Below, piece by piece: positions 1-64,000 of a stretch of DNA of 64,000 bases; the first letter of the stretch is position 1; the number at the start of each line of letters is the position of its first letter. The stretch spans positions 1 through 64,000 of the forward strand of contig CAIKMQ010000003.1 in assembly GCA_903828565.1 (NCBI GenBank). The letters run 5' to 3'. The translations under genes were made by a program, and so were the position numbers. The notes beneath the pieces are model-generated. The model worked only from the letters and a program-made list of their open reading frames with translations, was not told the origin of the DNA and made no database searches. The DNA is from an uncultured Leptolinea sp. GTDB lineage: Bacteria; Chloroflexota; Anaerolineae; Anaerolineales; Anaerolineaceae.

Positions 1-66
1 AGCGGTGAGATAATCCCCTGTTCATTACTCATATTATCCATTATACCCTCACACAACTGTAAAACC

Positions 67-2571
67 TCATCTCGTTTCAGCTTCCCCTTCAGGCTCTGGC
101 AATTCCACTCCGGCCTTGCGCAGGATGATCTCATCCCCTTCGGCCACATCCACCCAGACCTCGTCGCCATCGGCAAAGACATGCGAGAGCAGGGCGTCTG
201 ACAGCGGATCTTCCACCGTCTGCTGGATGACGCGCCGTAGCGGACGAGCGCCCATATCGGGGTCATAGCCCATCTCACCCAGGCGCAGCAGTGCCGCGGG
301 GGTTGCCAGCAAGCTGATGGCATGCTCCTGCACGCGCGCCGCCACTTTTTGCAGTTCCAGGCTGACAATATGCTGGATGTGCTCCTTGTTCAAAGCGCGG
401 AAGACGATCACCCCGTCCAGGCGGTTGATAAACTCCGGCCTGAAGACCCGCTTCAACGATTCCAGCAGTTTCTTGCGCATTTCTTCATATTCCACTTCTT
501 CCGCTAAATGCTCATCACGCTGCACGCTGAACCCAAAGGAGGACTGGCGTTTGATCATATCCGCGCCGATATTGGATGTCATCACAATAATGGCATTGCG
601 GAAATCCACCTTATGCCCGCGGGCGTCTGAAAGGTGTCCTTCTTCCATAATCTGCAGGAGCATATTGTGGGCTTCTGGGTGAGCCTTTTCGATCTCATCG
701 AACACCACAATGGAGTACGGACGGCGGCGCAAAGCTTCGGTCAGCTGGCCAGCATCTTCATACCCTACATATCCCGGGGGAGCGCCGACCAGGCGGCTAA
801 CGCTGTGCCGTTCCATGAACTCTGACATATCCAGCTGGACAAGCGCTTCTTCACTGCCAAAGAGGAAGCTGGCCAGTGCTTTGGTTAATTCTGTCTTCCC
901 CACGCCGGTCGGGCCGAGGAAAATGAACGAGCCGATCGGGCGGTTGGGGTCTTTCAGTCCTGCCCGCGCCCGGCGGACAGCTTTGGCTATCACCGCTATG
1001 GCTTCATCCTGCCCGACTACATGGCTGCGCAGCTCTTCTTCCATTTGCAGCAGGCGAGCGGATTCCTCCTGCGCGATCTGCATGACAGGCACACCGGTCC
1101 ACATGGCAACCATCTCGGCGATGTCATCCGCGGAAACGATCGGGCTGCTGTCGCGATCCCAGCTGTTCTTCATCTTTTCGATCTGCGCGGTCAGCGCATT
1201 CTCAACCTCGGCCAGGTCATCAGCCGCCTGCTGCTGATTTTCTTCCACCAGGTGGGCACGGCGGCCGCGAATCTCTTTTAATTGAAGCAGCAGGTCTTTG
1301 AAAGCCTGCGCGTTCTCGCTTTTGTACATGCGCACGCGGGAGGAGGCTTCATCGATCAGATCGATTGCCTTATCTGGCAGAAAACGCTCGGTGACGTAGC
1401 GAGCGGAAAGGCGGGCAGCAGCTTCGAGCGCCTCATCCGAGATACGCAGCCGGTGATGTTCCTCATACGCACCGCGGATGCCGCGCAGGATAGCTATGGT
1501 TTCATCCACGCTGGGCTCATCTACACGGACCTGCTGGAAGCGGCGTTCGAGGGCCGCGTCACTTTCGATGTGCTTGCGATATTCTTCCAGCGTGGTGGCG
1601 CCGATCACCTGCAGCTCACCGCGTGAAAGTGCCGGCTTGAGGATGTTGGCCGCGTCCACCTGCGAGCCGGCCGCACCAGCACCGACCAGCATATGAACCT
1701 CATCAATGAAAACGATTGCCTTGGATGCTTTCAGCTCGTCGATGACCCGTTTCAGGCGTTCTTCGAACTGGCCGCGGTACATGGTGCCGGCCACTAGGGA
1801 ACCTACATCTAATTGCAGCACACGTTTATCCAGCAGCGGTGCCGGCACATCTCCGGTGGTGATGCGTTGCGCCAGCCCTTCCACGATGGCTGTCTTTCCC
1901 ACTCCAGGCTCACCGATCAATGCCGGATTGTTCTTGTTCCGTCGCGCCAGGATCTGAATGACGCGCTCGATCTCCAGCTGCCGGCCGATCACCGGATCCA
2001 GCTTGCCCTGTTCCGCCAGGGAGGTCAGGTCCGAAGCCAGCTGGTCCACCAGTGGAGTTTTGGATTTTGACGCTTTTTCATCTTCTTTTTTATTATCCAA
2101 CCGGGTATTGGCCGGGCCGACCGCTGCGGAGGAGTTCTCTTGCAATACGCGGCGCGTCTGGCGCCGGATCTGTTCAGGCGAGATCCCCAGTTTCTTCAAT
2201 ACATCCACCACCAACCCGGAATTGGCAGCTACCAATCCGAGCAGCAGGTGCTCAGTGCCGATGTAATGGTGCCCCATACGGCGCGCCTCTTCGATCGCCC
2301 CCTCCAAGACAAGCTGGGTGTCATTTCCCAGTTCCAGGTGATCGGGTTTTTCGGTATTGCGCGCGCTGAGTTTCTCCACGGTATCGCGGACTCGTTCCAG
2401 CTCCAGTCCCAGGTCCAGCAAAACCCTGCTGGCGATCCCGCCGTTCTCCTGGATCATACCCAGCAACAGGTGTTCCGTGCCAACAAAGGCATGGTTCATA
2501 CGTTCTGCTTCCTGATGAGCCAAGCTTAACACGCGCCTCGCGCGTGCGGTGAACCTTTCCATTCCTGCCAT
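67..2571 (-). CDS. clpC: ATP-dependent Clp protease ATP-binding subunit ClpC
   Basis: 834 aa, full length for ClpC. This is the cytosolic AAA+ unfoldase that feeds substrates to ClpP. Two Clp N-repeats occupy about residues 1-145. NBD1 has Walker A GEPGVGKT at 220-227 and Walker B VFIDE near 288. A UVR-like helical middle segment spans about 425-468. NBD2 has GPTGVGKT at 553-560. The motif FGF near residue 678 sits where the ClpP-docking loop is expected. The start ATG follows GGAGG by six bases. No clpP, ctsR or mcsAB lies beside it in this window. It is divergent from the HtrA-like gene, so two protein-quality-control genes share one 250 bp intergenic region. The family call is secure; partner and substrates are inferred. 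Confidence 0.97.
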
Positions 2572-2752
2572 ACTACCTCCATAACAGCAACCCGTTCTGG
2601 CGGGCTGCAGATCTTCATTGATGCTGGAAGGCGAAGCCCATGCTCTCTCCAGCCCCCGTTAATTTGATTCTACCTTATTTGATGTTTTTTTTCATGCCCC
2701 GAATGGGCTGTATAAACCCCCCAGCGGCGCACACCGTATATAAGCTGGTTGA

Positions 2753-2780
2753 TTGAATCTGCTTTATTAATCGCTATACT
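2753..2780 (+). promoter_or_regulatory. Candidate promoter of the HtrA-like gene
   Basis: TTGAAT at 2753-2758 and TATACT at 2775-2780 are 16 bases apart, about 40 bases before the start codon. A GAGGAGAA ribosome-binding site precedes the ATG at 2822. Found by eye; untested. Confidence 0.5.
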
Positions 2781-2821
2781 AATATTAATCAAATCAAAGG
2801 TTATGAAGAGAGGAGAACATC

Positions 2822-4543
2822 ATGCTCACCCGTGCACTCAAACCATTCTTATTTCTTGCTCTGGTTATTGCCCTGGTAGCTACCGGCTGCCTCAGCTCCA
2901 CTGGCAGCAGTACGCCTACTGGCAGCTCCAGCGGGAATGTTGAGGAACCAGCCGGCCGTCTGCCGGAACCCACCGCGGTAGACCGTAAAGGCGCGGTATC
3001 CAATATAGATGACGTGGAAGGCGCTGTCTTTCAGATCATCGGTACCGGCACAATCAATACCGTGGAAGATGGCGAAGTGCTGAACGCGGAATGGGGCGGC
3101 ACCGGTTTCTTCATCAGCCCGGACGGTATCGCGGTCACCAACAATCACGTTGTCGCTGGCGCAGCCGTATTGAAAGCTTACGTAAAAGGTGAGTCTACTC
3201 CCCGCAACATCATTGTGTTGGGTACTTCAGAATGCGCCGACCTGGCGGTGGTGAAAGTAGAGGGTAAAAATTATCCCTACCTGACCTGGTTTGACGGCCA
3301 GGTCAAGACCGGTTTAGATGTATACGCTGCCGGTTTCCCATTGGTGGAGCCGGAATACAATCTGACCAAGGGTATCATCTCAAAGGTCAAAGCCAACGGT
3401 CAGACCTCCTGGGCATCGCTGGATTTCATATACGGACATGATGCCAAGATTAACGGCGGCAACTCGGGTGGTCCGCTGGTGACAGAGGATGGACAGGTGG
3501 TCGGTGTGAATTACAGCAACCGCGGGGATGTCGATCAGCAGTTTGCCATCCCAGGCGATCTGGCCATCCCTGTGATTGAACGGCTGCAAGTTGGCGAAAA
3601 TGTAGATTCTCTGGGTATGTTCGGCCAGGCGGTAGTCTTTGGCCCGAACCAGGAGTATCCCGGCATCTGGGTTCAATCCACCACCACCGGCAGCGTGATC
3701 GATAAATCCGGCATTATGCCCGGCGACATCATCTACGAGGTCGAAGGCATCCAGGTGGCCACGGACGGCACCATGAAAGAATACTGCGATATCGTGCGCG
3801 GGCATGACCTGAGCGATCCGCTCAAAGTGGCGGTGTACCGCTACGGCACGGATGAAATCCTGGAAGGCTCGCTGAACGACTCCCCGCTGGCAGTAACCTA
3901 CACAGAAGTGCTGGGAACTGGCGCGACTGGCAGCAGCAGCGGTTCATCCTCATCAACCGGTTCATCAGACGCCCAGCCTTACTTTACCGAGGAATGGGAT
4001 GGAAATACTGATAATTGGGTACAAGAAATCGGTTTAAATGCCTCGGATGGAGACACAAATCAGGCTGAGATATATACTGATAACGGTAAACTTGTTTTTG
4101 ATCTTGGAAAATGGCTGATCGCCTATGTTTTTTACACGCCGTATGAGTACGAGGACGTCAGAGTCGATGTCCGTGTAGAGAATAGAGGTGTAAACACGAA
4201 TGATGTTCTTTTGGTTTGCCGAAAATCTGATGAGGGACACTATCTCGTGAATATTGCGAACAGTGGTCTGTTCGCAATGTATGCATATGATGGCCAGAAA
4301 GATTTATACGGCCGGATGTACGATGGTGGATCGACGAAGATCAGGCCGGGTAAAGAAATAAATGACTACACATTGATTTGCCAGGGTAAAACATTGACTC
4401 TTTATGTCAATGGAACCCTCGCCGGAAAATATACTGACAATAAGTATGTGTGGCGGAGTGGAGTAATCGGTGTCGGTATGGCAAGCGAAGACAGAGTGCC
4501 GGTAACCGTTGAATTTGAGAACGTGACAATCAGCGAACCATAA
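2822..4543 (+). CDS. HtrA/DegP-like serine protease lipoprotein with C-terminal lectin-like domain
   Basis: 573 aa. The signal peptide ends in the lipobox VATGC (Cys23), so it is probably a membrane-anchored extracytoplasmic protease. The trypsin-like domain carries the triad His109 (NNHVVAG), Asp140 (CADLAVV) and Ser215 (GGNSGGPL). A PDZ-like segment follows at about 265-350, consistent with quality control of secreted proteins. A Ser/Gly linker at about 370-385 leads to a C-terminal region of about 185 aa that resembles beta-sandwich concanavalin/LamG-type domains (for example FENVTI near the end). That addition is unusual for HtrA proteins and may tether the protease to glycans or peptidoglycan. 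An intrinsic terminator follows. The protease call is firm; the lectin-like call is by general resemblance only. Confidence 0.9.
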   Translation: MLTRALKPFLFLALVIALVATGCLSSTGSSTPTGSSSGNVEEPAGRLPEPTAVDRKGAVSNIDDVEGAVFQIIGTGTINTVEDGEVLNAEWGGTGFFISPDGIAVTNNHVVAGAAVLKAYVKGESTPRNIIVLGTSECADLAVVKVEGKNYPYLTWFDGQVKTGLDVYAAGFPLVEPEYNLTKGIISKVKANGQTSWASLDFIYGHDAKINGGNSGGPLVTEDGQVVGVNYSNRGDVDQQFAIPGDLAIPVIERLQVGENVDSLGMFGQAVVFGPNQEYPGIWVQSTTTGSVIDKSGIMPGDIIYEVEGIQVATDGTMKEYCDIVRGHDLSDPLKVAVYRYGTDEILEGSLNDSPLAVTYTEVLGTGATGSSSGSSSSTGSSDAQPYFTEEWDGNTDNWVQEIGLNASDGDTNQAEIYTDNGKLVFDLGKWLIAYVFYTPYEYEDVRVDVRVENRGVNTNDVLLVCRKSDEGHYLVNIANSGLFAMYAYDGQKDLYGRMYDGGSTKIRPGKEINDYTLICQGKTLTLYVNGTLAGKYTDNKYVWRSGVIGVGMASEDRVPVTVEFENVTISEP

Positions 4544-4563
4544 CAAGTCTATGTGGGAATTGT

Positions 4564-4591
4564 GAGCGGCTTTACAGCCGCTCTTTTTTTT
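4564..4591 (+). terminator. Intrinsic terminator after the HtrA-like gene
   Basis: A perfect 7 bp stem GAGCGGC/GCCGCTC with a 6 nt loop is followed by eight T residues. It lies inside the upstream extension of the murJ reading frame, which is one reason to start murJ downstream at 4631. Confidence 0.93.
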
Positions 4592-4617
4592 ACCCGGAGC
4601 GCGGCTGGCATTCATTG

Positions 4618-4623
4618 TATAAT
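4618..4623 (+). promoter_or_regulatory. -10 element of murJ, leaderless arrangement
   Basis: TATAAT ends 7 nt before the chosen ATG at 4631. Transcription would therefore begin at or next to the start codon, and no Shine-Dalgarno sequence fits in the gap. Confidence 0.6.
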
Positions 4624-4630
4624 TCCCGCC

Positions 4631-6208
4631 ATGGAACCTCCCTCCGCTAACCGTCAGATCGCCCGCGCCGCCGGCACTGTCATGCTGGCATTCCTCTTCA
4701 GCAACCTGGTCGGGCTGGCCCGTCAGGTTGTGATCGCGCGCGCTTTCGGCACCGGTGGAGACATGGAAGCGTTCAATGCCGCCAACCGCGTGGCGGAGGT
4801 GCTGTTTAACCTCACCGCGGGCGGCGCGCTGGCCTCCGCTTTTGTGCCGACCTTCACCGGCCTGCTTGCCCGGGAAGACCGCCAACGCGCTTGGAAATTG
4901 GCTTCGGGTGTGGCCAATCTACTGCTGGCTGCACTGGTACTGACTGCCGGGCTGGCAGCAGTTTTTGCCCCGTGGGTCGTAACACAGCTGCTGGCACCCG
5001 GTTTTTCCGCCGGGAAACAGCTGTTGACCGTCCAATTACTGCGCGTACTGCTGCCTTCCGTGGTCACCTTTGGCATCAGCGGGTTGATCATGGGCATCCT
5101 GAATTCCCATCAAAAATTCCTTGTCCCCGCCCTCACTCCCTCAATGTACGGCTTAGGGATGATCTTCGGTGTGCTGACCCTCAGCCCGCGGATGGGGATC
5201 TTCGGCCTGGCCTGGGGGGTTGTGATCGGCGCCGGTTTACATCTAATCCTGCAACTGCCTTCTCTGCTCCGCCTGGGTGGAAAATACACCGTCAGCGAAG
5301 GCTGGCGCGATCCGCTGGTACGACAGGTAGGCAAGCTGATGCTGCCGCGACTTTTCGGCGCCGCGGTAGTCCAATTGAATTTCTGGGTGAACACCCTGCT
5401 GGCCTCTTATCAACCAGCCGGCAGCCTGAATGGCATTGTGTACGCTTTCCAATTGATGCTCATGCCGCAAGCCGCCATCGCGCAATCCATTGCCATTGCC
5501 GCCATGCCGACCTTCTCGCGCCAGGTTGCTTTGGGTAAACTGGATGAGATGCGCTCCTCTCTGGGAGCCTCGCTGCGGGGTGTGCTTTTCCTCTCCCTGC
5601 CGGCTGCTGCCGGTTTGATGCTCCTGCGCCGGCCAATCGTTGCCTTACTTTATCAGCGCGGACAATTCACCGCCGAATCCACCGAACTGGTGGCCTGGGC
5701 GTTGCTCTGGTATGCCCTGGGACTGGTTGGCCATTCCCTGGTGGAAGTGCTCGCCCGCGCATTTTACGCTCTGCATGACACCCGCACTCCGGTGACCATC
5801 GGCGCGGCTGCTATGGGGCTCAACGTCCTGTTCAGTCTGCTGTTTACCCGCGCTTTTGCTGCGATAGGGTGGATGCCCCACGGAGGGTTGGCCCTTGCCA
5901 ACTCCCTGGCGACAGCACTGGAAATGATCGGCTTACTCATCCTTTTACGCCGGCGATTAAACGGCATTTCAGGAAAAACTGTCGGGGATGCCGTTTGGAA
6001 GGCCTCCCTCGGAACAGGGATTATGGCATTGGTGGTTTTCCTGGTGGATAGCCGCCTGGCTAACTCCAGCGTGGTGCTGCAGGCCGGTATCGGCATAGCG
6101 GCTGGGACAATGGCCTATTCAGGGGTACTGGTATTGCTGCGCGTGGGGGAGATCAGGTCGCTTTTTTCTGCCATCCGTTCCCGCCTGACCAGCCATCGTG
6201 CCCATTAG
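4631..6208 (+). CDS. murJ: Lipid II flippase MurJ (MviN family)
   Basis: 525 aa from the ATG at 4631. It moves lipid II across the cytoplasmic membrane for peptidoglycan synthesis. The N-terminal pattern (SNLVGLARQVVIARAFG) followed by GGALASAFVPTFT is typical of MviN/MurJ, and about 13-14 hydrophobic segments run through the protein (MATE-like MOP fold). The longer frame from 4553 is rejected because it would run through the terminator and the -10 box. The following hydrolase overlaps its 3' end by 11 nt, suggesting translational coupling. Confidence 0.95.
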   Translation: MEPPSANRQIARAAGTVMLAFLFSNLVGLARQVVIARAFGTGGDMEAFNAANRVAEVLFNLTAGGALASAFVPTFTGLLAREDRQRAWKLASGVANLLLAALVLTAGLAAVFAPWVVTQLLAPGFSAGKQLLTVQLLRVLLPSVVTFGISGLIMGILNSHQKFLVPALTPSMYGLGMIFGVLTLSPRMGIFGLAWGVVIGAGLHLILQLPSLLRLGGKYTVSEGWRDPLVRQVGKLMLPRLFGAAVVQLNFWVNTLLASYQPAGSLNGIVYAFQLMLMPQAAIAQSIAIAAMPTFSRQVALGKLDEMRSSLGASLRGVLFLSLPAAAGLMLLRRPIVALLYQRGQFTAESTELVAWALLWYALGLVGHSLVEVLARAFYALHDTRTPVTIGAAAMGLNVLFSLLFTRAFAAIGWMPHGGLALANSLATALEMIGLLILLRRRLNGISGKTVGDAVWKASLGTGIMALVVFLVDSRLANSSVVLQAGIGIAAGTMAYSGVLVLLRVGEIRSLFSAIRSRLTSHRAH

Positions 6209-6965
6209 CAGCGGGATTCATTATCTGGAACAGTCCAATCCGGCTGGCGGGCCTCCGCTGGTACTGGTTCACGGCGCCGGTGGAACTTCTTTAACCTGGC
6301 CGCTGGCTTATCGGCAACTCCCCCATCACCATGTGATATCCATTGACCTCCCCGGTCACGGACAAAGCACCCGCCGCAGCCGTCAATCTGTGTTGGGATA
6401 TGCTCACGACCTGCTGGATTTCCTGCATGACATGCGGCTGCCGCCGGTCATTTTGGCAGGGCATTCGCTGGGAGGAGCTATTTGCCTGCAGGTGGCCTTG
6501 CTGGCTCCTGCCCGCGTCCAGGCGATCGTTGCCATTTCCACCGCGGCTACCTGCGAACTGCCCGAAGAGATCTATGCCTGCCTGGCCGACCCCGGAATGC
6601 AAGAGCGGGTCGTTCAGTTTCTATGCAACCGACTGGCTTCTCCTTTTATATCCGCCGCCAGTTTATCGGTCATCCGCCGCGGCATGCTGGCACAACGGTC
6701 CAGCCTGCTGTACGGTGATTTGCGTACCTGCCAGGGATATGACCTTACACGGGAAATAGCTGCTCTGGCAGCACCCACCCTGGTGTGCTCCGGCAGTTGG
6801 GACCTGTTCATCCACCAGGCATCTTTCAGGCAACTCGCCGACCTAATCCCTGCATCCAGGTTTGCATCCTTCGAAGCCGGCCACCTGCTGCCCGTTGAAC
6901 GGCCGCGTGAATTGCTCTCGGCCATGCGAATCTTTCTAGCGGACTTGCCAATAGCAAAGGGTTAG
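6198..6965 (+). CDS. Alpha/beta-fold hydrolase
   Basis: 255 aa with a GTG start that overlaps murJ. Oxyanion-side motif HGAGGT lies near residue 25, nucleophile elbow GHSLGG near residue 88, and the catalytic His is probably in FEAGHLLP close to the C terminus. A conserved Asp is likely in the segment CSGSWDLFIHQ. The substrate cannot be read from sequence; related proteins include esterases, BioH-like and MenH-like enzymes. It is convergent with the thioesterase downstream, the two stop regions overlapping by 4 nt. Confidence 0.88.
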   Translation: MPISSGIHYLEQSNPAGGPPLVLVHGAGGTSLTWPLAYRQLPHHHVISIDLPGHGQSTRRSRQSVLGYAHDLLDFLHDMRLPPVILAGHSLGGAICLQVALLAPARVQAIVAISTAATCELPEEIYACLADPGMQERVVQFLCNRLASPFISAASLSVIRRGMLAQRSSLLYGDLRTCQGYDLTREIAALAAPTLVCSGSWDLFIHQASFRQLADLIPASRFASFEAGHLLPVERPRELLSAMRIFLADLPIAKG

Positions 6966-7378
6966 ATCCCCTCAAACTCCCGGATCGCCTGACGCCAGGC
7001 GTCTGGCACCGGCATGGCGTTGCGCGAAGCATAATCATATGCGACCATGACGATGGATGAAGTAGCTGCCACAACACCAGTCTCTGCATCTTCGATCTGT
7101 GAATCGAATATTAAACTCTTGTTGCCGATGCGCTCCACCCGTACCCCCACACGGATGTGCTGATCCAATTCGATCGGTGCGACAAAAGTAAGGTGAACAT
7201 CCGCTACGATCAGGTTGATATCGAAGAAGGATTTACCATCCCACAGCCCCAGTTGGCGAATATAAGCCAGCCGGGCTGTTTCGAGAAATGAAAGAAAGCG
7301 CGAATTGTTGACATGCCACTGGGTGTCAAGGTCCATCCAGCGCACCTGGATCGGGTAATAGAATCGATACTCAGCCAC
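6962..7378 (-). CDS. Acyl-CoA thioester hydrolase, 4HBT/YbgC hotdog family
   Basis: 138 aa from a GTG start chosen because AAGGAG lies 8 nt upstream; the longer frame lacks such a site. The motif VRWMDLDTQWHVNNSRF is the 4-hydroxybenzoyl-CoA thioesterase signature, with the conserved Asp in the hotdog loop. It probably hydrolyses short-chain acyl-CoA in the cytosol. It is divergent from the Rrf2 regulator across about 135 bp of AT-rich DNA. Confidence 0.87.
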   Translation of the reverse strand: MAEYRFYYPIQVRWMDLDTQWHVNNSRFLSFLETARLAYIRQLGLWDGKSFFDINLIVADVHLTFVAPIELDQHIRVGVRVERIGNKSLIFDSQIEDAETGVVAATSSIVMVAYDYASRNAMPVPDAWRQAIREFEGI

Positions 7379-7478
7379 TAGAGAATCTCCTTCTGCAGGA
7401 TTATAGTACAAAGCCCGCACCTGGCGTTTCTGTTGCGCTCCATTTTTGAAGATTAAATTATGATAAAATAATATTAAT

Positions 7479-7493
7479 AGATAAATTTTATCT
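7479..7493. promoter_or_regulatory. Candidate operator upstream of the Rrf2 regulator
   Basis: AGATAAA and TTTATCT form an inverted repeat with 7 bp arms around one central T, 22 bp before the Rrf2 start codon. Rrf2 proteins often bind such AT-rich dyads and autoregulate. Assignment is by position and symmetry only. Confidence 0.45.
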
Positions 7494-7514
7494 TTTTATA
7501 TGATTTGAGGACCC

Positions 7515-7910
7515 ATGCAGATCACGCGCCAGGCAGATTACGCCATCCGAGCCATTTTATTTCTGGTCAAGAATCCAGCCGAGAAACGTTCCTCTACTGG
7601 TGACATTGCCCGTACACAAGACATTCCCCGTTCTTTCCTGGCCAAGATCATCTCACAGCTCAGCATTGCCGGAATTATCCACACAACCCGCGGCGCAAAA
7701 GGTGGTGTCACACTGGCCAGGGACCCGGGAGAGATCTCGTTGTTGGATGTGGTCGTGGCAATAGATGGCCCGGTTTCCTTGAATGAATGCACCATAGACG
7801 ACTCGTTCTGCGGGCGCAGTTCCACTTGCCCGATGCATACTGTCTGGTGTGAAGCACAGAAAGACCTGGTTCTCCGCCTGGAACGGGCGAAGTTCAACCA
7901 GTTCGTGTAA
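7515..7910 (+). CDS. Rrf2-family transcriptional regulator, probable Fe-S sensor
   Basis: 131 aa. The N-terminal winged helix-turn-helix (ITRQADYAIRAILFL) is typical of Rrf2. Cys92, Cys99 and Cys105 (with Cys112 nearby) follow the dimerisation helix in the position where IscR, NsrR and RsrR bind a 2Fe-2S or 4Fe-4S cluster, so it probably senses redox state, NO or Fe-S supply. No isc or suf genes are adjacent. The membrane protein starting 46 bp downstream may be co-transcribed. Confidence 0.92.
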   Translation: MQITRQADYAIRAILFLVKNPAEKRSSTGDIARTQDIPRSFLAKIISQLSIAGIIHTTRGAKGGVTLARDPGEISLLDVVVAIDGPVSLNECTIDDSFCGRSSTCPMHTVWCEAQKDLVLRLERAKFNQFV

Positions 7911-7956
7911 TCCCTTATCCTCTCTGGCGGGGAAAGTCCCGCCGCAGGAGATTCCC

Positions 7957-8586
7957 TTGTCCTTCCAATCCAATTCATCACGCCCCTGGCTGTTGGCGCT
8001 TACGCTCTCTCTTTTTCTGGTGGTGGTAATCGCCTGGCTCTCTCCGCTTGAGCGTACCTTAGGTGGAAACCTGCGCCTGGTGTACCTGCACGGCGCCTGG
8101 GTATGGACGGGCATGCTTGCCTTCGGCGCAGCATCGCTTGCTGGCCTGCTGGCGCTCATTTTCCACCGCCCGTGGCAGCACGCCCTCAGCCGCTCATTGG
8201 GTTTAAGCGGTATGGCCTTCTGGCTGACATATCTTCCCATGTCGCTGCTGGTGATGCAATTGAACTGGAACGGCTTGTACCTGGATGAGCCCCGCTGGAA
8301 AGTACCTTTTGCTTTTGCTGTCATTGGTCTGCTGCTGCAGGCTGGTCTCTGGCTGATCGCCAACCGTACGCTTACTTCAGCGGCCAACCTGATATTCGGT
8401 CCGGTTTTACTCTACAATATCTCCCGCATGGAGAGCGTTCTCCATCCTGATTCTCCGGTATTTTCCTCACCTTCAGGCAGCATCCGTGGCCATTTTATAC
8501 TGCTGGTCGTTGTCACGTCCCTGCTTTGCGGTGTGATCACTGCCTGGCAAATGCAAGTGATAAAAAGAAAGGAAAGCGGATGCTGA
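7957..8586 (+). CDS. Multi-pass membrane protein, weakly CcmC/CcsA-like
   Basis: 209 aa from a TTG start preceded by GCAGGAG at a good distance; the open frame extends upstream into the Rrf2 gene, which is implausible. About six transmembrane segments are visible. The segment RLVYLHGAWVWTGMLAFG resembles the first periplasmic and second membrane segments of CcmC-type haem-handling proteins, but the WxxWDxxxT-type tryptophan motif is not evident. Function unknown. It overlaps hutI by 7 nt. Confidence 0.7.
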   Translation: MSFQSNSSRPWLLALTLSLFLVVVIAWLSPLERTLGGNLRLVYLHGAWVWTGMLAFGAASLAGLLALIFHRPWQHALSRSLGLSGMAFWLTYLPMSLLVMQLNWNGLYLDEPRWKVPFAFAVIGLLLQAGLWLIANRTLTSAANLIFGPVLLYNISRMESVLHPDSPVFSSPSGSIRGHFILLVVVTSLLCGVITAWQMQVIKRKESGC

Positions 8587-9848
8587 TCCATTCTGCTTCT
8601 CAATTGCTGACATTATCGGGCGGCCCGCAGCGCGGAACCACCCTGGGAGAATTAAACCTCCTTCCTGACGGGGCTGTACTGACGCATGGGGAACGGATCG
8701 TGGAAGTTGGCCAATCCAGCGACCTGTTGGCGCGCCATCCGCATGAAACCTTACTGGATGCCGGCGGACGGGTGGTGATGCCCGGTTTTGTGGACCCGCA
8801 CACGCACCTGATCTTTGCCGGTGACCGCGCGATGGAATTTGAGCAGCGCCTGCAGGGGAAAAGCTACCTGGAGATCCTCGCATCCGGCGGGGGTATCCTT
8901 TCCACGGTGAAAGCCACACGGGCAGCCAGTGCCAGCCAATTAACCGGCCTGCTCAGGCAGCGCGCGCGCCAACTGCTGCGCCTGGGTACAACCACCGCGG
9001 AAGTGAAGACAGGCTACGGGCTGGAATTGGATTCCGAGATTGCCCAGTTGATGGTAATCGCAGAGTTCTCAGACCCGCTCAGCCCCGACCTGGTTCCGAC
9101 CTTCCTGCCCGCCCATGCCATTCCGCCCGAGTACAAGGGAGATTCAGCTGGCTATACCCGCCTGGTGATGGATGGCATGCTTCCACAGGCAAAGGACTTG
9201 TGGCAGCAGCGTTTTCCCGGCCGGCCCTTGCCATTCGTAGATGTTTTCTGTGAGCGCGGCGCCTTCACGCTGGAAGAAAGCCGCCTCATCCTCTCCCGTG
9301 CGGCTGCACTCGGTTTTCCCCTCAAGATCCACGCGGATGAGTTCGAAAACTTAGGCGGTGCCAGCCTGGCAGCAGAACTGGGGGCCGCATCCGCGGATCA
9401 CCTGGTCTGCACTTCACCGGCAGATATCCACACGCTTGCCGGCTCACAAACCATAGCAGTTTCCCTGCCCTGCACGCCCTTCGGCCTCGGCGAAACCGCC
9501 TACACCCCCGCGCGAGACATCCTCAAAGCAGGCGGTTTACTTGCGTTGGCATCAGATTTCAACCCCGGCACAGCCTGGAGCGGCAATATGCAGTTCGTTC
9601 TGGCGCTTGCCTGCCGTTACCTGAAACTGACACCAGCTCAGGCTATCGCCGCGGCAACCATCAACGCGGCAGCTGCCATCCAACGGGATGACAGTATCGG
9701 CTCGCTTGAACCAGGCAAATTGGCTCACCTCTTGATCCTGGATACAGACGACTACCGGCAGCTGGGTTACCGTTTCGGTGCCAACCTGGTTACGACCGTT
9801 ATCAAAAACGAACAGGTAATTTCGAACCCGGAGGATGCAGGATGCTGA
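8580..9848 (+). CDS. hutI: Imidazolonepropionase
   Basis: 422 aa. It hydrolyses 4-imidazolone-5-propanoate to N-formimino-L-glutamate in histidine degradation. The metal-binding DPHTHL motif is near residue 70, GTTTAEVKTGYGL near 135, KIHADEF near 245, and the late Asp is in SDFNPGTAW. The length matches the family. The ATG at 8580 is chosen over the upstream extension because GGAAAG precedes it and it removes most overlap. No hutH, hutU or hutG lies nearby, so the pathway is either split across the genome or this is a relative with another cyclic substrate. Confidence 0.93.
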   Translation: MLIHSASQLLTLSGGPQRGTTLGELNLLPDGAVLTHGERIVEVGQSSDLLARHPHETLLDAGGRVVMPGFVDPHTHLIFAGDRAMEFEQRLQGKSYLEILASGGGILSTVKATRAASASQLTGLLRQRARQLLRLGTTTAEVKTGYGLELDSEIAQLMVIAEFSDPLSPDLVPTFLPAHAIPPEYKGDSAGYTRLVMDGMLPQAKDLWQQRFPGRPLPFVDVFCERGAFTLEESRLILSRAAALGFPLKIHADEFENLGGASLAAELGAASADHLVCTSPADIHTLAGSQTIAVSLPCTPFGLGETAYTPARDILKAGGLLALASDFNPGTAWSGNMQFVLALACRYLKLTPAQAIAAATINAAAAIQRDDSIGSLEPGKLAHLLILDTDDYRQLGYRFGANLVTTVIKNEQVISNPEDAGC

Positions 9849-10483
9849 CACTGGAAAAGGCGCGTGAATGGTACACGGATGATGACCCCGTCCATGATTT
9901 TGGGCATATTCAGCGGGTGTACTGGATGGCGGAGCGTATCGGCGAAGCTGAGAAGGCCGATCTGGAGGTGATTCGCGCGGCTGCACTGCTGCACGATGTC
10001 GCTGAAGCCGCCCCGGGCGGGGATGGCAGCGGCAGGGCCAGCCATCATCTGGCTTCGGCTGAATTTGCCCGCGGCATACTCATTTCTGAAGGCTGGCTGG
10101 AAGAAAAGATCGAAAAAGTGCTGCACTGCATTCGCGCACACCGCTTCCGCGGGAAAGAAGAAGCCCCCTCCACCCTGGAAGCTCAGGTGATCTTTGATGC
10201 GGATAAGCTGGATGTGTTGGGTGCCATTGGTGCTGCGCGTACCATCGCCTATGCGGTGCTGGAACATCAGCCGATCTACTCCACCCCCTCCGTCCAATTC
10301 CTGATCACCGGTAAAGAAGAAGCCGGGGAGAAACACAGCTCTTACCATGAATTCATTTATAAACTCTCCCGTGTCAAAGACCGCCTCTTCACTCAGACCG
10401 GGAAGCAGATCGCCCGTGAACGGCATGACACCCTGGTTGCGTTTTACGAACGCCTGGCTGATGAAATGCGGGGATTGGCTTGA
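9842..10483 (+). CDS. HD-domain phosphohydrolase
   Basis: 213 aa, overlapping hutI by 7 nt. HD signature residues: His in HDFGHIQRVYW, the HD pair in ALLHDVAEA, a later His in IRAHRFRG and Asp in FDADKLDVLG. This matches the YedJ-like HD subgroup of metal-dependent phosphohydrolases, whose substrates are probably nucleotides. Co-transcribed with the phosphatase that follows (4 nt overlap). Confidence 0.88.
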   Translation: MLTLEKAREWYTDDDPVHDFGHIQRVYWMAERIGEAEKADLEVIRAAALLHDVAEAAPGGDGSGRASHHLASAEFARGILISEGWLEEKIEKVLHCIRAHRFRGKEEAPSTLEAQVIFDADKLDVLGAIGAARTIAYAVLEHQPIYSTPSVQFLITGKEEAGEKHSSYHEFIYKLSRVKDRLFTQTGKQIARERHDTLVAFYERLADEMRGLA

Positions 10484-11271
10484 AAACATCATCGCGCCCG
10501 ACGCTGCAGCAGGTGGAAACTTTCGCACGCGAAGCCGGCAGCCTGCTATTATCCCGTTTCGGCCAACCGCATGATATCCAGTACAAAGGTGATGTGGATC
10601 TGGTCACTGAAGCCGATTTTCTCTCGGAGGAGTACCTGCTGAAGGCAATTTCCTCTACTTTTCCCGATCACCGCATCATTACTGAAGAAGCCGGTTCCAA
10701 CCAGTTGGAATCGCCTGATACCTGGTATCTGGACCCGTTGGATGGAACGGTGAACTTTGCTCACGGCATTGCCTGTTTCTCTGTTTCAATCGCCTATACA
10801 TTAAACGGTATACCCGAACTGGGGGTTGTTTACGACCCGGTGCGGAATGAATGCTTTACCGCTGAACGCGGAAAAGGTGCCTGGCTGAACCAGGTGCCCC
10901 TGCGCGTCAGCCAGACCTCCGAGGTGATCCAGGCTTTACTGGCAACGGGTTTCCCCTACGAGAAAGATGCCCGCCTGCTGCGGAACTTGCGTCACCACAA
11001 CCACTTCTCCGTTCACAGCCGGGGGGTACGGCGTTTTGGGTCAGCGGCATTGGACCTTTGCTACGTTGCCTGCGGCCGCTTTGATGGTTACTGGGAACTG
11101 GTCGTCAATCCGTGGGACGTAGCTGCCGGCAGCTTGATCGCCGCTGAAGCCGGCGCGCTGGTGACGGATGTTGCGGGGGATCCGTTGGTATTCAAGATGG
11201 GAGCTACCATCCTTGCGGCAAATCCACGCCTGCACCCGCTTCTCAAGCAGGGCTTGCAACAGTCGAATTAA
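10480..11271 (+). CDS. Inositol monophosphatase family protein
   Basis: 263 aa, TTG start overlapping the HD gene, with GGGGAT just upstream. The Mg-binding motifs are present: EEAG near residue 70, WYLDPLDGTVNFAHG near 82-96 and NPWDVAAG near 210. The family includes myo-inositol-1-phosphatase, fructose-1,6-bisphosphatase and PAP phosphatase, and sequence alone does not choose between them. The pair with the HD protein suggests a small phosphate-ester clean-up operon (inference). Confidence 0.9.
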   Translation: MKTSSRPTLQQVETFAREAGSLLLSRFGQPHDIQYKGDVDLVTEADFLSEEYLLKAISSTFPDHRIITEEAGSNQLESPDTWYLDPLDGTVNFAHGIACFSVSIAYTLNGIPELGVVYDPVRNECFTAERGKGAWLNQVPLRVSQTSEVIQALLATGFPYEKDARLLRNLRHHNHFSVHSRGVRRFGSAALDLCYVACGRFDGYWELVVNPWDVAAGSLIAAEAGALVTDVAGDPLVFKMGATILAANPRLHPLLKQGLQQSN

Positions 11272-11323
11272 TATACAATAATATACATATCAGTATTCCA
11301 CCCTGGTCTCCTGGAGAATCGAT

Positions 11324-12382
11324 ATGAAAACGAATCGTATTGCGAAACCTTCCAAAAGCCGGCTCAGCATGGCCCTCATCGCGGCAGTTGTGATCCTAGT
11401 TCAAGCAGCCTGCATGACATCCGCAACCCCTGCCCCGGCAGCCCCGGTGGTGGACGAAACCAAGGTCGCCCTGGGGGTGGCTGCCACCAGCTATGCGATC
11501 CAGCAGACCTCTGATGCTGGCAAAGCCGCGGATGAACAGGCTCAACAGCAAAATGCTGACCTGCAAAAAACCATGGACGCGCTCAGCCTGCAGCAGACAG
11601 CAATCGCCATCCAGCAGAATCAACAGCCACCGCAACAGCAGCAGCCTCCCGCACTGAATGTGCAACCACCGCCCGACCCGGCAACCCCGGACCCGATGGC
11701 TGGCATGGATGAAAAAATACGCAATGCCAGAGTCTTGATCTTTGAAGATACGGTCGAGCTGGGCATTGGCCAGTGGATCGAAGAGACCGTGCAGAGCATG
11801 GGAATCACCAATTACACCCAGGTGAACGATTACAGCGGTACCTTCCTCGAGCAATTGAACTCTCCCACCGAATGGGACTTGATCATTGTTGGTGCTGAAG
11901 CCAAAACGAAGATCCAGGGCGAATTCTGGGACGCTATTATGACCCATGTCAACCGCAAGGTAGCAGTGATCGCTGAAGTCTGGTACCTAAACTTCCTGGG
12001 TAACGGCCGCATTAAAGCCTTTACCAGTGAATGCGGTGTGACTTATGCCGGCAATTATGACCTGGCCGATTCCATTTACTGGTGGGATCAATTTCACCCT
12101 GTTTTCACCACCCCCAATACAGCTCAACCCCTGATCCACTACAGCCGCTACTGGGGCGGTGAGACCGGCGACAAGCTGCGCGTTTCCGGTGGAGATGCGA
12201 AACTCATTGCAGGCGACAGCTTGAAATCCCACAGCGATGGTGGTGTGATCGCCGTTTGCATGGGCGGACGTACAATCATTCAGACATTCTCCAATCATGA
12301 CTACCATGAGGACCAGATCAAGGATCTGTGGGAGAACTACATCACCTATACTTTGACCAATCACTTCCTTGCCACACAGTAG
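11324..12382 (+). CDS. Predicted lipoprotein with Q/P-rich linker, unknown function
   Basis: 352 aa. The signal peptide ends with lipobox VQAAC near residue 30. A short coiled-coil-like, Gln-rich stretch and a Pro/Gln linker cover about residues 75-125. A globular domain from about 130 to the end begins ARVLIFEDT and includes WDLIIVGAE, an alternating beta/alpha pattern like ThuA or flavodoxin-like folds. No catalytic residues are recognised. A leader of about 50 nt carries CTGGAG before the ATG, and TATACAAT-like sequences lie upstream. Confidence 0.8.
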   Translation: MKTNRIAKPSKSRLSMALIAAVVILVQAACMTSATPAPAAPVVDETKVALGVAATSYAIQQTSDAGKAADEQAQQQNADLQKTMDALSLQQTAIAIQQNQQPPQQQQPPALNVQPPPDPATPDPMAGMDEKIRNARVLIFEDTVELGIGQWIEETVQSMGITNYTQVNDYSGTFLEQLNSPTEWDLIIVGAEAKTKIQGEFWDAIMTHVNRKVAVIAEVWYLNFLGNGRIKAFTSECGVTYAGNYDLADSIYWWDQFHPVFTTPNTAQPLIHYSRYWGGETGDKLRVSGGDAKLIAGDSLKSHSDGGVIAVCMGGRTIIQTFSNHDYHEDQIKDLWENYITYTLTNHFLATQ

Positions 12383-12391
12383 GAACCCTCT

Positions 12392-13531
12392 TTGAGCATT
12401 TCCCTGGCTTCCGGTACCCCGGAGAACGATGAAGTTTCACTGCCGCTGGATACCGTCATTCAGGGAGATTGCCTGACAGAACTGGAAAAACTACCGGCGG
12501 AATCGGTGGATCTTGTGTTCGCCGATCCGCCTTATTATTTACAGCTGGCGCAAGAACTGTGGCGCCCGAACCAGACCCGAGTGGATGCAGTGGACGCGGA
12601 ATGGGACCGGTTTGGCAGTTTCAGCGACTATGATGCCTTTACCCGTGCCTGGTTGTCCGCCTGCCGCAGGGTATTAAAGAAGACCGGCGCTATCTGGGTC
12701 ATTGGCACATATCATAATATCTACCGCGTTGGCACCGCGCTGCAAGACCTGGGGTTCTGGATCTTGAACGATGTGGTTTGGACAAAGACCAACCCGATGC
12801 CTAATTTCCGCGGAGTACGCTTTACCAATGCTCATGAAACTTTGCTGTGGGCGCAAAAAGAGCGCGGAGCAGCCTATACATTCAATCATCACGCGATGAA
12901 AGCCCTAAACGAAGACCTGCAGATGCGCAGCGACTGGAATCTTTCGATCTGCACTGGTGGCGAACGGTTGAAGAAGGATGGGAAGAAGCTGCATCCCACC
13001 CAGAAACCGGAAGGCTTACTTTATCGCGTGCTGCTTTCCAGCACCAGCGTAGGGGATGTGGTGCTGGACCCGTTCTTTGGCACTGGCACCACCGGCGCGG
13101 TGGCGCGGCGGCTGCACCGGCATTTCATCGGCATCGAGAAAGACAGCGCGTATGTCGAAGCAGCCCGTGAACGCATCCATCAGGTGCAGCAAGTGGAGTT
13201 CAACCCGCCAATCTTCGTCACACCGGATCCGCGCCATGAAGCGCGCATCCCGTTTGGTACGCTGCTGGAGAATGACCTGCTGCGGCCGGGGCAGATCCTC
13301 TGGCTGGGTGAAAATGGACCCGCTGCCAGGGTACGTGCCGATGGCGCCCTGGAGTATAATGGAGAAACTGGCTCCATCCACCAGCTGGCGCGCAAGATCC
13401 GTCAGGCGCCGGTCAACGGCTGGGATGCCTGGTTTTACGAAGACCCACAATCCAAAAAACGTTTTCCCATCGACTCCCTGCGCCAACAGTTCAGGGAAAA
13501 ATCCAAACCCGAAGCGAGAGAAGAAGAATGA
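12392..13531 (+). CDS. CcrM-like adenine-N6 DNA methyltransferase (beta class)
   Basis: 379 aa, TTG start after AGGAACC. Catalytic motif DPPY near residue 47 precedes the target-recognition region, and the SAM-binding FxGxG motif is in DPFFGTGTTG near 227, giving beta-class order. Segments such as DAVDAEWDRF, TYHNIYRVG, LNDVVWTKTNPMPNF and HPTQKPE closely match the Caulobacter cell-cycle methyltransferase CcrM. The C-terminal part (RIPFGTLLE, GSIHQLARKI, NGWDAWFYE) matches its RAMA-type DNA-binding domain. GANTC specificity is therefore likely, though inferred. No restriction endonuclease is adjacent, so it looks solitary. It overlaps pepF by 4 nt. Confidence 0.93.
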   Translation: MSISLASGTPENDEVSLPLDTVIQGDCLTELEKLPAESVDLVFADPPYYLQLAQELWRPNQTRVDAVDAEWDRFGSFSDYDAFTRAWLSACRRVLKKTGAIWVIGTYHNIYRVGTALQDLGFWILNDVVWTKTNPMPNFRGVRFTNAHETLLWAQKERGAAYTFNHHAMKALNEDLQMRSDWNLSICTGGERLKKDGKKLHPTQKPEGLLYRVLLSSTSVGDVVLDPFFGTGTTGAVARRLHRHFIGIEKDSAYVEAARERIHQVQQVEFNPPIFVTPDPRHEARIPFGTLLENDLLRPGQILWLGENGPAARVRADGALEYNGETGSIHQLARKIRQAPVNGWDAWFYEDPQSKKRFPIDSLRQQFREKSKPEAREEE

Positions 13532-15309
13532 CCGCCAAATCTTTCACCCAAGCCCGCTGGTCGCTTGCCGACCTGTTCCCGTCCTCCGATGGCCCTGAGA
13601 TCAAAGCAGCCTTTGAGAAGCTTTCCGCGCTGGTCGATGCGTATGAAAAGACCCGCGGACAGTTATCCAATGATATGCGCGTAGATGATTTTATGCACAT
13701 TGTCAAACAAACCGAAGAGATCGCCCGCTGGGAATACCGCCTGTATGGTTTCGCAGAGCTGTGGTTCTCTGAAGATACCCAGAACCAGGCTGCCCAAACG
13801 CTCGTGGGCCGGCTGGATCAATTGATGGCTGAATACACCAACCGCACCCTGTTCTTCAGCCTGTGGTGGAAAGCTCTGGACGATGCCAGCGCGGAGCGCT
13901 TGATGTCTGCGGCTGGAGATTATCGCTACTGGCTGGAGGAGATGCGCCACTTCAAACCGCACACCCTCAGCGAACCCGAAGAAAAGATCATCAATATCAA
14001 AGATGTTTCCGGTCTCAACGCCATGAACATGCTGTACGACTCCATCACCAACCGCTATACCTATAAGGTGGAAGTGGATGGCGAGGTGAAAGAACTGACC
14101 CGTGGTGAACTGATGGTCTACGCCCGCCATCACGACCCTGAATTGCGCGCCCGCGCGTACCAGGAACTGTACCGCGTCTACGGCCAGGATGCCCCGATCT
14201 TGGGGCAGATGTACCAGGCAATCGTGCGCAATTGGGGGAATGAACAGGTCGGCCTGCGAAAATTCAAAGCTCCCATCTCCGCGCGCAACCTGGGTAATGA
14301 CATCCCCGATGAGGTGGTGGATCTGCTGCTGGATGTTGCCCGCGAAAACGCAACGGTCTTCCAGCGCTTCTTCCGCCTGAAAGCCCGCTGGCTGGGTGTT
14401 GAAAAACTGCGCCGGTATGATGTCTACGCGCCGGTCGTGAAATCTGATAAGAAATTCGATTATGCCGATGCCGCGGCCGTGGTATTCCAGTCCTTCAGGG
14501 AATTCGACCCGAAGATCGCCGCACTGGCTGAACGCGTGTTCAATGAAAACCATCTGGATAGCGAAGTGCGCAAAGGAAAACGCGGCGGCGCGTTCTGCTC
14601 CACCCTGGGACCGGACCTGACCCCGTGGGTCCTGTTGAACTACCAGGGCCGTGCGGATGATGTCGCCACGATGGCGCATGAGCTCGGTCACGCCATTCAC
14701 TCAATGCTGGCGGAGCATCACACGCTCTTCACACAGCATGCCTGCCTGCCACTGGCAGAAACCGCATCCACTTTTGGCGAGATGATGCTGGTGGATAAGC
14801 TCCTCAGCGAGGAAAAAGACGAGAGCGTGCGCCGCGACCTGATCTTCCGCCAGGTGGATGATGCCTACGCCACCATTTTGCGCCAGGCTTTCTTCGCCAT
14901 GTTCGAGCGGACAGCCCACGAGATGGTCAACAACAATGCCTCGGTCGATGAGATTACCGAAGAATACCTGAAGCAGCTGCGCGGCCAGTTTGGCGATTCG
15001 GTGGATGTCAGTGATGAGTTCAAGTGGGAGTGGGTCTCCATCCCCCATATCTATAATGTCCCCTTCTATGTCTACGCCTACGCCTTTGGGCAGCTGTTGG
15101 TGTTCTCGCTTTACAAGCAGTTCAAACAGGAAGGTGAATCTTTCAAACCCCGCTACCTTAAGATCCTCGCCGCCGGTGGTTCTGAAGCCCCCGAAAAGGT
15201 GCTGCTGGATGCCGGTATCGATTTCCGCCAGCGCTCTTTCTGGCAGGGCGGCTTTGATGTGGTCAACGACCTGGTGGCCGAGTTGGAAAAACTGCCGATC
15301 ACCAAATAA
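13528..15309 (+). CDS. pepF: Oligoendopeptidase F family M3 metallopeptidase
   Basis: 593 aa, cytosolic (no signal peptide). The zinc motif HELGH lies in MAHELGHAIHSML, with the third ligand Glu in PLAETASTFGE, as in thimet/PepF peptidases that cut oligopeptides of about 7-17 residues. An ATGA overlap joins it to the methyltransferase. The long frames on the opposite strand here are coding-bias shadows. Confidence 0.94.
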   Translation: MTAKSFTQARWSLADLFPSSDGPEIKAAFEKLSALVDAYEKTRGQLSNDMRVDDFMHIVKQTEEIARWEYRLYGFAELWFSEDTQNQAAQTLVGRLDQLMAEYTNRTLFFSLWWKALDDASAERLMSAAGDYRYWLEEMRHFKPHTLSEPEEKIINIKDVSGLNAMNMLYDSITNRYTYKVEVDGEVKELTRGELMVYARHHDPELRARAYQELYRVYGQDAPILGQMYQAIVRNWGNEQVGLRKFKAPISARNLGNDIPDEVVDLLLDVARENATVFQRFFRLKARWLGVEKLRRYDVYAPVVKSDKKFDYADAAAVVFQSFREFDPKIAALAERVFNENHLDSEVRKGKRGGAFCSTLGPDLTPWVLLNYQGRADDVATMAHELGHAIHSMLAEHHTLFTQHACLPLAETASTFGEMMLVDKLLSEEKDESVRRDLIFRQVDDAYATILRQAFFAMFERTAHEMVNNNASVDEITEEYLKQLRGQFGDSVDVSDEFKWEWVSIPHIYNVPFYVYAYAFGQLLVFSLYKQFKQEGESFKPRYLKILAAGGSEAPEKVLLDAGIDFRQRSFWQGGFDVVNDLVAELEKLPITK

Positions 15310-15369
15310 CCCGGTTAGCGATGCGTGCTTTCATCACTCCTTTCCGTTTCATTTATCAAGGTGCCAAGT

Positions 15370-16005
15370 ATGTATCTGGCAATTGAAGGCGTGATTGGTG
15401 TTGGCAAGACGACCCTGGCGCGCCGGCTGCAGCCGGAGTTCAACGCGGACCTGCTGCTGGAAGTCTTTGAGGAGAATCCCTTCCTTTCAGATTTCTACGC
15501 CGACCGCGCCAGGTATGCCTTCCAGACCCAGTTGTTCTTTCTGCTCAGCCGATACCGCCAGCAGCGCTCAGCTGTACCGGATATCCTGGCACTGGGTGCA
15601 GACCTGATCTCAGATTACACTTTTGAGAAAGACTCGCTCTTTGCGCGCATCAACCTGGCCGGCGATGAACTTGCCATGTACCGCCGGGTGCATGAAGCGT
15701 TGGCGGAAAAGATCCCGCTGCCCGGGCTGGTGGTATACCTGCGCGCATCCACAGATGTGCTGATGCAGCGCATCGCCAAACGTGACCGGCCTTACGAGCG
15801 CAACATGGAACGCGGGTATATTGACGAGCTCAACCGCGCATACGATGACTTCTTCTCCCGTACATCCGCATCCACCCTAATGATCGACACCAACGAACTG
15901 GATTTTGTGGCTAACCCGGAAGATCTGAAGAGCATCGAAAACCGTATCCGCCAGGCGCTGGAATTGATCCCCTTCCAGCCGGAACTACCCATGCAAGCCA
16001 GATAG
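15370..16005 (+). CDS. Deoxynucleoside kinase (dNK family)
   Basis: 211 aa from the ATG at 15370 (AAGGTG upstream); the 15-codon extension lacks a good site. P-loop GVIGVGKTT near residue 10, the ENPFLSDFY segment, and the lid-like arginines in IAKRDRPYERN mark the dCK/dGK/TK2-like fold. It probably salvages deoxyadenosine or deoxyguanosine with ATP. A second, divergent copy lies at 18589-19242. Confidence 0.9.
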   Translation: MYLAIEGVIGVGKTTLARRLQPEFNADLLLEVFEENPFLSDFYADRARYAFQTQLFFLLSRYRQQRSAVPDILALGADLISDYTFEKDSLFARINLAGDELAMYRRVHEALAEKIPLPGLVVYLRASTDVLMQRIAKRDRPYERNMERGYIDELNRAYDDFFSRTSASTLMIDTNELDFVANPEDLKSIENRIRQALELIPFQPELPMQAR

Positions 16006-16023
16006 CTACATTGGAGATCTTCC

Positions 16024-17028
16024 ATGCGCATCAATCGTGATTTCCTGATCAAAACAGCCAGGGACCAGACCGCCCGGCGGCTGCGCGTGGAGAAAGATGT
16101 GTTGGCCGCGTATCTTTGCGGTTCTGTGCTGCTGGATGAACCGCTGCTGGGCGGGACGGCCGACATCGACATCGTCCTGATCCATGCCGGCACCCCGAAA
16201 ATTGTCCGGGAGATCGTCCGTCTGAATGAAGATATCCACCTGGACATCGCCCATCACAGCGAGTCGGTATATCAACAACCGCGCGCCCTGCGGGTGGACC
16301 CGTGGGTGGGTACAGCGGCGCAGAATCACCCGGTTCTGTTACATGATGTGCGTCACTGGTTCGAATTCACCCAGGCTTCCCTGGGTTCGCAATTCTATCG
16401 CTCGGACCATACCGCTGCCCGCGCCAGAGTGCTGCTGAACAAAGCCCGCGAGGCATGGGCTCAATTAAGTGAAAGCCGCGCCCCTTTTATAAAAAAATAT
16501 CAGCTCTTTGCATCTGCTGTGGAAAACGGCGCGAATGCTGCCGCCTGCCTGACAGGCACCCCGCTGTGCCGCCGGCGTTTTCTCAGTGAGCTGCCTGCCC
16601 GACTGGAAAATTCCAGTGCCGCCGGCCTGACTGCCGGCCTGATCAGCCTGCTGGGTTTCAACCAGCTGACAACGGAGAGCCTGCAGGCCATTCTGCCAGA
16701 CTGGGAACAGGCTTTCAACACCGTCAGCGCTCAGCCCGGCGCTCCGGCAGACCTGCAGCCTGTCCGGCTGAAATACTACCGTTCCGCTGCGCTGGAATAT
16801 TTGGAAAGAGGCGATGTGCCGGCTGCCGCCTACCCGTTGTTCACAACCTGGTGTAAAACCGCCGGCAGCATGCCAGCCACCAGCCCGGAATACCTTGCCT
16901 GGCTGAAAGCTGAAAAAGAGATCGGCCTGTCGAAAGAGACGCTGCCCGAAAAGATCGCCGCGCTGGATGCCTACCTGGATCACGTGGAAGAGGTGGTCGA
17001 CGCCTGGGATGAGAACGCAGGCGGGTAG
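16024..17028 (+). CDS. Nucleotidyltransferase-domain protein
   Basis: 334 aa. The N-terminal MNT-type motif is CGSVLLDEPLLGGTADIDIVLI (given in part here: CGS, then GTADIDIVL), with the two Asp residues that bind metal. The remaining roughly 220 residues are helical and unassigned. It follows the deoxynucleoside kinase by 18 bp. It may transfer a nucleotide to a protein, a small molecule or an aminoglycoside-like compound; substrate unknown. MNT proteins often pair with HEPN toxins, but no HEPN gene is seen beside it. Confidence 0.78.
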   Translation: MRINRDFLIKTARDQTARRLRVEKDVLAAYLCGSVLLDEPLLGGTADIDIVLIHAGTPKIVREIVRLNEDIHLDIAHHSESVYQQPRALRVDPWVGTAAQNHPVLLHDVRHWFEFTQASLGSQFYRSDHTAARARVLLNKAREAWAQLSESRAPFIKKYQLFASAVENGANAAACLTGTPLCRRRFLSELPARLENSSAAGLTAGLISLLGFNQLTTESLQAILPDWEQAFNTVSAQPGAPADLQPVRLKYYRSAALEYLERGDVPAAAYPLFTTWCKTAGSMPATSPEYLAWLKAEKEIGLSKETLPEKIAALDAYLDHVEEVVDAWDENAGG

Positions 17029-17036
17029 GAGGAATA

Positions 17037-17064
17037 GTCATCCTGAACGCAGTGAAGGATCTCT
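17037..17064 (+). repeat. Left arm of the inverted repeat flanking the GIY-YIG gene
   Basis: 28 nt beginning GTCATCCTGA and ending GGATCTCT. The reverse complement of 17434-17461 or so matches it at 23 of 28 positions. Arms of the same family form hairpins without a gene near 49.05 and 51.07 kb. Confidence 0.8.
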
Positions 17065-17109
17065 ATCCCAGTAGATGTAAAACCCCCATGAAACATGAAA
17101 TCATATTAA

Positions 17110-17412
17110 GTGTATATTCTCGCAAGCAAATCAAAAGTTCTTTATACAGGGGTTACAAATAACCTCAATCGCAGATTAATCGAGCATAAAAGTAAAATGG
17201 TTCAAGGATTCACATCGCTATACAACATAAATCAACTGGTTTATTATGAGGAATACCATAAACCAGAAGATGCGATATTGCGTGAAAAACAAATCAATGG
17301 TTGGGGACGAACAAAGAAGATCAAACTAATAGAAGAAGTAAATCCAACGTGGACTGATATCGTCATGGATGGTACTGAAAGTTTTTTTAGTACACGTGTA
17401 TCTGGTCAATGA
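17110..17412 (+). CDS. Small GIY-YIG endonuclease-like protein, N terminus interrupted
   Basis: 100 aa from GTG at 17110. It has the GIY-YIG core: VYILAS, LYTGVTNNL with the catalytic Arg in NRRLIEH, then YYEEY and the Glu in REKQINGW. Upstream, ATG at 17095 reads M-K-S-Y-stop-V-Y-I-L. Family members normally read YYVYIL here, so the TAA at 17107 appears to replace a second Tyr codon. Either GTG restarts translation or the gene is decaying. It is visibly more AT-rich than its neighbours and sits between inverted repeat arms, both signs of a mobile origin. Confidence 0.82.
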   Translation: MYILASKSKVLYTGVTNNLNRRLIEHKSKMVQGFTSLYNINQLVYYEEYHKPEDAILREKQINGWGRTKKIKLIEEVNPTWTDIVMDGTESFFSTRVSGQ

Positions 17413-17432
17413 ACATTTATTAATATTCGTCC

Positions 17433-17463
17433 AAGAGACCCTTCGCTTTGCTCAGGATGACAC
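17433..17463 (-). repeat. Right arm of the inverted repeat flanking the GIY-YIG gene
   Basis: Begins AAGAGACCCTTCGC and ends CAGGATGACAC. Its reverse complement matches the left arm at 17037-17064 in 23 of 28 positions. Outer ends read GTCATCC on both sides, the same geometry as the gene-less copies. Confidence 0.8.
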
Positions 17464-17674
17464 CGTATTCGGTGGTTATTCATCCTAAGGTTTATTCGCA
17501 TATATAGGATAAATTGAAGCTTCAGCTGGTAAAAAAGAAAAACATATTATGGACCAACGGTGAAGTATTTATTTTCAGAAATTTACATTCCTTGATGTTC
17601 TTGGGTGTCATTTGATCAATCTGCGGGTCAAAAATCATACCTTGATCCCTTTTGGTTTATCCTGTTTTCCACCC

Positions 17675-18240
17675 TGTGGATAACTCAATAAAACCTGTGA
17701 ATAACTAAGCCTTCAATGGTTTTTGTGAGTGATTAGGACTATTTACTAATAATCCGGATCGTCTGCCCCTCCAGTTATGGATACTTGGATAAAAGAATCA
17801 TTTCTTTTTCTATTTATCCAGTTAAATCCAGAGATACACCACAAGAAATCTGTTCTTCAGATGTGTCTGTTTGATCTTGTGTTGATCCTCCTTGTGGAAT
17901 AACCGGGTAGAGTCTTACTGAGTAATTGTGCTCTTATCCGCGGTTATCCACAGATATTCCCATTATGTGAAAATCTCATGTTTCACCCACAGGTTTTCCA
18001 CCCCAGGAATATTTAAGAATCCGGCTGCCGGTTACATAGGTAGTGTTTCTAACCAGGTAGTGTTGGAATCTGACCGTGGATCCAACCTATCTTGGATATT
18101 CCTATTCCCCTGAATATTTGGGTTTATCTCACCCGCAGGGTTATCCACTTATCCACAGCCTCTACTAAGAATACGATTACATATTCATTAATATAGATTA
18201 GGAATACTTGTAACCACCGGGGGAATTTTGTACAATGATT
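17675..18240. other. Candidate chromosomal replication origin (oriC): DnaA-box cluster and AT-rich zone
   Basis: The 0.9 kb non-coding interval 17413-18301 holds three perfect TTATCCACA boxes at 17675-17683 (minus), 17944-17952 (plus) and 18149-18157 (plus). Variants are TTATTCACA at 17696-17704 (minus), TTATCCACT at 18141-18149 (plus, in tandem with the third box) and TTATCCAGT at 17814-17822. After the tandem pair comes GCC, then CTACTA and an AT-rich run to about 18210. That resembles the double-box, GC spacer, DnaA-trio and unwinding-zone layout known from Bacillus. dnaN lies 4.3 kb away and parS sites about 10 kb away. dnaA is not in the window, and gene orientation is not biased away from this point. 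Confidence 0.78.
18208..18236 (+). promoter_or_regulatory. spoVS promoter
   Basis: TTGTAA at 18208-18213 and TACAAT at 18231-18236 are separated by 17 bp. The predicted leader is about 60 nt and carries GGGAGAAG before the ATG at 18302. The promoter abuts the candidate origin's AT-rich zone. Confidence 0.6.
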
Positions 18241-18301
18241 TTTGTAAGCACTCTGTCCAGTGATCGTTCAACAGAACCGGGAAGTTTCATGGGAGAAGAG
18301 T

Positions 18302-18592
18302 ATGGACATCATTAAGGTATCTGCCAATTCTCGTACCGCCTCGGTGGCAGGTGCGATTGCCGGGGTCATGCGCGAACATAAACACGCCGAAGTGCAGGCG
18401 ATTGGGGCTGGCGCGGTCAATCAGGCGGTCAAGGCGCTGGTTCTGGCCAGGGGATATTTGCAGGCGGACGCCATTATCATCATGTGCGTGCCTGAGTTTG
18501 TGGATGTTGAGATTGACGGCAAGGTACGGACTGCCATCAAATTAATCGTGGACCCGATACCGCAAGCCGAAAAAGATCAGCCGGAATCTTAG
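18302..18592 (+). CDS. spoVS: Stage V sporulation protein S (SpoVS) homologue
   Basis: 96 aa from the ATG at 18302 (GGGAGAAG upstream); the longer frame lacks a site. It shows the Alba-like SpoVS core: IKVSANSRTASVAGAIAG, then AIGAGAVNQAVKA, ARGYL and FVDVEIDGK. In Bacillus this small dimeric protein affects septation and sporulation. It also occurs in non-sporulating Deinococcus-Thermus and Chloroflexota, where its role is unclear. The Alba-like fold and its place beside a candidate oriC make a nucleic-acid-binding role attractive (inference). Its stop overlaps the convergent kinase gene by 4 nt. Confidence 0.95.
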   Translation: MDIIKVSANSRTASVAGAIAGVMREHKHAEVQAIGAGAVNQAVKALVLARGYLQADAIIIMCVPEFVDVEIDGKVRTAIKLIVDPIPQAEKDQPES

Positions 18593-19242
18593 CGCAATTC
18601 TTCAGCCGTAAAAGCAACGATCTCTTTACCTGAAAGCTTTTCCTGTAATTTTCGCATGATCAGGTCCAGATGCCCGGGCTTCTGGACGTAGTCCATGTCG
18701 TCCGCGGGAATGGTCAACACCGGGCAGAGCGTAAATTCGTGTATCCAATTCTCATACAGGTGATTGAGCTCTTTCAGGTATTCCTGCGAGATATTCTTTT
18801 CGTAATCTCTTCCACGTAGGCGAATACGCTGGATCAGAATCGGCACAGACGCTTTCAGGTAGATTACCAGATCAGGCGGGGGGAGAAATTCCAGCATGGT
18901 GTGGTAGAGAGCCGTGTAGGTATTGAAATCCCGTTCGTTGATCAAACCCTGCAGGTGCAAATTGCGGGCAAAGATCTCTGCGTCTTCGTAGACGCTGCGG
19001 TCCTGCAGTACGGTGTTTGGCATGCAGGCAATCTCGTGATGTGACCGCAGCCTGCGAGAAAGAAAGTACACCTGCGAGTGGAAGGCCCAGCCTTTCATAT
19101 CCTGGTAGAAATCAGATAAGTATGGGTTGGTGGCCTCCGGTTCAAAATATGGCAGCCAGTCCATGCGCTGTGAAAGCAGGCTGACAAGGGATGTCTTCCC
19201 CACACCGATATTTCCAGCAACGATCACATGTTTCTGGTTCAA
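18589..19242 (-). CDS. Deoxynucleoside kinase (dNK family), second copy
   Basis: 217 aa from a TTG start with AAGGAGG 8 nt upstream, overlapping the plsC stop (TTGA). P-loop GNIGVGKTS near residue 10, then TNPYLSDFYQD, and DRSVYED with the catalytic and nucleoside-binding residues. The lid segment is RIRLRGRDYEKN. It is clearly diverged from the copy at 15370. In bacteria with such pairs, one enzyme prefers dA/dC and the other dG (known for dAK/dGK); which is which cannot be told here. Confidence 0.9.
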   Translation of the reverse strand: MNQKHVIVAGNIGVGKTSLVSLLSQRMDWLPYFEPEATNPYLSDFYQDMKGWAFHSQVYFLSRRLRSHHEIACMPNTVLQDRSVYEDAEIFARNLHLQGLINERDFNTYTALYHTMLEFLPPPDLVIYLKASVPILIQRIRLRGRDYEKNISQEYLKELNHLYENWIHEFTLCPVLTIPADDMDYVQKPGHLDLIMRKLQEKLSGKEIVAFTAEELR

Positions 19243-19907
19243 GCGAGGCCCTCCTTGATCAATTCGCTGATTCGGGGATGCCCCCGGTAAATGCCGTGAT
19301 ATTTTTCGGGAATGAGCGCGGCGATCCGGCACATAACCTCATCCGTATTGCGCCGGGTGCTCTCCTCCCGCTCTGTACGGTCGATGGGCGGCAGTTGATA
19401 AGGTTTTCCAAACCTGGCACGGACGGTTGGCCGTTGAAAGTGAGCCAGCTTCGCCATGCAGTCTTCTGTGCCGGTGATCCCTACCGGGATGATTGGCACG
19501 GAGGTACGATCTGCCAGTAACACCGTGCCGCTCTTGGCTTCCAGCATCGTCCCCACCTGGCTGCGTGTTCCCTCCGGCGCAATGCCCAGCAACCCTCCGG
19601 CACGCAGATGCGCCAGCGCCGCGCGCATGGCAGTGTGATCCGCTATCTCCCGGTTGATCCAGATGGAATTGGTCGAGCGGACAATGAGGGAGAACAGCGG
19701 GTTCAGTCGGTATTTATCCGCCACCAGGGCGCACATGTCATCGCGATTGACGGCAATCAGCAGCAGGGGAGTATCCATCCGGCTGAGGTGGTTGGTGGTT
19801 AAAATACAACCGCCGCTGGCTGGTACATTTTCAGTTCCTTCCAATTCAACGTGCATCAGGCCGCAGAAAACGGCCTTTACCAACCGCTTGAGTATGTGTC
19901 TATCCAT
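19239..19907 (-). CDS. 1-acyl-sn-glycerol-3-phosphate acyltransferase (PlsC family)
   Basis: 222 aa. The catalytic HX4D motif is in NHLSRMD near residue 40, and the glycerophosphate-binding EGTRS motif is near residue 112, followed by VPIIPVGI. It makes phosphatidic acid at the membrane. It lies 14 nt downstream of the HerA-like gene and overlaps the kinase, so the three minus-strand genes are probably one operon. Confidence 0.92.
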   Translation of the reverse strand: MDRHILKRLVKAVFCGLMHVELEGTENVPASGGCILTTNHLSRMDTPLLLIAVNRDDMCALVADKYRLNPLFSLIVRSTNSIWINREIADHTAMRAALAHLRAGGLLGIAPEGTRSQVGTMLEAKSGTVLLADRTSVPIIPVGITGTEDCMAKLAHFQRPTVRARFGKPYQLPPIDRTEREESTRRNTDEVMCRIAALIPEKYHGIYRGHPRISELIKEGLA

Positions 19908-19921
19908 TTTAGGGTCTCTAC

Positions 19922-22396
19922 CTATAATTTGAACGCAGGTAATTCTACCTGTGGATCACTGGAACCGATAAGATAATAAGGAAGCCAGACCACACCAAAG
20001 GCATCCAGAAAGATATTCGCCTTTTGCGGAAGGATGGCCATACTGGTGATCTCTTTCGCGGCGGTTTGCCATTTATCACGGACTGCCATTTCCTCCTGAG
20101 CCATCCCGGCTTCCAAATCCGCGATCTGTTTACGAAGTGCCTCGATCGTTTGAACAGATTCATCCACGCTTGCTTTGGCTGTGGCCGTCATGCGGCGTTT
20201 GGTCAGATTACTGCTGATGCTGCGCTTTCGGCCGCCAAGCATCCCCAATACGGTGTTCAATCCGGACCCCACTTCTTCAATCGTGCGTTGATTGAGGTTG
20301 GATTGATCCATTGCCAGTTCCCGTTCTTCACGGGCCAGCCTTTCTTTCAGTACGGCGGTTTTCTTGCGCTGTGTATCCGCCAGGGTAGCCAGTTCTTTCT
20401 TCAATGCCAGCTCAGATTGGCTGGCACACTGGGCTGCAAATTCGTTCTCAGTGATCCCGGGAGCAGCCGTCAGTTTGAGGGCAGCATTGGAAAGCAAGCG
20501 TAATTCGCCGGTCTGAAAGAGCCAAGCCCCCAGGTCTTTACGCATGGCGGCCATCAGTTTAGCGTCTGCCAGTGGAAGATCCAGTGCGGCATATTCAGCG
20601 CCTTCCACCCCGCGGGCTGTCAACAATTTCTGGTCAATGCTGCCGGTGACATGCTCCTCCCAGTGGATCATGCCGCGCTTGTCGGGTTCACGGACAAGCA
20701 GGCATTTACGCAGTACATGATCCAGGTTATACCGCCTGTCGAGGTAACGGATGGAAGCCAGCCCAATAAGAGCGGGGCGGTACACCACCCGGGGAGTCTT
20801 GCCATTCACGGGCAGCGGTGTTCCTGTAGCAGTTGCGCTCTCCGCAGGTGAAAGATTGGATTGTAGAATATACTCTTCCAGCCCAGCAGGCACAGCCGGG
20901 CGGGTATCCGAGAAGATATCACCGCCACCTTTGTTGGATGATGCAGTAGACCTGCCGGATGAAACAGAGCCGTTTGCCTTTTTCTTCGCAGCGTTGGTAC
21001 TTCCGATTCCAGCCAGCTGGTTGAGCGCAGGGATCTGCGCCCGGGTGAGCGGACCTGCCAGGTAGTTCATCGTCCAGCGGGTTTGCATGGTCACCGGTGC
21101 GGACTCATGTACATTGTGCAGCAAGAAGACTCTTTTACCGAGAGATGAGATCAGCTTATCGAACTTCGCGCGGTCCATTCCTCCGGCGACGCCTTCCAGT
21201 CCGTCCAACAAACGTTGCTTGTCCTGATCCGTTTGCAATTTACCGATGAACCAGGTTCCTGCGTTAGACAGGGCTTTGTAATCCACATCCACCGGGTTCT
21301 GGGTGGCAAGCAACAAACCGACACCAAAAGCGCGCGCTTGTTTCAACATACGAAGAATGACCATCTTTGAGGGCGGGTTTTGCAGCGGGGGCAGGTAGCC
21401 CATGATCTCATCAAAATAGACCATGGCGCGCAGCCCGCTGGTACCGCTTTGCTGGCGCATCCAGGCTTCGATGGAAGAATAGAGCAGGGTGACAAAGAAC
21501 ATACGTTCTGTATCTGTCAGGTGGGCAATATAGAAAATGCTATGGCGTGGAGTACCATCCGAAGAGTATAGCATTTTGGCGATATCCAACCCCTCGCCAG
21601 ACATCCATACCTCAAAAGCGGGGGAAGCCAGGAAGTTGTTGAGCTGCATTGCCAGGGTATCCCGCTCTTTTTGCGGGAAGAATTTATCTAGCGGGAAGAC
21701 CCCCAATTTATCGAACGGCGGTGTTTGGGTTTGCAGGATCAACTCTGACAGGTCCAGATCTTTACCCTGGCTCCAGGCGTATTGGAAGATATTCGTGAGG
21801 AGGATATGTTCACGTGAACGGACGGGGTCGATATCACTGACCCCAACCAGTCCGAGCAATGCCGAGACGGTGCTGGTGATCTTTTCCATCAGCGCGCTGC
21901 CTTCGAGTTCACCTTCGGGTGCTTTCAGGTTCGCCAGAATACTGACGGGCACCCCCGCGTCTGAACCTGGTGTATACACACAGAATTTCACAGACTGCTG
22001 CAGAGCGGTGATGCGCCCGGCATCGATCCCCCAGCCGGCTTGGCCTTCACTCCAGCTGCGCGCAGTTTCGCTGGCGAATTCGGCCAGGTTTTTACCCGCT
22101 TTGCGGGCGGCATCCGGGTCCACCCAGGGTTCAAAATCTGCCGGCTGTTGGCTGGGAAAGTGCAGCAGCAGGTTGGTCAGGTCACCCTTGGGATCAATGA
22201 TGATAGCCGGCACTTTTTGCAGCGCTGCCTCTTCCAGCAAACCGATACACAGGCCGGTTTTACCAGAGCCGGTCATACCTGTTACCACACCGTGCGTGGT
22301 CAGGTCAGCTGGATCATAGTACAGGTTTTCGGGGGTAGCTTTCCCGATTGCCGGGTCTACCTTACGTCCGAGAAAAAATGCTTTGCTTGAATCCAT
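19922..22396 (-). CDS. HerA-like/DUF87-type ATPase
   Basis: 824 aa. Walker A GMTGSGKTG near residue 41, a strand with IDPKGDLTN near 67 and Walker B MVYFDEI near 330 mark the HerA/FtsK-type hexameric ATPase fold. A long C-terminal part from about 640 is rich in charged heptads (probable coiled coil). HerA proteins translocate DNA, often with NurA; no nurA is present here, and this longer form may pair with another partner. An extended -10 TGCTATAAT and AGGAG precede it. The divergent neighbour is dnaN. Confidence 0.85.
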   Translation of the reverse strand: MDSSKAFFLGRKVDPAIGKATPENLYYDPADLTTHGVVTGMTGSGKTGLCIGLLEEAALQKVPAIIIDPKGDLTNLLLHFPSQQPADFEPWVDPDAARKAGKNLAEFASETARSWSEGQAGWGIDAGRITALQQSVKFCVYTPGSDAGVPVSILANLKAPEGELEGSALMEKITSTVSALLGLVGVSDIDPVRSREHILLTNIFQYAWSQGKDLDLSELILQTQTPPFDKLGVFPLDKFFPQKERDTLAMQLNNFLASPAFEVWMSGEGLDIAKMLYSSDGTPRHSIFYIAHLTDTERMFFVTLLYSSIEAWMRQQSGTSGLRAMVYFDEIMGYLPPLQNPPSKMVILRMLKQARAFGVGLLLATQNPVDVDYKALSNAGTWFIGKLQTDQDKQRLLDGLEGVAGGMDRAKFDKLISSLGKRVFLLHNVHESAPVTMQTRWTMNYLAGPLTRAQIPALNQLAGIGSTNAAKKKANGSVSSGRSTASSNKGGGDIFSDTRPAVPAGLEEYILQSNLSPAESATATGTPLPVNGKTPRVVYRPALIGLASIRYLDRRYNLDHVLRKCLLVREPDKRGMIHWEEHVTGSIDQKLLTARGVEGAEYAALDLPLADAKLMAAMRKDLGAWLFQTGELRLLSNAALKLTAAPGITENEFAAQCASQSELALKKELATLADTQRKKTAVLKERLAREERELAMDQSNLNQRTIEEVGSGLNTVLGMLGGRKRSISSNLTKRRMTATAKASVDESVQTIEALRKQIADLEAGMAQEEMAVRDKWQTAAKEITSMAILPQKANIFLDAFGVVWLPYYLIGSSDPQVELPAFKL

Positions 22397-22536
22397 AGAA
22401 TCTCCTGGCGGTGAAACGCTAGATTGATTATAGCAGAATCGGATTATCCAAATCTTGACCTATAGTGTACAATTAATCATCAAATGTTTGTAACAAATCA
22501 GAAATCTATGTAATCATTCAATCACGAGGGCAGACC

Positions 22537-23661
22537 ATGAAGGTAACCGTCTCACAAGCGAACTTAGCACACGGCCTGGGTATTGTTACACACGCGGTGG
22601 CATCGCGTACCACGCTGGCGGTGCTTTCCAATGTTTTACTGGCAACAGATGAAGGCCGGTTGCGCCTTTCCGCGACGAACCTGGAAATGGGCATCACCTG
22701 CTGGATCGGTTGCAAGATCGAGGAGGAAGGCTCCATCACCATTCCCGCGCGTACACTGACCGACCTGGTGAACACCCTGCCTGTTGGCGAGGTACGGTTG
22801 ACGCTCAACCCGCGCACTCAGAGCATGGAGATCAAATGCGGTACCACCTCCAGCGAGATCAAGGGCATTGATTCGCAGGAATTTCCACCCATGCCGATCG
22901 CAGACCTGGATGGCGGGGTTGAACTGAACCTGGCTGACCTGAAAGAAATGATCACACAGGTCATTTTCGCGGCTTCGACAGATGAAGCCCGCCCTGTTTT
23001 GATGGGCGCTCAGATCAGTATTAACGACAATACGGTCTCCATGGCCGCAGCGGATGGCTTTCGCATCTCGGTACGCAGCGGGCAGTTGTCTCACTCAGTG
23101 AGCGAACCTGTTTCAATCATCGTCCCGGCGCGGGCACTGGCCGAGCTGGCAAGGGTCACCATGGATGGCAGCGATACCGTCCGTATGTCCATTCCTTCCG
23201 GCCGGGGGCAGGTGATCTTCTCCCTCAAGGATATGGAGATCGCATCGCAACTGATCGAAGGTAAATTCCCAGATTTCAACCAGATCATTCCCAAGGCTTT
23301 CAAAACCCGCACCGTCATCACCACTGCGCAATTCCTTAAAGCCTGTAAACAGGTGGAAGTCTTTGCGCGTGAAGGGGCTTATGTATCTCGCCTGAATCTG
23401 AAACCTGTGGAAGGCGGTCCCGGGGAAGTGGAGATGAACGCAGCCAATGAAGAGACCGGCTCATCCGATGTGGTACTGGATGCAACTATAGACGGCGCTC
23501 CGCTGCTGATCGCGTTCAATGTGCGCTACCTGCGGGAAGTGCTGGAAGTGATCAAGACACCGAATGTGGCGCTGGAAACCAGTGCCAACAATACGCCCGG
23601 TGTCATCCGCCCGGTCGGAGATGACACATTTACCCATGTCATCATGCCGATGCACCTGTAA
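22537..23661 (+). CDS. dnaN: DNA polymerase III subunit beta (sliding clamp)
   Basis: 374 aa, full length, three clamp domains. It starts MKVTVSQANLAHGL and ends VIMPMHL, the typical C terminus that forms the partner-binding pocket. It encircles DNA and tethers polymerase III. It stands alone without dnaA or recF, in contrast to the classic dnaA-dnaN-recF order. The ATG follows CGAGGG. A strong terminator follows, so it is monocistronic. Confidence 0.97.
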   Translation: MKVTVSQANLAHGLGIVTHAVASRTTLAVLSNVLLATDEGRLRLSATNLEMGITCWIGCKIEEEGSITIPARTLTDLVNTLPVGEVRLTLNPRTQSMEIKCGTTSSEIKGIDSQEFPPMPIADLDGGVELNLADLKEMITQVIFAASTDEARPVLMGAQISINDNTVSMAAADGFRISVRSGQLSHSVSEPVSIIVPARALAELARVTMDGSDTVRMSIPSGRGQVIFSLKDMEIASQLIEGKFPDFNQIIPKAFKTRTVITTAQFLKACKQVEVFAREGAYVSRLNLKPVEGGPGEVEMNAANEETGSSDVVLDATIDGAPLLIAFNVRYLREVLEVIKTPNVALETSANNTPGVIRPVGDDTFTHVIMPMHL

Positions 23662-23681
23662 TAAACCGCAACAGATCTCAA

Positions 23682-23710
23682 CAGCCCCGCTCAGCGGGGC
23701 TGTTTTCTTT
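23682..23710 (+). terminator. Intrinsic terminator after dnaN
   Basis: A perfect 9 bp GC-rich stem CAGCCCCGC/GCGGGGCTG with a 3 nt loop, then TTTTCTTT. Confidence 0.93.
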
Positions 23711-23753
23711 ACACATTAGTAGCCGCAATCCCATACAGCAGGCAGCGTTTTGC

Positions 23754-23759
23754 TATAAT
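23754..23759 (+). promoter_or_regulatory. -10 element of the PEP-synthase-like gene, leaderless arrangement
   Basis: TATAAT ends 6 nt before the ATG at 23766; no Shine-Dalgarno sequence is present between them. Confidence 0.6.
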
Positions 23760-23765
23760 GGATGA

Positions 23766-26111
23766 ATGCTGCCATATAATTTCCTCCCCGCTGCCAGTGA
23801 AAAAATGCTCACCACCTACCTGACCCTGCGCCAGTATCCCATCCTGTGCGGAAGGATCCGCTCGCGCATGCGCAAGCAAATGTACTCCATGGGTATTTTA
23901 CAGCGGGATTTCTTTGAAGATGAGGTCCGGCAGGCAGCGCTGCAATCACAACAACGGGAAGGGCTGCGCAATCCATTTCAGGAGGAATCCAATGATGTCT
24001 GGGAGTTGCGCATTTGCGCGATGCGTGACCAGTTGACTGACTATTATTTTTCTATGCACATGACACCGCATGACCTGGAAGAGATCATCGCCCATGTATT
24101 GCAGGAAAAAGGAGTGGAAGCACGCGATTCCCTGCTGACCATCAATCCGGAATTGGCTCCGCAAGACCTGGTATTGGAACAGGCCATGATCATCGAAAAG
24201 ATGCCGGCAGCCGAGCGCGGACACCTGATCGCCCGGCTGAGCGAATTAAAGGTGGTCCTCATCCGCAGCCTGATCAGCGACCAGTTACGCTATATCAACG
24301 TGGCGCGCGAGTGGCTGACGATCAATGACCTGTTTGAGATACGCCGGCACAAGATCGGCAATGGACGCATTGGCGGTAAGGCTGCCGGCATGTTGCTGGC
24401 ATATCGCATTATGCAATCCATCGGGGAAGAAGCAATCAAACAGAGCATCACCATCCCTGAGACCTATTACCTGGGGTCGGATATCTTTTACAGTTTCATG
24501 GAGATTAACAACCTGCTGGGTTGGAACGATCAGAAATATAAGCCTGAAGATCAGATGCGGGCGGAATTTCCGCAGATCGCGCGCGAGTTCGAGTTTGGCG
24601 CATTCCCTACCGAGGTGATCGATCGCCTCGAAAGCATCCTGTTGCGCCTGGGTAAGAAACCGATCATTGTGCGATCCTCCAGCCTGCTGGAAGATAATTT
24701 TGGCACCTCATTTGCAGGCAAGTATGACAGCTTTTTCCTGCCGAACCAGGGCAACCTGGAAGAGAACCTGAGCGAATTGACGAAAGCCATCGCGCGTATC
24801 TATTCCTCCACGCTCAACCCGAATGCACTCCTTTACCGCCGCGGCAAGGGTTTGCAGGATTACGATGAGCGTATGGCGATACTCATGCAGGTGGTGCAGG
24901 GCGAGCAGCAGGGGCGGTACTTTTTCCCGTTGGCTGCCGGTGTTGCTTTTAGTAAAAATCTCTATCGCTGGGCACCACAGATCCAGCGGGAAGCCGGTTT
25001 CATCCGCCTAGTCTGGGGAATGGGTACCCGTGCGGTGGACCGGGTGGGCAATGATTACCCCCGGCTGGTGGCGCTGAGCCATCCCCTCCTGCGGCCGAAC
25101 TCATCCCCCGATGCCATCCGACGCTACTCCCAGCAGCATATTGATGTGGTGGATCTGGAGAGCAACCAGTTCGTCACGCTGCCGGTCAGTGATGTGCTGG
25201 ACGGACAATATGAACACTTAAGGTATGTCGCACAACTGGATCAGGATGGTTACCTGAGCTCTTTACGATCCAACGTGGTGGAAGGCAGCATGTGCGACCT
25301 GGTGATCACGATGGAGGATTTTCTCAAGCGCACCCCCTTTGCTGAGACGATGCGCCAGGTGTTGCGTAACCTAGAACTACGCTATCAGGCGGCGGTCGAT
25401 CTTGAATTCACTGCCAGCATCCAACCTGATCAGGAAGGTAAACCGGGACTGGAGATCTGCCTGCTGCAGTGCCGTCCGCAGAGTCAATTGGAGATAGCCG
25501 CGCATGTTCAGATTCCCGCCTATATTCAGGAAGAAGACATTATCTTTTCGACTGAATTCATGGTACCCGAAGGTTTGATCACGGATATACAGTACGTGCT
25601 CTATGTTCCACCTGAAGCCTATTACTCGATGCCGACACAACAGATGCGTATGGACCTGTGCCGGGCGATTGGCCTGATGAATAAGCACCTGGCACAGGAT
25701 GTCTTCATTTGCGTCGGCCCCGGCCGCTGGGGAACCAGCAACTCAGACCTGGGGGTCAGTGTCAGTTATGGAGATATCTACAACAGCCGCGCACTGGTGG
25801 AAGTAACCGGAGCGGGTTACGGAAATGCGCCAGAACCCTCTTTCGGTACGCATTTCTTCCAGGACCTGCTGGAATCACAAATCTATCCGTTGGCGATCTA
25901 CCTGGACCACGGGGAGACCAGTTTCAATAATAAATTCTTTGACGGCCTACCAAATCACCTTTTGGCATTCCTGCCAGATCAAGCCGCGATGGAACCCTAT
26001 TTACGTGTGATCTCCGTGAATGATTATCGAAGCGAGAACCGCCTGGTGCTGGCTATGGATGATATCAAAGGCAAGGCCGTGGCTTATATCAAGCCGGTGA
26101 CCTTGCCCTGA
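23766..26111 (+). CDS. PEP/pyruvate-binding-domain protein lacking the phosphohistidine domain
   Basis: 781 aa. An N-terminal helical region of about 190 residues is followed by the ATP-grasp nucleotide-binding domain of PEP synthase/PPDK: GRIGGKAAGMLLAYRIM near 200, IIVRSSSLLEDNFGTSFAGKYDS near 300 (key residues RSS and FAGKY), and a C-terminal FICVGPGRWGTSNSDLG segment. The central swivelling phospho-His domain and the PEP/pyruvate TIM barrel are not seen, so it cannot be a complete PEP synthase. A regulatory or alternative phosphotransfer role is possible. Function unknown. Confidence 0.85.
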   Translation: MLPYNFLPAASEKMLTTYLTLRQYPILCGRIRSRMRKQMYSMGILQRDFFEDEVRQAALQSQQREGLRNPFQEESNDVWELRICAMRDQLTDYYFSMHMTPHDLEEIIAHVLQEKGVEARDSLLTINPELAPQDLVLEQAMIIEKMPAAERGHLIARLSELKVVLIRSLISDQLRYINVAREWLTINDLFEIRRHKIGNGRIGGKAAGMLLAYRIMQSIGEEAIKQSITIPETYYLGSDIFYSFMEINNLLGWNDQKYKPEDQMRAEFPQIAREFEFGAFPTEVIDRLESILLRLGKKPIIVRSSSLLEDNFGTSFAGKYDSFFLPNQGNLEENLSELTKAIARIYSSTLNPNALLYRRGKGLQDYDERMAILMQVVQGEQQGRYFFPLAAGVAFSKNLYRWAPQIQREAGFIRLVWGMGTRAVDRVGNDYPRLVALSHPLLRPNSSPDAIRRYSQQHIDVVDLESNQFVTLPVSDVLDGQYEHLRYVAQLDQDGYLSSLRSNVVEGSMCDLVITMEDFLKRTPFAETMRQVLRNLELRYQAAVDLEFTASIQPDQEGKPGLEICLLQCRPQSQLEIAAHVQIPAYIQEEDIIFSTEFMVPEGLITDIQYVLYVPPEAYYSMPTQQMRMDLCRAIGLMNKHLAQDVFICVGPGRWGTSNSDLGVSVSYGDIYNSRALVEVTGAGYGNAPEPSFGTHFFQDLLESQIYPLAIYLDHGETSFNNKFFDGLPNHLLAFLPDQAAMEPYLRVISVNDYRSENRLVLAMDDIKGKAVAYIKPVTLP

Positions 26112-26155
26112 CACATGCGTTAGATATAGAAAGAATGTTCTAGAATATCAATGGA

Positions 26156-26983
26156 TTAGACTTTCCCGATCAACACTTTACGACTAAACAGGCGCAGGCA
26201 AAAACGCAGCAGCAACCAATCGACCAGCCAGAGAATGGTACCAATGACCATTCCTGAAAGCACACCCAGGTAGATGATACCTGTTGCCTGACCGACGACC
26301 AACCCCAGAACAAGTAGTACCAACATACCGCCGGATTGATAGGCTTCCATAAAGGTGGCCACGCGGGCAGATACAAGCACAGTTACCAGGACACCCAGGA
26401 AAGCGACTGCCGGGGTGATCCAGAAGATCAACGGCCACCAACCGGGCAGTGGAAACCAAATCCGTCCCATGATGGGGTACCCGAGGGTATTGATGACAAC
26501 CGTGTAAAGGACGAAGGATAACAGAGAGAAACCTACCGCCGGCAGTAGGGCTGCCAGCGCTTTACCGGTGAACAACTCAGCATCCGTGGTGGGAGAGTAG
26601 AGCAGTCCTTCTAGTGTTTTGCGCTCTTTCTCACCGGCAAAGGATTCCGCGGCAACAATGGAGGATACCATCAATGGCATCACCAGGAACATCGGGGCAA
26701 AGAAATAACCCAGAATGGCGAAGGGGATCAACTGGTCCACAGACAACCCGGCGAAGCGTGCCTTGACTTCTTCCGGTAAGACAGACAGCACCTGACCCGG
26801 ATCCAGGTTGGTAGGCATCGTTGTGGATTGAAAGAAAGATAACCGGGGGAGCAGCAGAAAGAGAGCCGGCAGGAACACAAAGAACACCAGCGGAATGATG
26901 ACGACCGGAACCCAAGCGGTACGGTTACGAGAGACTTCCAACAGATCTTTCTTTATGATGGCTTTCAAGACACGGGATCTCAT
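26156..26983 (-). CDS. ABC-2 type transporter permease
   Basis: 275 aa with about six membrane segments. The motif GEKERKTLEGLLYSPTT after the second segment is typical of NatB/ABC-2 permeases. It overlaps the ATPase gene by 4 nt and forms the export channel with it. Last gene of the GntR operon; convergent with the PEP-synthase-like gene, 44 bp apart. Confidence 0.88.
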   Translation of the reverse strand: MRSRVLKAIIKKDLLEVSRNRTAWVPVVIIPLVFFVFLPALFLLLPRLSFFQSTTMPTNLDPGQVLSVLPEEVKARFAGLSVDQLIPFAILGYFFAPMFLVMPLMVSSIVAAESFAGEKERKTLEGLLYSPTTDAELFTGKALAALLPAVGFSLLSFVLYTVVINTLGYPIMGRIWFPLPGWWPLIFWITPAVAFLGVLVTVLVSARVATFMEAYQSGGMLVLLVLGLVVGQATGIIYLGVLSGMVIGTILWLVDWLLLRFCLRLFSRKVLIGKV

Positions 26984-27915
26984 GTATGGCCTCCGTGATT
27001 TTTCCTTAGTTGGAAATAGATCTCTTCCAGTGAGACTGGCCGCGGTTCCACTCGTGTGATTCGCGCACCGGCAGACACCAGGGTGGCAACCATGCCGGGG
27101 ATATCCGCGTGGTCAGCCAGGTCCATCAGAGCTGTACCACCTTCCCACTGAATGGAGCGCAGGCCCTGGCACACAGCAAGTTTTTCGGCAAGGTTAACCG
27201 GCGCGGGTGCTTCCATGTCGATCTCCACCCGGACACCCGGGAAGAGGGCTGCCGCCAGTTCTGCCGGGGTACCGCTGGCCAGTATTTTACCGGCATCTAG
27301 CACTGCAACACGGTCGCATAACCGCTGAGCTTCCAGCAAATTATGCGTGCAAAGGAAGATAGTTCGACCGCCATCCCGGCTGATGGTGCGGATCAGGTCA
27401 TTCACCTGTAAGGCGGATTCGGGATCCAAAGAAGAGGTGGGTTCATCCAGGAACAGAAGTTCAGGATCATGCAGCAAGGCACGGGCTAGCGCCACCCGCT
27501 GCTTCATACCTTTTGAAAATCCGGCTAATCGCTCTTTGGCGCGGGCTTCCAGTCCGAAAAGATCCAGTACTTCAAAGACGCACTGTACGAGCTTCTGTTG
27601 TGAGATTCCGCAAATATTACCAAAGAATAACAGGTTCTCCTCAGCAGAGAGGCGCTCATACAAAGCCGGAGTTTCTGTCAGTATACCGGCTCTGGCGCGG
27701 ATCTCACTCCCTTGTTTTTGGGGATCCATACCGAAAACAGACAGTGAACCGGAGTCGGGAGGGAAGAGCCCGTTGAGCAGACGGATGGTTGTGGTCTTGC
27801 CGGCACCATTTGGCCCGAGCAGGCCAAAGATTTCCCCCGGTCGGACGGCCAGCGAGAGGCCGTCCAATGCCCGGGTCGTACCGAAAGATTTGGTGACGCA
27901 ATCTAATTGGATCAT
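26980..27915 (-). CDS. ABC transporter ATP-binding protein
   Basis: 311 aa from the ATG at 27915. The upstream extension to 27981 would translate the parS site and overlap the SdpI gene, so it is rejected. Walker A GPNGAGKTT near residue 38, signature FSKGMKQRV near 135 and Walker B LLFLDEPTSSLD near 155. A C-terminal accessory segment of about 90 aa follows, as in CcmA/NatA-type export ATPases. Confidence 0.92.
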   Translation of the reverse strand: MIQLDCVTKSFGTTRALDGLSLAVRPGEIFGLLGPNGAGKTTTIRLLNGLFPPDSGSLSVFGMDPQKQGSEIRARAGILTETPALYERLSAEENLLFFGNICGISQQKLVQCVFEVLDLFGLEARAKERLAGFSKGMKQRVALARALLHDPELLFLDEPTSSLDPESALQVNDLIRTISRDGGRTIFLCTHNLLEAQRLCDRVAVLDAGKILASGTPAELAAALFPGVRVEIDMEAPAPVNLAEKLAVCQGLRSIQWEGGTALMDLADHADIPGMVATLVSAGARITRVEPRPVSLEEIYFQLRKNHGGHT

Positions 27916-27930
27916 GGAATACCTTGTAAA

Positions 27931-27946
27931 TGTTTCACGTGAAACA
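27931..27946. other. parS centromere-like site (perfect)
   Basis: TGTTTCACGTGAAACA is identical to the 16 bp ParB/Spo0J-binding consensus, a perfect palindrome. It lies in the short spacer between the SdpI-like gene and the ABC ATPase gene. ParB spreads from such sites and loads SMC to segregate the origin region. No parA or parB gene is in the window. Confidence 0.95.
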
Positions 27947-28594
27947 TTAAGCGAAAGGATGCAGCTGGCGATACAGCACATAAGAGTACACGACCAGCCC
28001 CAATGCGGATGCCAGTAAAGGCACCATCATGAACCAGATGGATTGGGCTGGAAATACCATTCCCAGTAAGCTGAGGATCGCGCTGATCTTGAATGCCCAG
28101 CCGCCAACTGCGTGTGTCTTTTGCCAAACGGTATTATCGCTCAGCGTCCAGGGAGTTCGGATGCCGATGAAGAAGTTCGGTTGCGCGTGTGAGATCATCG
28201 AACCGGCGGCGAAGAAGATGGCGGCAAAGGCGGGTGTCATCCAGGCGAGAAAGTCCACCTTTATCCCCAGGTTCCAAACGAGGGAAAGGATGTGAACATA
28301 GGTGAAGAATCCCAGGATGATGACCAGGAAGGTGTTGTAGATCCCGCGGAACTTGCGGATGTTCTCACGGCGGGGATCGATCTGCGGGACAAAGTAGAGC
28401 AGTACCGCCAAACCGAGCTGCATGGCGGGCAGAAAGTATAACCCGAAAGATTTGCTGCTGTAGCCATTGGCCTGGCCAAGTTCATCCCAGTGCGTGGCCA
28501 TGAGCTCAGGTAACTGCGGGCTGAGTGCCAGGCTTGCGGCCAGTGAAGCAAGGATAAAGACGGCGATCAGGATCAGGGTATTTCTGTTTGACAT
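27947..28594 (-). CDS. SdpI/DUF1648-family membrane protein
   Basis: 215 aa, about six membrane segments. The C-terminal part has the SdpI signature FFIGIRTPWTLSDNTVWQKT-H (here split), seen in the Bacillus immunity protein against the SdpC toxin. An N-terminal DUF1648-like segment (LPELMATHWDELGQANGY) is also present. It sits between an SPFH protein and an ABC exporter, which suggests an envelope-stress or antimicrobial-peptide defence unit (inference). Confidence 0.9.
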   Translation of the reverse strand: MSNRNTLILIAVFILASLAASLALSPQLPELMATHWDELGQANGYSSKSFGLYFLPAMQLGLAVLLYFVPQIDPRRENIRKFRGIYNTFLVIILGFFTYVHILSLVWNLGIKVDFLAWMTPAFAAIFFAAGSMISHAQPNFFIGIRTPWTLSDNTVWQKTHAVGGWAFKISAILSLLGMVFPAQSIWFMMVPLLASALGLVVYSYVLYRQLHPFA

Positions 28595-28614
28595 TCGTTC
28601 TCCTTTTTGTTGAG

Positions 28615-28630
28615 TGTTTCACGTGAAACT
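28615..28630. other. parS-like site (15 of 16 match)
   Basis: TGTTTCACGTGAAACT differs from the parS consensus only at the last base. It lies between the SPFH gene and the SdpI-like gene, 0.68 kb from the perfect site. Confidence 0.9.
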
Positions 28631-29579
28631 ATTTTTCGATGTTTGGCTGCTGACTCTGTGCCATTGCAACCATACCGGATAAACCACCCAGGTTCATGGT
28701 CTCCACCGCGCTGCTGGGGACGATCACCAGCGCGCCTTTGGCTTTGAGACCTTCGAAAAGCATGTTCATGGCGCGCAAGTGCAGGGCGGTCGGATTGTTC
28801 TCGTAGGACTTGGCAGCCTCCGCGAAACTGTGCGCGATCTGCATCTCGGATTCACCCAGGATGACGCGGGCCTGGCGTTCACGTTCCGCCTGCGCCTGTC
28901 GGCTCATGGCATCTTCCAGGTCGGTCGGGATGACGACATCGCGGATCTCTACGGATGAAACGGTGATGCCCCAGGGAGCTGTGCGTTCATCGATGATCTT
29001 CTGCAAGTCAGCATCCATACGCGCGCGGCCGACCAGAATGTCCGCCAGGGTCATCTGGCCAATGATCTCACGCAGGGCTGTCTGGGCTGCCCAGCTGATG
29101 GCGCCTTTGTAATCTTCCACTTCCAGCGCAGCCTTTTCGGCATCCCATACGCACCAGAAGAGCACGGCATCCACATCCACCGGCACTGTATCGCGTGTCA
29201 GTGTTTTCTCGGCGGAGAAAGGTGTGACCATCACGCGATGGTCGATCCAGCGGGGGGTCATGTCGATTAGCGGGATCAACCAGAACATACCGGGGCCTTT
29301 CAAACCACGGAATTTACCAAACCGCAACACTACCGCTTTTTCCCACTGCTGGGCAATCTTGAAGGAAAACATCAGCAGAAAGCCGAGTATCATCAGCGGG
29401 AAGACGACCAGCAGGATCTGAACATCGGTCCAGATACCATCTTTGATGGCTGCGATAATCACACCAACCAACATACAAATCGTAAAGAGCAGTATGGCAA
29501 TCCCGTTGACGTGGACATTATCCACCTGGGGCGGCTGGGTCTTGTTACCTTTCTTGTTCAGCAATGTGTTGAGGCTCAT
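28629..29579 (-). CDS. SPFH/band 7 family protein (slipin/stomatin-like)
   Basis: 316 aa. Two hydrophobic segments at about 25-75 anchor the N terminus; the band 7 domain starts at AQQWEKAVVLRFGKFRGLKGPG and continues to about 250, followed by a helical ARVILGESEMQIAHSF region. SPFH proteins oligomerise in membrane microdomains and often associate with proteases or transporters. It is the second gene of the GntR operon; no NfeD partner is present. Its stop codon region abuts the parS-like site. Confidence 0.92.
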   Translation of the reverse strand: MSLNTLLNKKGNKTQPPQVDNVHVNGIAILLFTICMLVGVIIAAIKDGIWTDVQILLVVFPLMILGFLLMFSFKIAQQWEKAVVLRFGKFRGLKGPGMFWLIPLIDMTPRWIDHRVMVTPFSAEKTLTRDTVPVDVDAVLFWCVWDAEKAALEVEDYKGAISWAAQTALREIIGQMTLADILVGRARMDADLQKIIDERTAPWGITVSSVEIRDVVIPTDLEDAMSRQAQAERERQARVILGESEMQIAHSFAEAAKSYENNPTALHLRAMNMLFEGLKAKGALVIVPSSAVETMNLGGLSGMVAMAQSQQPNIEK

Positions 29580-29984
29580 TTATTCTCCTTTTATTTTCTC
29601 AGGGCTATCTGCCCTGATGATCTCTTCAATTTGACGGCGGACATCCTTTTCCGAAAAACCAAGGTGCTTGGTTTCGGCCAGGTATTCACGCGTCAGTTCA
29701 TCCAGTGAGCGCTGCCGGATCTCTGCCAGTACCGCGGGAGCTGGTGTTTCTGTGATGTAGGTGCCCCGGCCCTGCTGGGTGGAGATCAAGCCGGCTTCAT
29801 CCAGAATGCGGTACGCCCGCGCGATGGTGTTGAAATTTACCCGCAGCTCCGCGGCCAGTTGGCGCACCGTGGGCAGTTGGTCTCCCGGCTGCAGATCGCC
29901 TACCGATACCTGCTGGCGGATCTGTTCCACCAGCTGCAGGTACACCGGCTCACTGTTTCTAAATGACACCTGTATCTGCTTCAA
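29580..29984 (-). CDS. GntR-family regulator, YtrA type
   Basis: 134 aa from a TTG start with AGGAGGT 7 nt upstream; the nearby ATG is out of frame. The winged helix has the GntR signature LPTVRQLAAELRVNFNTIARAYRILDEAGLI (key residues TVRQLA and NTIARAY). The short C-terminal tail is typical of YtrA regulators, which usually control the ABC transporter genes that follow them, as here. It heads a minus-strand operon of five genes. Confidence 0.93.
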   Translation of the reverse strand: MKQIQVSFRNSEPVYLQLVEQIRQQVSVGDLQPGDQLPTVRQLAAELRVNFNTIARAYRILDEAGLISTQQGRGTYITETPAPAVLAEIRQRSLDELTREYLAETKHLGFSEKDVRRQIEEIIRADSPEKIKGE

Positions 29985-30000
29985 CCATCAACCTCCTATA

Positions 30001-30032
30001 TTGTATCATTGTATCTTTGTATGATTGTATGC
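30001..30032. repeat. Four tandem octamers upstream of the GntR operon
   Basis: TTGTATCA, TTGTATCT, TTGTATGA and TTGTATGC follow one another without a gap, 17 bp before the start codon. The block overlaps the probable promoter (TACAAT on the minus strand), so it is a good candidate operator for the GntR protein. Confidence 0.75.
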
Positions 30033-30069
30033 CGTTCAGCGAACATTGTCAAGAGGGAACAGTATCGCA

Positions 30070-30098
30070 AAGAAAAACCCTCAGCACCGGGCTGAAGG
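30070..30098 (-). terminator. Intrinsic terminator after purB
   Basis: On the minus strand CCTTCAGC pairs with GCTGAGGG (one G-T pair) and TTTTTCTTT follows, about 77 nt past the purB stop. Confidence 0.8.
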
Positions 30099-30174
30099 TT
30101 CCTTGCACTTTCTGGGTATCACCTGATCAACCGGATGCGCTCAGGTTATCGCGGATCTGCGCCGCAATGGCACG

Positions 30175-31527
30175 CTACCGTTCACAGGCAATGCCGGTAT
30201 AGTTATCCACGCGGAATAGTTCCATCACCTCTTCAGGCGATAACAGGGAGGTTACCCTGGTGTCACTTTCAATAAGCCGGCGTAAGGGATTCCCTTCGCC
30301 TTTTTCCATGGCTTCCCAGGCTTGCATACTGTGGACCCGCAAGATTTCGTGCGCCAGCTGCCGGTCCATCCCCTTACCGGTAAGTGCCAGCAGTACCCGC
30401 TCTGTGGCCGCGAAAGGAGCATAGGTGGCCAGCGTCCGTTTGATATTATTACGGCGGATCCGTAAACCGGAGAGAACCCGCTCGAATGCCACCAGGATCT
30501 CGTCTGAGATCAGAAAGGCTTCGGGCAACACGCTGCGCCGGTTGGCGCTGTCATCCAGCGTGCGTTCCAAAATGGAATGGGCATAATTGTTCCAGGCTAC
30601 TGCGGGTAATGCAGAAAGCTCCCGTGCCAGCGAGGTGATCTTTTCAAGCTCTACCGGGTTGCGTTTGAATGGCATGGCAGATGAACCCACCTGGCTGGCA
30701 CTAAATGGTTCTGCCGTTTCACCGATTACTTCGGATTGCAGCAGGCGCAGGTCCAGCGCGAACTTGTAAAGGGTTGCCGCCAGGCTGGAAAGTACCTGCA
30801 GCACCTCCAGGTCCTGTTTGCGCGAATAGGTTTGGGTTGCGGCCGTGTAGAAGGGCAGGCCCAATTTACGGCTGATCTCTTCTTCGAACGCGTCAAAGTT
30901 CGCTGAACCCAACAGCAGCTGGAAGCCGGCGGCATTGCCCACCGCGCCTTTGAAGCCTTTTCCGCGCAGGTTGGCATGAGTTCTATCCAGAGAGTGCCAA
31001 TCCGCCAGCAGATCTTGGCCTGTGTTGGCCAACCGGTACCCCAGGGTCGTGGGTTCAGCAGGTTGTAAATGAGTAAAAGCCATCACTGGCAGGGCAGCAT
31101 GAGTTTCAATCAGGCGGGTCAGCGTTTCCAGCAGACCGGCCAGGCGCAGCCGCAGCAGCGATACGCCGGCGCGTAATTGCAAGGCTTCCGCGTTGTCCTT
31201 GATATCCATGGAGGTTGCGCCGAGGTGAATGATCCCTCCACCGGCCGGGCATTGGCTGGCAAAAACCTTTAATTCAGCCATCAGGTCATGGTGGATCTCA
31301 TTTTCCAGTGCGAGCGAGCGTGGAATATCCAGGTCTGCGGCATGTGCCTGCAGATCCGCTGCCTGAGCAATAGTCACCAGGCCGTAATTCACCTGAACTT
31401 CAGCCAGTACTACCCAGCATCTGCGCCAGAGCAGACGTTTGTGTTCTTCGCTCCAGATGCTGCGCATTTCATCCGACCCATACCGCCAGCTGAACGGACT
31501 TTGATAGGTGTGGTAGGAGTCTGTCAT
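30175..31527 (-). CDS. purB: Adenylosuccinate lyase
   Basis: 450 aa. It cleaves adenylosuccinate to AMP and SAICAR to AICAR, each releasing fumarate. The fumarase-superfamily signature GSSAMPFKRNPVE is near residue 280; the catalytic His region is in GATSMDIKDN. It overlaps purA by 4 nt, with hpt immediately upstream, so three purine genes form one operon. Confidence 0.95.
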   Translation of the reverse strand: MTDSYHTYQSPFSWRYGSDEMRSIWSEEHKRLLWRRCWVVLAEVQVNYGLVTIAQAADLQAHAADLDIPRSLALENEIHHDLMAELKVFASQCPAGGGIIHLGATSMDIKDNAEALQLRAGVSLLRLRLAGLLETLTRLIETHAALPVMAFTHLQPAEPTTLGYRLANTGQDLLADWHSLDRTHANLRGKGFKGAVGNAAGFQLLLGSANFDAFEEEISRKLGLPFYTAATQTYSRKQDLEVLQVLSSLAATLYKFALDLRLLQSEVIGETAEPFSASQVGSSAMPFKRNPVELEKITSLARELSALPAVAWNNYAHSILERTLDDSANRRSVLPEAFLISDEILVAFERVLSGLRIRRNNIKRTLATYAPFAATERVLLALTGKGMDRQLAHEILRVHSMQAWEAMEKGEGNPLRRLIESDTRVTSLLSPEEVMELFRVDNYTGIACER

Positions 31528-32828
31528 TCTCCGGCCTTCTCCACAACGGCGTTGCGCTCGGGACCAACTGAGATCCAGCGAACCGGCACGCCGCAGGCTT
31601 TTTCAATGAACTCCACATAACCGCGGGCAGCCTCAGGAAACTGGTTGTGATCCCGCATGGGACGCAGATCTTCCTTCCAACCGGGCAGGCTGGTAAAGAT
31701 GGGTTCCACCATGCCCAGAGACCGGGCATCTGCAGTGGTCTCCATTGTCGAGACTTCGCGGCCGTTCAACCGATAGGCGGTACAAATCGGGATTTCAGTA
31801 AACCCGGAAAGGACATCCAGTTTTGTTAAGAACAGTTCGGTGACCCCATTGATCTCCACGGCATAGCGCAGCAGCGGCAGATCCAGCCAGCCGACCCTGC
31901 GTGGACGGCCAGTGGTAGTACCGTACTCATCCCAGGGATTGCTGCCGGTACCGCGCAGCGCGACAGCATCCGCCCCGGTGAGTTCGGTTGGGAAAGGCCC
32001 GGCACCAACCCGTGTTTGAAAAGATTTCGTTACACCGACCACGTGCCTCACGGGGGAGATGCCAATTCCTAACCCGCTGAAAACGCCGGCTGCGGTCGTG
32101 CAGGAACTGGTCACGAAGGGGTAAGTGCCCTGTTCCAGGTCGAGCAGGGTTCCCTGTGCGGCTTCTGCCAACACCACCCGATCATCCATCAAAGCCTGCC
32201 GCACGATCGGCCCTACTCTGCGGATGTACGGCTGCAGGGTGGCTGCGTTTTCTATCAGCACGCGGGAGATTTCCTTTCGATCCAATCCGGGGTGTTGATA
32301 GCGGTTGCGTAATTCCGTATCGATCGTAGACAGGTGCTCATCCAGCCGGTCTTTAAAAGAAGCCAGGTCTAGCATTTCACCTATCCGCATACCGCGGCGC
32401 GAGACCTTATCCACATAAGCCGGGCCAATACCGCGGCCGGTCGTGCCGATCTGACCGCCCCGCAAGGCTGCTTCTTGAGCGGTATCCAGCAGGCGGTGTG
32501 CCGGGGTGATGAGCGCGGCAGCATCCGCAATGAATAACCGGTCTGCGGCTACCTCCACGCCAGCTTGCCGCAGCATGTCCATCTCTCCTAACAGCGTCTG
32601 CGGATTGATCACCATGCCATTCCCCAGAACACCAGTCGTGCCCGGGTGAATGAAACCCGAAGGGATGAGGTGAAGTTTGTAGATGCAATCCCCGATGGTC
32701 ACGGTGTGCCCGGCGTTATCCCCGCCGTTATATCTGGCAGTGATATCCGCCCCGCGAGAGAGCAGGTCCACCACACGGCCTTTGCCTTCATCCCCCCACT
32801 GTGCGCCAACGACAATATCCAGTGGCAT
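31524..32828 (-). CDS. purA: Adenylosuccinate synthetase
   Basis: 434 aa. It makes adenylosuccinate from IMP, GTP and aspartate. The signature QWGDEGKG is at residues 10-17, with the catalytic Asp and Lys; the P-loop-like segment NGGDNAGHT is near 35-43, and the GTP-specificity region IPICTAYRLNG is near 335. One base pair separates it from hpt. Confidence 0.97.
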   Translation of the reverse strand: MPLDIVVGAQWGDEGKGRVVDLLSRGADITARYNGGDNAGHTVTIGDCIYKLHLIPSGFIHPGTTGVLGNGMVINPQTLLGEMDMLRQAGVEVAADRLFIADAAALITPAHRLLDTAQEAALRGGQIGTTGRGIGPAYVDKVSRRGMRIGEMLDLASFKDRLDEHLSTIDTELRNRYQHPGLDRKEISRVLIENAATLQPYIRRVGPIVRQALMDDRVVLAEAAQGTLLDLEQGTYPFVTSSCTTAAGVFSGLGIGISPVRHVVGVTKSFQTRVGAGPFPTELTGADAVALRGTGSNPWDEYGTTTGRPRRVGWLDLPLLRYAVEINGVTELFLTKLDVLSGFTEIPICTAYRLNGREVSTMETTADARSLGMVEPIFTSLPGWKEDLRPMRDHNQFPEAARGYVEFIEKACGVPVRWISVGPERNAVVEKAGE

Positions 32829-33398
32829 TTAACCACCCAACTTTCTGTATTTATCCAGGTCCACTGAGGCAATGTACGGCAGATTGCGCCCTTTTTCGTC
32901 GATATCCAGTCCGTAGCCGACAACGAAATAATCCGGGATAGAAAAACCCAGGTAATCGATTTTGACATCCACCTGATGGCGGTCGGGCTTGTCCAACAGG
33001 GCGCACAGCTTTAGGCTTCGCGGTTGGCGATCGAGCAGTAGTTTTGAGACAGTTTTCAGCGTATAACCGGAATCTACAATGTCATCGATCAGGATAACAT
33101 CCCACCCGCGGATATTAGTCTTATGGTCCGAGTCGATCCGTACAAATCCACTGGTTTCAGAGCCGGAATAGGAGGAGACCGACATAAAGTCCATGGTCAT
33201 CGGACGATTGACATGCATCATCAGGTCGGTGATGAAAACGACAGCTCCTCGCAGCAGGCCGAGCAGCAGCAGTCTTTCTGAGTCGCGGTAGTCATCCGCG
33301 ATCTGACGCCCCAGTGTACGGACTCGCTGCTGGATCTCATCATGCGGGATGATGACCCTGTCAATGAATTGATACGGGTGTTCCATGTCGCCTTCCAT
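32829..33398 (-). CDS. hpt: Hypoxanthine phosphoribosyltransferase
   Basis: 189 aa from the second ATG, which gives a 5 nt gap to GGAGG; the first ATG (33401) leaves only 2 nt. The PRPP-binding motif VILIDDIVDSGYTL is near residue 100 and the flexible-loop region MSVSSYSG near 70. It salvages hypoxanthine (and often guanine) to IMP/GMP, supplying IMP to purA in the same operon. Confidence 0.94.
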   Translation of the reverse strand: MEGDMEHPYQFIDRVIIPHDEIQQRVRTLGRQIADDYRDSERLLLLGLLRGAVVFITDLMMHVNRPMTMDFMSVSSYSGSETSGFVRIDSDHKTNIRGWDVILIDDIVDSGYTLKTVSKLLLDRQPRSLKLCALLDKPDRHQVDVKIDYLGFSIPDYFVVGYGLDIDEKGRNLPYIASVDLDKYRKLGG

Positions 33399-33452
33399 CA
33401 TAACCTCCGCGAACAGGTATAACTCATTGTACCAAATCCAGGCCCTTGCTTA

Positions 33453-33487
33453 AACAAAAAAGGGAGGGAGTTTGATCTCCTACCCTT
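33453..33487 (-). terminator. Intrinsic terminator after the epimerase gene
   Basis: On the minus strand GGGTAGGAG and CTCCCTCCC form an imperfect stem (7 of 9 pairs) and TTTTTTGTTT follows. Confidence 0.7.
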
Positions 33488-33535
33488 TGCCGGGGTATAT
33501 CCCGGCCATTCTCGGACACGAAAGAGTCAGACCTG

Positions 33536-34576
33536 TTAAAAGAAAACTTTGATCAGGCCAAGGGCTTTCTGCTTCCAGGGGACGCGGTGGGTTACTTCTC
33601 CACTGCCGGTACTCAGGTGCCCGCGGTTGGCCAGATACCACTGGTAATTGCGCAGTAGGGCCTGTTTGTTGGAATACTGCGGGGAATACTTGAGAGATGC
33701 CTGTGCCTTTTCGATCGAAACGAAGGAATCTTTTGAGGCAGTCTCGTAGATCCACGGGTACAACGGGGACAGCTTCATTTTTTCCAGAATTTTCAGCGCG
33801 AGGATGACCGGGCCGGCCGGGAATGGGATGATCTTCTTGCCAAAACCGGCTGCATCCAGGACAGCCTGATAATCCTCTTTCATTGTGGTGAATTCAGCTG
33901 CGCCGATGTTGAAGGTATCGTTGACCGCGCTTCTCTCCAGGGTGAGGCAATTGACGATGGCCCGGCACAGGTCTTCCACCGCTAACAACTGATAGCGGTT
34001 GTTGCCTGAACCGATGTTGGGGAAGCCGCGGCCTTCGCTGGCCCATTCATAGAAGATGGCAAATACCCCCAGGCGCTCAGGGCCGACAAAAGACTTGGGC
34101 CGCAAGATCGGCAGGCACATCCCGCCGGCGCGGAATTCCAGGCAGACCTCTTCCGCTTTGACTTTGGCAATACCATACGGCCCGACACCGATCATCGGGT
34201 CACTTTCATAGAGCGGGTGATGGTCCGGCACGCCGTACACAGCCGTGGATGAAATGTGAACGAACCGTTTGACACCGTAGGTTTTCGCCTGTTGCAGCAG
34301 GATGCGTGTACCTTCAATATCGGTGGAGAAGATCTCTTCCGGTGTGTAGAGCGGTAAAGCCGCAGCTGTATGGATGACCATATCCGCGCCGCGCATACTT
34401 TCGCGCACAGCGTTCGGGTCACGGATATCACCCTGTGTGAAATGGATGCGGTCGCGCTCCGGGTAGGTGAAATCCACCAGGTCGATGCCGGCAATATCGG
34501 TATACCCTTCCGCGAGCAGATGCCGCACCAGGTTGATGCTGAGAAAACCGCTGATGCCGGTGATGTAGATCTTCAT
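33536..34576 (-). CDS. NAD-dependent epimerase/dehydratase (extended SDR)
   Basis: 346 aa. Rossmann motif TGISGFLS at residues 6-13 (a G-x-x-G-F-x-S form of the usual GxxGxxG), the Ser of the active site in ISSTAVYG near 112 and YGIAK (Tyr-x-x-x-Lys) near 137. These enzymes act on nucleotide sugars or sterol-like substrates; the substrate is not clear. GGAG precedes the ATG and a terminator follows. It is probably monocistronic. Confidence 0.9.
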   Translation of the reverse strand: MKIYITGISGFLSINLVRHLLAEGYTDIAGIDLVDFTYPERDRIHFTQGDIRDPNAVRESMRGADMVIHTAAALPLYTPEEIFSTDIEGTRILLQQAKTYGVKRFVHISSTAVYGVPDHHPLYESDPMIGVGPYGIAKVKAEEVCLEFRAGGMCLPILRPKSFVGPERLGVFAIFYEWASEGRGFPNIGSGNNRYQLLAVEDLCRAIVNCLTLERSAVNDTFNIGAAEFTTMKEDYQAVLDAAGFGKKIIPFPAGPVILALKILEKMKLSPLYPWIYETASKDSFVSIEKAQASLKYSPQYSNKQALLRNYQWYLANRGHLSTGSGEVTHRVPWKQKALGLIKVFF

Positions 34577-34697
34577 AAGATAACTCCGTTGAAAGATAGT
34601 CTTTCCATAAATAATACTGCTCTGATGCCAGGTAAAGGTTTCAACTGTGAAATAGCATCAAGGAACTATGTGTATTCCGGTCACATGATGAATGATA

Positions 34698-34919
34698 CTA
34701 AAGTTTTGCGTTAATTTCCTTAAGGACTTTTTCCACCTGAGATACCGTAACCCCATACCGGGCAACTTGAGGAATAGTGAGCAGGGATCGCAGAGTCATC
34801 CCCTTTGCAAAAGATAACATGGGGTGATCAAACAAATCGGGTACATGTTGTTTTAATACCTGATATGCTGTCGGATTGTTGAGCAGTTCAGCCAGGGTGG
34901 AATCGAGGGTAAAGGGCAT
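34698..34919 (-). CDS. Small helical protein, DUF1858-like
   Basis: 73 aa. MPFTLDSTLAELLNNPTA followed by HPMLSFAKGMTLRSL resembles short helical domains found alone or at the C terminus of clostridial enzymes. No catalytic residues. It lies 39 bp downstream of a ferredoxin-type membrane protein and may be co-transcribed with it. Function unknown. Confidence 0.72.
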   Translation of the reverse strand: MPFTLDSTLAELLNNPTAYQVLKQHVPDLFDHPMLSFAKGMTLRSLLTIPQVARYGVTVSQVEKVLKEINAKL

Positions 34920-34958
34920 TGTGATCTCCGAATTATCGAATAAAAAAACAGATGAAAA

Positions 34959-35723
34959 CTACCGACCGGCGTTGAAACGCAGTTTGATCGCGCCTTTCGG
35001 GCAGCCATCCACACAGGTGGCGCAGAGAATGCATTCATCATTCTCCATAACACCTTTCTGTACCATTGCATTCACATCCAGGCTCATGGGGCAGTGGCTG
35101 GTGCATGTCTTACAGTTTGAGCAGAGTTCAGAGGCAGCCTGCAGGCGCAGGGACGGCCAGACTTTGATATTGCGCAATTTTCGGCCGAGGATCATGAATG
35201 GGGACATCCAGCAGATGGCGTGGCACCCCGCACGCCGTCCGAGGGTCAATGAAAGCGTCAGAAATAACCCAACGACCAGGTAGTAGATGATGTATGCAAA
35301 GATCACAGGCCGATCGGCATCTCCTGCCAGCGAGATACCGCCAACAGTGTCCAGTGTCAGGTTCACCTGCCGGTAACCGCCGGCAGAGATCAATGCCCAC
35401 AGGATGATGCCGATCCATGGAACCCAGATAAGCCACTTGATCCAATCCAGCTTCCGGCCGTTGACCGGCTGGTTATTGGCCACGCAGGCGATCTCACCCA
35501 GCCCGCCGGCAGGACAAGCCCAACCGCACCAGGCTCTTCCGAGGAGGAGCGAAGTGAGAAAAAGCAGCCCGAAAACAAACAGGGAGCCATTGGCGACCCC
35601 CTGTGATGCGCCATCGATAATAACGTAGGGGGAGAAATAATTCATGCTAACCGGGAAGAGAAGAAACATCACGATCAGGATACCGCGCCGAATTTCCTGC
35701 CTGTGAGGGTGTATGTGGGTCAT
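34959..35723 (-). CDS. NapH/YccM-type 4Fe-4S membrane protein
   Basis: 254 aa. Four to five membrane segments carry the CGWACPAG and CHAICWMSP motifs at their boundaries, as in NapH/NosR/RdxA-like electron-transfer proteins. The C-terminal cytosolic part has two clusters, CSNCKTCTSHCP and CILCATCVDGCP, each giving a 4Fe-4S cluster. It probably moves electrons between a membrane quinol pool and a soluble or extracytoplasmic acceptor; no partner reductase lies beside it. Confidence 0.92.
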   Translation of the reverse strand: MTHIHPHRQEIRRGILIVMFLLFPVSMNYFSPYVIIDGASQGVANGSLFVFGLLFLTSLLLGRAWCGWACPAGGLGEIACVANNQPVNGRKLDWIKWLIWVPWIGIILWALISAGGYRQVNLTLDTVGGISLAGDADRPVIFAYIIYYLVVGLFLTLSLTLGRRAGCHAICWMSPFMILGRKLRNIKVWPSLRLQAASELCSNCKTCTSHCPMSLDVNAMVQKGVMENDECILCATCVDGCPKGAIKLRFNAGR

Positions 35724-35948
35724 ATATTAATTATAAATGCAGGTATTCCAATTTACCTTGCATTTCCGGGTAAAGTTTCAAATGTTCTGTACGTTGAGCG
35801 ACTCAATGACCCTAAGTTCATTCAGATAAAGCAGGCGCTGGTACATACATTGACACTGGATTGCAGTGGTGATAGAGTAAACGATGGTTTTTTTGCCCAA
35901 AAGACTGACGACCGGCAGTTATTCATCTTAATGTCAGGAGAATTGACT
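35724..35948. other. Divergent intergenic region
   Basis: 225 bp between the NapH-like gene (minus) and an ABC ATPase gene (plus). The reading frame into the ATPase is open here but has no ribosome-binding site until AGGAG at about 35936. I see no clear promoter or repeat. Confidence 0.5.
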
Positions 35949-36821
35949 ATGAAGATCATCGAAGTGGAGCATCTCACCAAGTATTACGGTAAAGCCCGTG
36001 GAATTGTGGATGTCTCATTTAGTGTGGAGGAAGGTGAGATCTTCGGTTTTATCGGCCCCAATGGAGCCGGCAAATCCACCACCATCCGCCTCTTTTTATC
36101 GCTCATTTACCCCACCAAAGGGTTCGCGCGCATCTTCGGCAAGGATTGCATTGCTCACGGCCCTGAGATCCGTCAGGAGATCGGCTACCTCCCATCCGAG
36201 GTCTTTTATTATGAAGGTATGAAAGTGCTGGATCTGCTCAAGTACTCTGCCAGTTTCTATAAAAAAGACTGCACCAAGCGGATGTATGAACTGGCCGACC
36301 TGATGGAACTGGACCTGAAGCGCCGGATTGATGACCTTTCTTACGGTAATAAGAAGAAAGTGGGTATCGTGCAGGGATTGTTGCACTCACCCAGGCTCAT
36401 AGTTCTGGACGAACCCACCTCCGGACTGGACCCGCTGATGCAGCAGAAGTTCTTCAACCTGATCCGCGAAGAGAATAAACGCGGCGCAACCGTTTTCTTC
36501 TCATCGCATATCCTCGGTGAGGTGCAGAAAATGTGCGACCGGGTGGCCATCATCAAAGAAGGCAGCATCATCAATATCCAGGATATCAAGACCCTGCAGA
36601 AGGACAACTACAAGAAGATCAAGGTCACTGGCAGCGGATTGGGTGAAGCGGCTTTGAAACTGGACGGCATCACCGGCATGGAAAGCACGAATGGCACAGT
36701 CAGTTTCTTTTACAAAGGCGATATCAACGCGGTCACAAAACTGGTCAGCAAACAGCCGATCAGTGATCTGACGGTAGAAGACCTGACGCTGGAAGAAATA
36801 TTCATGCATTACTATGAATAG
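35949..36821 (+). CDS. ABC transporter ATP-binding protein
   Basis: 290 aa from the ATG at 35949 (AGGAG 8 nt upstream); the longer frame from 35703 is rejected. Walker A GPNGAGKST near 38, a degenerate signature LSYGNKKKV near 133 and Walker B LIVLDEPTSGLD near 153. Together with the two permeases that follow it forms an ABC-2 exporter, similar to bacitracin/antibiotic or lantibiotic exporters; the substrate is unknown. Confidence 0.93.
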   Translation: MKIIEVEHLTKYYGKARGIVDVSFSVEEGEIFGFIGPNGAGKSTTIRLFLSLIYPTKGFARIFGKDCIAHGPEIRQEIGYLPSEVFYYEGMKVLDLLKYSASFYKKDCTKRMYELADLMELDLKRRIDDLSYGNKKKVGIVQGLLHSPRLIVLDEPTSGLDPLMQQKFFNLIREENKRGATVFFSSHILGEVQKMCDRVAIIKEGSIINIQDIKTLQKDNYKKIKVTGSGLGEAALKLDGITGMESTNGTVSFFYKGDINAVTKLVSKQPISDLTVEDLTLEEIFMHYYE

Positions 36822-36830
36822 GATGCGATC

Positions 36831-37634
36831 ATGAATATTTACAGGCACGAATTTCTCACACGCATTCGCTCCGTGGCGATCTGGTCTGTGTCGATCGCTG
36901 CGCTGATCTTTGTGTTCACATCCATATCTACCGGCTTTACAGAAAAGGCCGAACTGCTCAACCAGATGATGGCGAACTTCCCGCCCCAGTTGTTGCAGGC
37001 TTTTGGCATGACCGAGATGGATTTTTCAAGCATCCTGGGGTATTTCGGGTTGATCTTTCTCTTCTGTCAGATCTGCCTGGGCATCCAGGCAGCCAATTAC
37101 GGCTTCGGGCTGGTCTCGATCGAAGAGAGCGAGTTCACGGCAGATTTTCTTCTGGCAAAACCTGTCAACCGCTCTTTCATCCTGACCGCCAAACTGTTGT
37201 CGGCGTTCACCAGCCTGACGATCACCAATGCAGTCGTCTGGGCATCTACTTTTTTCTTCCTCTCTGTGTACGACACAGGTACCGGATATGATGTCAATAC
37301 GCTGGTCATCCTGCTTGCCAGCATCACGGTCTTCCAACTGGTCTTTTTGGGGTTGGGCGTTTTCATTTCCCTGCTGGTGAAACGGGTTCGCAGTGTCACC
37401 CCCTTTTCCATGGCGCTGGTCTTCGGCACGTACACCTTTAATGCTTTCAGCGGTATGCTGGGAGAGAAGAGCCTGGATCTGCTTACCCCGTTCAAACACT
37501 TTGACCCGAATTTCATCGTCAAGAACTCCAACTGGGATTGGCCGCTGGTAGCGATCAGCATTGGTTTTATTGTGGTCACCATTCCGGCGAGTTACTGGCT
37601 GTATAACCGGCGTAACATCCCCTCGGCGGTTTAG
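36831..37634 (+). CDS. ABC-2 type permease
   Basis: 267 aa, six hydrophobic segments. The motif SIEESEFTADFLLAKPVNR after segment two is the ABC-2 permease hallmark (compare EREEKTxExLLxxPVxR). It starts 9 bp after the ATPase gene. Confidence 0.9.
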   Translation: MNIYRHEFLTRIRSVAIWSVSIAALIFVFTSISTGFTEKAELLNQMMANFPPQLLQAFGMTEMDFSSILGYFGLIFLFCQICLGIQAANYGFGLVSIEESEFTADFLLAKPVNRSFILTAKLLSAFTSLTITNAVVWASTFFFLSVYDTGTGYDVNTLVILLASITVFQLVFLGLGVFISLLVKRVRSVTPFSMALVFGTYTFNAFSGMLGEKSLDLLTPFKHFDPNFIVKNSNWDWPLVAISIGFIVVTIPASYWLYNRRNIPSAV

Positions 37635-37644
37635 GAGGATACTC

Positions 37645-38439
37645 GTGAACATCTTTTTCCGTGAACTAAGAGCGAACACCAAATCGCTCCTGGTATGGAG
37701 CATCATCATCGCATTGTTTAGCGTGGTGGGCTTCTCCAAATTCCAGGCTTATTATGGCAATCCGGAAATGCTGGAAGTACTGGATGCCATGCCGCCGGCG
37801 ATGCTGGCAGCATTCAATTTGAATGCATTCAACCTGACCACCATCACCGGCTTTCTGGGTGTGATGGCCGCGTACAACGCGTTGATGCTTTCCATCAGCG
37901 CGGTTCTCTGGGGCAGCGGCGTGATCGCCCGGGAAGAACGTGACAAGACGGTGGAATACTCGCTCACCCTGCCGGTTACGCGCGAACGGGTGGTGATCGC
38001 CAAGACCGCGGCTATGGTCGTCTGCAGCGCCATCCTGCTGCTGGTTACCTGGGGAAGCATGGCATTGATGTCCCGTTCGTATGCTCCGGACGATGCCTAT
38101 TATCGATACCTGGCGCTCAATATGATCTCATATTTCATCATGCAGATGATCTTTCTTTCTGTGGGCGTGTTGATGGGCAGCGCGATGAAACGGCACAAGC
38201 TCTCAGGCTCTACAGCATTGTGGGTCTTGCTGGGCACATACTTCCTGTCCGTCGTCATCGGCCTCAATAGCCACCTGGATAAACTAAAATACCTGACACC
38301 CTTCAAATACTTCGATCCTGCGCAGATGCTGCGGGATGGCCGTCTGGAAACAGGTTATATCTTCCTTTCGGCAGGTATCTTTATCATCTGCCTGGCCGGA
38401 GCGTTGGTGGCTTACCGCCGCCGTGACCTGTATATTTAG
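37645..38439 (+). CDS. ABC-2 type permease, second subunit
   Basis: 264 aa from a GTG start with AGGAGG 6 nt upstream. Hallmark segment REERDKTVEYSLTLPVTR, six membrane segments. The two permeases are distant paralogues, so the exporter is probably a heterodimer on one type of ATPase. A strong terminator follows. Confidence 0.92.
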   Translation: MNIFFRELRANTKSLLVWSIIIALFSVVGFSKFQAYYGNPEMLEVLDAMPPAMLAAFNLNAFNLTTITGFLGVMAAYNALMLSISAVLWGSGVIAREERDKTVEYSLTLPVTRERVVIAKTAAMVVCSAILLLVTWGSMALMSRSYAPDDAYYRYLALNMISYFIMQMIFLSVGVLMGSAMKRHKLSGSTALWVLLGTYFLSVVIGLNSHLDKLKYLTPFKYFDPAQMLRDGRLETGYIFLSAGIFIICLAGALVAYRRRDLYI

Positions 38440-38462
38440 GACTGTTCAAGGCTCAAGCAACC

Positions 38463-38496
38463 AAACCTCCGCTCAGATTAGAGCGGAGGTTTTTAT
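38463..38496 (+). terminator. Intrinsic terminator after the three-gene ABC operon
   Basis: A perfect 10 bp stem ACCTCCGCTC/GAGCGGAGGT with a 6 nt loop and a T tail. Confidence 0.92.
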
Positions 38497-38612
38497 TCAC
38501 AATATCTTCACATCTTCTTCAAAGTATCTCCATACTTGTTGTTTATCATCCTGAATTGCGAGCAAGGACCCGGTTCCCGGGGTTATATCGCATTTTGGAT
38601 GAGGAGAGAGAT

Positions 38613-39986
38613 ATGCTAGAAAAGATAAAGAAACATTGGAAGATCACATCCCTGGCCGGTATTTTAATCATAGGCACCAGTATACTGGTCACTGTTTTCA
38701 CCGGAGGAAAGGAAGTGGAGGCTGCGCCATTGCAGACAGCCAAAGCGCGTACAGGCGAAATCCGGGTTACGGTAAGCGGATCCGGCTTCAGCACACCCTC
38801 CAACCGGGTGGAGCTGGCATTTGCAGCCGGCGGGACAGTGTCTGAGATCTATGTGATCGAAGGACAGGATGTGGTTGAAGGTGAATTACTCGCGGAACTG
38901 GATAATCGCCCGCAGGTTGTGCAACTGGCCCTGAAGCAGTTGGCGCTGCAAGCTCTAATTTCACCGGAAGCCCTGAACGCGGCTGAAATCGCCAGATTGA
39001 CCGCGCAGGACGACTGGGAAGACGCCCTCGCATCCCTGCAATACCTGATCAGCCGTACCGTATATAACAGCGAAGTGGAACTGGCCACTGCCACCTCCGC
39101 ACTGGAAACAGCGAAAACAGATGGCTCCAACCAGAGCGCTATAGATGAAGCCCAGTTGCTGGTGGATGAAGCTGATAAAAAGTTAGCTTCTGCCATGGGG
39201 TACTACAAATATGAGTATATTCCGGCCGTCCTCGGGTACGAGCCGACTGCTGAAGAGATCAGCCTGGCGCGGGCGCAGGTGCGCACGGCCGAGCTGGCGG
39301 TGGAAGATGCCAACCTTTACATTGAACGTCTGAGCAGCGAAGATGCCTGTGCAGATATGACCACGGTCGGCTCCTTCACCTCGAAATTAAATCAGGCTTG
39401 CCTGGATATAGAACTGGCTCAGTTGACCCTGGATGGCACCAATCTGGAAGCCCCCTTCACGGGCCGGGTCATGGCCATCGAAATGGTGGCGGGGCAGAGC
39501 GTGAATACCACACCTGTTCTGGCGGTAGCTGGTGACAGCATGTTGGTCCATTTCTATCTCGAAGAGGCTGATCTGCCCGGTGTGGTTGCCGGGTTAAAAA
39601 CCAACATCACCTTCGATGCTTACCCCGATCAGATCTTTGAAGGTGAGCTGGTGCAGGTGGATCCCGAACTGGCACTTGTGGACGGCACGCCGGCAGTCAG
39701 CGTTTGGTCCACCCTGGGCCTGGCGAAAAACGATCCTGCTCTGCTGGGTGGAATGACAGCTGAGGTGGAAGTGGTGATCGGCGAAGTAGAGCAAGCCATT
39801 TTGGTACCCGTTCAGGCATTGCGTGAACTGGCTCCCGGCTCTTATGCCGTATTTGTGCAGGCAGCCGATGGAACCTTGAAGATGACACCGGTAACTATCG
39901 GTTTACGCGATATTGCCACCGTTCAGATCCTTTCGGGTGTTCAGGCTGGCGATATTATTTCCACTGGCCTGGTAGAAACGAAATAA
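38613..39986 (+). CDS. HlyD/MacA-type membrane fusion (periplasmic adaptor-like) protein
   Basis: 457 aa from the ATG at 38613 (AGGAGAG upstream). One N-terminal membrane anchor, a biotinyl-lipoyl half-domain (VSEIYVIEGQDVVEGELLAEL), a helical hairpin of about 170 aa, the second lipoyl half (LEAPFTGRVMAIEMVAGQSV) and beta-barrel/membrane-proximal domains. In MacAB-type systems this protein links the permease to the outside. It is the first gene of an operon with the ATPase and FtsX-like permease. Confidence 0.92.
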   Translation: MLEKIKKHWKITSLAGILIIGTSILVTVFTGGKEVEAAPLQTAKARTGEIRVTVSGSGFSTPSNRVELAFAAGGTVSEIYVIEGQDVVEGELLAELDNRPQVVQLALKQLALQALISPEALNAAEIARLTAQDDWEDALASLQYLISRTVYNSEVELATATSALETAKTDGSNQSAIDEAQLLVDEADKKLASAMGYYKYEYIPAVLGYEPTAEEISLARAQVRTAELAVEDANLYIERLSSEDACADMTTVGSFTSKLNQACLDIELAQLTLDGTNLEAPFTGRVMAIEMVAGQSVNTTPVLAVAGDSMLVHFYLEEADLPGVVAGLKTNITFDAYPDQIFEGELVQVDPELALVDGTPAVSVWSTLGLAKNDPALLGGMTAEVEVVIGEVEQAILVPVQALRELAPGSYAVFVQAADGTLKMTPVTIGLRDIATVQILSGVQAGDIISTGLVETK

Positions 39987-39994
39987 GGAGTCTG

Positions 39995-40729
39995 ATGACA
40001 GCTACTTTGATCGAAGTCAAGGACTTGAAGAAAGTCTATGGAGTGGAAGAAGATTCCGCGGTCTATGCACTGGATGGCATGAATGCCAGCGTAGACAGGG
40101 GAGAGTTTGCCGCCATCATGGGCCCTTCCGGCTCGGGAAAATCCACATTGATGAATATCCTGGGCTGCCTGGATACTCCTTCGGCTGGCCAATACATTCT
40201 GGATGGCCGGGATGTGAGCGGGTTGAGCAAGGATGACCTGGCGGATGTTCGCAACCAGAAGATTGGTTTCATCTTTCAATCGTTCAATTTGCTGCCACGG
40301 CTTTCGGCGCTGGATAATGTCATGCTTCCGTTGTTGTACGATACCCGCGAAGCCCAGCCGCAAGAAATGCAGCGTCAGCGCGCGATCGCAGCCCTGGAAT
40401 CTGTAGGCCTGGGGCATCGAACGGGGCATCACCCCAATCAATTATCCGGCGGGCAGCAGCAGCGCGTGGCGATTGCCCGCGCCCTCATCAACCAGCCGCC
40501 GTTGATCCTGGCAGATGAGCCAACTGGCAACCTCGACTCCAGGTCCAGCGTGGAGATCATGGACTTGTTACATGATCTTCATAAACAAGGCGCGACCATT
40601 GTCATGGTCACGCATGAGCCGGATATTGCCAGGCATGCGGGACGCATTCTGTGTGTGCGTGATGGCCGGTTGATCTCTGACGGCCGGGGCGGTAACAATC
40701 CCTGCCTGGCACGGGAGGTGTCAGCATGA
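39995..40729 (+). CDS. MacB/LolD-type ABC ATP-binding protein
   Basis: 244 aa. Walker [10 protein letters not shown] near 44, Q-loop [13 protein letters not shown], signature [15 protein letters not shown] and Walker [14 protein letters not shown]. The pattern TGNLDS is typical of the MacB/LolD/FtsE group that couples ATP hydrolysis to mechanical movement of FtsX-like permeases. AAGGAG precedes it; it overlaps the permease by 4 nt. Confidence 0.95.
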
Positions 40730-41937
40730 ACTACTCCCGTATACTGCGCATAGCCTGGGACGGGCTGATGCTGAACAAAGTTCGTTCCTTCCTGACAACG
40801 TTGGGCGTCATCATCGGTGTGGCTTCTGTCATCGTGATGATGTCAGTTTCCGCCGGTGCCGAAGCAGCCATAGCAGAGCAGATCAACTCTCTCGGGGCAA
40901 ACCTGCTGATCGTCTCCCCCATGCGGGGTATTCCCGGGGCCAGCCGGACCCTCCTTTATGAGGATGCTGAAGCCATCGGTGAAGCCGTGACCGGGATTGT
41001 GGGATTTTCTGCGGAGCAGACCCCTGCCCCTCAAACCATAAAAGCCAATGGCATAACACTAGAGTCCATAGCCGTGGTTGGCACCAGCGCAGATTTTCCG
41101 CAGGTGCGCGACTACCCGCTGGCAGAAGGTACATACTTCTCAGACGAGGATAATGACCGTAAATTGAAGGTGGCTGTCATCGGCTCCGGGTTGGCAGTGG
41201 ACCTGTTCGGCGAGGAGAGCGCTCTTGGCCAGACGATTACCGTGGGTAATACCAAGTTGACTGTCATCGGTGTGATGGCCAGTAAAGGGGTGGTAGCCGA
41301 TGTGGATTACGACGGCCGGGTGTATGTGCCAATCAATGTGGTCTTCCAAAAATTCATGACGACCTCGTTGATGAATAAAGATTCTGTGCGGACAATCTAT
41401 ATCAAGGTTGAATCGCAGGAAAAGTTGGATAGTGTGACCATGCAAGTACAAAACCTGCTGGCCACCCGGCACGATGTGGATCCTGCAAAGCCGGATTTCA
41501 CCATCCAGACCCAGCAGGATGTGATCGCGACACAGGAAGCGACAACCGCGGCCTTCCGTGACCTGCTTGCCTGGGTTGCCGGAATCTCGCTGCTGGTAGG
41601 TGGGATCGGTATTATGAACATCATGCTCGTCTCGGTGACGGAACGTACCCGCGAGATCGGCCTGAGGATAGCCATTGGCGCACATCCTTCTTATGTCCGC
41701 GCCCAGTTTCTACTGGAATCCATGATACTCAGCCTGGCTGGGGGAGCAATGGGTGTTGTGATCGGTGTTGCCGCATCCATCCTGTTCGGAGCGTTTGGCG
41801 GTATGAGAACACAGATCGTTCCGTTGTCCATCCCGCTGGCCTTTGTGGCAGCAGCTGGCATCGGTATATTCTTCGGGTATTACCCTGCCGGTCAGGCAGC
41901 CAAGCTGGACCCGATCGTTGCCTTGCGGCACGAATAA
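40726..41937 (+). CDS. MacB/FtsX-type ABC permease
   Basis: 403 aa. One membrane helix near the N terminus, a large extracytoplasmic MacB-PCD domain of about 230 aa, and three helices at the C terminus, with LVGGIGIMNIMLVSVTERTREIGLR as the conserved cytoplasmic-side motif (key residues GIMNIML and TERTREIG). Works with the two preceding genes to export a substrate or stress signal. Confidence 0.94.
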   Translation: MNYSRILRIAWDGLMLNKVRSFLTTLGVIIGVASVIVMMSVSAGAEAAIAEQINSLGANLLIVSPMRGIPGASRTLLYEDAEAIGEAVTGIVGFSAEQTPAPQTIKANGITLESIAVVGTSADFPQVRDYPLAEGTYFSDEDNDRKLKVAVIGSGLAVDLFGEESALGQTITVGNTKLTVIGVMASKGVVADVDYDGRVYVPINVVFQKFMTTSLMNKDSVRTIYIKVESQEKLDSVTMQVQNLLATRHDVDPAKPDFTIQTQQDVIATQEATTAAFRDLLAWVAGISLLVGGIGIMNIMLVSVTERTREIGLRIAIGAHPSYVRAQFLLESMILSLAGGAMGVVIGVAASILFGAFGGMRTQIVPLSIPLAFVAAAGIGIFFGYYPAGQAAKLDPIVALRHE

Positions 41938-41963
41938 ATTTAGATAACCAAGGAGAAAATGAA

Positions 41964-42596
41964 ATGAGATCGAAAACATTGGTATTGACATTGTTGATCG
42001 TAGCGCTGCTGGTGACAGGTTGCGCTGCCGCTGCTCCAGCTGCTGCTGTGGTGGAAGAACCTGCTGCGCAGGTGGTGGAAACCGTGCCTGCCGCGGAGCA
42101 GGTTTCTGCGCCGGTAGTTGTTCTGGCTGAAGACATCCCGACAGATTATGATGATGCGGCCAACATCCGCAGCCAGCTGGCCTATGGGATCTTGAAACTG
42201 GATGGCACCGCGAATGCGGTCACCGCTGATCAGGCAGCAGCGCTGCTGCCTCTCTGGCAGGCTGTTCTGCTCTTCTCGAGTGACACCACTACCGCATCTG
42301 CCGAATTGACTGCAGTGCAGGATCAGATTGCCCAGACACTCACGCCAGAGCAGTTCCAGGCCATCCTGACCATGCGCATCACCAACACCGAATTGAACAC
42401 GTATTACGGGGAACTCGGGATCGTAGTCTCCACCCCGGAACCGGGTATGGTGCCGGGTTCAAAGAAGAATATGTCTGAAGAAGACCGCCAGGCAACCAGG
42501 GCTGCAGCCCAGGCTTCTGGTGTTGAAACCGGGCGCGGCCAGGCTTCACGGACTGCATTGATCGACAAAGTGATCGAATACCTGCAGTCGCGCTAA
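41964..42596 (+). CDS. Predicted lipoprotein of the MacAB-like operon
   Basis: 210 aa. Lipobox LLVTGC near residue 19, an Ala/Val/Pro-rich spacer and a helical domain with VTADQAAALLPLWQAV and LTPEQFQAIL, reminiscent of small periplasmic stress-sensing helical proteins (CpxP/Spy-like LTPEQ motifs). It may be an envelope sensor or chaperone for the exporter (inference). A 13 bp hairpin follows. Confidence 0.8.
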   Translation: MRSKTLVLTLLIVALLVTGCAAAAPAAAVVEEPAAQVVETVPAAEQVSAPVVVLAEDIPTDYDDAANIRSQLAYGILKLDGTANAVTADQAAALLPLWQAVLLFSSDTTTASAELTAVQDQIAQTLTPEQFQAILTMRITNTELNTYYGELGIVVSTPEPGMVPGSKKNMSEEDRQATRAAAQASGVETGRGQASRTALIDKVIEYLQSR

Positions 42597-42612
42597 GTAA
42601 AACACTGAAAGA

Positions 42613-42648
42613 ACAAACGGACAGGTAAATCCTGTCCGTTTGTATATT
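42613..42648 (+). terminator. Hairpin terminator after the lipoprotein gene
   Basis: A perfect 13 bp stem, ACAAACGGACAGG/CCTGTCCGTTTGT, with a 5 nt loop; the following tract is only ATATT, so termination may be partial. Confidence 0.75.
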
Positions 42649-42686
42649 AAGGCAAGAGTTGTAACCATACTTACATCACAGGGTGA

Positions 42687-42692
42687 TAAAAT
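42687..42692 (+). promoter_or_regulatory. -10 element of azlC, leaderless arrangement
   Basis: TAAAAT ends 8 nt before the ATG at 42701 with no Shine-Dalgarno in the gap. Confidence 0.45.
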
Positions 42693-42700
42693 ACAACGCA

Positions 42701-43420
42701 ATGAAAACCCCGATTGGATCTCAGGTTCACCCGGACCGGGCTGAGTTTTTCGCAGGCGCTTTGAACGAGCTGCCGCTGTTGCTTGGTGTTTTCCCGTTCG
42801 GCATGATCTACGGTGTGCTGGCCATGCAAGCGCTGATGCCGGCAGCAGCCGCGCAGGGGATGTCGGCCATCGTCTTCGCGGGGTCTTCCCAATTCATCTC
42901 GGCTCAACTCCTGGCGCAAGGCGCGCCGTCCCTGGTTTTGATCGGGACGGTTTTCATCGTCAACCTGCGGCACGCTCTTTACAGCGCATCGCTGCTGCCG
43001 TACACGCGGCACCTCTCGCTGAAATGGAAGGCGCTGCTGGCGTACTTTTTGACCGATGAAGCGTATGTGGTGGCGATTGCGCACTATGATACCGACACGC
43101 CTGTAGAGCGGAAACACTGGTATTTTCTGGGGGCTGGCGTCACGCTGTGGGCGGGCTGGCAGCTTTCCACCGCGGCGGGTATCTTCCTGGGGGCGCAGGT
43201 GCCAGCTTCCTGGTCATTAGATTTCGCGCTGGCTTTGACCTTCATAGCATTGGTGGTCCCAGCGCTGAAAGACAAGCCGGCTGTGGCGGCCGCGATTACT
43301 GCCGGGTTGATCGCTCTGGCAGCGCATGCTCTGCCTTATAAACTCTGGCTGATCGCTGCGGCAATCGGCGGCATATTGGCCGGCCTGGCCTGTGAGGAAC
43401 TATGCAGACGATCTGGTTGA
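42701..43420 (+). CDS. azlC: Branched-chain amino acid exporter, large subunit AzlC
   Basis: 239 aa from the ATG at 42701; the GTG six codons upstream would start inside the -10 region. Conserved LPLLLGVFPFGMIYGVLA near residues 20-40 and GSSQFISAQLL mark AzlC, with about seven membrane segments. With AzlD it forms a two-component exporter for branched-chain amino acids. It overlaps azlD by 19 nt. Confidence 0.94.
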   Translation: MKTPIGSQVHPDRAEFFAGALNELPLLLGVFPFGMIYGVLAMQALMPAAAAQGMSAIVFAGSSQFISAQLLAQGAPSLVLIGTVFIVNLRHALYSASLLPYTRHLSLKWKALLAYFLTDEAYVVAIAHYDTDTPVERKHWYFLGAGVTLWAGWQLSTAAGIFLGAQVPASWSLDFALALTFIALVVPALKDKPAVAAAITAGLIALAAHALPYKLWLIAAAIGGILAGLACEELCRRSG

Positions 43421-43728
43421 CACTGGCTGCCGCCGGGCTGTTGACCTACCTGACGCGGCTATCTTTTATGGGCCTCTTGCAGCACTGGCAGATGCCGGAT
43501 ATGCTGCGCCGGGCACTGCGCTTTGTTCCGCCGGCTGTGCTCTCGGCAATCATCTTTCCGGACCTTTTATTGCGTGAAGGGGTACTGGCTTTCTCGCTGG
43601 ATAACTACCGCCTGCTGGCAGGGGTTGCGGCCGCCCTGGTGGGCTGGCGCACCCGGAACATCCTTTGGACAATCGCCAGCGGAATGGCAGTCCTTTACCT
43701 GTTGCAGTGGCTTTCTGTCAGCCTTTGA
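43402..43728 (+). CDS. azlD: Branched-chain amino acid exporter, small subunit AzlD
   Basis: 108 aa, four membrane segments, with LRRALRFVPPAVLSAIIFP as the AzlD hallmark. Convergent with the dCMP deaminase gene 7 bp away. Confidence 0.94.
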   Translation: MQTIWLTLAAAGLLTYLTRLSFMGLLQHWQMPDMLRRALRFVPPAVLSAIIFPDLLLREGVLAFSLDNYRLLAGVAAALVGWRTRNILWTIASGMAVLYLLQWLSVSL

Positions 43729-43735
43729 GCGCAGA

Positions 43736-44188
43736 TCAAGCCCCCTGGGAACCGGGCAGGGGAATATCCAGAACGGTTCTGACGATCTCCACACCCGCTG
43801 TCTTGAAAAAGTCCATAGCAACCGGGTCCACCCGGTAATCTGCGCTGAACACCAGGCGGATGATCCCCGCGTTCAACAATGCTTTGGTACAGCCGATGCA
43901 GGGGAAATGGGTGACATAGCAGGTGCAGCCGCGGGTGGAGACACCATGCAGCGCTGCCTGGATGATGGCATTTGTTTCAGCGTGGATGGTGCGCACACAG
44001 TGACCATCCACCATCAGGTGGCCTGCTTCATCACAGTGCTCCTGCCCGGCCGGGGAGCCATTGAAGCCGGTGGTGAGGATGCGTTTTTCGCGCACCAGTA
44101 CACAGCCGACAAAAGCCCGGTCACAGGTGCTGCGTTCTGAAACCGCGTAAGCGATCTTCATGAAATATGAATCCCAGTCTGGCCGCAT
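43736..44188 (-). CDS. dCMP/cytidine deaminase family protein (ComEB-like)
   Basis: 150 aa. Zinc-binding HAETNAI near residue 70 and PCIGCTKAL near 97 are the deaminase motifs. The N-terminal MRPDWDSYFMKIAYAVSERSTC and FNGSPAGQEHC match dCMP deaminases, which make dUMP for dTMP synthesis. GGAGGTG precedes the ATG, and TATAAT lies about 30 bp upstream on the minus strand. Confidence 0.93.
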   Translation of the reverse strand: MRPDWDSYFMKIAYAVSERSTCDRAFVGCVLVREKRILTTGFNGSPAGQEHCDEAGHLMVDGHCVRTIHAETNAIIQAALHGVSTRGCTCYVTHFPCIGCTKALLNAGIIRLVFSADYRVDPVAMDFFKTAGVEIVRTVLDIPLPGSQGA

Positions 44189-44238
44189 GCAAACACCTCC
44201 GTAAAGTAGATAGCCCTATTATAGGATCCTTTTCACGA

Positions 44239-44272
44239 CAAAAAAACCTGAAAGCCGGATGGCTTTCAGGTT
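44239..44272 (-). terminator. Intrinsic terminator after the cyclophilin gene
   Basis: A perfect 12 bp stem AACCTGAAAGCC/GGCTTTCAGGTT with a 4 nt loop, followed on the minus strand by a T tract. Confidence 0.93.
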
Positions 44273-44298
44273 GGTGCTTGTAATCAGGAGGCTGGCTC

Positions 44299-44820
44299 CT
44301 ATTTTTCGATGATCTCGATGGTTTGCAGGGTGACAGCCGGGCTGTTGCGTTTCATCGGGTCGCGCTCAGGAATGGAAAGCAGCACCTTCAAGCTTTCGGC
44401 ATCGGCAACACGGCCGAATACGCTGTGCTTGCCATCCAGCCAGGGGGTGGCCACGTGGGTCAGGAAGAACTGGCTGCCGTTGGTGTTCGGCCCCGCATTG
44501 GCCATGGAAAGGACACCCGGCCCGTCGTGACGCAGGGAGCGGACAAATTCATCCGGGAAGTCATAGCCAGGGCCGCCCATGCCGGTACCGGTCGGGTCGC
44601 CGCCCTGCGCCATGAAATTGAGAATGACGCGATGGAAAATGGTGTTATCGTAGAACCCCTGGCGAGCCAGGAAAACCAGGTTATTGACGGTCCGCGGGGT
44701 CATATCGGCGTGCAGGTCACAGACGATATCACCCTGATCGGTTTTGAAAATAGCCTGGTATTTTTTGCCGGGTGTCAATTGCATTTCAGGAGCGGCAGCC
44801 CACTGTTTATTATTGTTCAT
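44299..44820 (-). CDS. Peptidyl-prolyl cis-trans isomerase, cyclophilin type
   Basis: 173 aa from the ATG at 44820 (AAAGGAT upstream); the longer frame would overlap holB. Catalytic region IFHRVILNFMAQGGDPTGTG and MANAGPNTNGSQFF, lacking a signal peptide, so a cytosolic proline isomerase that assists folding. Confidence 0.95.
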   Translation of the reverse strand: MNNNKQWAAAPEMQLTPGKKYQAIFKTDQGDIVCDLHADMTPRTVNNLVFLARQGFYDNTIFHRVILNFMAQGGDPTGTGMGGPGYDFPDEFVRSLRHDGPGVLSMANAGPNTNGSQFFLTHVATPWLDGKHSVFGRVADAESLKVLLSIPERDPMKRNSPAVTLQTIEIIEK

Positions 44821-44911
44821 GGAGTATCCTTTCAAGTGTCGAGTTGGCATGATTTTAACATACAACCAGGAAGAAAACCCCTCTCCATTTGCGGAACGGG
44901 GCAGTATCTTA

Positions 44912-44917
44912 TACAAT
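44912..44917 (+). promoter_or_regulatory. -10 element of holB, leaderless arrangement
   Basis: TACAAT (in TTATACAAT) ends 7 nt before the ATG at 44925. Confidence 0.5.
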
Positions 44918-44924
44918 TGCCGGT

Positions 44925-45953
44925 ATGAATTGGGATTATGCCGGTAACCTCTGGGCTGTGGACATGCTGCGTCAGCAAATGCTGGCTGGGGTGACACGTC
45001 ACGCTTACCTATTTTCGGGCCCGCCAGGGGTGGGGCGACGCACGCTGGCATTGCGTTTTGCCCAGGCGCTAAACTGCCCGCAAGCCGGCGTATCTGCAGA
45101 GCCGTGCCTTACTTGCCGCACCTGCCGGCAGATCGCGGACCTGCAGTTCCCTGACCTGCAGCTGGTGGAAGTATCCGAAGGTCGCAGCGAGATCCTGATT
45201 GACCAGGTACGACAGGTCAAACAATTCCTTTCCCTCTCCCCGTATCAATCCCCCGCGAAGATCGCCATCTTCCGCGATTACCAGTTTGCCAAGAGCAGCG
45301 CGCAGAATGCTTTGCTGAAAACGCTTGAAGAGACGCCCGGCAGCGCCATCATCCTCATCACAGTGGATGCGCTGGAGAACCTGCTGCCTACCACCGTATC
45401 CCGCTGCGAAGTGCTGCGCCTGCGCCCAATGCCGATCCCAACCCTGGCAGCGGAGCTTGGCACACGCCTGAGCCTGCCGGAGGAACGCGCCGGGTTGTTG
45501 GCCTCCATAGCCGGCGGCAGATTTGGTACCGCCCGTCAACTGGCAGAAGATCCTGACCTGCTGACCCGGCGGGAGGCCTGGTTGAACATTTATCCGCGGT
45601 TGACATCGGATACGCTGTTGCAGCGCTTGCAGTATGTAGAAACCCTGTTCCCGAAGAATGACAGGGTAGGCGCGCGTGATAAACGGCGAAACCTGGTGGG
45701 TATGTTCAATACCTGGATATCCCTGGAACGGGACGTCTTATTGCTGGCAAGCGGGTCTGGTGCTGCGGTAGCCAACCCCGACGTGCTGGAAACCATTCAG
45801 CGCCTGGCTCAAAGAACCACACCGGTTGTTTCTGCGGCTGCCATCCGCTGCCTTGAACGCGCTGCCGGGCGTATTGATCACTACATGAATTCCCGCCTGG
45901 TGGTGGAAAACCTGATGCTGGAACTGGAAGAAGAAAGGCCCTCCCGCCTGTAA
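44925..45953 (+). CDS. holB: DNA polymerase III delta-prime subunit
   Basis: 342 aa. The clamp-loader AAA+ fold shows GPPGVGRRTLA in the Walker A position (the Lys is replaced by Arg, consistent with a subunit that does not hydrolyse ATP), zinc-binding CLTCRTC and the sensor-like SRC motif in TTVSRCE. It opens and loads the beta clamp encoded by dnaN. The first 12 codons are rejected because the promoter lies there. Confidence 0.92.
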   Translation: MNWDYAGNLWAVDMLRQQMLAGVTRHAYLFSGPPGVGRRTLALRFAQALNCPQAGVSAEPCLTCRTCRQIADLQFPDLQLVEVSEGRSEILIDQVRQVKQFLSLSPYQSPAKIAIFRDYQFAKSSAQNALLKTLEETPGSAIILITVDALENLLPTTVSRCEVLRLRPMPIPTLAAELGTRLSLPEERAGLLASIAGGRFGTARQLAEDPDLLTRREAWLNIYPRLTSDTLLQRLQYVETLFPKNDRVGARDKRRNLVGMFNTWISLERDVLLLASGSGAAVANPDVLETIQRLAQRTTPVVSAAAIRCLERAAGRIDHYMNSRLVVENLMLELEEERPSRL

Positions 45954-45999
45954 GGCGCAACCCGGTCTTTACCAAAGCGTATATACAGTGGAGGGCCTT

Positions 46000-46221
46000 A
46001 TGAAAGACAAAAAGCATGGGCATTGGATTCTGGCACCATTTCGCTGGATATGGTGGCTGGTGGCAGGTATCATCGGATTGACCGGCCGTATCATTGGCGT
46101 GGTACTGGGGCTGGTATTGATGATCGTTGGCGTGTTGGTGAGCCTGACCATAGTGGGGTTGATCATCGGCGTTCCCCTGGTGGTGCTGGGCTTCCTGCTG
46201 ATGTTACGCGGGATCTTTTAA
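46000..46221 (+). CDS. Small membrane protein
   Basis: 73 aa from the ATG at 46000 (GGAGGG upstream). Two hydrophobic segments with Gly- and Val-rich helices, GIIGLTGRIIGVVLGLVLM and a second; positively charged N terminus. No family recognised with confidence. Confidence 0.75.
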   Translation: MKDKKHGHWILAPFRWIWWLVAGIIGLTGRIIGVVLGLVLMIVGVLVSLTIVGLIIGVPLVVLGFLLMLRGIF

Positions 46222-46222
46222 T

Positions 46223-47449
46223 TCACGCCGGAGGAACGAAAGGTTCTCCCGCTGCTGCGCCTAACCCGGCAACAGCCCCGCTGGTGAAGGCGAAATGCAA
46301 GTTGTACCCGCCGCATGGGCCGATCACATCCAGCACTTCTCCGGCGAAGTACAGGCCGGGTACCCGCAGCGAAGCCATCGTTTGCGGGTTCACTTCTTCC
46401 ACCGAAACCCCGCCTGAAGAGACCTGGCAGTGTTCAAAACCGCGCGTGCCGGTTACCGTCAATTGGAGGGCCAGCAATTGTCGCAGCAGCGACGCCTGCT
46501 CCTTCTTGGATAACCCGGTACACTGCGCATCTGGTTGGATGCCGGCGCGGTGGAGGATGAAGCCCGCCATTTTGGGTGACAGGATAGATTGCACCAGTAC
46601 ACGCGCTGTGATGCCCGGGTTTCCGCCAGTCAACATGGCGCGGAACCAGGCTTCATGCCGGTGCAGCAGATTTAATTCCAGGGTCATATCCTTCGGGGAG
46701 TAGGTGTATACCAGGTAAGAGAGGTCCATCACTGCCGGGCCGTTCACGCCCCAGGCAGTGAATATCAGGTTGCCGAAAGTCTTCCCCAATGCCACCCCGC
46801 CTTGCATCAATGTGACCTCGGCATCCAGCCGCACACCGGAGATCTCCTGCAAGGCACGCATATCCGCGGTGACCGGAGCAAGGGCGGGATAGACCGGCCG
46901 GATCTGGTGGCCGAGCCGGTGAGCTACTGCAAACAGGCTGCCGTCAGAGCCGAGAGTGGGGTAAGCTTTGCCGCCGCTGGCAAGCACGACACTGTCGACA
47001 AATAGCTCCTCGCGGTGCATAGCAACGGTAAATCCGCCATCCAGCGGACGAATATCGGTCACCAGGCGGCTCAACAGCTTGTGAACACCCAGGGCAGCGA
47101 GCGCGGCATCAAAGGCGTCGGCCACTGCCCGGGCGGATTCGCTCAGCGGGTAGTACCAGCCATCAGCGGTGGCAAAGGTCGGAACGCCGATGGTTTCAAG
47201 AAAATGCAGCAGCTCCTCGCGGGAATACTGCAGCAGCAAGCGGTTCAGCCAGACGGGATTCTCGCAGGCATAACGGACCGCGGCGACATCCGCGTTGGTG
47301 ATATTGCAGCGGCCGGCACCGGTGACCAGTATTTTCCGGCCAACCTGATCGTTGGAATCAAGTATGGTGACCTGCGCGCCGGCATTCGCGGCGTAGCACG
47401 CTGCCATCATTCCGGCCGGGCCGGCTCCAACCACTGCGATCTTGCGCAA
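46223..47449 (-). CDS. NAD(P)/FAD-dependent oxidoreductase, BaiN/HI0933-like
   Basis: 408 aa. FAD-binding GAGPAGMMAACYAA at the N terminus, GAGRCNITN near residue 43 and the C-terminal FAGEVLDVIGPCGGYNLHFA (key residues GEVLD and GGYNL) are hallmarks of the family. Known members reduce unsaturated bile acid or other enone-like substrates; the substrate here is unknown. Its start is one base after the thioesterase stop, so the two are co-transcribed. Confidence 0.93.
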   Translation of the reverse strand: MRKIAVVGAGPAGMMAACYAANAGAQVTILDSNDQVGRKILVTGAGRCNITNADVAAVRYACENPVWLNRLLLQYSREELLHFLETIGVPTFATADGWYYPLSESARAVADAFDAALAALGVHKLLSRLVTDIRPLDGGFTVAMHREELFVDSVVLASGGKAYPTLGSDGSLFAVAHRLGHQIRPVYPALAPVTADMRALQEISGVRLDAEVTLMQGGVALGKTFGNLIFTAWGVNGPAVMDLSYLVYTYSPKDMTLELNLLHRHEAWFRAMLTGGNPGITARVLVQSILSPKMAGFILHRAGIQPDAQCTGLSKKEQASLLRQLLALQLTVTGTRGFEHCQVSSGGVSVEEVNPQTMASLRVPGLYFAGEVLDVIGPCGGYNLHFAFTSGAVAGLGAAAGEPFVPPA

Positions 47450-47450
47450 T

Positions 47451-47864
47451 TTACCTCAGAGCTTTCCCGATCTCGTACAGTTCTTTTTCCTCGTCGGTTT
47501 CAGGCACGATGACCTTGCCGTGCGGCAGGGATTGGCCATTCATGTCCACGTTGATGAAGGTAATATAGCCTTTCACAACCTCATTGCCGCCGACAGTAAG
47601 GGCGATCAGCACAACGATCTTTGTCTTCCCGGTGTAGATGACTTTACTGTCAAACTTTGCCAGGGAACCTTTGGCGACAGGCGCGGTGAAGGTCATGCCG
47701 TGGATCTTCAGGCAGACGATGTTTTCAGGTTTGGTCAGGCTGGCCGCGGCAATAAAGCCGGATTCAACGAACCATTCCGCGGTGCGGCCGGCATACAGGG
47801 TGCCGTGGTGGTTCAGGTCCTCGCTTTTTACGAGGTGACATGCCGTATAGGTAGGTGTACTCAT
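47451..47864 (-). CDS. Acyl-CoA thioesterase, hotdog fold (YciA/BACH-like)
   Basis: 137 aa. The segment DLNHHGTLYAGRTAEWF with the catalytic Asn/Asp-like residues and HGMTFTAPVAKGS are typical of long-chain acyl-CoA thioesterases. GGAGATAAAAA precedes the ATG. It lies upstream of the BaiN-like gene. Confidence 0.88.
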   Translation of the reverse strand: MSTPTYTACHLVKSEDLNHHGTLYAGRTAEWFVESGFIAAASLTKPENIVCLKIHGMTFTAPVAKGSLAKFDSKVIYTGKTKIVVLIALTVGGNEVVKGYITFINVDMNGQSLPHGKVIVPETDEEKELYEIGKALR

Positions 47865-47993
47865 TTTTTATCTCCAGGTAAGAATAGACAGCCCATAGAT
47901 TATACTTCTCAGGATGATGCCAAAGCTCCGGTTTTTCCGAGCATTAATACGCACCCGGTACTGTCATTTGTCGCCTCTTCTTGTTCCATCCGC

Positions 47994-47999
47994 TATAAT
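47994..47999 (+). promoter_or_regulatory. -10 element of add
   Basis: TATAAT lies 31 bp before the ATG at 48031, leaving a short leader with AAAGGA; unlike the leaderless genes, this one has an ordinary leader. Confidence 0.55.
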
Positions 48000-48030
48000 C
48001 ATCCCAATTACTGCTTAATAAAGGATCATT

Positions 48031-49008
48031 ATGCCAGACACCTCCATTATACAGACATCCCTGCCATTGGTGGACCTGCACCGGCATCTGGAAGGAAGCC
48101 TGCGCCTGAGCACCGTGTTGGAGCTTTGCCTGGAACATCACCTGCCGTTGCCGGGGGAAAGCCTGCAAGAGCTGCAGCGTGCCACCTGGATTCATGAACC
48201 CGTGCGTGATATTGTCACCATCTTCCCGAAGTTCGATCTGCTGCGCCAGGTGTTTTTGGATGAAGCCATCATCCGCCGGTCGGTCAGCGAATTCATGCAA
48301 GACGCGGCACGCGAAGGGCTGAGCCATGTGGAATGCCGCTTCAGCCCGTATTTCATGGCGGAGTTGCATGGATTGACAGCCATGAGCGTGACCGGCGCGG
48401 TGGTGGAAGCCTGGCAGGAGGAGCACAATCGTTACCCGATGACATCCAGCCTGATTGTCATTCTGTCGCGTACCTACGGGGCGGAGATCTGCGGGCAAGA
48501 AATGGATTGCGCCCTGGCATACTGCGGACGCGGCGTGGCCGGGGTGGACCTAGCAGGGGATGAGATGCGCCAGCCGGCGCGGAATTTTGAACACCTGTTT
48601 GACAGGGCGCACCAGGCCGGTTTGCGGGTGACGGCGCATGCCGGCGAATTTGCCGGCACAGACAGCATCCGTGAGACTCTGCGCTGCCTGCGGCCCGCCC
48701 GGTTGGGGCACGCCGTGCGCGCGGCGGACGATCCGCGCTTGATGGATGAACTGGCGCAAGCCTGGGTGGCGGTGGAATGCTGCCCCACCAGCAATTACCT
48801 GACCGGAACCATCCCTTCCATGCAGGCGCATCCATTGCCAACATTTTTGAAACACGGTATCTGCGCCACCCTGAATACCGATGACCCGTCGTTGATGGGA
48901 GATCTGACCATCCAACAGGAATACCGCCACGCCGCGGAAGAGATGGGCTTGAACACGCAGCAGCTGGCACAGGTGCAGATCAACGGCGGCACCGCGGCGT
49001 TTGCATGA
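48031..49008 (+). CDS. add: Adenosine deaminase family protein
   Basis: 325 aa. Metal-binding HRHLEGS near residue 17, HAGEFAG near 203 and NTDDPSL near 288 mark the adenosine/adenine deaminase fold. It makes inosine from adenosine and would feed hypoxanthine to hpt after phosphorolysis. Adenine or aminodeoxyfutalosine deaminase activity cannot be excluded. Confidence 0.92.
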   Translation: MPDTSIIQTSLPLVDLHRHLEGSLRLSTVLELCLEHHLPLPGESLQELQRATWIHEPVRDIVTIFPKFDLLRQVFLDEAIIRRSVSEFMQDAAREGLSHVECRFSPYFMAELHGLTAMSVTGAVVEAWQEEHNRYPMTSSLIVILSRTYGAEICGQEMDCALAYCGRGVAGVDLAGDEMRQPARNFEHLFDRAHQAGLRVTAHAGEFAGTDSIRETLRCLRPARLGHAVRAADDPRLMDELAQAWVAVECCPTSNYLTGTIPSMQAHPLPTFLKHGICATLNTDDPSLMGDLTIQQEYRHAAEEMGLNTQQLAQVQINGGTAAFA

Positions 49009-49040
49009 CCTGCCGGGTAGGGGTGAGGTTTCTGTAGGTT

Positions 49041-49093
49041 GGATAGAGTGAAGAGCCTCTGCGCAAGAGATGCCTGGCTCTGCTCAGGGTGAC
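49041..49093. repeat. Gene-less copy C of the dispersed inverted repeat
   Basis: Core AGTGAAGAGCC, then CAAGAGATGCCTGG, then CTCTGCTCAGGGTGAC. The right arm is the reverse complement type of the 17037 arm; the left arm is truncated. An outer GGGTGCGTT at 49106-49114 is shared, inverted, with copy D. Confidence 0.75.
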
Positions 49094-49132
49094 GGTAGTA
49101 AAGCAGGGTGCGTTCCCAACCCACTGGATTTG

Positions 49133-50965
49133 CTAGAACGAATTGTTGTCGTCATCCGATTCCAGCTCGTCTTCGTCCGCTTCCAATTCCACATCATCCA
49201 GGCTGTAGCTCTGGACGGTATCCCCCCAGGTCCTATGCCGGTATTCCAATAACATGGCTGTGATCTCGACCTTCTGTGCTTTAGCGGACCAATCCACCAT
49301 GTCGATGTACTTTTTCAGCGGGATGGTCACGTTCTCCAACAAAAAGGTTAGCATCTCGAGGTTGTAGTCTTTTGCCAACTTCTGGATGGTGAGCCTGGCA
49401 TGCTGGATGAGGAACTGCTCGTAAGCCTGCCTGTATCGTTCGCTCAGTTCATACGGAAAGCGCAGCCGGCAGAGGGCGATCCGGGCTTTATCAAACAGGA
49501 CCTGAATTGGGCTTTCCTCATGATCAGGATACCTTTCAAAGAAGGTGTCATATTCGCTGATGCTCTGCACGGCCCTCAACAATAGCCGGGTCGCCCAGTA
49601 CCCGTATGCTGAGGGGTAGAGTTGGTAATCATCCTCATCATCCTCATCAGCCCTCATTATATCTGCGGGGATGTAGACCCGGCACAGAAATAAGCCGGCT
49701 GTGTCTACGATCTGAAGGTAAACATCGGAAAAGCCATGCTCAGACTCTACTGTTGTTCTTTCCCCTTGCCATAGAGTTACCTCCGCAACGCACCCCCGGG
49801 CGAAATTGTGGCCAACTGTTTGAACCCCCCGGGTAAGTTGAATTGCCACCTTCTGGCTGAACGGGTCGATAATCTCCTGGCCCAGGGAGAAGGCCCAATC
49901 TCCGATACGCGTCACACTATCCGGGATCACCACCGACTGCAGGCTGCGACAGCCAGCGAAGGATTCACCCCATATCCCCGTCACTCCCTCCGGGATCTCT
50001 ACCGACAGCAGGCTGCTGCAGTGCCAGAAGGCACTGCTCCCGATCTTCGTCACCCCTTGCGGGATCACAACCGACTGCAGGCTGCTGCAACCCGAGAAGG
50101 CTTTACTCCCGATCTGCGTCACCCCCTGCGGGATGACCACCGACTGCAGGCTGCTGCAACCATCGAAGGCCTCACTCCCGATCCGAGTCACACCAGCGGG
50201 GATCACCACCGACTGCAGGCTGCTGCAACCAGAGAAGGCCTCACTCCCGATCCGAGTCACACCAGCGGGGATTACGACATTTGATTCGGTACCGCGGTAG
50301 TGTAAAACCTGATGATCCCATATTTGTAGTTCTCCTGGGATCTGATCTAGAAAGGGTGTCTCCGAAAACATTAGCCAGTCAATATCTACCCCACCCGGGA
50401 TCACCACCGACTGCAGGCTGCTGCAGCCGCAGAAGGCTTCGTACCCGATCTCCGTCACACTAACCGGGATCACCACCGACTGCAGGCTGCTGCAGCCAGC
50501 GAAGGCACTGCTCCCGATCTTCGTCACCCCTTGCGGGATCACTACCGACTGCAGGCTGCTGCAGCCAGCCAAAGCTAACTTTCCCAACTCAGTTACCCCC
50601 TGTGGAATTACCACCGATTGCAGGCTGCTGCACCAAGAGAATGCCTCACTCCCGATCTCCGTCACACTATCCGGGATCATTACCGACAGCAGGCTGCTGC
50701 AGTCGCTGAAGGCACTGCTCCCGATCTCCGTCACACTATCCGGGATCACTACCGACTGCAGGCTGCTGCAGTGCCAGAAGGCTTCATCCCCGATCTGGGT
50801 CACACCCTCTGGGATGACGACCGACTGCAGGCTGCTGCAGTGCCAGAAGGCTTCATCCCCGATCCGCGTTACCCCCTCGGGGATCACCACATGAGCGTCA
50901 TTTCCATTGTAGTTTGTTAATATACGCTTACCGTCTCGTTCTTCAATCCGCAGGTTGTCTGTCAT
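49133..50965 (-). CDS. BspA-type leucine-rich-repeat protein (LRR_5), no signal peptide
   Basis: 610 aa. About 13 repeats of 23 residues run from residue 30 to 345, each close to VVIPEGVTxIGxxAFxxCSSLQS, with one interrupted unit (VVIPGGVDIDWLMF then a 40-residue insertion). The 69 bp unit is highly conserved in DNA, so recent expansion or gene conversion is likely. The C-terminal 260 residues are helical and unassigned; the last 20 are very acidic (for example DELESDDDNNSF). No signal peptide, so the protein is probably cytosolic, unlike the surface BspA proteins. Confidence 0.92.
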   Translation of the reverse strand: MTDNLRIEERDGKRILTNYNGNDAHVVIPEGVTRIGDEAFWHCSSLQSVVIPEGVTQIGDEAFWHCSSLQSVVIPDSVTEIGSSAFSDCSSLLSVMIPDSVTEIGSEAFSWCSSLQSVVIPQGVTELGKLALAGCSSLQSVVIPQGVTKIGSSAFAGCSSLQSVVIPVSVTEIGYEAFCGCSSLQSVVIPGGVDIDWLMFSETPFLDQIPGELQIWDHQVLHYRGTESNVVIPAGVTRIGSEAFSGCSSLQSVVIPAGVTRIGSEAFDGCSSLQSVVIPQGVTQIGSKAFSGCSSLQSVVIPQGVTKIGSSAFWHCSSLLSVEIPEGVTGIWGESFAGCRSLQSVVIPDSVTRIGDWAFSLGQEIIDPFSQKVAIQLTRGVQTVGHNFARGCVAEVTLWQGERTTVESEHGFSDVYLQIVDTAGLFLCRVYIPADIMRADEDDEDDYQLYPSAYGYWATRLLLRAVQSISEYDTFFERYPDHEESPIQVLFDKARIALCRLRFPYELSERYRQAYEQFLIQHARLTIQKLAKDYNLEMLTFLLENVTIPLKKYIDMVDWSAKAQKVEITAMLLEYRHRTWGDTVQSYSLDDVELEADEDELESDDDNNSF

Positions 50966-51037
50966 GGTATTCCCTCCTTCTTTATTTTACCTCAACCTCA
51001 TTCGTAAGGTGTGCTTGCAACGCACCCCGCCCCACTT

Positions 51038-51098
51038 GTCACCCTGAGCACAGTGAAGAGCCACTGCAAGAGATGCTTCGCTCTGTTCGGCATAATGA
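51038..51098. repeat. Gene-less copy D of the dispersed inverted repeat
   Basis: GTCACCCTGAGC at 51038-51049, AGTGAAGAGCC, CAAGAGATGC and a decayed right arm ending CATAATGA. The two arms form a degenerate hairpin. AACGCACCC at 51019-51027 is the inverted partner of the outer element of copy C. Confidence 0.75.
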
Positions 51099-51133
51099 TC
51101 CGCCATTCACAAATTCAACCCCATTGTAAATCC

Positions 51134-51172
51134 AAAAAGAAGCAGACCCTGAAGAAACCTTCAGGGTCTGCT
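51134..51172 (-). terminator. Intrinsic terminator of the aldehyde dehydrogenase operon
   Basis: A perfect 13 bp stem AGCAGACCCTGAA/TTCAGGGTCTGCT with a 6 nt loop; the minus strand continues TCTTTTT. Confidence 0.93.
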
Positions 51173-51196
51173 GTATCTATCACCGATGCTCGCGGG

Positions 51197-52582
51197 TTAC
51201 TTGCCGTACTTCTTGAAATGCGGGGCGAAGAGCACTTCCGGGTCGGGGATGACCGGTTCGATGGGGTAAGAAACCCAGGTGGTGTTGATGAAATGCTTCC
51301 AGCCGACGTTCTCGCTGGTGATGTTACCGCCCCAGGTGCCACAGCCCAATGTCATGGTAAAGGGCATGCCGTTCACCCAGTCACCGCTGTTGCCATAACT
51401 TTGAGACTGACGTACCATCATGCGGCTGACCTTGGCTTTGGTGGCCAGTTCCAGGATATGGGCTTCATTGTTCGAGTGGATGCCGCAGGAATGGCCATAA
51501 CCGCTGAAGGCAGTGATGTCAATGACCATCTGCACGGCCTTGTTGAAATCACTGTACTTCCACATAGTAACCACCGGCGAGAGCTTCTCGGCCGAGAACA
51601 TGTCTTCGGAGCCGATATGTTCGCCCAACACCATCAGGAAGGTGGTGCCTTCGGGTACTGGTATGCCGGCTGTTTCTGCGATCACCTTGACGCTTTTACA
51701 AACGATCTTTCCGCTCAGGTGGCTGCCATCCGGCCACATGGCGGCTTTCAATTTGGCGCGGTCTTCACCTGTCACCAGGTAACCACCCTGCTTCTTTAAT
51801 CCGGCCATCAGGCTGTCAAAGATGCTCTCGTGGATGATGACATTGTTCTCTGCGGAGCAGGAGGTGGCGTTGTCAAAGGTCTTGCCCTTGAAGATCTTCA
51901 AAGCCGTCTCATCCACATTGGCTGTCTCATCCACGATGATGGTGGCATTACCGGCACCGACACCGTAAGCCGGTTTGCCGCTGCTGTACGCAACCTGAAC
52001 GATGCCCGCGCCGCCGGTGGCCAACACCAGGTCCACGATCTTCATCAGATCCTGCGAGAGTTCCATGGTGGGTTCTTTGATGTTCTGAACGAGGTCTTCG
52101 GGAGCGCCGACCTTACGCAGGCCTTTGCGCATCTCGTTGCAGATCATCTCGCAGGTGTTCTTGGCGCGCGGATGCGGCGCAAAGATGACCGCATTGCGTC
52201 CCTTTAGGATAGGCAGCCCGTTGCACGGCATGGTGGAGGATGAATTGGTCATGGGGGTAATCGCGCCAATCACACCGACCGGCTTGGCGATCTTCACCAG
52301 GCCTTTGGCTTTGTCTTCTTCGATCACGCCAACCGTCTTCACGCCATCCAGGTCGCGGATCACGCCCAGGGTCTTCTTCTGATGCTTGATCACTTTATCC
52401 TCATACCGACCGAGGCCGGTCTCATCAACGGCCAGGCGGGCGCAGGCTTCTGCAGTTTCGCGTTTGTAAGATTCCCAACCGACAGCCAGGATCATCTCAT
52501 CCACCTGTTCCTGAGACCAGAACTCGATTGCTTTTTGAGCGGCACGAGCCCGCTCCAGCATTTCCATCAGGTTATCTGCCAT
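51197..52582 (-). CDS. CoA-acylating aldehyde dehydrogenase, SucD/SauS-like
   Basis: 461 aa from the ATG at 52582 (GGAGG 6 nt upstream). Segments IKHQKKTLG, KPVGVIGAITP, IFAPHPRAK, ATGGAGIVQVAYSSGKPAYGVG and the Cys-containing TSCSAENNVII match CoA-dependent semialdehyde dehydrogenases such as clostridial succinate-semialdehyde dehydrogenase and sulfoacetaldehyde dehydrogenase. It would turn an aldehyde into an acyl-CoA with NAD(P)H formation, conserving energy as a thioester. Last gene of the cluster. Confidence 0.88.
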   Translation of the reverse strand: MADNLMEMLERARAAQKAIEFWSQEQVDEMILAVGWESYKRETAEACARLAVDETGLGRYEDKVIKHQKKTLGVIRDLDGVKTVGVIEEDKAKGLVKIAKPVGVIGAITPMTNSSSTMPCNGLPILKGRNAVIFAPHPRAKNTCEMICNEMRKGLRKVGAPEDLVQNIKEPTMELSQDLMKIVDLVLATGGAGIVQVAYSSGKPAYGVGAGNATIIVDETANVDETALKIFKGKTFDNATSCSAENNVIIHESIFDSLMAGLKKQGGYLVTGEDRAKLKAAMWPDGSHLSGKIVCKSVKVIAETAGIPVPEGTTFLMVLGEHIGSEDMFSAEKLSPVVTMWKYSDFNKAVQMVIDITAFSGYGHSCGIHSNNEAHILELATKAKVSRMMVRQSQSYGNSGDWVNGMPFTMTLGCGTWGGNITSENVGWKHFINTTWVSYPIEPVIPDPEVLFAPHFKKYGK

Positions 52583-52617
52583 ACCATTCCTCCGAATGTT
52601 TTCAGGTTCAAAAAAAA

Positions 52618-53913
52618 TCAAGACTGTTGGACTGCTGCCGCAAGGGAGCTTTCAAAGATCCCCAGGGCTTCATTCATCTGTTCGCTGGTGACGATCAGCG
52701 GCGGTATCCAGCGGATGATGTTATCCGAGGTGCCGGCTGTCAGCAGCATCATATTGCGGTCCGCGCATTCATGAACTACGGCCTTCGCCAGTTTCTTGTC
52801 CGGCTGGCCGCTGGCATCGCGGAATTCGGTGCTGACCATCAGCCCCAGCCCGCGGACATCCACGATCTGCGGATATTTTTTCCGCAGCTGATCCAGGCCT
52901 GACATCAGCTGCGCGCCGCGCGCGCTGGCATTTTCCAGCATCTTCTCTTCTTTCATGGCTTTGATGGTGGCAACACCGGCGGCAGCGGCGACGGCGTTTC
53001 CGCCGTAAGTGCCGCCATGAGATCCCAACTGCCATTTTTTCATCAGATCAAGCCGTGAAATAACTCCTGAGAGCGGGAGGCCTGAAGCAATACCCTTGGC
53101 TACCGTTATAATATCCGGCACGATGCCAAAATGCTCCTGAGCAAACCAGCGACCGGTGCGCCCCATGCCGGATTGGATCTCATCACATACCAGCAGGATG
53201 CCGTGCTGATCGCACAGCGTCCGCAGACCTTTCATGAAGGAGACGGGGGGAACCACATACCCGCCTTCGCCGAGGACCGGTTCAATGAAGATGGCGGCAG
53301 TGTCTTGCGGGGATGTCTGCGAATTAAGCAGGTTTTCTAATTCATTCAGGCACCAGCGGCTGGTGGTTTCATCATCCCAGCCAAATTTCAGGCTGTACGG
53401 GTAAGGCGCCACAAAGATACCCGGCATCAACGGCTGGTAACCGTTCTTATAAACGGTCTTGGAGGTGGTCATGCTCATGGTGGCTACGGTGCGTCCGTGG
53501 AAAGACCCCTGGAAGACGATCACATTCGTACGGCCGGTGGCGTGACGCGCCAGCTTCAGAGCGCCTTCCACGGCTTCGGCGCCGGAGTTGCTGAAGAAAA
53601 AACCATCCAGAGACGGGTGGACAATGGTGCGCAGCTGTTCCACCAGCTCCAGCATAGGTTTGTGTGTCACCAGGTTCACCTGGCCGTGCAGCAGCAGCCC
53701 TGCCTGCTGGCGTATGGCTTCCACCACCTTTGGATGGCAGTGGCCGGTGTTTGTGACACCGATACCGCAGGCAAAATCGAGCACCTTGCGGCCATCGGTA
53801 GCGTAAAGGTAGGCGCCTTCGGCATGGTCTACGATGATATCTGAGTAATGCGTCCAGACGGGTGATAAGTGGGCAAAATTATCCTGGTAATTGGTCATCT
53901 TGGTGTCATCCAT
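52618..53913 (-). CDS. Class III aminotransferase, GabT-like
   Basis: 431 aa; start uncertain between ATG 53913 and 53898. Motifs: SNSGAEAVEGALKLAR, the substrate-binding FHGRTVATMSMT, DEIQSGMGRTGRWFA and the PLP-binding Lys in ITVAKGIASGLP. It resembles 4-aminobutyrate transaminases, so it may turn GABA or a similar omega-amino acid or diamine into a semialdehyde. It overlaps nothing downstream; the aldehyde dehydrogenase follows 35 bp later. Confidence 0.9.
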   Translation of the reverse strand: MDDTKMTNYQDNFAHLSPVWTHYSDIIVDHAEGAYLYATDGRKVLDFACGIGVTNTGHCHPKVVEAIRQQAGLLLHGQVNLVTHKPMLELVEQLRTIVHPSLDGFFFSNSGAEAVEGALKLARHATGRTNVIVFQGSFHGRTVATMSMTTSKTVYKNGYQPLMPGIFVAPYPYSLKFGWDDETTSRWCLNELENLLNSQTSPQDTAAIFIEPVLGEGGYVVPPVSFMKGLRTLCDQHGILLVCDEIQSGMGRTGRWFAQEHFGIVPDIITVAKGIASGLPLSGVISRLDLMKKWQLGSHGGTYGGNAVAAAAGVATIKAMKEEKMLENASARGAQLMSGLDQLRKKYPQIVDVRGLGLMVSTEFRDASGQPDKKLAKAVVHECADRNMMLLTAGTSDNIIRWIPPLIVTSEQMNEALGIFESSLAAAVQQS

Positions 53914-53926
53914 CCTTTTCGCTAAA

Positions 53927-55828
53927 TTAGGGCGCCACCCATTCCAGCCCAAGCTCTTTCAACTTGGCGGGTGACGGGTTGCCGTTGACCGTCCATCCGA
54001 GGGCGGCATAATACTGTTTCTGAGCAGCTTGCAGGTCCTCCGCGCTGACACCCACGCCAGCGGTCGGGCCTGTGCCAGCCAGGGGGATAAAGAACTTCTC
54101 TGGCAGGGTGTCTTCGCGTGTGGTGAATCCTTCACGGGCGTTGAAGGCGCGCAGCATGTTCAGGCGGCGTTCACCTAGTTTCATTAATTCAGCCACAGTA
54201 ACATCCCAGCCGGTGACAGCCTTGACCATATCCACGGTTTCCTGCGGGCCGTAAAGGGTCCAGGCCGGGCCCCAGACGAACTGGCAGAGTTCTAGCGTAT
54301 CCAGCATACTGTAGAAGATCTGGGTGGTGTAGGCAAAGCGCACTTTTTCCGGCCCGAAATCGCCTGCTGGCAGCACGTTGTTGAAGCCAAGCAGCGCCAG
54401 GCGTCCCATATACAGGTCTGAAGCAATGCCGTCTTCGATCATCCAGTCGTGTTCGCTGGACTGGTGATCCGCGCCGAACGGGTTGACCGCGTAGATCAAT
54501 GCCAGAGACTTCTTGCTCTGGGGCATGTGCATGGGGGCTTCTTCGTTCTTTACGGTCGTCAGGTATTTCCTGGCGGCGGGTCCCCACTTTTCGGCAACCG
54601 CGGCGGAGCCTTTGCCCAGCAGGCGGCCAAATTCGGTCGATTGGTTGACGATCTCATCCAACACCTTCAGAACGGCTGCTGTATTGCCGAAGCGCAGGTC
54701 AATGCCGCCCGTGTCAGCAGTGGAAATGACGCCGTGCTCGAAGCAGTCCATGGCAAAAGCGATGGTTGCGCCGCAGGCGATGGAATCCACGCCATTTTCG
54801 TTGCACACCTGGTGTGCCAGGCAGATTGCCTCCAAGCTGGAAATTCCGCACATCGACCCAAAGGTACCCAGGGTTTCGTATTCAGGGCCGCCGTAAGCCG
54901 GATCGACCAGCATGCCTTCGTATTCGGCTTCCACGACACGCTTGCAGCGTACCGCGCAGGCGTAACAGGTCTCACGTTTTTTGAGGATTCCATCTGCCAT
55001 CGTTTCGCCGGAGATCGCTTCTGCCTGTTCGAACTGAGCTTCGCTGTAATTCCGGGTGGGCAGGGTGCCCATGGCGTTCTGAGGCATGACCACACAGGCT
55101 GTTCCGAGACGGGCAATGCCATCCATGTCAGGGTTTTCAGGTACGAGTTTTGCGCCAGTCTTTGCCAGGGCAGAAAGGGCAGGCGTATCAGCGACTTTGA
55201 GCTGGTTGGTACCGCGCACAACAATAGCTTTCAGGTTCTTGCTGGCCATCACCAGTCCCATACCGGTCCGACCGTTATTCCGGCTGGCCATGTTGATGAT
55301 ACTGGCATAGCGCACACCTTTTTCAGCGGATGGCCCGATCTGCATGACCTGGGCTTTGGCTTCACCGGTCTCTGCTTTCAGGGTTTCATCCACTACTTTC
55401 ACGCCTTTTCCCCACAGGTGAGCCGCATCTCGCAATTCCACTTCGCCATTGTGAATATAGAGGTACACTGGTTTGGGGGATTTGCCGCGCAGGACAATGC
55501 CATCGAAGCCCGCGAACTTCAATTCAGCCGGGAAGAATCCGCCCGCCTGAGAATCGCCGATACCACCGGTCATCGGGCTTTTTGCATTGGCGTTGATGCG
55601 GCTTTGGCCGGAGATGGCAGCCCCCGTCGTTACTGAGCACATCAATGTGAGGATGTTCTCAGGAGAGAGCGGGTCTGTTTTGGCTGGCATTTCTTTCAGG
55701 ATGTAATACAATCCCATCGCGCTGCCGCCCATATAAGTTCGATAAAAAATTTCAGGCGGCGTTTCTGTGGATAATTCCCCCGTGTTCAGGTTGACGTGCA
55801 ATATTTTTCCGATGAAACCGTATGGCAT
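53927..55828 (-). CDS. Aldehyde:ferredoxin oxidoreductase (AOR family)
   Basis: 633 aa, about the family length. The N-terminal GFIGKILHVNLNTG, NANAKSPMTGGIGDSQAGG segment (key residues KSPMTGG) and the CYACAVRCK cysteine cluster near residue 290 are typical; the cofactor is tungsto- or molybdo-bis-pterin plus a 4Fe-4S cluster. It oxidises an aldehyde to an acid using ferredoxin. The stop overlaps the upstream open frame of the aminotransferase. GAGGAGG precedes the ATG. Confidence 0.95.
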   Translation of the reverse strand: MPYGFIGKILHVNLNTGELSTETPPEIFYRTYMGGSAMGLYYILKEMPAKTDPLSPENILTLMCSVTTGAAISGQSRINANAKSPMTGGIGDSQAGGFFPAELKFAGFDGIVLRGKSPKPVYLYIHNGEVELRDAAHLWGKGVKVVDETLKAETGEAKAQVMQIGPSAEKGVRYASIINMASRNNGRTGMGLVMASKNLKAIVVRGTNQLKVADTPALSALAKTGAKLVPENPDMDGIARLGTACVVMPQNAMGTLPTRNYSEAQFEQAEAISGETMADGILKKRETCYACAVRCKRVVEAEYEGMLVDPAYGGPEYETLGTFGSMCGISSLEAICLAHQVCNENGVDSIACGATIAFAMDCFEHGVISTADTGGIDLRFGNTAAVLKVLDEIVNQSTEFGRLLGKGSAAVAEKWGPAARKYLTTVKNEEAPMHMPQSKKSLALIYAVNPFGADHQSSEHDWMIEDGIASDLYMGRLALLGFNNVLPAGDFGPEKVRFAYTTQIFYSMLDTLELCQFVWGPAWTLYGPQETVDMVKAVTGWDVTVAELMKLGERRLNMLRAFNAREGFTTREDTLPEKFFIPLAGTGPTAGVGVSAEDLQAAQKQYYAALGWTVNGNPSPAKLKELGLEWVAP

Positions 55829-55875
55829 GAGTTCCTCCTCAGCGATCGATCCAGGATGTTAATACAGAGAACATT

Positions 55876-55930
55876 GTTCCCCTTTTCCGTCAGCCATACT
55901 ATTTTATAAAAACTGCCGGAAAAAGGGAAC
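55876..55930. promoter_or_regulatory. 18 bp inverted repeat before the AOR gene, candidate operator/attenuator
   Basis: GTTCCCCTTTTCCGTCAG at 55876-55893 and CTGCCGGAAAAAGGGAAC at 55913-55930 pair at 16 of 18 positions. The 19 nt between them contains a TATAAAAT-like minus-strand -10. A regulator binding both arms would cover the promoter. The TTTCCG/CGGAAA core resembles the dyad at 59394-59404 before the Lrp gene. Confidence 0.6.
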
Positions 55931-55968
55931 TAATATTTGGCATATTTTAATGGATATTTAATCCTACT

Positions 55969-57174
55969 TTACCACTCCTTCACGCCCCAGGGGAAGCCGT
56001 ATTCTGCCATCAGGTTCATGAAGGGAACCGGGTCGAAAGCTTCAGGCCCTTCTACGCCGCTTCCCTGCCAGATGCCGTCATGGAGCAGTTCCATGCCGAT
56101 AACAGCGTTGAAAGCTGTCTGTGCCACCACAACCTGGCAGCCCAGGCGATCCATGCACTCTTTATTGTCTGCCACCTGGTAGAGATACACGTTCTTCACC
56201 ACGCCGTTCTTTTTGCCTTTTACCCAGGTGCCGGCACAAGTCTGGCCTTCCATCAGGGGGCCGAGGTGAGCGGGGTCCGGCAGGCAGGCTGCCACCACAT
56301 CGCGCGGGGCTACTTCCACACCTTTCACTTTGATCGGTTCTTTATTATCCAACCCCAGCAGGTGCAGGGTCTTTAAGATACCGATAAACTCATCGCCCAG
56401 CCCGTATTTGAATGTGACACGTTTGCATTTTACATAACGCGGTACCAGCAATACTTCTTCGTGCTCCACGTTCACGCATTCTACTTTGCCAATGCCGCCG
56501 GGGAAATCAAAGACCTCGGGTTCTGAGAAAGGTTCGGTCGTGAACCAGTTTTTACCCTTCTCCCAGATGACCGGAGGGTTCAGGCATTCTTCAATGGTCG
56601 TCCAGATGCTGAAGTTGGGGGCAAAATCATAGCCGCGGACGATCAAATTCGCACCATCGCGCACACCCACCTCTTCGATCTCATCGAACAGGTGGAGCTC
56701 AGCGTAACGGGCGAAGATATCCGCCATACCGGGTTCCACCCCGAGGCCCAGCAGCGCAAGGTTGCCCTTTTTCTTCCAGGCTTCGGCGCGCTCAAACTGG
56801 TAATCGCCCAATTTGACACCGGTTTGCTTGTATGGATCCTTCTCATGCGGCTCGGAGAGGGTCATGGCCATATCCATGTAGTTGCAGCCAACATTGAAAG
56901 CTGCATCAAAGATCGGCACATTGAATGACGGATCACAGGCATTCATGATCAGGTCCACTTTATACTTACGCGCCAGCGCTTCGATCATCTCTTGTTTTCC
57001 GGCATCCACAAATTCCGCCGGGAATTTGGCAGGATCTGGCAGTTTCGCCCGAACTTCTTCGGCACGGGCTTTGTTGTAATCTGCCAGTACCATCAAATCC
57101 AACCAATTCCGTTTGGATGCGATCACTGCGATGGATTCGCCAACGCCGCCTACGCCAACCAGCAATACTTTCAT
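55969..57174 (-). CDS. Saccharopine-dehydrogenase-like NAD(P)-dependent enzyme
   Basis: 401 aa. The N-terminal Rossmann motif is VLLVGVGGVGESIA, then CDPSFNVPIFDAAF and LGLGVEPGMADIFARYA (key residues LGxGxEPG), as in lysine 6-dehydrogenase, carboxynorspermidine dehydrogenase and saccharopine reductase. In this cluster it could oxidise an amine or an amino acid to an imine or semialdehyde that the aminotransferase/dehydrogenases use; the substrate is unknown. AAGGAG precedes the ATG. Confidence 0.9.
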   Translation of the reverse strand: MKVLLVGVGGVGESIAVIASKRNWLDLMVLADYNKARAEEVRAKLPDPAKFPAEFVDAGKQEMIEALARKYKVDLIMNACDPSFNVPIFDAAFNVGCNYMDMAMTLSEPHEKDPYKQTGVKLGDYQFERAEAWKKKGNLALLGLGVEPGMADIFARYAELHLFDEIEEVGVRDGANLIVRGYDFAPNFSIWTTIEECLNPPVIWEKGKNWFTTEPFSEPEVFDFPGGIGKVECVNVEHEEVLLVPRYVKCKRVTFKYGLGDEFIGILKTLHLLGLDNKEPIKVKGVEVAPRDVVAACLPDPAHLGPLMEGQTCAGTWVKGKKNGVVKNVYLYQVADNKECMDRLGCQVVVAQTAFNAVIGMELLHDGIWQGSGVEGPEAFDPVPFMNLMAEYGFPWGVKEW

Positions 57175-57199
57175 ATCATCTCCTTTATTGCTTTGGATG

Positions 57200-58795
57200 T
57201 TATTCTTCCGTATTCAAGACATACGGATCGACATCAGGGATACCGGGCTTCACATAACGCCGGATGGGGAAATAGAGAAGTGCGCCAATTACCATGGCGA
57301 CAATACCCCAGCCAATGGATGATTCCCAGCCGTAATCTCGTACCTGGCTGACGATGGCTAGGACAATGATGGTCAATGGAGCGAGGACGATATAGAGCAA
57401 CCCCAGAACTCCGCCGGGAACGCGGGTGCGCGGCAATTCTGGCCGTTTATAGCGCAACACGACCAGCGCAAAGATCTGAGCCATCAAAACCAGCATGTTC
57501 AGGAAGACATCGATCACGACCAGGTTCTGGAATGCCGAGGTGGAGAAGACCAGGTAGAAAACTCCGCACAGGATAATGGACACCCAGGGAGTGCCGTATT
57601 TGGGATGGACCTTGTTCAGCCAACGCGGCATCATGCCATCTTCTGCCATGGCATACGGCACGCGCGTACCTCCCAGGCCATTGCCAATAAATAGGCCGAT
57701 CATCGAGAGGATGGCTGAGATACCGACGATCCCTCCGAGGAACCATGAAAGCGGGCTGTCTTTACCGGCAACTTTATCGCCGATGACGTGCGCAATGGTG
57801 GGGAATTCCCATCCGGCATCGGTGGTGGGGTCCACGCCGATCTCAGTGATCTGTTCATTGCTGATACCGTATTCATTCAGAACCGGGCCGATACCTTCGC
57901 CTGTCTCGTTTTCTTCGATTCCCCAAACCTGATAACGTCCGCCTTCACCGGCACCGCCGTACAGGCCGGCCAGTGTGGGGATGGAGTAGGAGAGGATGGC
58001 GGCGATCAATACAAGAACCATCGCGCGCGGATAGGTTTTCTTGGGCTCTTTGATCTCATCCCCGGCTGCGGCAGGCAGTTCCCAACCCATGAAATTCCAC
58101 ATGGCCACATAGATACCGACACTAAGGGCTGCCAGGATATTCCCCGGGGTGACGGTTGCGTTGCCAGCCAGGAAGGGTATGGTTGGCGTCGTGCCGCTGC
58201 TGATCCAGGCGTAGATGCCGAAACCGGACATGATCACCAGTGGGATGATCATGAACAGACCCAGCCAGTTCGTTGCCAGTCCTGAAAGGCGTGCCCCGCG
58301 CAAATTAAGGAACGAAATGGAGATGATGAGGACAGCTGCGACCAGCCAGGAAAGCAGGTCGGACGATATTTCTACGCCGTTGATTACCATGCCATTTCCG
58401 AGGGCGGGGATGAAATAACTCAGGTACCAGGCAGTCCAGACAGGGTAGATGGAAACATCCACCCAAGAGACTACCCAGTTCATCCACCCGGACATATAAC
58501 CGGCGAATGGGCCGAAAGCCTGTTTGACCCAGTGGTAATACCCGCCTTCCACCGGCATCATGGATTGCATCTCGCGCACCATAAGCATATTCGGTATGGA
58601 AAACACCAGGGGGGTCACCACCATGAGTACCAACGCCAGGCCGGGGCCCGAAAGCCCGACCATCGGTTCTGCGCCGAAAGCACCACCGCATACGGTAAAG
58701 TAGATCAAACCGAATAGCGGCAGCAGGGTAAGTTCCCGTTTGAGCTTACTCTTCTCACTTCCAGTGGGGATGTTAGTGCTGCGATCGATTGCCAT
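57200..58795 (-). CDS. APC-superfamily amino acid permease
   Basis: 531 aa from the ATG at 58795 (GGAGG upstream); the longer frame would overlap the Lrp gene in another frame. About 12 membrane segments, with LPLFGLIYFTVCGGAFGAEP near the N terminus and VEGGYYHWVKQAFGPFAG, as in YfnA/GadC-like permeases. A long extracytoplasmic loop of about 70 aa lies near the middle (GGRYQVWGIEENETGEG). It probably imports the cluster's substrate. A hairpin (CATGCCC/GGGCATG) at 58825-58842 lies between it and lrp. Confidence 0.9.
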   Translation of the reverse strand: MAIDRSTNIPTGSEKSKLKRELTLLPLFGLIYFTVCGGAFGAEPMVGLSGPGLALVLMVVTPLVFSIPNMLMVREMQSMMPVEGGYYHWVKQAFGPFAGYMSGWMNWVVSWVDVSIYPVWTAWYLSYFIPALGNGMVINGVEISSDLLSWLVAAVLIISISFLNLRGARLSGLATNWLGLFMIIPLVIMSGFGIYAWISSGTTPTIPFLAGNATVTPGNILAALSVGIYVAMWNFMGWELPAAAGDEIKEPKKTYPRAMVLVLIAAILSYSIPTLAGLYGGAGEGGRYQVWGIEENETGEGIGPVLNEYGISNEQITEIGVDPTTDAGWEFPTIAHVIGDKVAGKDSPLSWFLGGIVGISAILSMIGLFIGNGLGGTRVPYAMAEDGMMPRWLNKVHPKYGTPWVSIILCGVFYLVFSTSAFQNLVVIDVFLNMLVLMAQIFALVVLRYKRPELPRTRVPGGVLGLLYIVLAPLTIIVLAIVSQVRDYGWESSIGWGIVAMVIGALLYFPIRRYVKPGIPDVDPYVLNTEE

Positions 58796-58871
58796 AACTT
58801 CCTCCAAGTAAAAGGGATAGATATCATGCCCTTGCGGGCATGTAACGCCCGATACAGCTTGCGGATGGTTA

Positions 58872-59348
58872 TTAAGCTTCCCGGATGCAGTTGGTAGGGA
58901 TGTGCCACACATGGTCATCTTTGATGATGAGTGGCACAAGCGAAGTATGCGTCTTACGGACTCCGGGGATGCGGCCGATGACTTCCGTGACGAACTGGTA
59001 CAGGTCGCGGTTGTCGCGGGCAAATACCTGGATGCTGATGTCCGTTTCACCGGTGGAGCAGGCCACATAACTGACCATCTCATATTCGGCAATCCGCCTG
59101 GCGATTTCCTGTACTTGTGCCGGTTCGACCTCAATGAAGACGTCCGCAAAAACATGCAACCCAAGGCCACGCGCATTGACGTTGCCGTGGATGGTAATGA
59201 TGCCGTTGCGGATGAGGCGTTCGATGCGGTAGCGCACGGCGCGTTCGGTAATACCAGTGATGCGCTTGGAGATCTCAGCGCAACTCATGCGGCCATTTTC
59301 GATCAGCAGGTCCGAAATCTGCTTGTCCATCCGGTCTAATTTTACCAT
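58872..59348 (-). CDS. Lrp/AsnC-family transcriptional regulator
   Basis: 158 aa. The N-terminal helix-turn-helix (LDRMDKQISDLLIENGRMSCAEIS... key residues SCAEISKRITGITERAVRYRI) and C-terminal RAM ligand-binding domain (FVTEVIGRIPGVRKTHTSLV) are the family plan. It probably senses an amino acid and controls the permease and catabolic genes downstream. It is the first gene of the cluster. Confidence 0.93.
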   Translation of the reverse strand: MVKLDRMDKQISDLLIENGRMSCAEISKRITGITERAVRYRIERLIRNGIITIHGNVNARGLGLHVFADVFIEVEPAQVQEIARRIAEYEMVSYVACSTGETDISIQVFARDNRDLYQFVTEVIGRIPGVRKTHTSLVPLIIKDDHVWHIPTNCIREA

Positions 59349-59380
59349 AATCTACCTATATCCTTCCGTAATATGCTATG

Positions 59381-59409
59381 ATTATACTAAAAGATTTCCG
59401 AAATTACAA
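59381..59409 (-). promoter_or_regulatory. lrp promoter with embedded dyad
   Basis: Minus-strand TTGTAA (59404-59409) and TATAAT (59381-59386) are 17 bp apart. ATTTCCGAAAT at 59394-59404 (palindrome with 5 bp arms) fills most of the spacer, a position suited to autorepression. Confidence 0.65.
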
Positions 59410-59424
59410 TAGAGGGAGCAAATT

Positions 59425-59455
59425 AAAAAGCCAGAAGCGTCAATTCTGGCTTTTT
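59425..59455 (-). terminator. Terminator after the hydrolase-fold lipoprotein gene (bidirectional shape)
   Basis: AAAAAGCCAGAA/TTCTGGCTTTTT, a perfect 12 bp stem with A and T tracts on either side. Confidence 0.9.
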
Positions 59456-59470
59456 GCAGGAAGAGTGACC

Positions 59471-60544
59471 TTACTCTGTAACAGGTAAGGGATGTGAACC
59501 GAAGAAATCCCAGATGTACACTGAGGCGGAAATGTCATCTGCCGCCTTTTTCTTATCTTCAAAGGTGAAGGAACCCGGCCAGCGGTGGTCGCTGTACCAA
59601 ACACGAACGAACTGTGCTTCACGCCCGCCGGAGCAGGTATAGGTGGCCATGCGCACGTTCTCATCTTTACGGACGGATTCATCGGGGTCACCGCCGCAGC
59701 CTAGCTGGGACATCCAGTAGTCCTGGGTGTCACGGGCAGAAAGAAAACCAGCATTCCCCGAAAGGAGAACGTCATTGGTGTTATACGGGACGATCTCATC
59801 CGCGTTGCCGTTGATCATAATCACAGATACCGGGCCGGTGACGGCAGGTAATTTGATCGTTTCACTGGCATTGTGTTGATATCCCAAAGAAGCACCATAC
59901 GCGCCCACTGCCGCAAGCCTTTCGGGGATCAGCCCGCCCAGCTTGAATGCCAGGATACCACCATCATAATGGCCGGCAATGAATACCCGGTTTTCATCAA
60001 TGTGGTATGTTTTCTGAACGGCATCCAAAACGGCAGTTACATAGGCAACATCATTCGCACCGGCTGTCGGGTAAAGATCGGTATTCCATTTCTTTTCCGC
60101 ACCGAAGGCTTCGGGATAAACAGTAATAAAAGTGTTAGCATCTGCCAGCTCATTGAATTTTGACAGGCTGGCAAATTCCCCGCCACTGGAACCGGCTTCG
60201 TGCAGCAATACCACCATTGCGTGGGCGACCTCAGGGTCGTACGCCAGTGGAACGTGCACGGCATAGCTGCGTTCTTTGGCTTCTTCCATCTTCTCAGCTT
60301 TTACCTTGACCACTTCGGTGTAATCACCAGGCGCGATCGGATCGTACTTGCCGAACAGCCCTGCCGGCAATAGAGAGAAGCTGGATGCACTGCTGCCGGT
60401 GGTGGTTGTCGCGGAAGCTGCGGGTGAATCCACTGCTTTTTGCAGGCTGGAGACATTCACAGGCATGGACCGTGTGCAGCCTGAAATGGCCAGCGCCATC
60501 AGGATCAGATCGATAAACCATTTCTTTAGTTTTTGAACCATCAT
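59471..60544 (-). CDS. Alpha/beta-hydrolase-fold lipoprotein lacking the nucleophile Ser
   Basis: 357 aa. Signal peptide with lipobox AISGC near residue 23 and a Ser/Thr-rich spacer. The remainder has the esterase/PHB-depolymerase (LpqC) architecture: VVLLHEAGSSGGEF, DENRVFIAGHYDGGILAF, INGNADEIVPY (acid) and YSDHRWPG (His). Family members read G-x-S-x-G at the nucleophile elbow; here it is GHYDG, Tyr in place of Ser. It is therefore probably not an ordinary esterase and may bind rather than hydrolyse its ligand. GGAGG precedes the ATG. Confidence 0.88.
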   Translation of the reverse strand: MMVQKLKKWFIDLILMALAISGCTRSMPVNVSSLQKAVDSPAASATTTTGSSASSFSLLPAGLFGKYDPIAPGDYTEVVKVKAEKMEEAKERSYAVHVPLAYDPEVAHAMVVLLHEAGSSGGEFASLSKFNELADANTFITVYPEAFGAEKKWNTDLYPTAGANDVAYVTAVLDAVQKTYHIDENRVFIAGHYDGGILAFKLGGLIPERLAAVGAYGASLGYQHNASETIKLPAVTGPVSVIMINGNADEIVPYNTNDVLLSGNAGFLSARDTQDYWMSQLGCGGDPDESVRKDENVRMATYTCSGGREAQFVRVWYSDHRWPGSFTFEDKKKAADDISASVYIWDFFGSHPLPVTE

Positions 60545-60627
60545 AACCTCCAGATAGGTGGAGAACCACCGGTAAATTCCAATGAAATGTGTGCAAGTAT
60601 CTTGCCAGTTGATGTCCTACTTTCCCA

Positions 60628-60656
60628 TTGACAGCGCTGAATTCGCCTATTAGTAT
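60628..60656 (+). promoter_or_regulatory. Promoter of the SRPBCC gene
   Basis: Perfect -35 TTGACA at 60628-60633, 17 bp spacer, -10 TAGTAT at 60651-60656, about 30 bp before the start codon. Confidence 0.65.
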
Positions 60657-60685
60657 TTACACCAATCGAACCCGGAGGATATGAT

Positions 60686-61156
60686 TTGAACGCCACCCCT
60701 TTTTTACCCCCTGAAGAGCAGGTACTTTGCGAAGTAAGGCATGCCTGCATCGTTCGTGCCCCGCGCCTGGCCTGTTATCAGGCACTGACTACGCCGGAAG
60801 GTTGGAATGCCTGGTTCACTGCCAGCATGTTCCTTGAGCTGCACCCTGGTGGAGCGATCATTTTTGAGTGGAAGGATTGGGGAGCCGGCAGTTTCTCCGG
60901 TGGGGATCATGGCATCATCCTCTCTGTGGATGAGGGGGTTGGTTTCGAATACAGCTGGCACCCGGATGACCCGGGGTATTCCACACGGGTGCGCCTGGCC
61001 CTGGAGGATCACCCGGATGGGTGTTTATTGCGCGTGCTGGAAACAGGGTTCAGAAACGATGAGTTGGGTCTGCATGCTATGGCGCAAAGCGCTGCCGGGT
61101 GGGGTGAAGCCCTCACCTTGTTCAAATTCCATATGGAACACGGTTTACGTTATTAA
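60686..61156 (+). CDS. SRPBCC (AHSA1/START-like) domain protein
   Basis: 156 aa, TTG start with GGAGG 7 nt upstream; the nearby ATG is out of frame. The segment APRLACYQALTTPEGWNAWFT and later FEYSWHPDDPGYSTRVRLAL are typical of AHSA1-like helix-grip domains that bind hydrophobic ligands. Function unknown. It converges on the BMP-like lipoprotein gene. Confidence 0.85.
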   Translation: MNATPFLPPEEQVLCEVRHACIVRAPRLACYQALTTPEGWNAWFTASMFLELHPGGAIIFEWKDWGAGSFSGGDHGIILSVDEGVGFEYSWHPDDPGYSTRVRLALEDHPDGCLLRVLETGFRNDELGLHAMAQSAAGWGEALTLFKFHMEHGLRY

Positions 61157-61162
61157 CTTGAA

Positions 61163-62170
61163 TTAAGGAATGGTATTGGGGGCGATATGACCGGCAGTCA
61201 GAGCCGCAATGGTCTCATGGATGAGGCGCATCTTGCCATCGCCGATCAGGTTGGTATCCACATCGGTGACTATCAAGCTGGCTGACAGGGAACGACCCGG
61301 CATTGATGCGACCGCTTCGCTCCATGCAGTGGTCAGCGCTTCGGTGTAATCCAGGTGAATGGTCGCGATCCACGCGGGACGCAGGGCATCTGCTGGTGTC
61401 TGGCTGCCAATCAGGCGTGTGCCGGAACCTGTGAGGTAAGTGAGCAGTTCGCTGTTACTGACACCGGGCGTGACATAGACGGTTTTGATTTTGCTGGTGA
61501 TGATGTTATCTGCCCAGGGCTGCCAATCTGCCTGGCTTGTGGGAGGATTCATCGCCACCGCTGCAGGATAATCGGTCCACGGCGGATGGTAAGGATTGCA
61601 CAATCCGCAAAAGAAGATCGCGCCGTTGCGGAAGGCATCTGCTGCAAGCGCATCGTCATTGGTTCCGGCCAATGCCAGGACACCGACACGCCATTCATAG
61701 GTGGTAATGGCCGCGATATACCCTGCCATGAAGCCGATCCATTCGGGGTGAGTGCCCTCGCTGCTGATGGCGAAAAGATTTCCGGAAGGTTGGATGCCGG
61801 GGTTGGAAATGCTTATGAATGTGATCGCGGGAAAACGCGCAGCCAGGTCCGCGAGGCCGGCGGCTCCCGGCAGGGTAATCACCATACGCACATCCGGGGT
61901 CAACATTTCCGGCGTGAGGGTATCCACCCTTTCCACGTTCAGGCTGGATGATGCGGCCAGTGATTGCGAGAGGGAATACAAGCTGTCTGCTTCAGATGCG
62001 GGCAGGCTGGCCCCTGCCAGTAGGACGCGGGTAGCAGGCGGCAGCGGCGTGGGGCTGGGGATGGCCGTAGGAATTGCAGTGGGCAGTTCAGGGGTAGGTT
62101 CCACTGCAGCCGGGGTGCAGCCGGCAACCAGGAAAAGAAGAGACGCAAGCAAGATCATCTTTCGCAGCAT
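61163..62170 (-). CDS. BMP/PnrA-like substrate-binding lipoprotein
   Basis: 335 aa from the ATG at 62170, which fits a TAAAAT 7 nt upstream. Lipobox LVAGC near residue 17, then a Pro/Thr-rich spacer to about 45. The mature part shows the Bmp pattern: FPAITFISI, HPEWIGFMAGYIAA, RVGVLALAGTNDDALAADAF and IATIHLDYTEAL. Such proteins bind nucleosides for an ABC importer, but no permease is adjacent. The start of the frame at 62206 is rejected. Confidence 0.83.
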   Translation of the reverse strand: MLRKMILLASLLFLVAGCTPAAVEPTPELPTAIPTAIPSPTPLPPATRVLLAGASLPASEADSLYSLSQSLAASSSLNVERVDTLTPEMLTPDVRMVITLPGAAGLADLAARFPAITFISISNPGIQPSGNLFAISSEGTHPEWIGFMAGYIAAITTYEWRVGVLALAGTNDDALAADAFRNGAIFFCGLCNPYHPPWTDYPAAVAMNPPTSQADWQPWADNIITSKIKTVYVTPGVSNSELLTYLTGSGTRLIGSQTPADALRPAWIATIHLDYTEALTTAWSEAVASMPGRSLSASLIVTDVDTNLIGDGKMRLIHETIAALTAGHIAPNTIP

Positions 62171-62177
62171 ACATTCC

Positions 62178-62183
62178 ATTTTA
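62178..62183 (-). promoter_or_regulatory. -10 element of the BMP-like gene, leaderless arrangement
   Basis: TAAAAT on the minus strand ends 7 nt before the ATG at 62170. Confidence 0.5.
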
Positions 62184-62205
62184 CCGCATCGACCCTTTTC
62201 AGGCA

Positions 62206-62211
62206 TATAAT
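62206..62211 (+). promoter_or_regulatory. -10 element of the HAD gene, leaderless arrangement
   Basis: TATAAT ends 6 nt before the ATG at 62218. With the BMP-like gene this makes two divergent leaderless starts 48 bp apart. Confidence 0.6.
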
Positions 62212-62217
62212 CTGTGC

Positions 62218-62688
62218 ATGCTGACTATTGAGATCTCCGGTTGGAAGACTTTGAAGCTGGAATACCTGGTTCTGGATGTGAATGGTACCCTGGCAACCGA
62301 TGGTGAATTGGCCGCGGGGGTCAGCCCTGCTGTCCAGCAATTGAAGGAAACTTTGCAGGTGATCCTGTTGACCGCGGACACTTTTGGCCAGGGGAGCAAG
62401 CTGGCTGAGATGCTTGGGGTAAGCATACATATTCTAAGCGTTGGAAATGAGCGGGAACAAAAACGGGACTTTATCCATTCGCTCGGAGCCGGGCAGGTGG
62501 CTGCCATCGGTCAGGGAATCAATGACGAGTGGATGTTGCGGGATGCTGCTTTGGGAATATGTGTTCTTTCAACTGAGGGGACGGCAGTTCAAACCTTGCT
62601 GACCGCAGATGTGCTTGCGCGGGATGGCGCTGAAGCTTTGGCTCTCTTACTTCACCCGGACAGACTTAAAGCTACGCTGCGACGTTAG
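62218..62688 (+). CDS. HAD-superfamily protein, soluble P-type-ATPase-like (COG4087 type)
   Basis: 156 aa. Motif I is LVLDVNGTLA (first Asp present, second replaced by Asn), motif II is in LTADTFG, and motif IV is GQGINDEWML. This resembles the catalytic core of P-type ATPases without membrane helices. Function unknown. The 3' end overlaps the convergent radical SAM gene by 17 nt. Confidence 0.87.
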   Translation: MLTIEISGWKTLKLEYLVLDVNGTLATDGELAAGVSPAVQQLKETLQVILLTADTFGQGSKLAEMLGVSIHILSVGNEREQKRDFIHSLGAGQVAAIGQGINDEWMLRDAALGICVLSTEGTAVQTLLTADVLARDGAEALALLLHPDRLKATLRR

Positions 62689-63763
62689 TTGCCCGATCAC
62701 TGGCAGACCAGACACCGGGGATGACCCTGCCGCAGGATGTACAGCGGCCATCCATTTGCATCCCGATGATCTGAACCCGGTATCCTGTGCGCTCCACTAA
62801 CAATGCCTGGCAACCCGGGCAGTAGGTGTTTTCAAGTGAACTCACCTTTCCCGGCAGATTGCCTGCATAGACGTACCTTAATCCGGCTTCCTGGCCAATC
62901 TCTGCTGCCTGCAATAGAGTGGCAGGTTGGGTGGGACCGCGATCCTGCATGCGGTAATCCGGGTGGAAGCCCGTTACATGCCAGGGGAGGTCGGGCGAGA
63001 TCCCGCGGATAGCTCTGGCAGCATCCCATAGCTCTGCCGGGTCATCATTGAAGCCCGGTATCACCAGTGTAACAACTTCCACCCAATAACGGAGTGCATG
63101 CGCTTTTTCAATGGCTGCCAGCACGTGTTTCAACTGTCCACCCATGGCGCGGTAATTCTCCTCCCGCATGGATTTCAGGTCTACCTTGTAGCCATCCATC
63201 ACCGGCCGCAGATACTCCAAACATTCCGGGGTGGCGTATCCGTTGGAAACCATGATGGTCTTCAATCCCATTTGTTTCGCCTGTGAGAAAACCGCGTGTG
63301 CCCATTCTGCAGTGATGACCGGTTCATTGTAAGAGGATGCCAGGACAGCAGCGCCGCGGCGTACCGCCATGCCTGCCAGGTCAATAGGTGAGATGCGCTC
63401 CACCCAGCTAAGAAAATTCTCGGGGTCGGTCAGCTGGGGAGATTGGGAAGATTGCCAGTTCTGGCAAAAATCACAATGAAAGTTGCAGCCGAGCATGCCG
63501 AAGGTGAACGCACCGCTACCCGGAAGAAAATGAAAAAAAGGTTTCTTTTCGACCGGGTCCAGATTAGTACCGGCAACATACCCCCAGGGTACGCGCAAAC
63601 CATCCGCGGCACGGTATCTTACCTGGCAGATACCGTGCCTTCCCGGGTGCAACAGGCAGCGATGGCTGCAAGCCAGGCAGCGAACACTATCATCCTCCAC
63701 CAGCTGTACCAACTGCCCCGGATGGGTGAGATCATCCAGACTGTGATTAGAATCGCGGGTCAT
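62672..63763 (-). CDS. AmmeMemoRadiSam-system radical SAM enzyme
   Basis: 363 aa. The SAM/4Fe-4S motif is GCNFHCDFCQNWQ (Cys-x3-Cys-x2-Cys) near residue 94; an N-terminal zinc-like RCLACSHRCLLHPGRHGIC segment and a C-terminal CPGC...CTSC pair flank it. The arrangement matches the AmmeMemoRadiSam (AmrS, PflA-like) family, which co-occurs in genomes with AMMECR1 and Memo proteins. Neither is beside it here. The ATG at 63763 follows TATAAT by 6 nt. Confidence 0.9.
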   Translation of the reverse strand: MTRDSNHSLDDLTHPGQLVQLVEDDSVRCLACSHRCLLHPGRHGICQVRYRAADGLRVPWGYVAGTNLDPVEKKPFFHFLPGSGAFTFGMLGCNFHCDFCQNWQSSQSPQLTDPENFLSWVERISPIDLAGMAVRRGAAVLASSYNEPVITAEWAHAVFSQAKQMGLKTIMVSNGYATPECLEYLRPVMDGYKVDLKSMREENYRAMGGQLKHVLAAIEKAHALRYWVEVVTLVIPGFNDDPAELWDAARAIRGISPDLPWHVTGFHPDYRMQDRGPTQPATLLQAAEIGQEAGLRYVYAGNLPGKVSSLENTYCPGCQALLVERTGYRVQIIGMQMDGRCTSCGRVIPGVWSASDRATNVAA

Positions 63764-63769
63764 TCAATT

Positions 63770-63775
63770 ATTATA
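63770..63775 (-). promoter_or_regulatory. -10 element of the radical SAM gene, leaderless arrangement
   Basis: Minus-strand TATAAT ends 6 nt before the ATG at 63763. Confidence 0.6.
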
Positions 63776-63864
63776 ACCATCCGTCCTGTGGTACACTCAA
63801 TGAGCCGGGGCGGCGACGGGTTCAACTGAACCATTGTTTCGTTTAATCTTGATTTGGAAACAGT

Positions 63865-64000
63865 ATGGAACAAAAAACACTCTCTGTCCTCGAATTTCCG
63901 CGGGTACTGGAAGCCCTGGCATCCCATACCTCATTTAGCATATCCCATGAACGCGCAATGCAGATCCAGCCAACTACAGATCTCCAGTTGGCGCTTACCT
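63865..64000 (+). CDS. mutS2: Endonuclease MutS2, N-terminal fragment (cut by window edge)
   Basis: The first 45 codons are present and still open at position 64000. The N-terminal pattern LEFPRVLEALASHTSFSIS followed by RAMQIQPTTD is characteristic of MutS2, which suppresses recombination or splits collided ribosomes. Only the start of the N-terminal domain can be seen, so the ATPase and Smr domains are assumed. Confidence 0.8.
   Translation, partial: MEQKTLSVLEFPRVLEALASHTSFSISHERAMQIQPTTDLQLALT

Follow-up and report, generated by a model that had tools for sequence, protein, structure and literature searches.

A probable chromosomal origin with a variant DnaA-trio module, parted from dnaA, in an Anaerolineaceae bacterium

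The gap between dnaA and dnaN is the canonical position of a replication origin. In the basal unwinding system (BUS) of Bacillus subtilis, DnaA bound at two boxes nucleates an oligomer on the neighbouring trios (3'-GAT-5') and the duplex opens; the published rule calls for three or more consecutive trios with a central A (3'-NAN-5'), no further than 16 bp from a box or box pair (PMC8287927). Cytosine in place of the central adenine works in vitro in B. subtilis and beats G or T in vivo; it is tolerated because the amine group of the base contacts Asn187, and a broader choice of trios has been proposed for the DnaA of other bacteria (PMC10721633). Origins marked by dnaN without adjoining dnaA are described from Cyanothece and most of 68 cyanobacterial species (PMC4674748), and the oriC of Caulobacter contains GANTC sites in a genome that encodes CcrM; some Chloroflexi, too, have CcrM homologues that include the C-terminal domain (PMC3973325). 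For Anaerolineae or Chloroflexus, our literature search found no published origin study.

Here we analyse a stretch of 64,000 nucleotides (the window) from an Anaerolineaceae bacterium. Comparison of its sequence with those of relatives indicates that the gap upstream of spoVS is very probably the chromosomal replication origin (oriC).

The box array and its trio tract

A preliminary description had reported three perfect and at least two one-mismatch DnaA boxes inside 0.5 kb of non-coding, AT-rich DNA. All of them are where they had been placed, three perfect and two one-mismatch boxes within a span of 483 bp (Table 1). The gap has a GC content of 38.8% compared with 54.8% for the whole window, and its lowest-GC 50-mer begins at 18163, immediately past the tandem pair. 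Perfect boxes number 45 in the genome (2.22 Mb, 48 contigs), with no second triple within 0.5 kb anywhere else in these 2.22 Mb. A scan of box density, suggested earlier as a check, identified the array as the densest cluster of its 321-kb contig; it occupies the sole 500-bp segment of that contig with five boxes at one mismatch or less, about 0.002 such clusters being expected.

Table 1. Coordinates of the candidate origin and of neighbouring genes in the window.
Feature	Position	Strand	Remarks
CcrM-type (GANTC) adenine methyltransferase gene	12392-13531	+	4-5 kb from origin; full-length match to C. crescentus CcrM, 441 bits
Deoxynucleoside kinase gene	15325-16005	+	left of origin
334-aa nucleotidyltransferase-fold protein gene	16024-17028	+	conserved left neighbour in Anaerolineaceae
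GIY-YIG ORF	17110-17412		adjoins gap on left
Candidate oriC	17413-18301	.	non-coding AT-rich gap with DnaA-box array, upstream of spoVS
Perfect DnaA box TTATCCACA	17675-17683	-	last box of worn phylum-wide triad
One-mismatch DnaA box TTATTCACA	17696-17704	-	second triad box, 21-bp spacing kept
Perfect DnaA box TTATCCACA	17944-17952	+	middle box of array; exact match
Tandem DnaA-box pair TTATCCACTTATCCACA	18141-18157	+	overlap of one base; kept in congener G001
One-mismatch box TTATCCACT	18141-18149	+	first of tandem pair; shares one base with next box
Perfect box TTATCCACA	18149-18157	+	second of tandem pair; exact match
Short G+C spacer GCCT	18158-18161	+	equivalent position in relatives
Putative DnaA-trio tract CTA CTA AGA ATA CGA TTA	18162-18179	+	six triplets; centre A or C on opposite, putatively DnaA-bound strand
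Likely unwinding element	18163-18212	.	most AT-rich 50 bp of gap, 22% GC
spoVS	18302-18592	+	PF04232, 117.5 bits; conserved right neighbour
Second deoxynucleoside kinase gene	18589-19332	-	right of origin
dnaN	22537-23661	+	PF00712/PF02767/PF02768; same origin side as in dnaA-oriC-dnaN lineages

Behind the pair, GCC and CTACTA had been noted; both are present, but one T intervenes (GCC-T-CTACTA) and the tract is longer, comprising six trios. The pair ends at 18157 and the trios begin at 18162, inside the published 16-bp box-to-trio limit. The Bacillus-like layout recognised at the outset is real, with an A/C-centred trio variant. Like the B. subtilis BUS, the locus combines a co-oriented box pair, a short G+C spacer, in-phase trinucleotides and AT-rich DNA (PMC8287927, PMC10721633). 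In contrast to the BUS, the trio centre on the presumed bound strand is A or C and not A alone, dnaA is non-adjacent, and an extra antiparallel box triad lies about 300 bp off in origins of this type.

With two central-A trios the window falls short of the published three, which 19 of 46 distinct related origins reach. When A or C is counted at the centre, the window has six consecutive trios, and 36 of the 46 related origins reach three while 10 do not. A or C occupies the bound-strand centre of 91% of the in-phase trios 2-5 ending in A, compared with 52% in flanking DNA, and C alone accounts for 29% (identical sequences were removed from these counts, with no further correction for phylogeny). 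In 72 of 73 related origins the motif C(T/G)A follows the pair at a distance of at most 9 nt; shuffles give 16.7. Because the central-A count departs from the published rule, we describe the module as one that 'works like a BUS' and class it as a variant. The DnaA protein of the same genome, aligned to 8btg_A, is identical to that of B. subtilis at all the trio-contacting residues N187, I190, I193, R202 and E228 (B. subtilis numbering). The Chloroflexota origins look like natural cases of the predicted wider trio reading.

By analogy with the B. subtilis BUS model, we infer the following course of initiation. DnaA would bind the box array. Starting at the tandem pair, a DnaA-ATP oligomer would grow across the G+C spacer and along one strand of the trio tract, capture bases one and two of every triplet and open the AT-rich DNA alongside, so that helicase loading and firing could follow. 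The distant antiparallel boxes at 17675 and 17696 probably contribute to assembly or regulation of the initiation complex, either through looping or by loading DnaA; this is the least certain step.

A phylum-wide layout and its dnaA neighbour

The most conserved element of the array is a triad of DnaA boxes with spacings of 20 and 21 bp. Of 61 order-level relatives, 48 contain its pattern, about once per genome, and none of the 61 contains the reversed pattern used as a control. When 84,980 species genomes were scanned, 75 of 80 among the matches listed were named Chloroflexota or subgroups thereof (Anaerolineae, Chloroflexales, Herpetosiphon and Ardenticatenales). Four matches from outside the phylum (L192, L202, L204 and L225) have no module at either 200 or 300 bp, and we regarded them as due to chance or misbinning. 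The distance from triad to tandem pair is about 190 bp in Chloroflexales and mostly 260-310 bp in Anaerolineae, and past the pair follow 2-6 nt, usually G+C-rich, and then in-phase triplets.

In the genus of the window the triad is incomplete. The window retains two of the three boxes, a third being not recognisable beside those at 17675 and 17696, and the spacing from triad to pair is stretched to 466 bp. The region can be aligned with that of the congener G001 only at 18141-18175 (88.6%; pair and trio) and at the start of spoVS, so that pair and trio are the only alignable part of the gap. Several relatives carry more than one triad: three perfect ones lie within 23 kb in G014 (C8:91225, 109130 and 114599; loci L111, G014:C8:90001-110000, and L112), and G005 and G058 have two each. 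Duplicated origins or DnaA-titration copies are possible explanations. A one-contig genome of the family (G018, 2.9 Mb) lacks both SpoVS and the triad, and its perfect boxes, only 13 in all, are scattered; its origin must use another layout or box.

In the Chloroflexota loci L178 and L184, triad and module fill the dnaA-dnaN gap, with no adjoining spoVS. The triad begins 27-40 bp past the end of the dnaA match, box and trio come about 210 bp further along, and the start of dnaN is at +274 and +283, respectively. Elsewhere in the phylum the triad stands 29-33 bp (L268, L276, L281) or 79-330 bp (L105, L107, L110, L239, L290) behind dnaA. Given these positions, the array would be the phylum's dnaA-dnaN origin. 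The dnaA-oriC-dnaN origins of L178 and L184 share with the window the orientation of the triad, the module of DnaA box and trio, and the side on which dnaN lies. They differ from those of Anaerolineaceae in the adjacent dnaA and in the shorter distance from triad to module (about 210 versus about 300 bp), and the second box of their module is poorly kept.

In Anaerolineaceae the gene of a 334-aa protein fills the slot of dnaA, and dnaN stays on the other side. In the window dnaN starts 4.4 kb away, close to the 4.3 kb first estimated. In Longilinea (G031, which we took as Longilinea arvoryzae KOME-1, family Anaerolineaceae) the array is 4 kb away from dnaN and about 1 Mb away from dnaA. The separation from dnaA that the preliminary description assumed for the window is borne out, dnaA residing on another contig of 10 kb, and proves to be shared by the entire family. 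We rejected an origin adjoining dnaA, since that locus holds no box cluster, only a single one-mismatch box. On comparative sequence evidence, dnaA and the origin are parted in Anaerolineaceae, and the layout is kept with dnaA adjacent in other Chloroflexota lineages; presumably it was in Anaerolineaceae that the dnaA neighbour was lost. Cyanobacterial origins are similar in being marked by dnaN and not by an adjoining dnaA, but they have a different box (TTTTCCACA) and box number, and the triad is not described there (PMC4674748).

Leftward, the gene order is PepF-type peptidase, deoxynucleoside kinase, 334-aa protein and GIY-YIG ORF up to the gap; rightward it is spoVS, deoxynucleoside kinase (-), acyltransferase (-), HerA-like ATPase (-), dnaN and then the gene of a PPDK_N protein. 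In the window and in many relatives, the origin thus has a deoxynucleoside kinase gene on either side. The gene of the 334-aa protein is locked beside the origin across Anaerolineaceae. No family match was found for this protein at cut-offs, and its AlphaFold model (pLDDT 94), with an invariant GS...DxD, resembles kanamycin/aminoglycoside nucleotidyltransferases; for both reasons, the idea that it is a helicase loader was dropped.

GC skew and alternative readings

The cumulative GC skew of the window's contig reaches its minimum at position 16899. The first box is 0.8 kb away, but this is weak evidence because only 17 kb of contig lie to the left. In the Anaerolineaceae relative G011 (400 kb) the minimum at 211570 and the triad at 211952 are 0.4 kb apart, and in Longilinea (440 kb) the minimum at 664869 and the triad at 677669 are 13 kb apart; samples around the Longilinea chromosome place the opposite skew switch at 2.8-3.0 Mb. 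The congener G001 has no clear skew over 40 kb. G047 gives an ambiguous picture, with a local skew switch at the array but a lowest sampled point near 1.1 Mb, at a distance of about 0.6 Mb. We count this distant minimum against an oriC, together with the short left skew arm of the contig, the absence of clear skew in G001, the incomplete triad of the genus, the trio count that departs from the published rule and the gene orientation. The last of these had been conceded from the start, and indeed 83% of the coding sequence to the left is oriented towards the site. The proposal of an oriC is nonetheless supported by the array in the dnaA-dnaN gap of other Chloroflexota, by the skew minima in two relatives and by its occurrence about once per genome.

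The array might instead be a DnaA-titration site or a DnaA-regulated promoter (datA/DARS-like, or controlling spoVS). Such sites contain DnaA boxes, and the array lies directly upstream of spoVS, an arrangement conserved in many relatives, where it often sits between this gene and that of the 334-aa protein. However, in L178 and L184 it occurs between dnaA and dnaN with no spoVS alongside, and in G021, G004 and G032 it is beside the nucleotidyltransferase gene, spoVS not being found in the stretch examined. Moreover, the unwinding module is retained, the skew minimum coincides with the array in G011, and the genome offers no other cluster as a candidate origin, all of which makes a titration or promoter site improbable. 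Two further readings, boxes clustered by chance in AT-rich intergenic sequence and the origin of a plasmid or phage that has integrated, for which the GIY-YIG ORF beside the gap might speak as a sign of local insertion, can practically be dismissed given the expectation of about 0.002 clusters, the phylum-wide conservation with conserved chromosomal neighbours, and the absence of plasmid Rep or partition family matches from all 10 neighbouring ORFs scanned (13.5-26.1 kb).

GANTC sites and implications of the oriC assignment

Strong homologues of the CcrM-type methyltransferase (E <= 5e-95, a few being fragments) were found in 47 of 61 relatives, none of them above the curated CcrM cut-off. GANTC is scarce on the contig (2.0 per kb versus 3.8 expected; 2.4 per kb in other intergenic regions). 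At 23 origins it reaches 5.1 per kb, and in about 70 Chloroflexota origins 5.7 versus 3.0 per kb; in 22 of 70 origins a GANTC starts at the fifth trio. Origins in genomes without a full-length CcrM-type gene have 2.3-2.5 sites per kb and those with one 5.6-5.8 (p 0.009-0.025, from few genomes and with kinship ignored). This enrichment suggests methylation-dependent timing. The Caulobacter oriC likewise has GANTC sites and a CcrM homologue in the genome (PMC3973325), but it belongs to another phylum, and methylation and its timing at the present locus are putative. It is conceivable, though rather doubtful, that Chloroflexota origins form a distinct phylum-wide class of oriC, with an antiparallel triad at a near-fixed distance from a module of A/C trios that is further tuned by CcrM-type GANTC methylation. 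Both A and C are tolerated by B. subtilis DnaA as trio centres owing to their amine group. If true, this reading would mean methylation-timed origin opening outside Proteobacteria.

What appears to be new is a DnaA-dependent origin with a BUS-like A/C-trio module and a phylum-wide layout that, in Anaerolineaceae, lacks its dnaA neighbour. Predictors restricted to central-A trios would overlook over half of the related origins, that of the window included, and the Chloroflexota may offer a natural test of the amine-recognition model for DnaA-trio reading. The origin of Anaerolineaceae would be an example of a layout retained without its dnaA neighbour, and origins may become locatable from sequence in a large, mostly uncultured phylum, including drafts in which dnaA is no guide.
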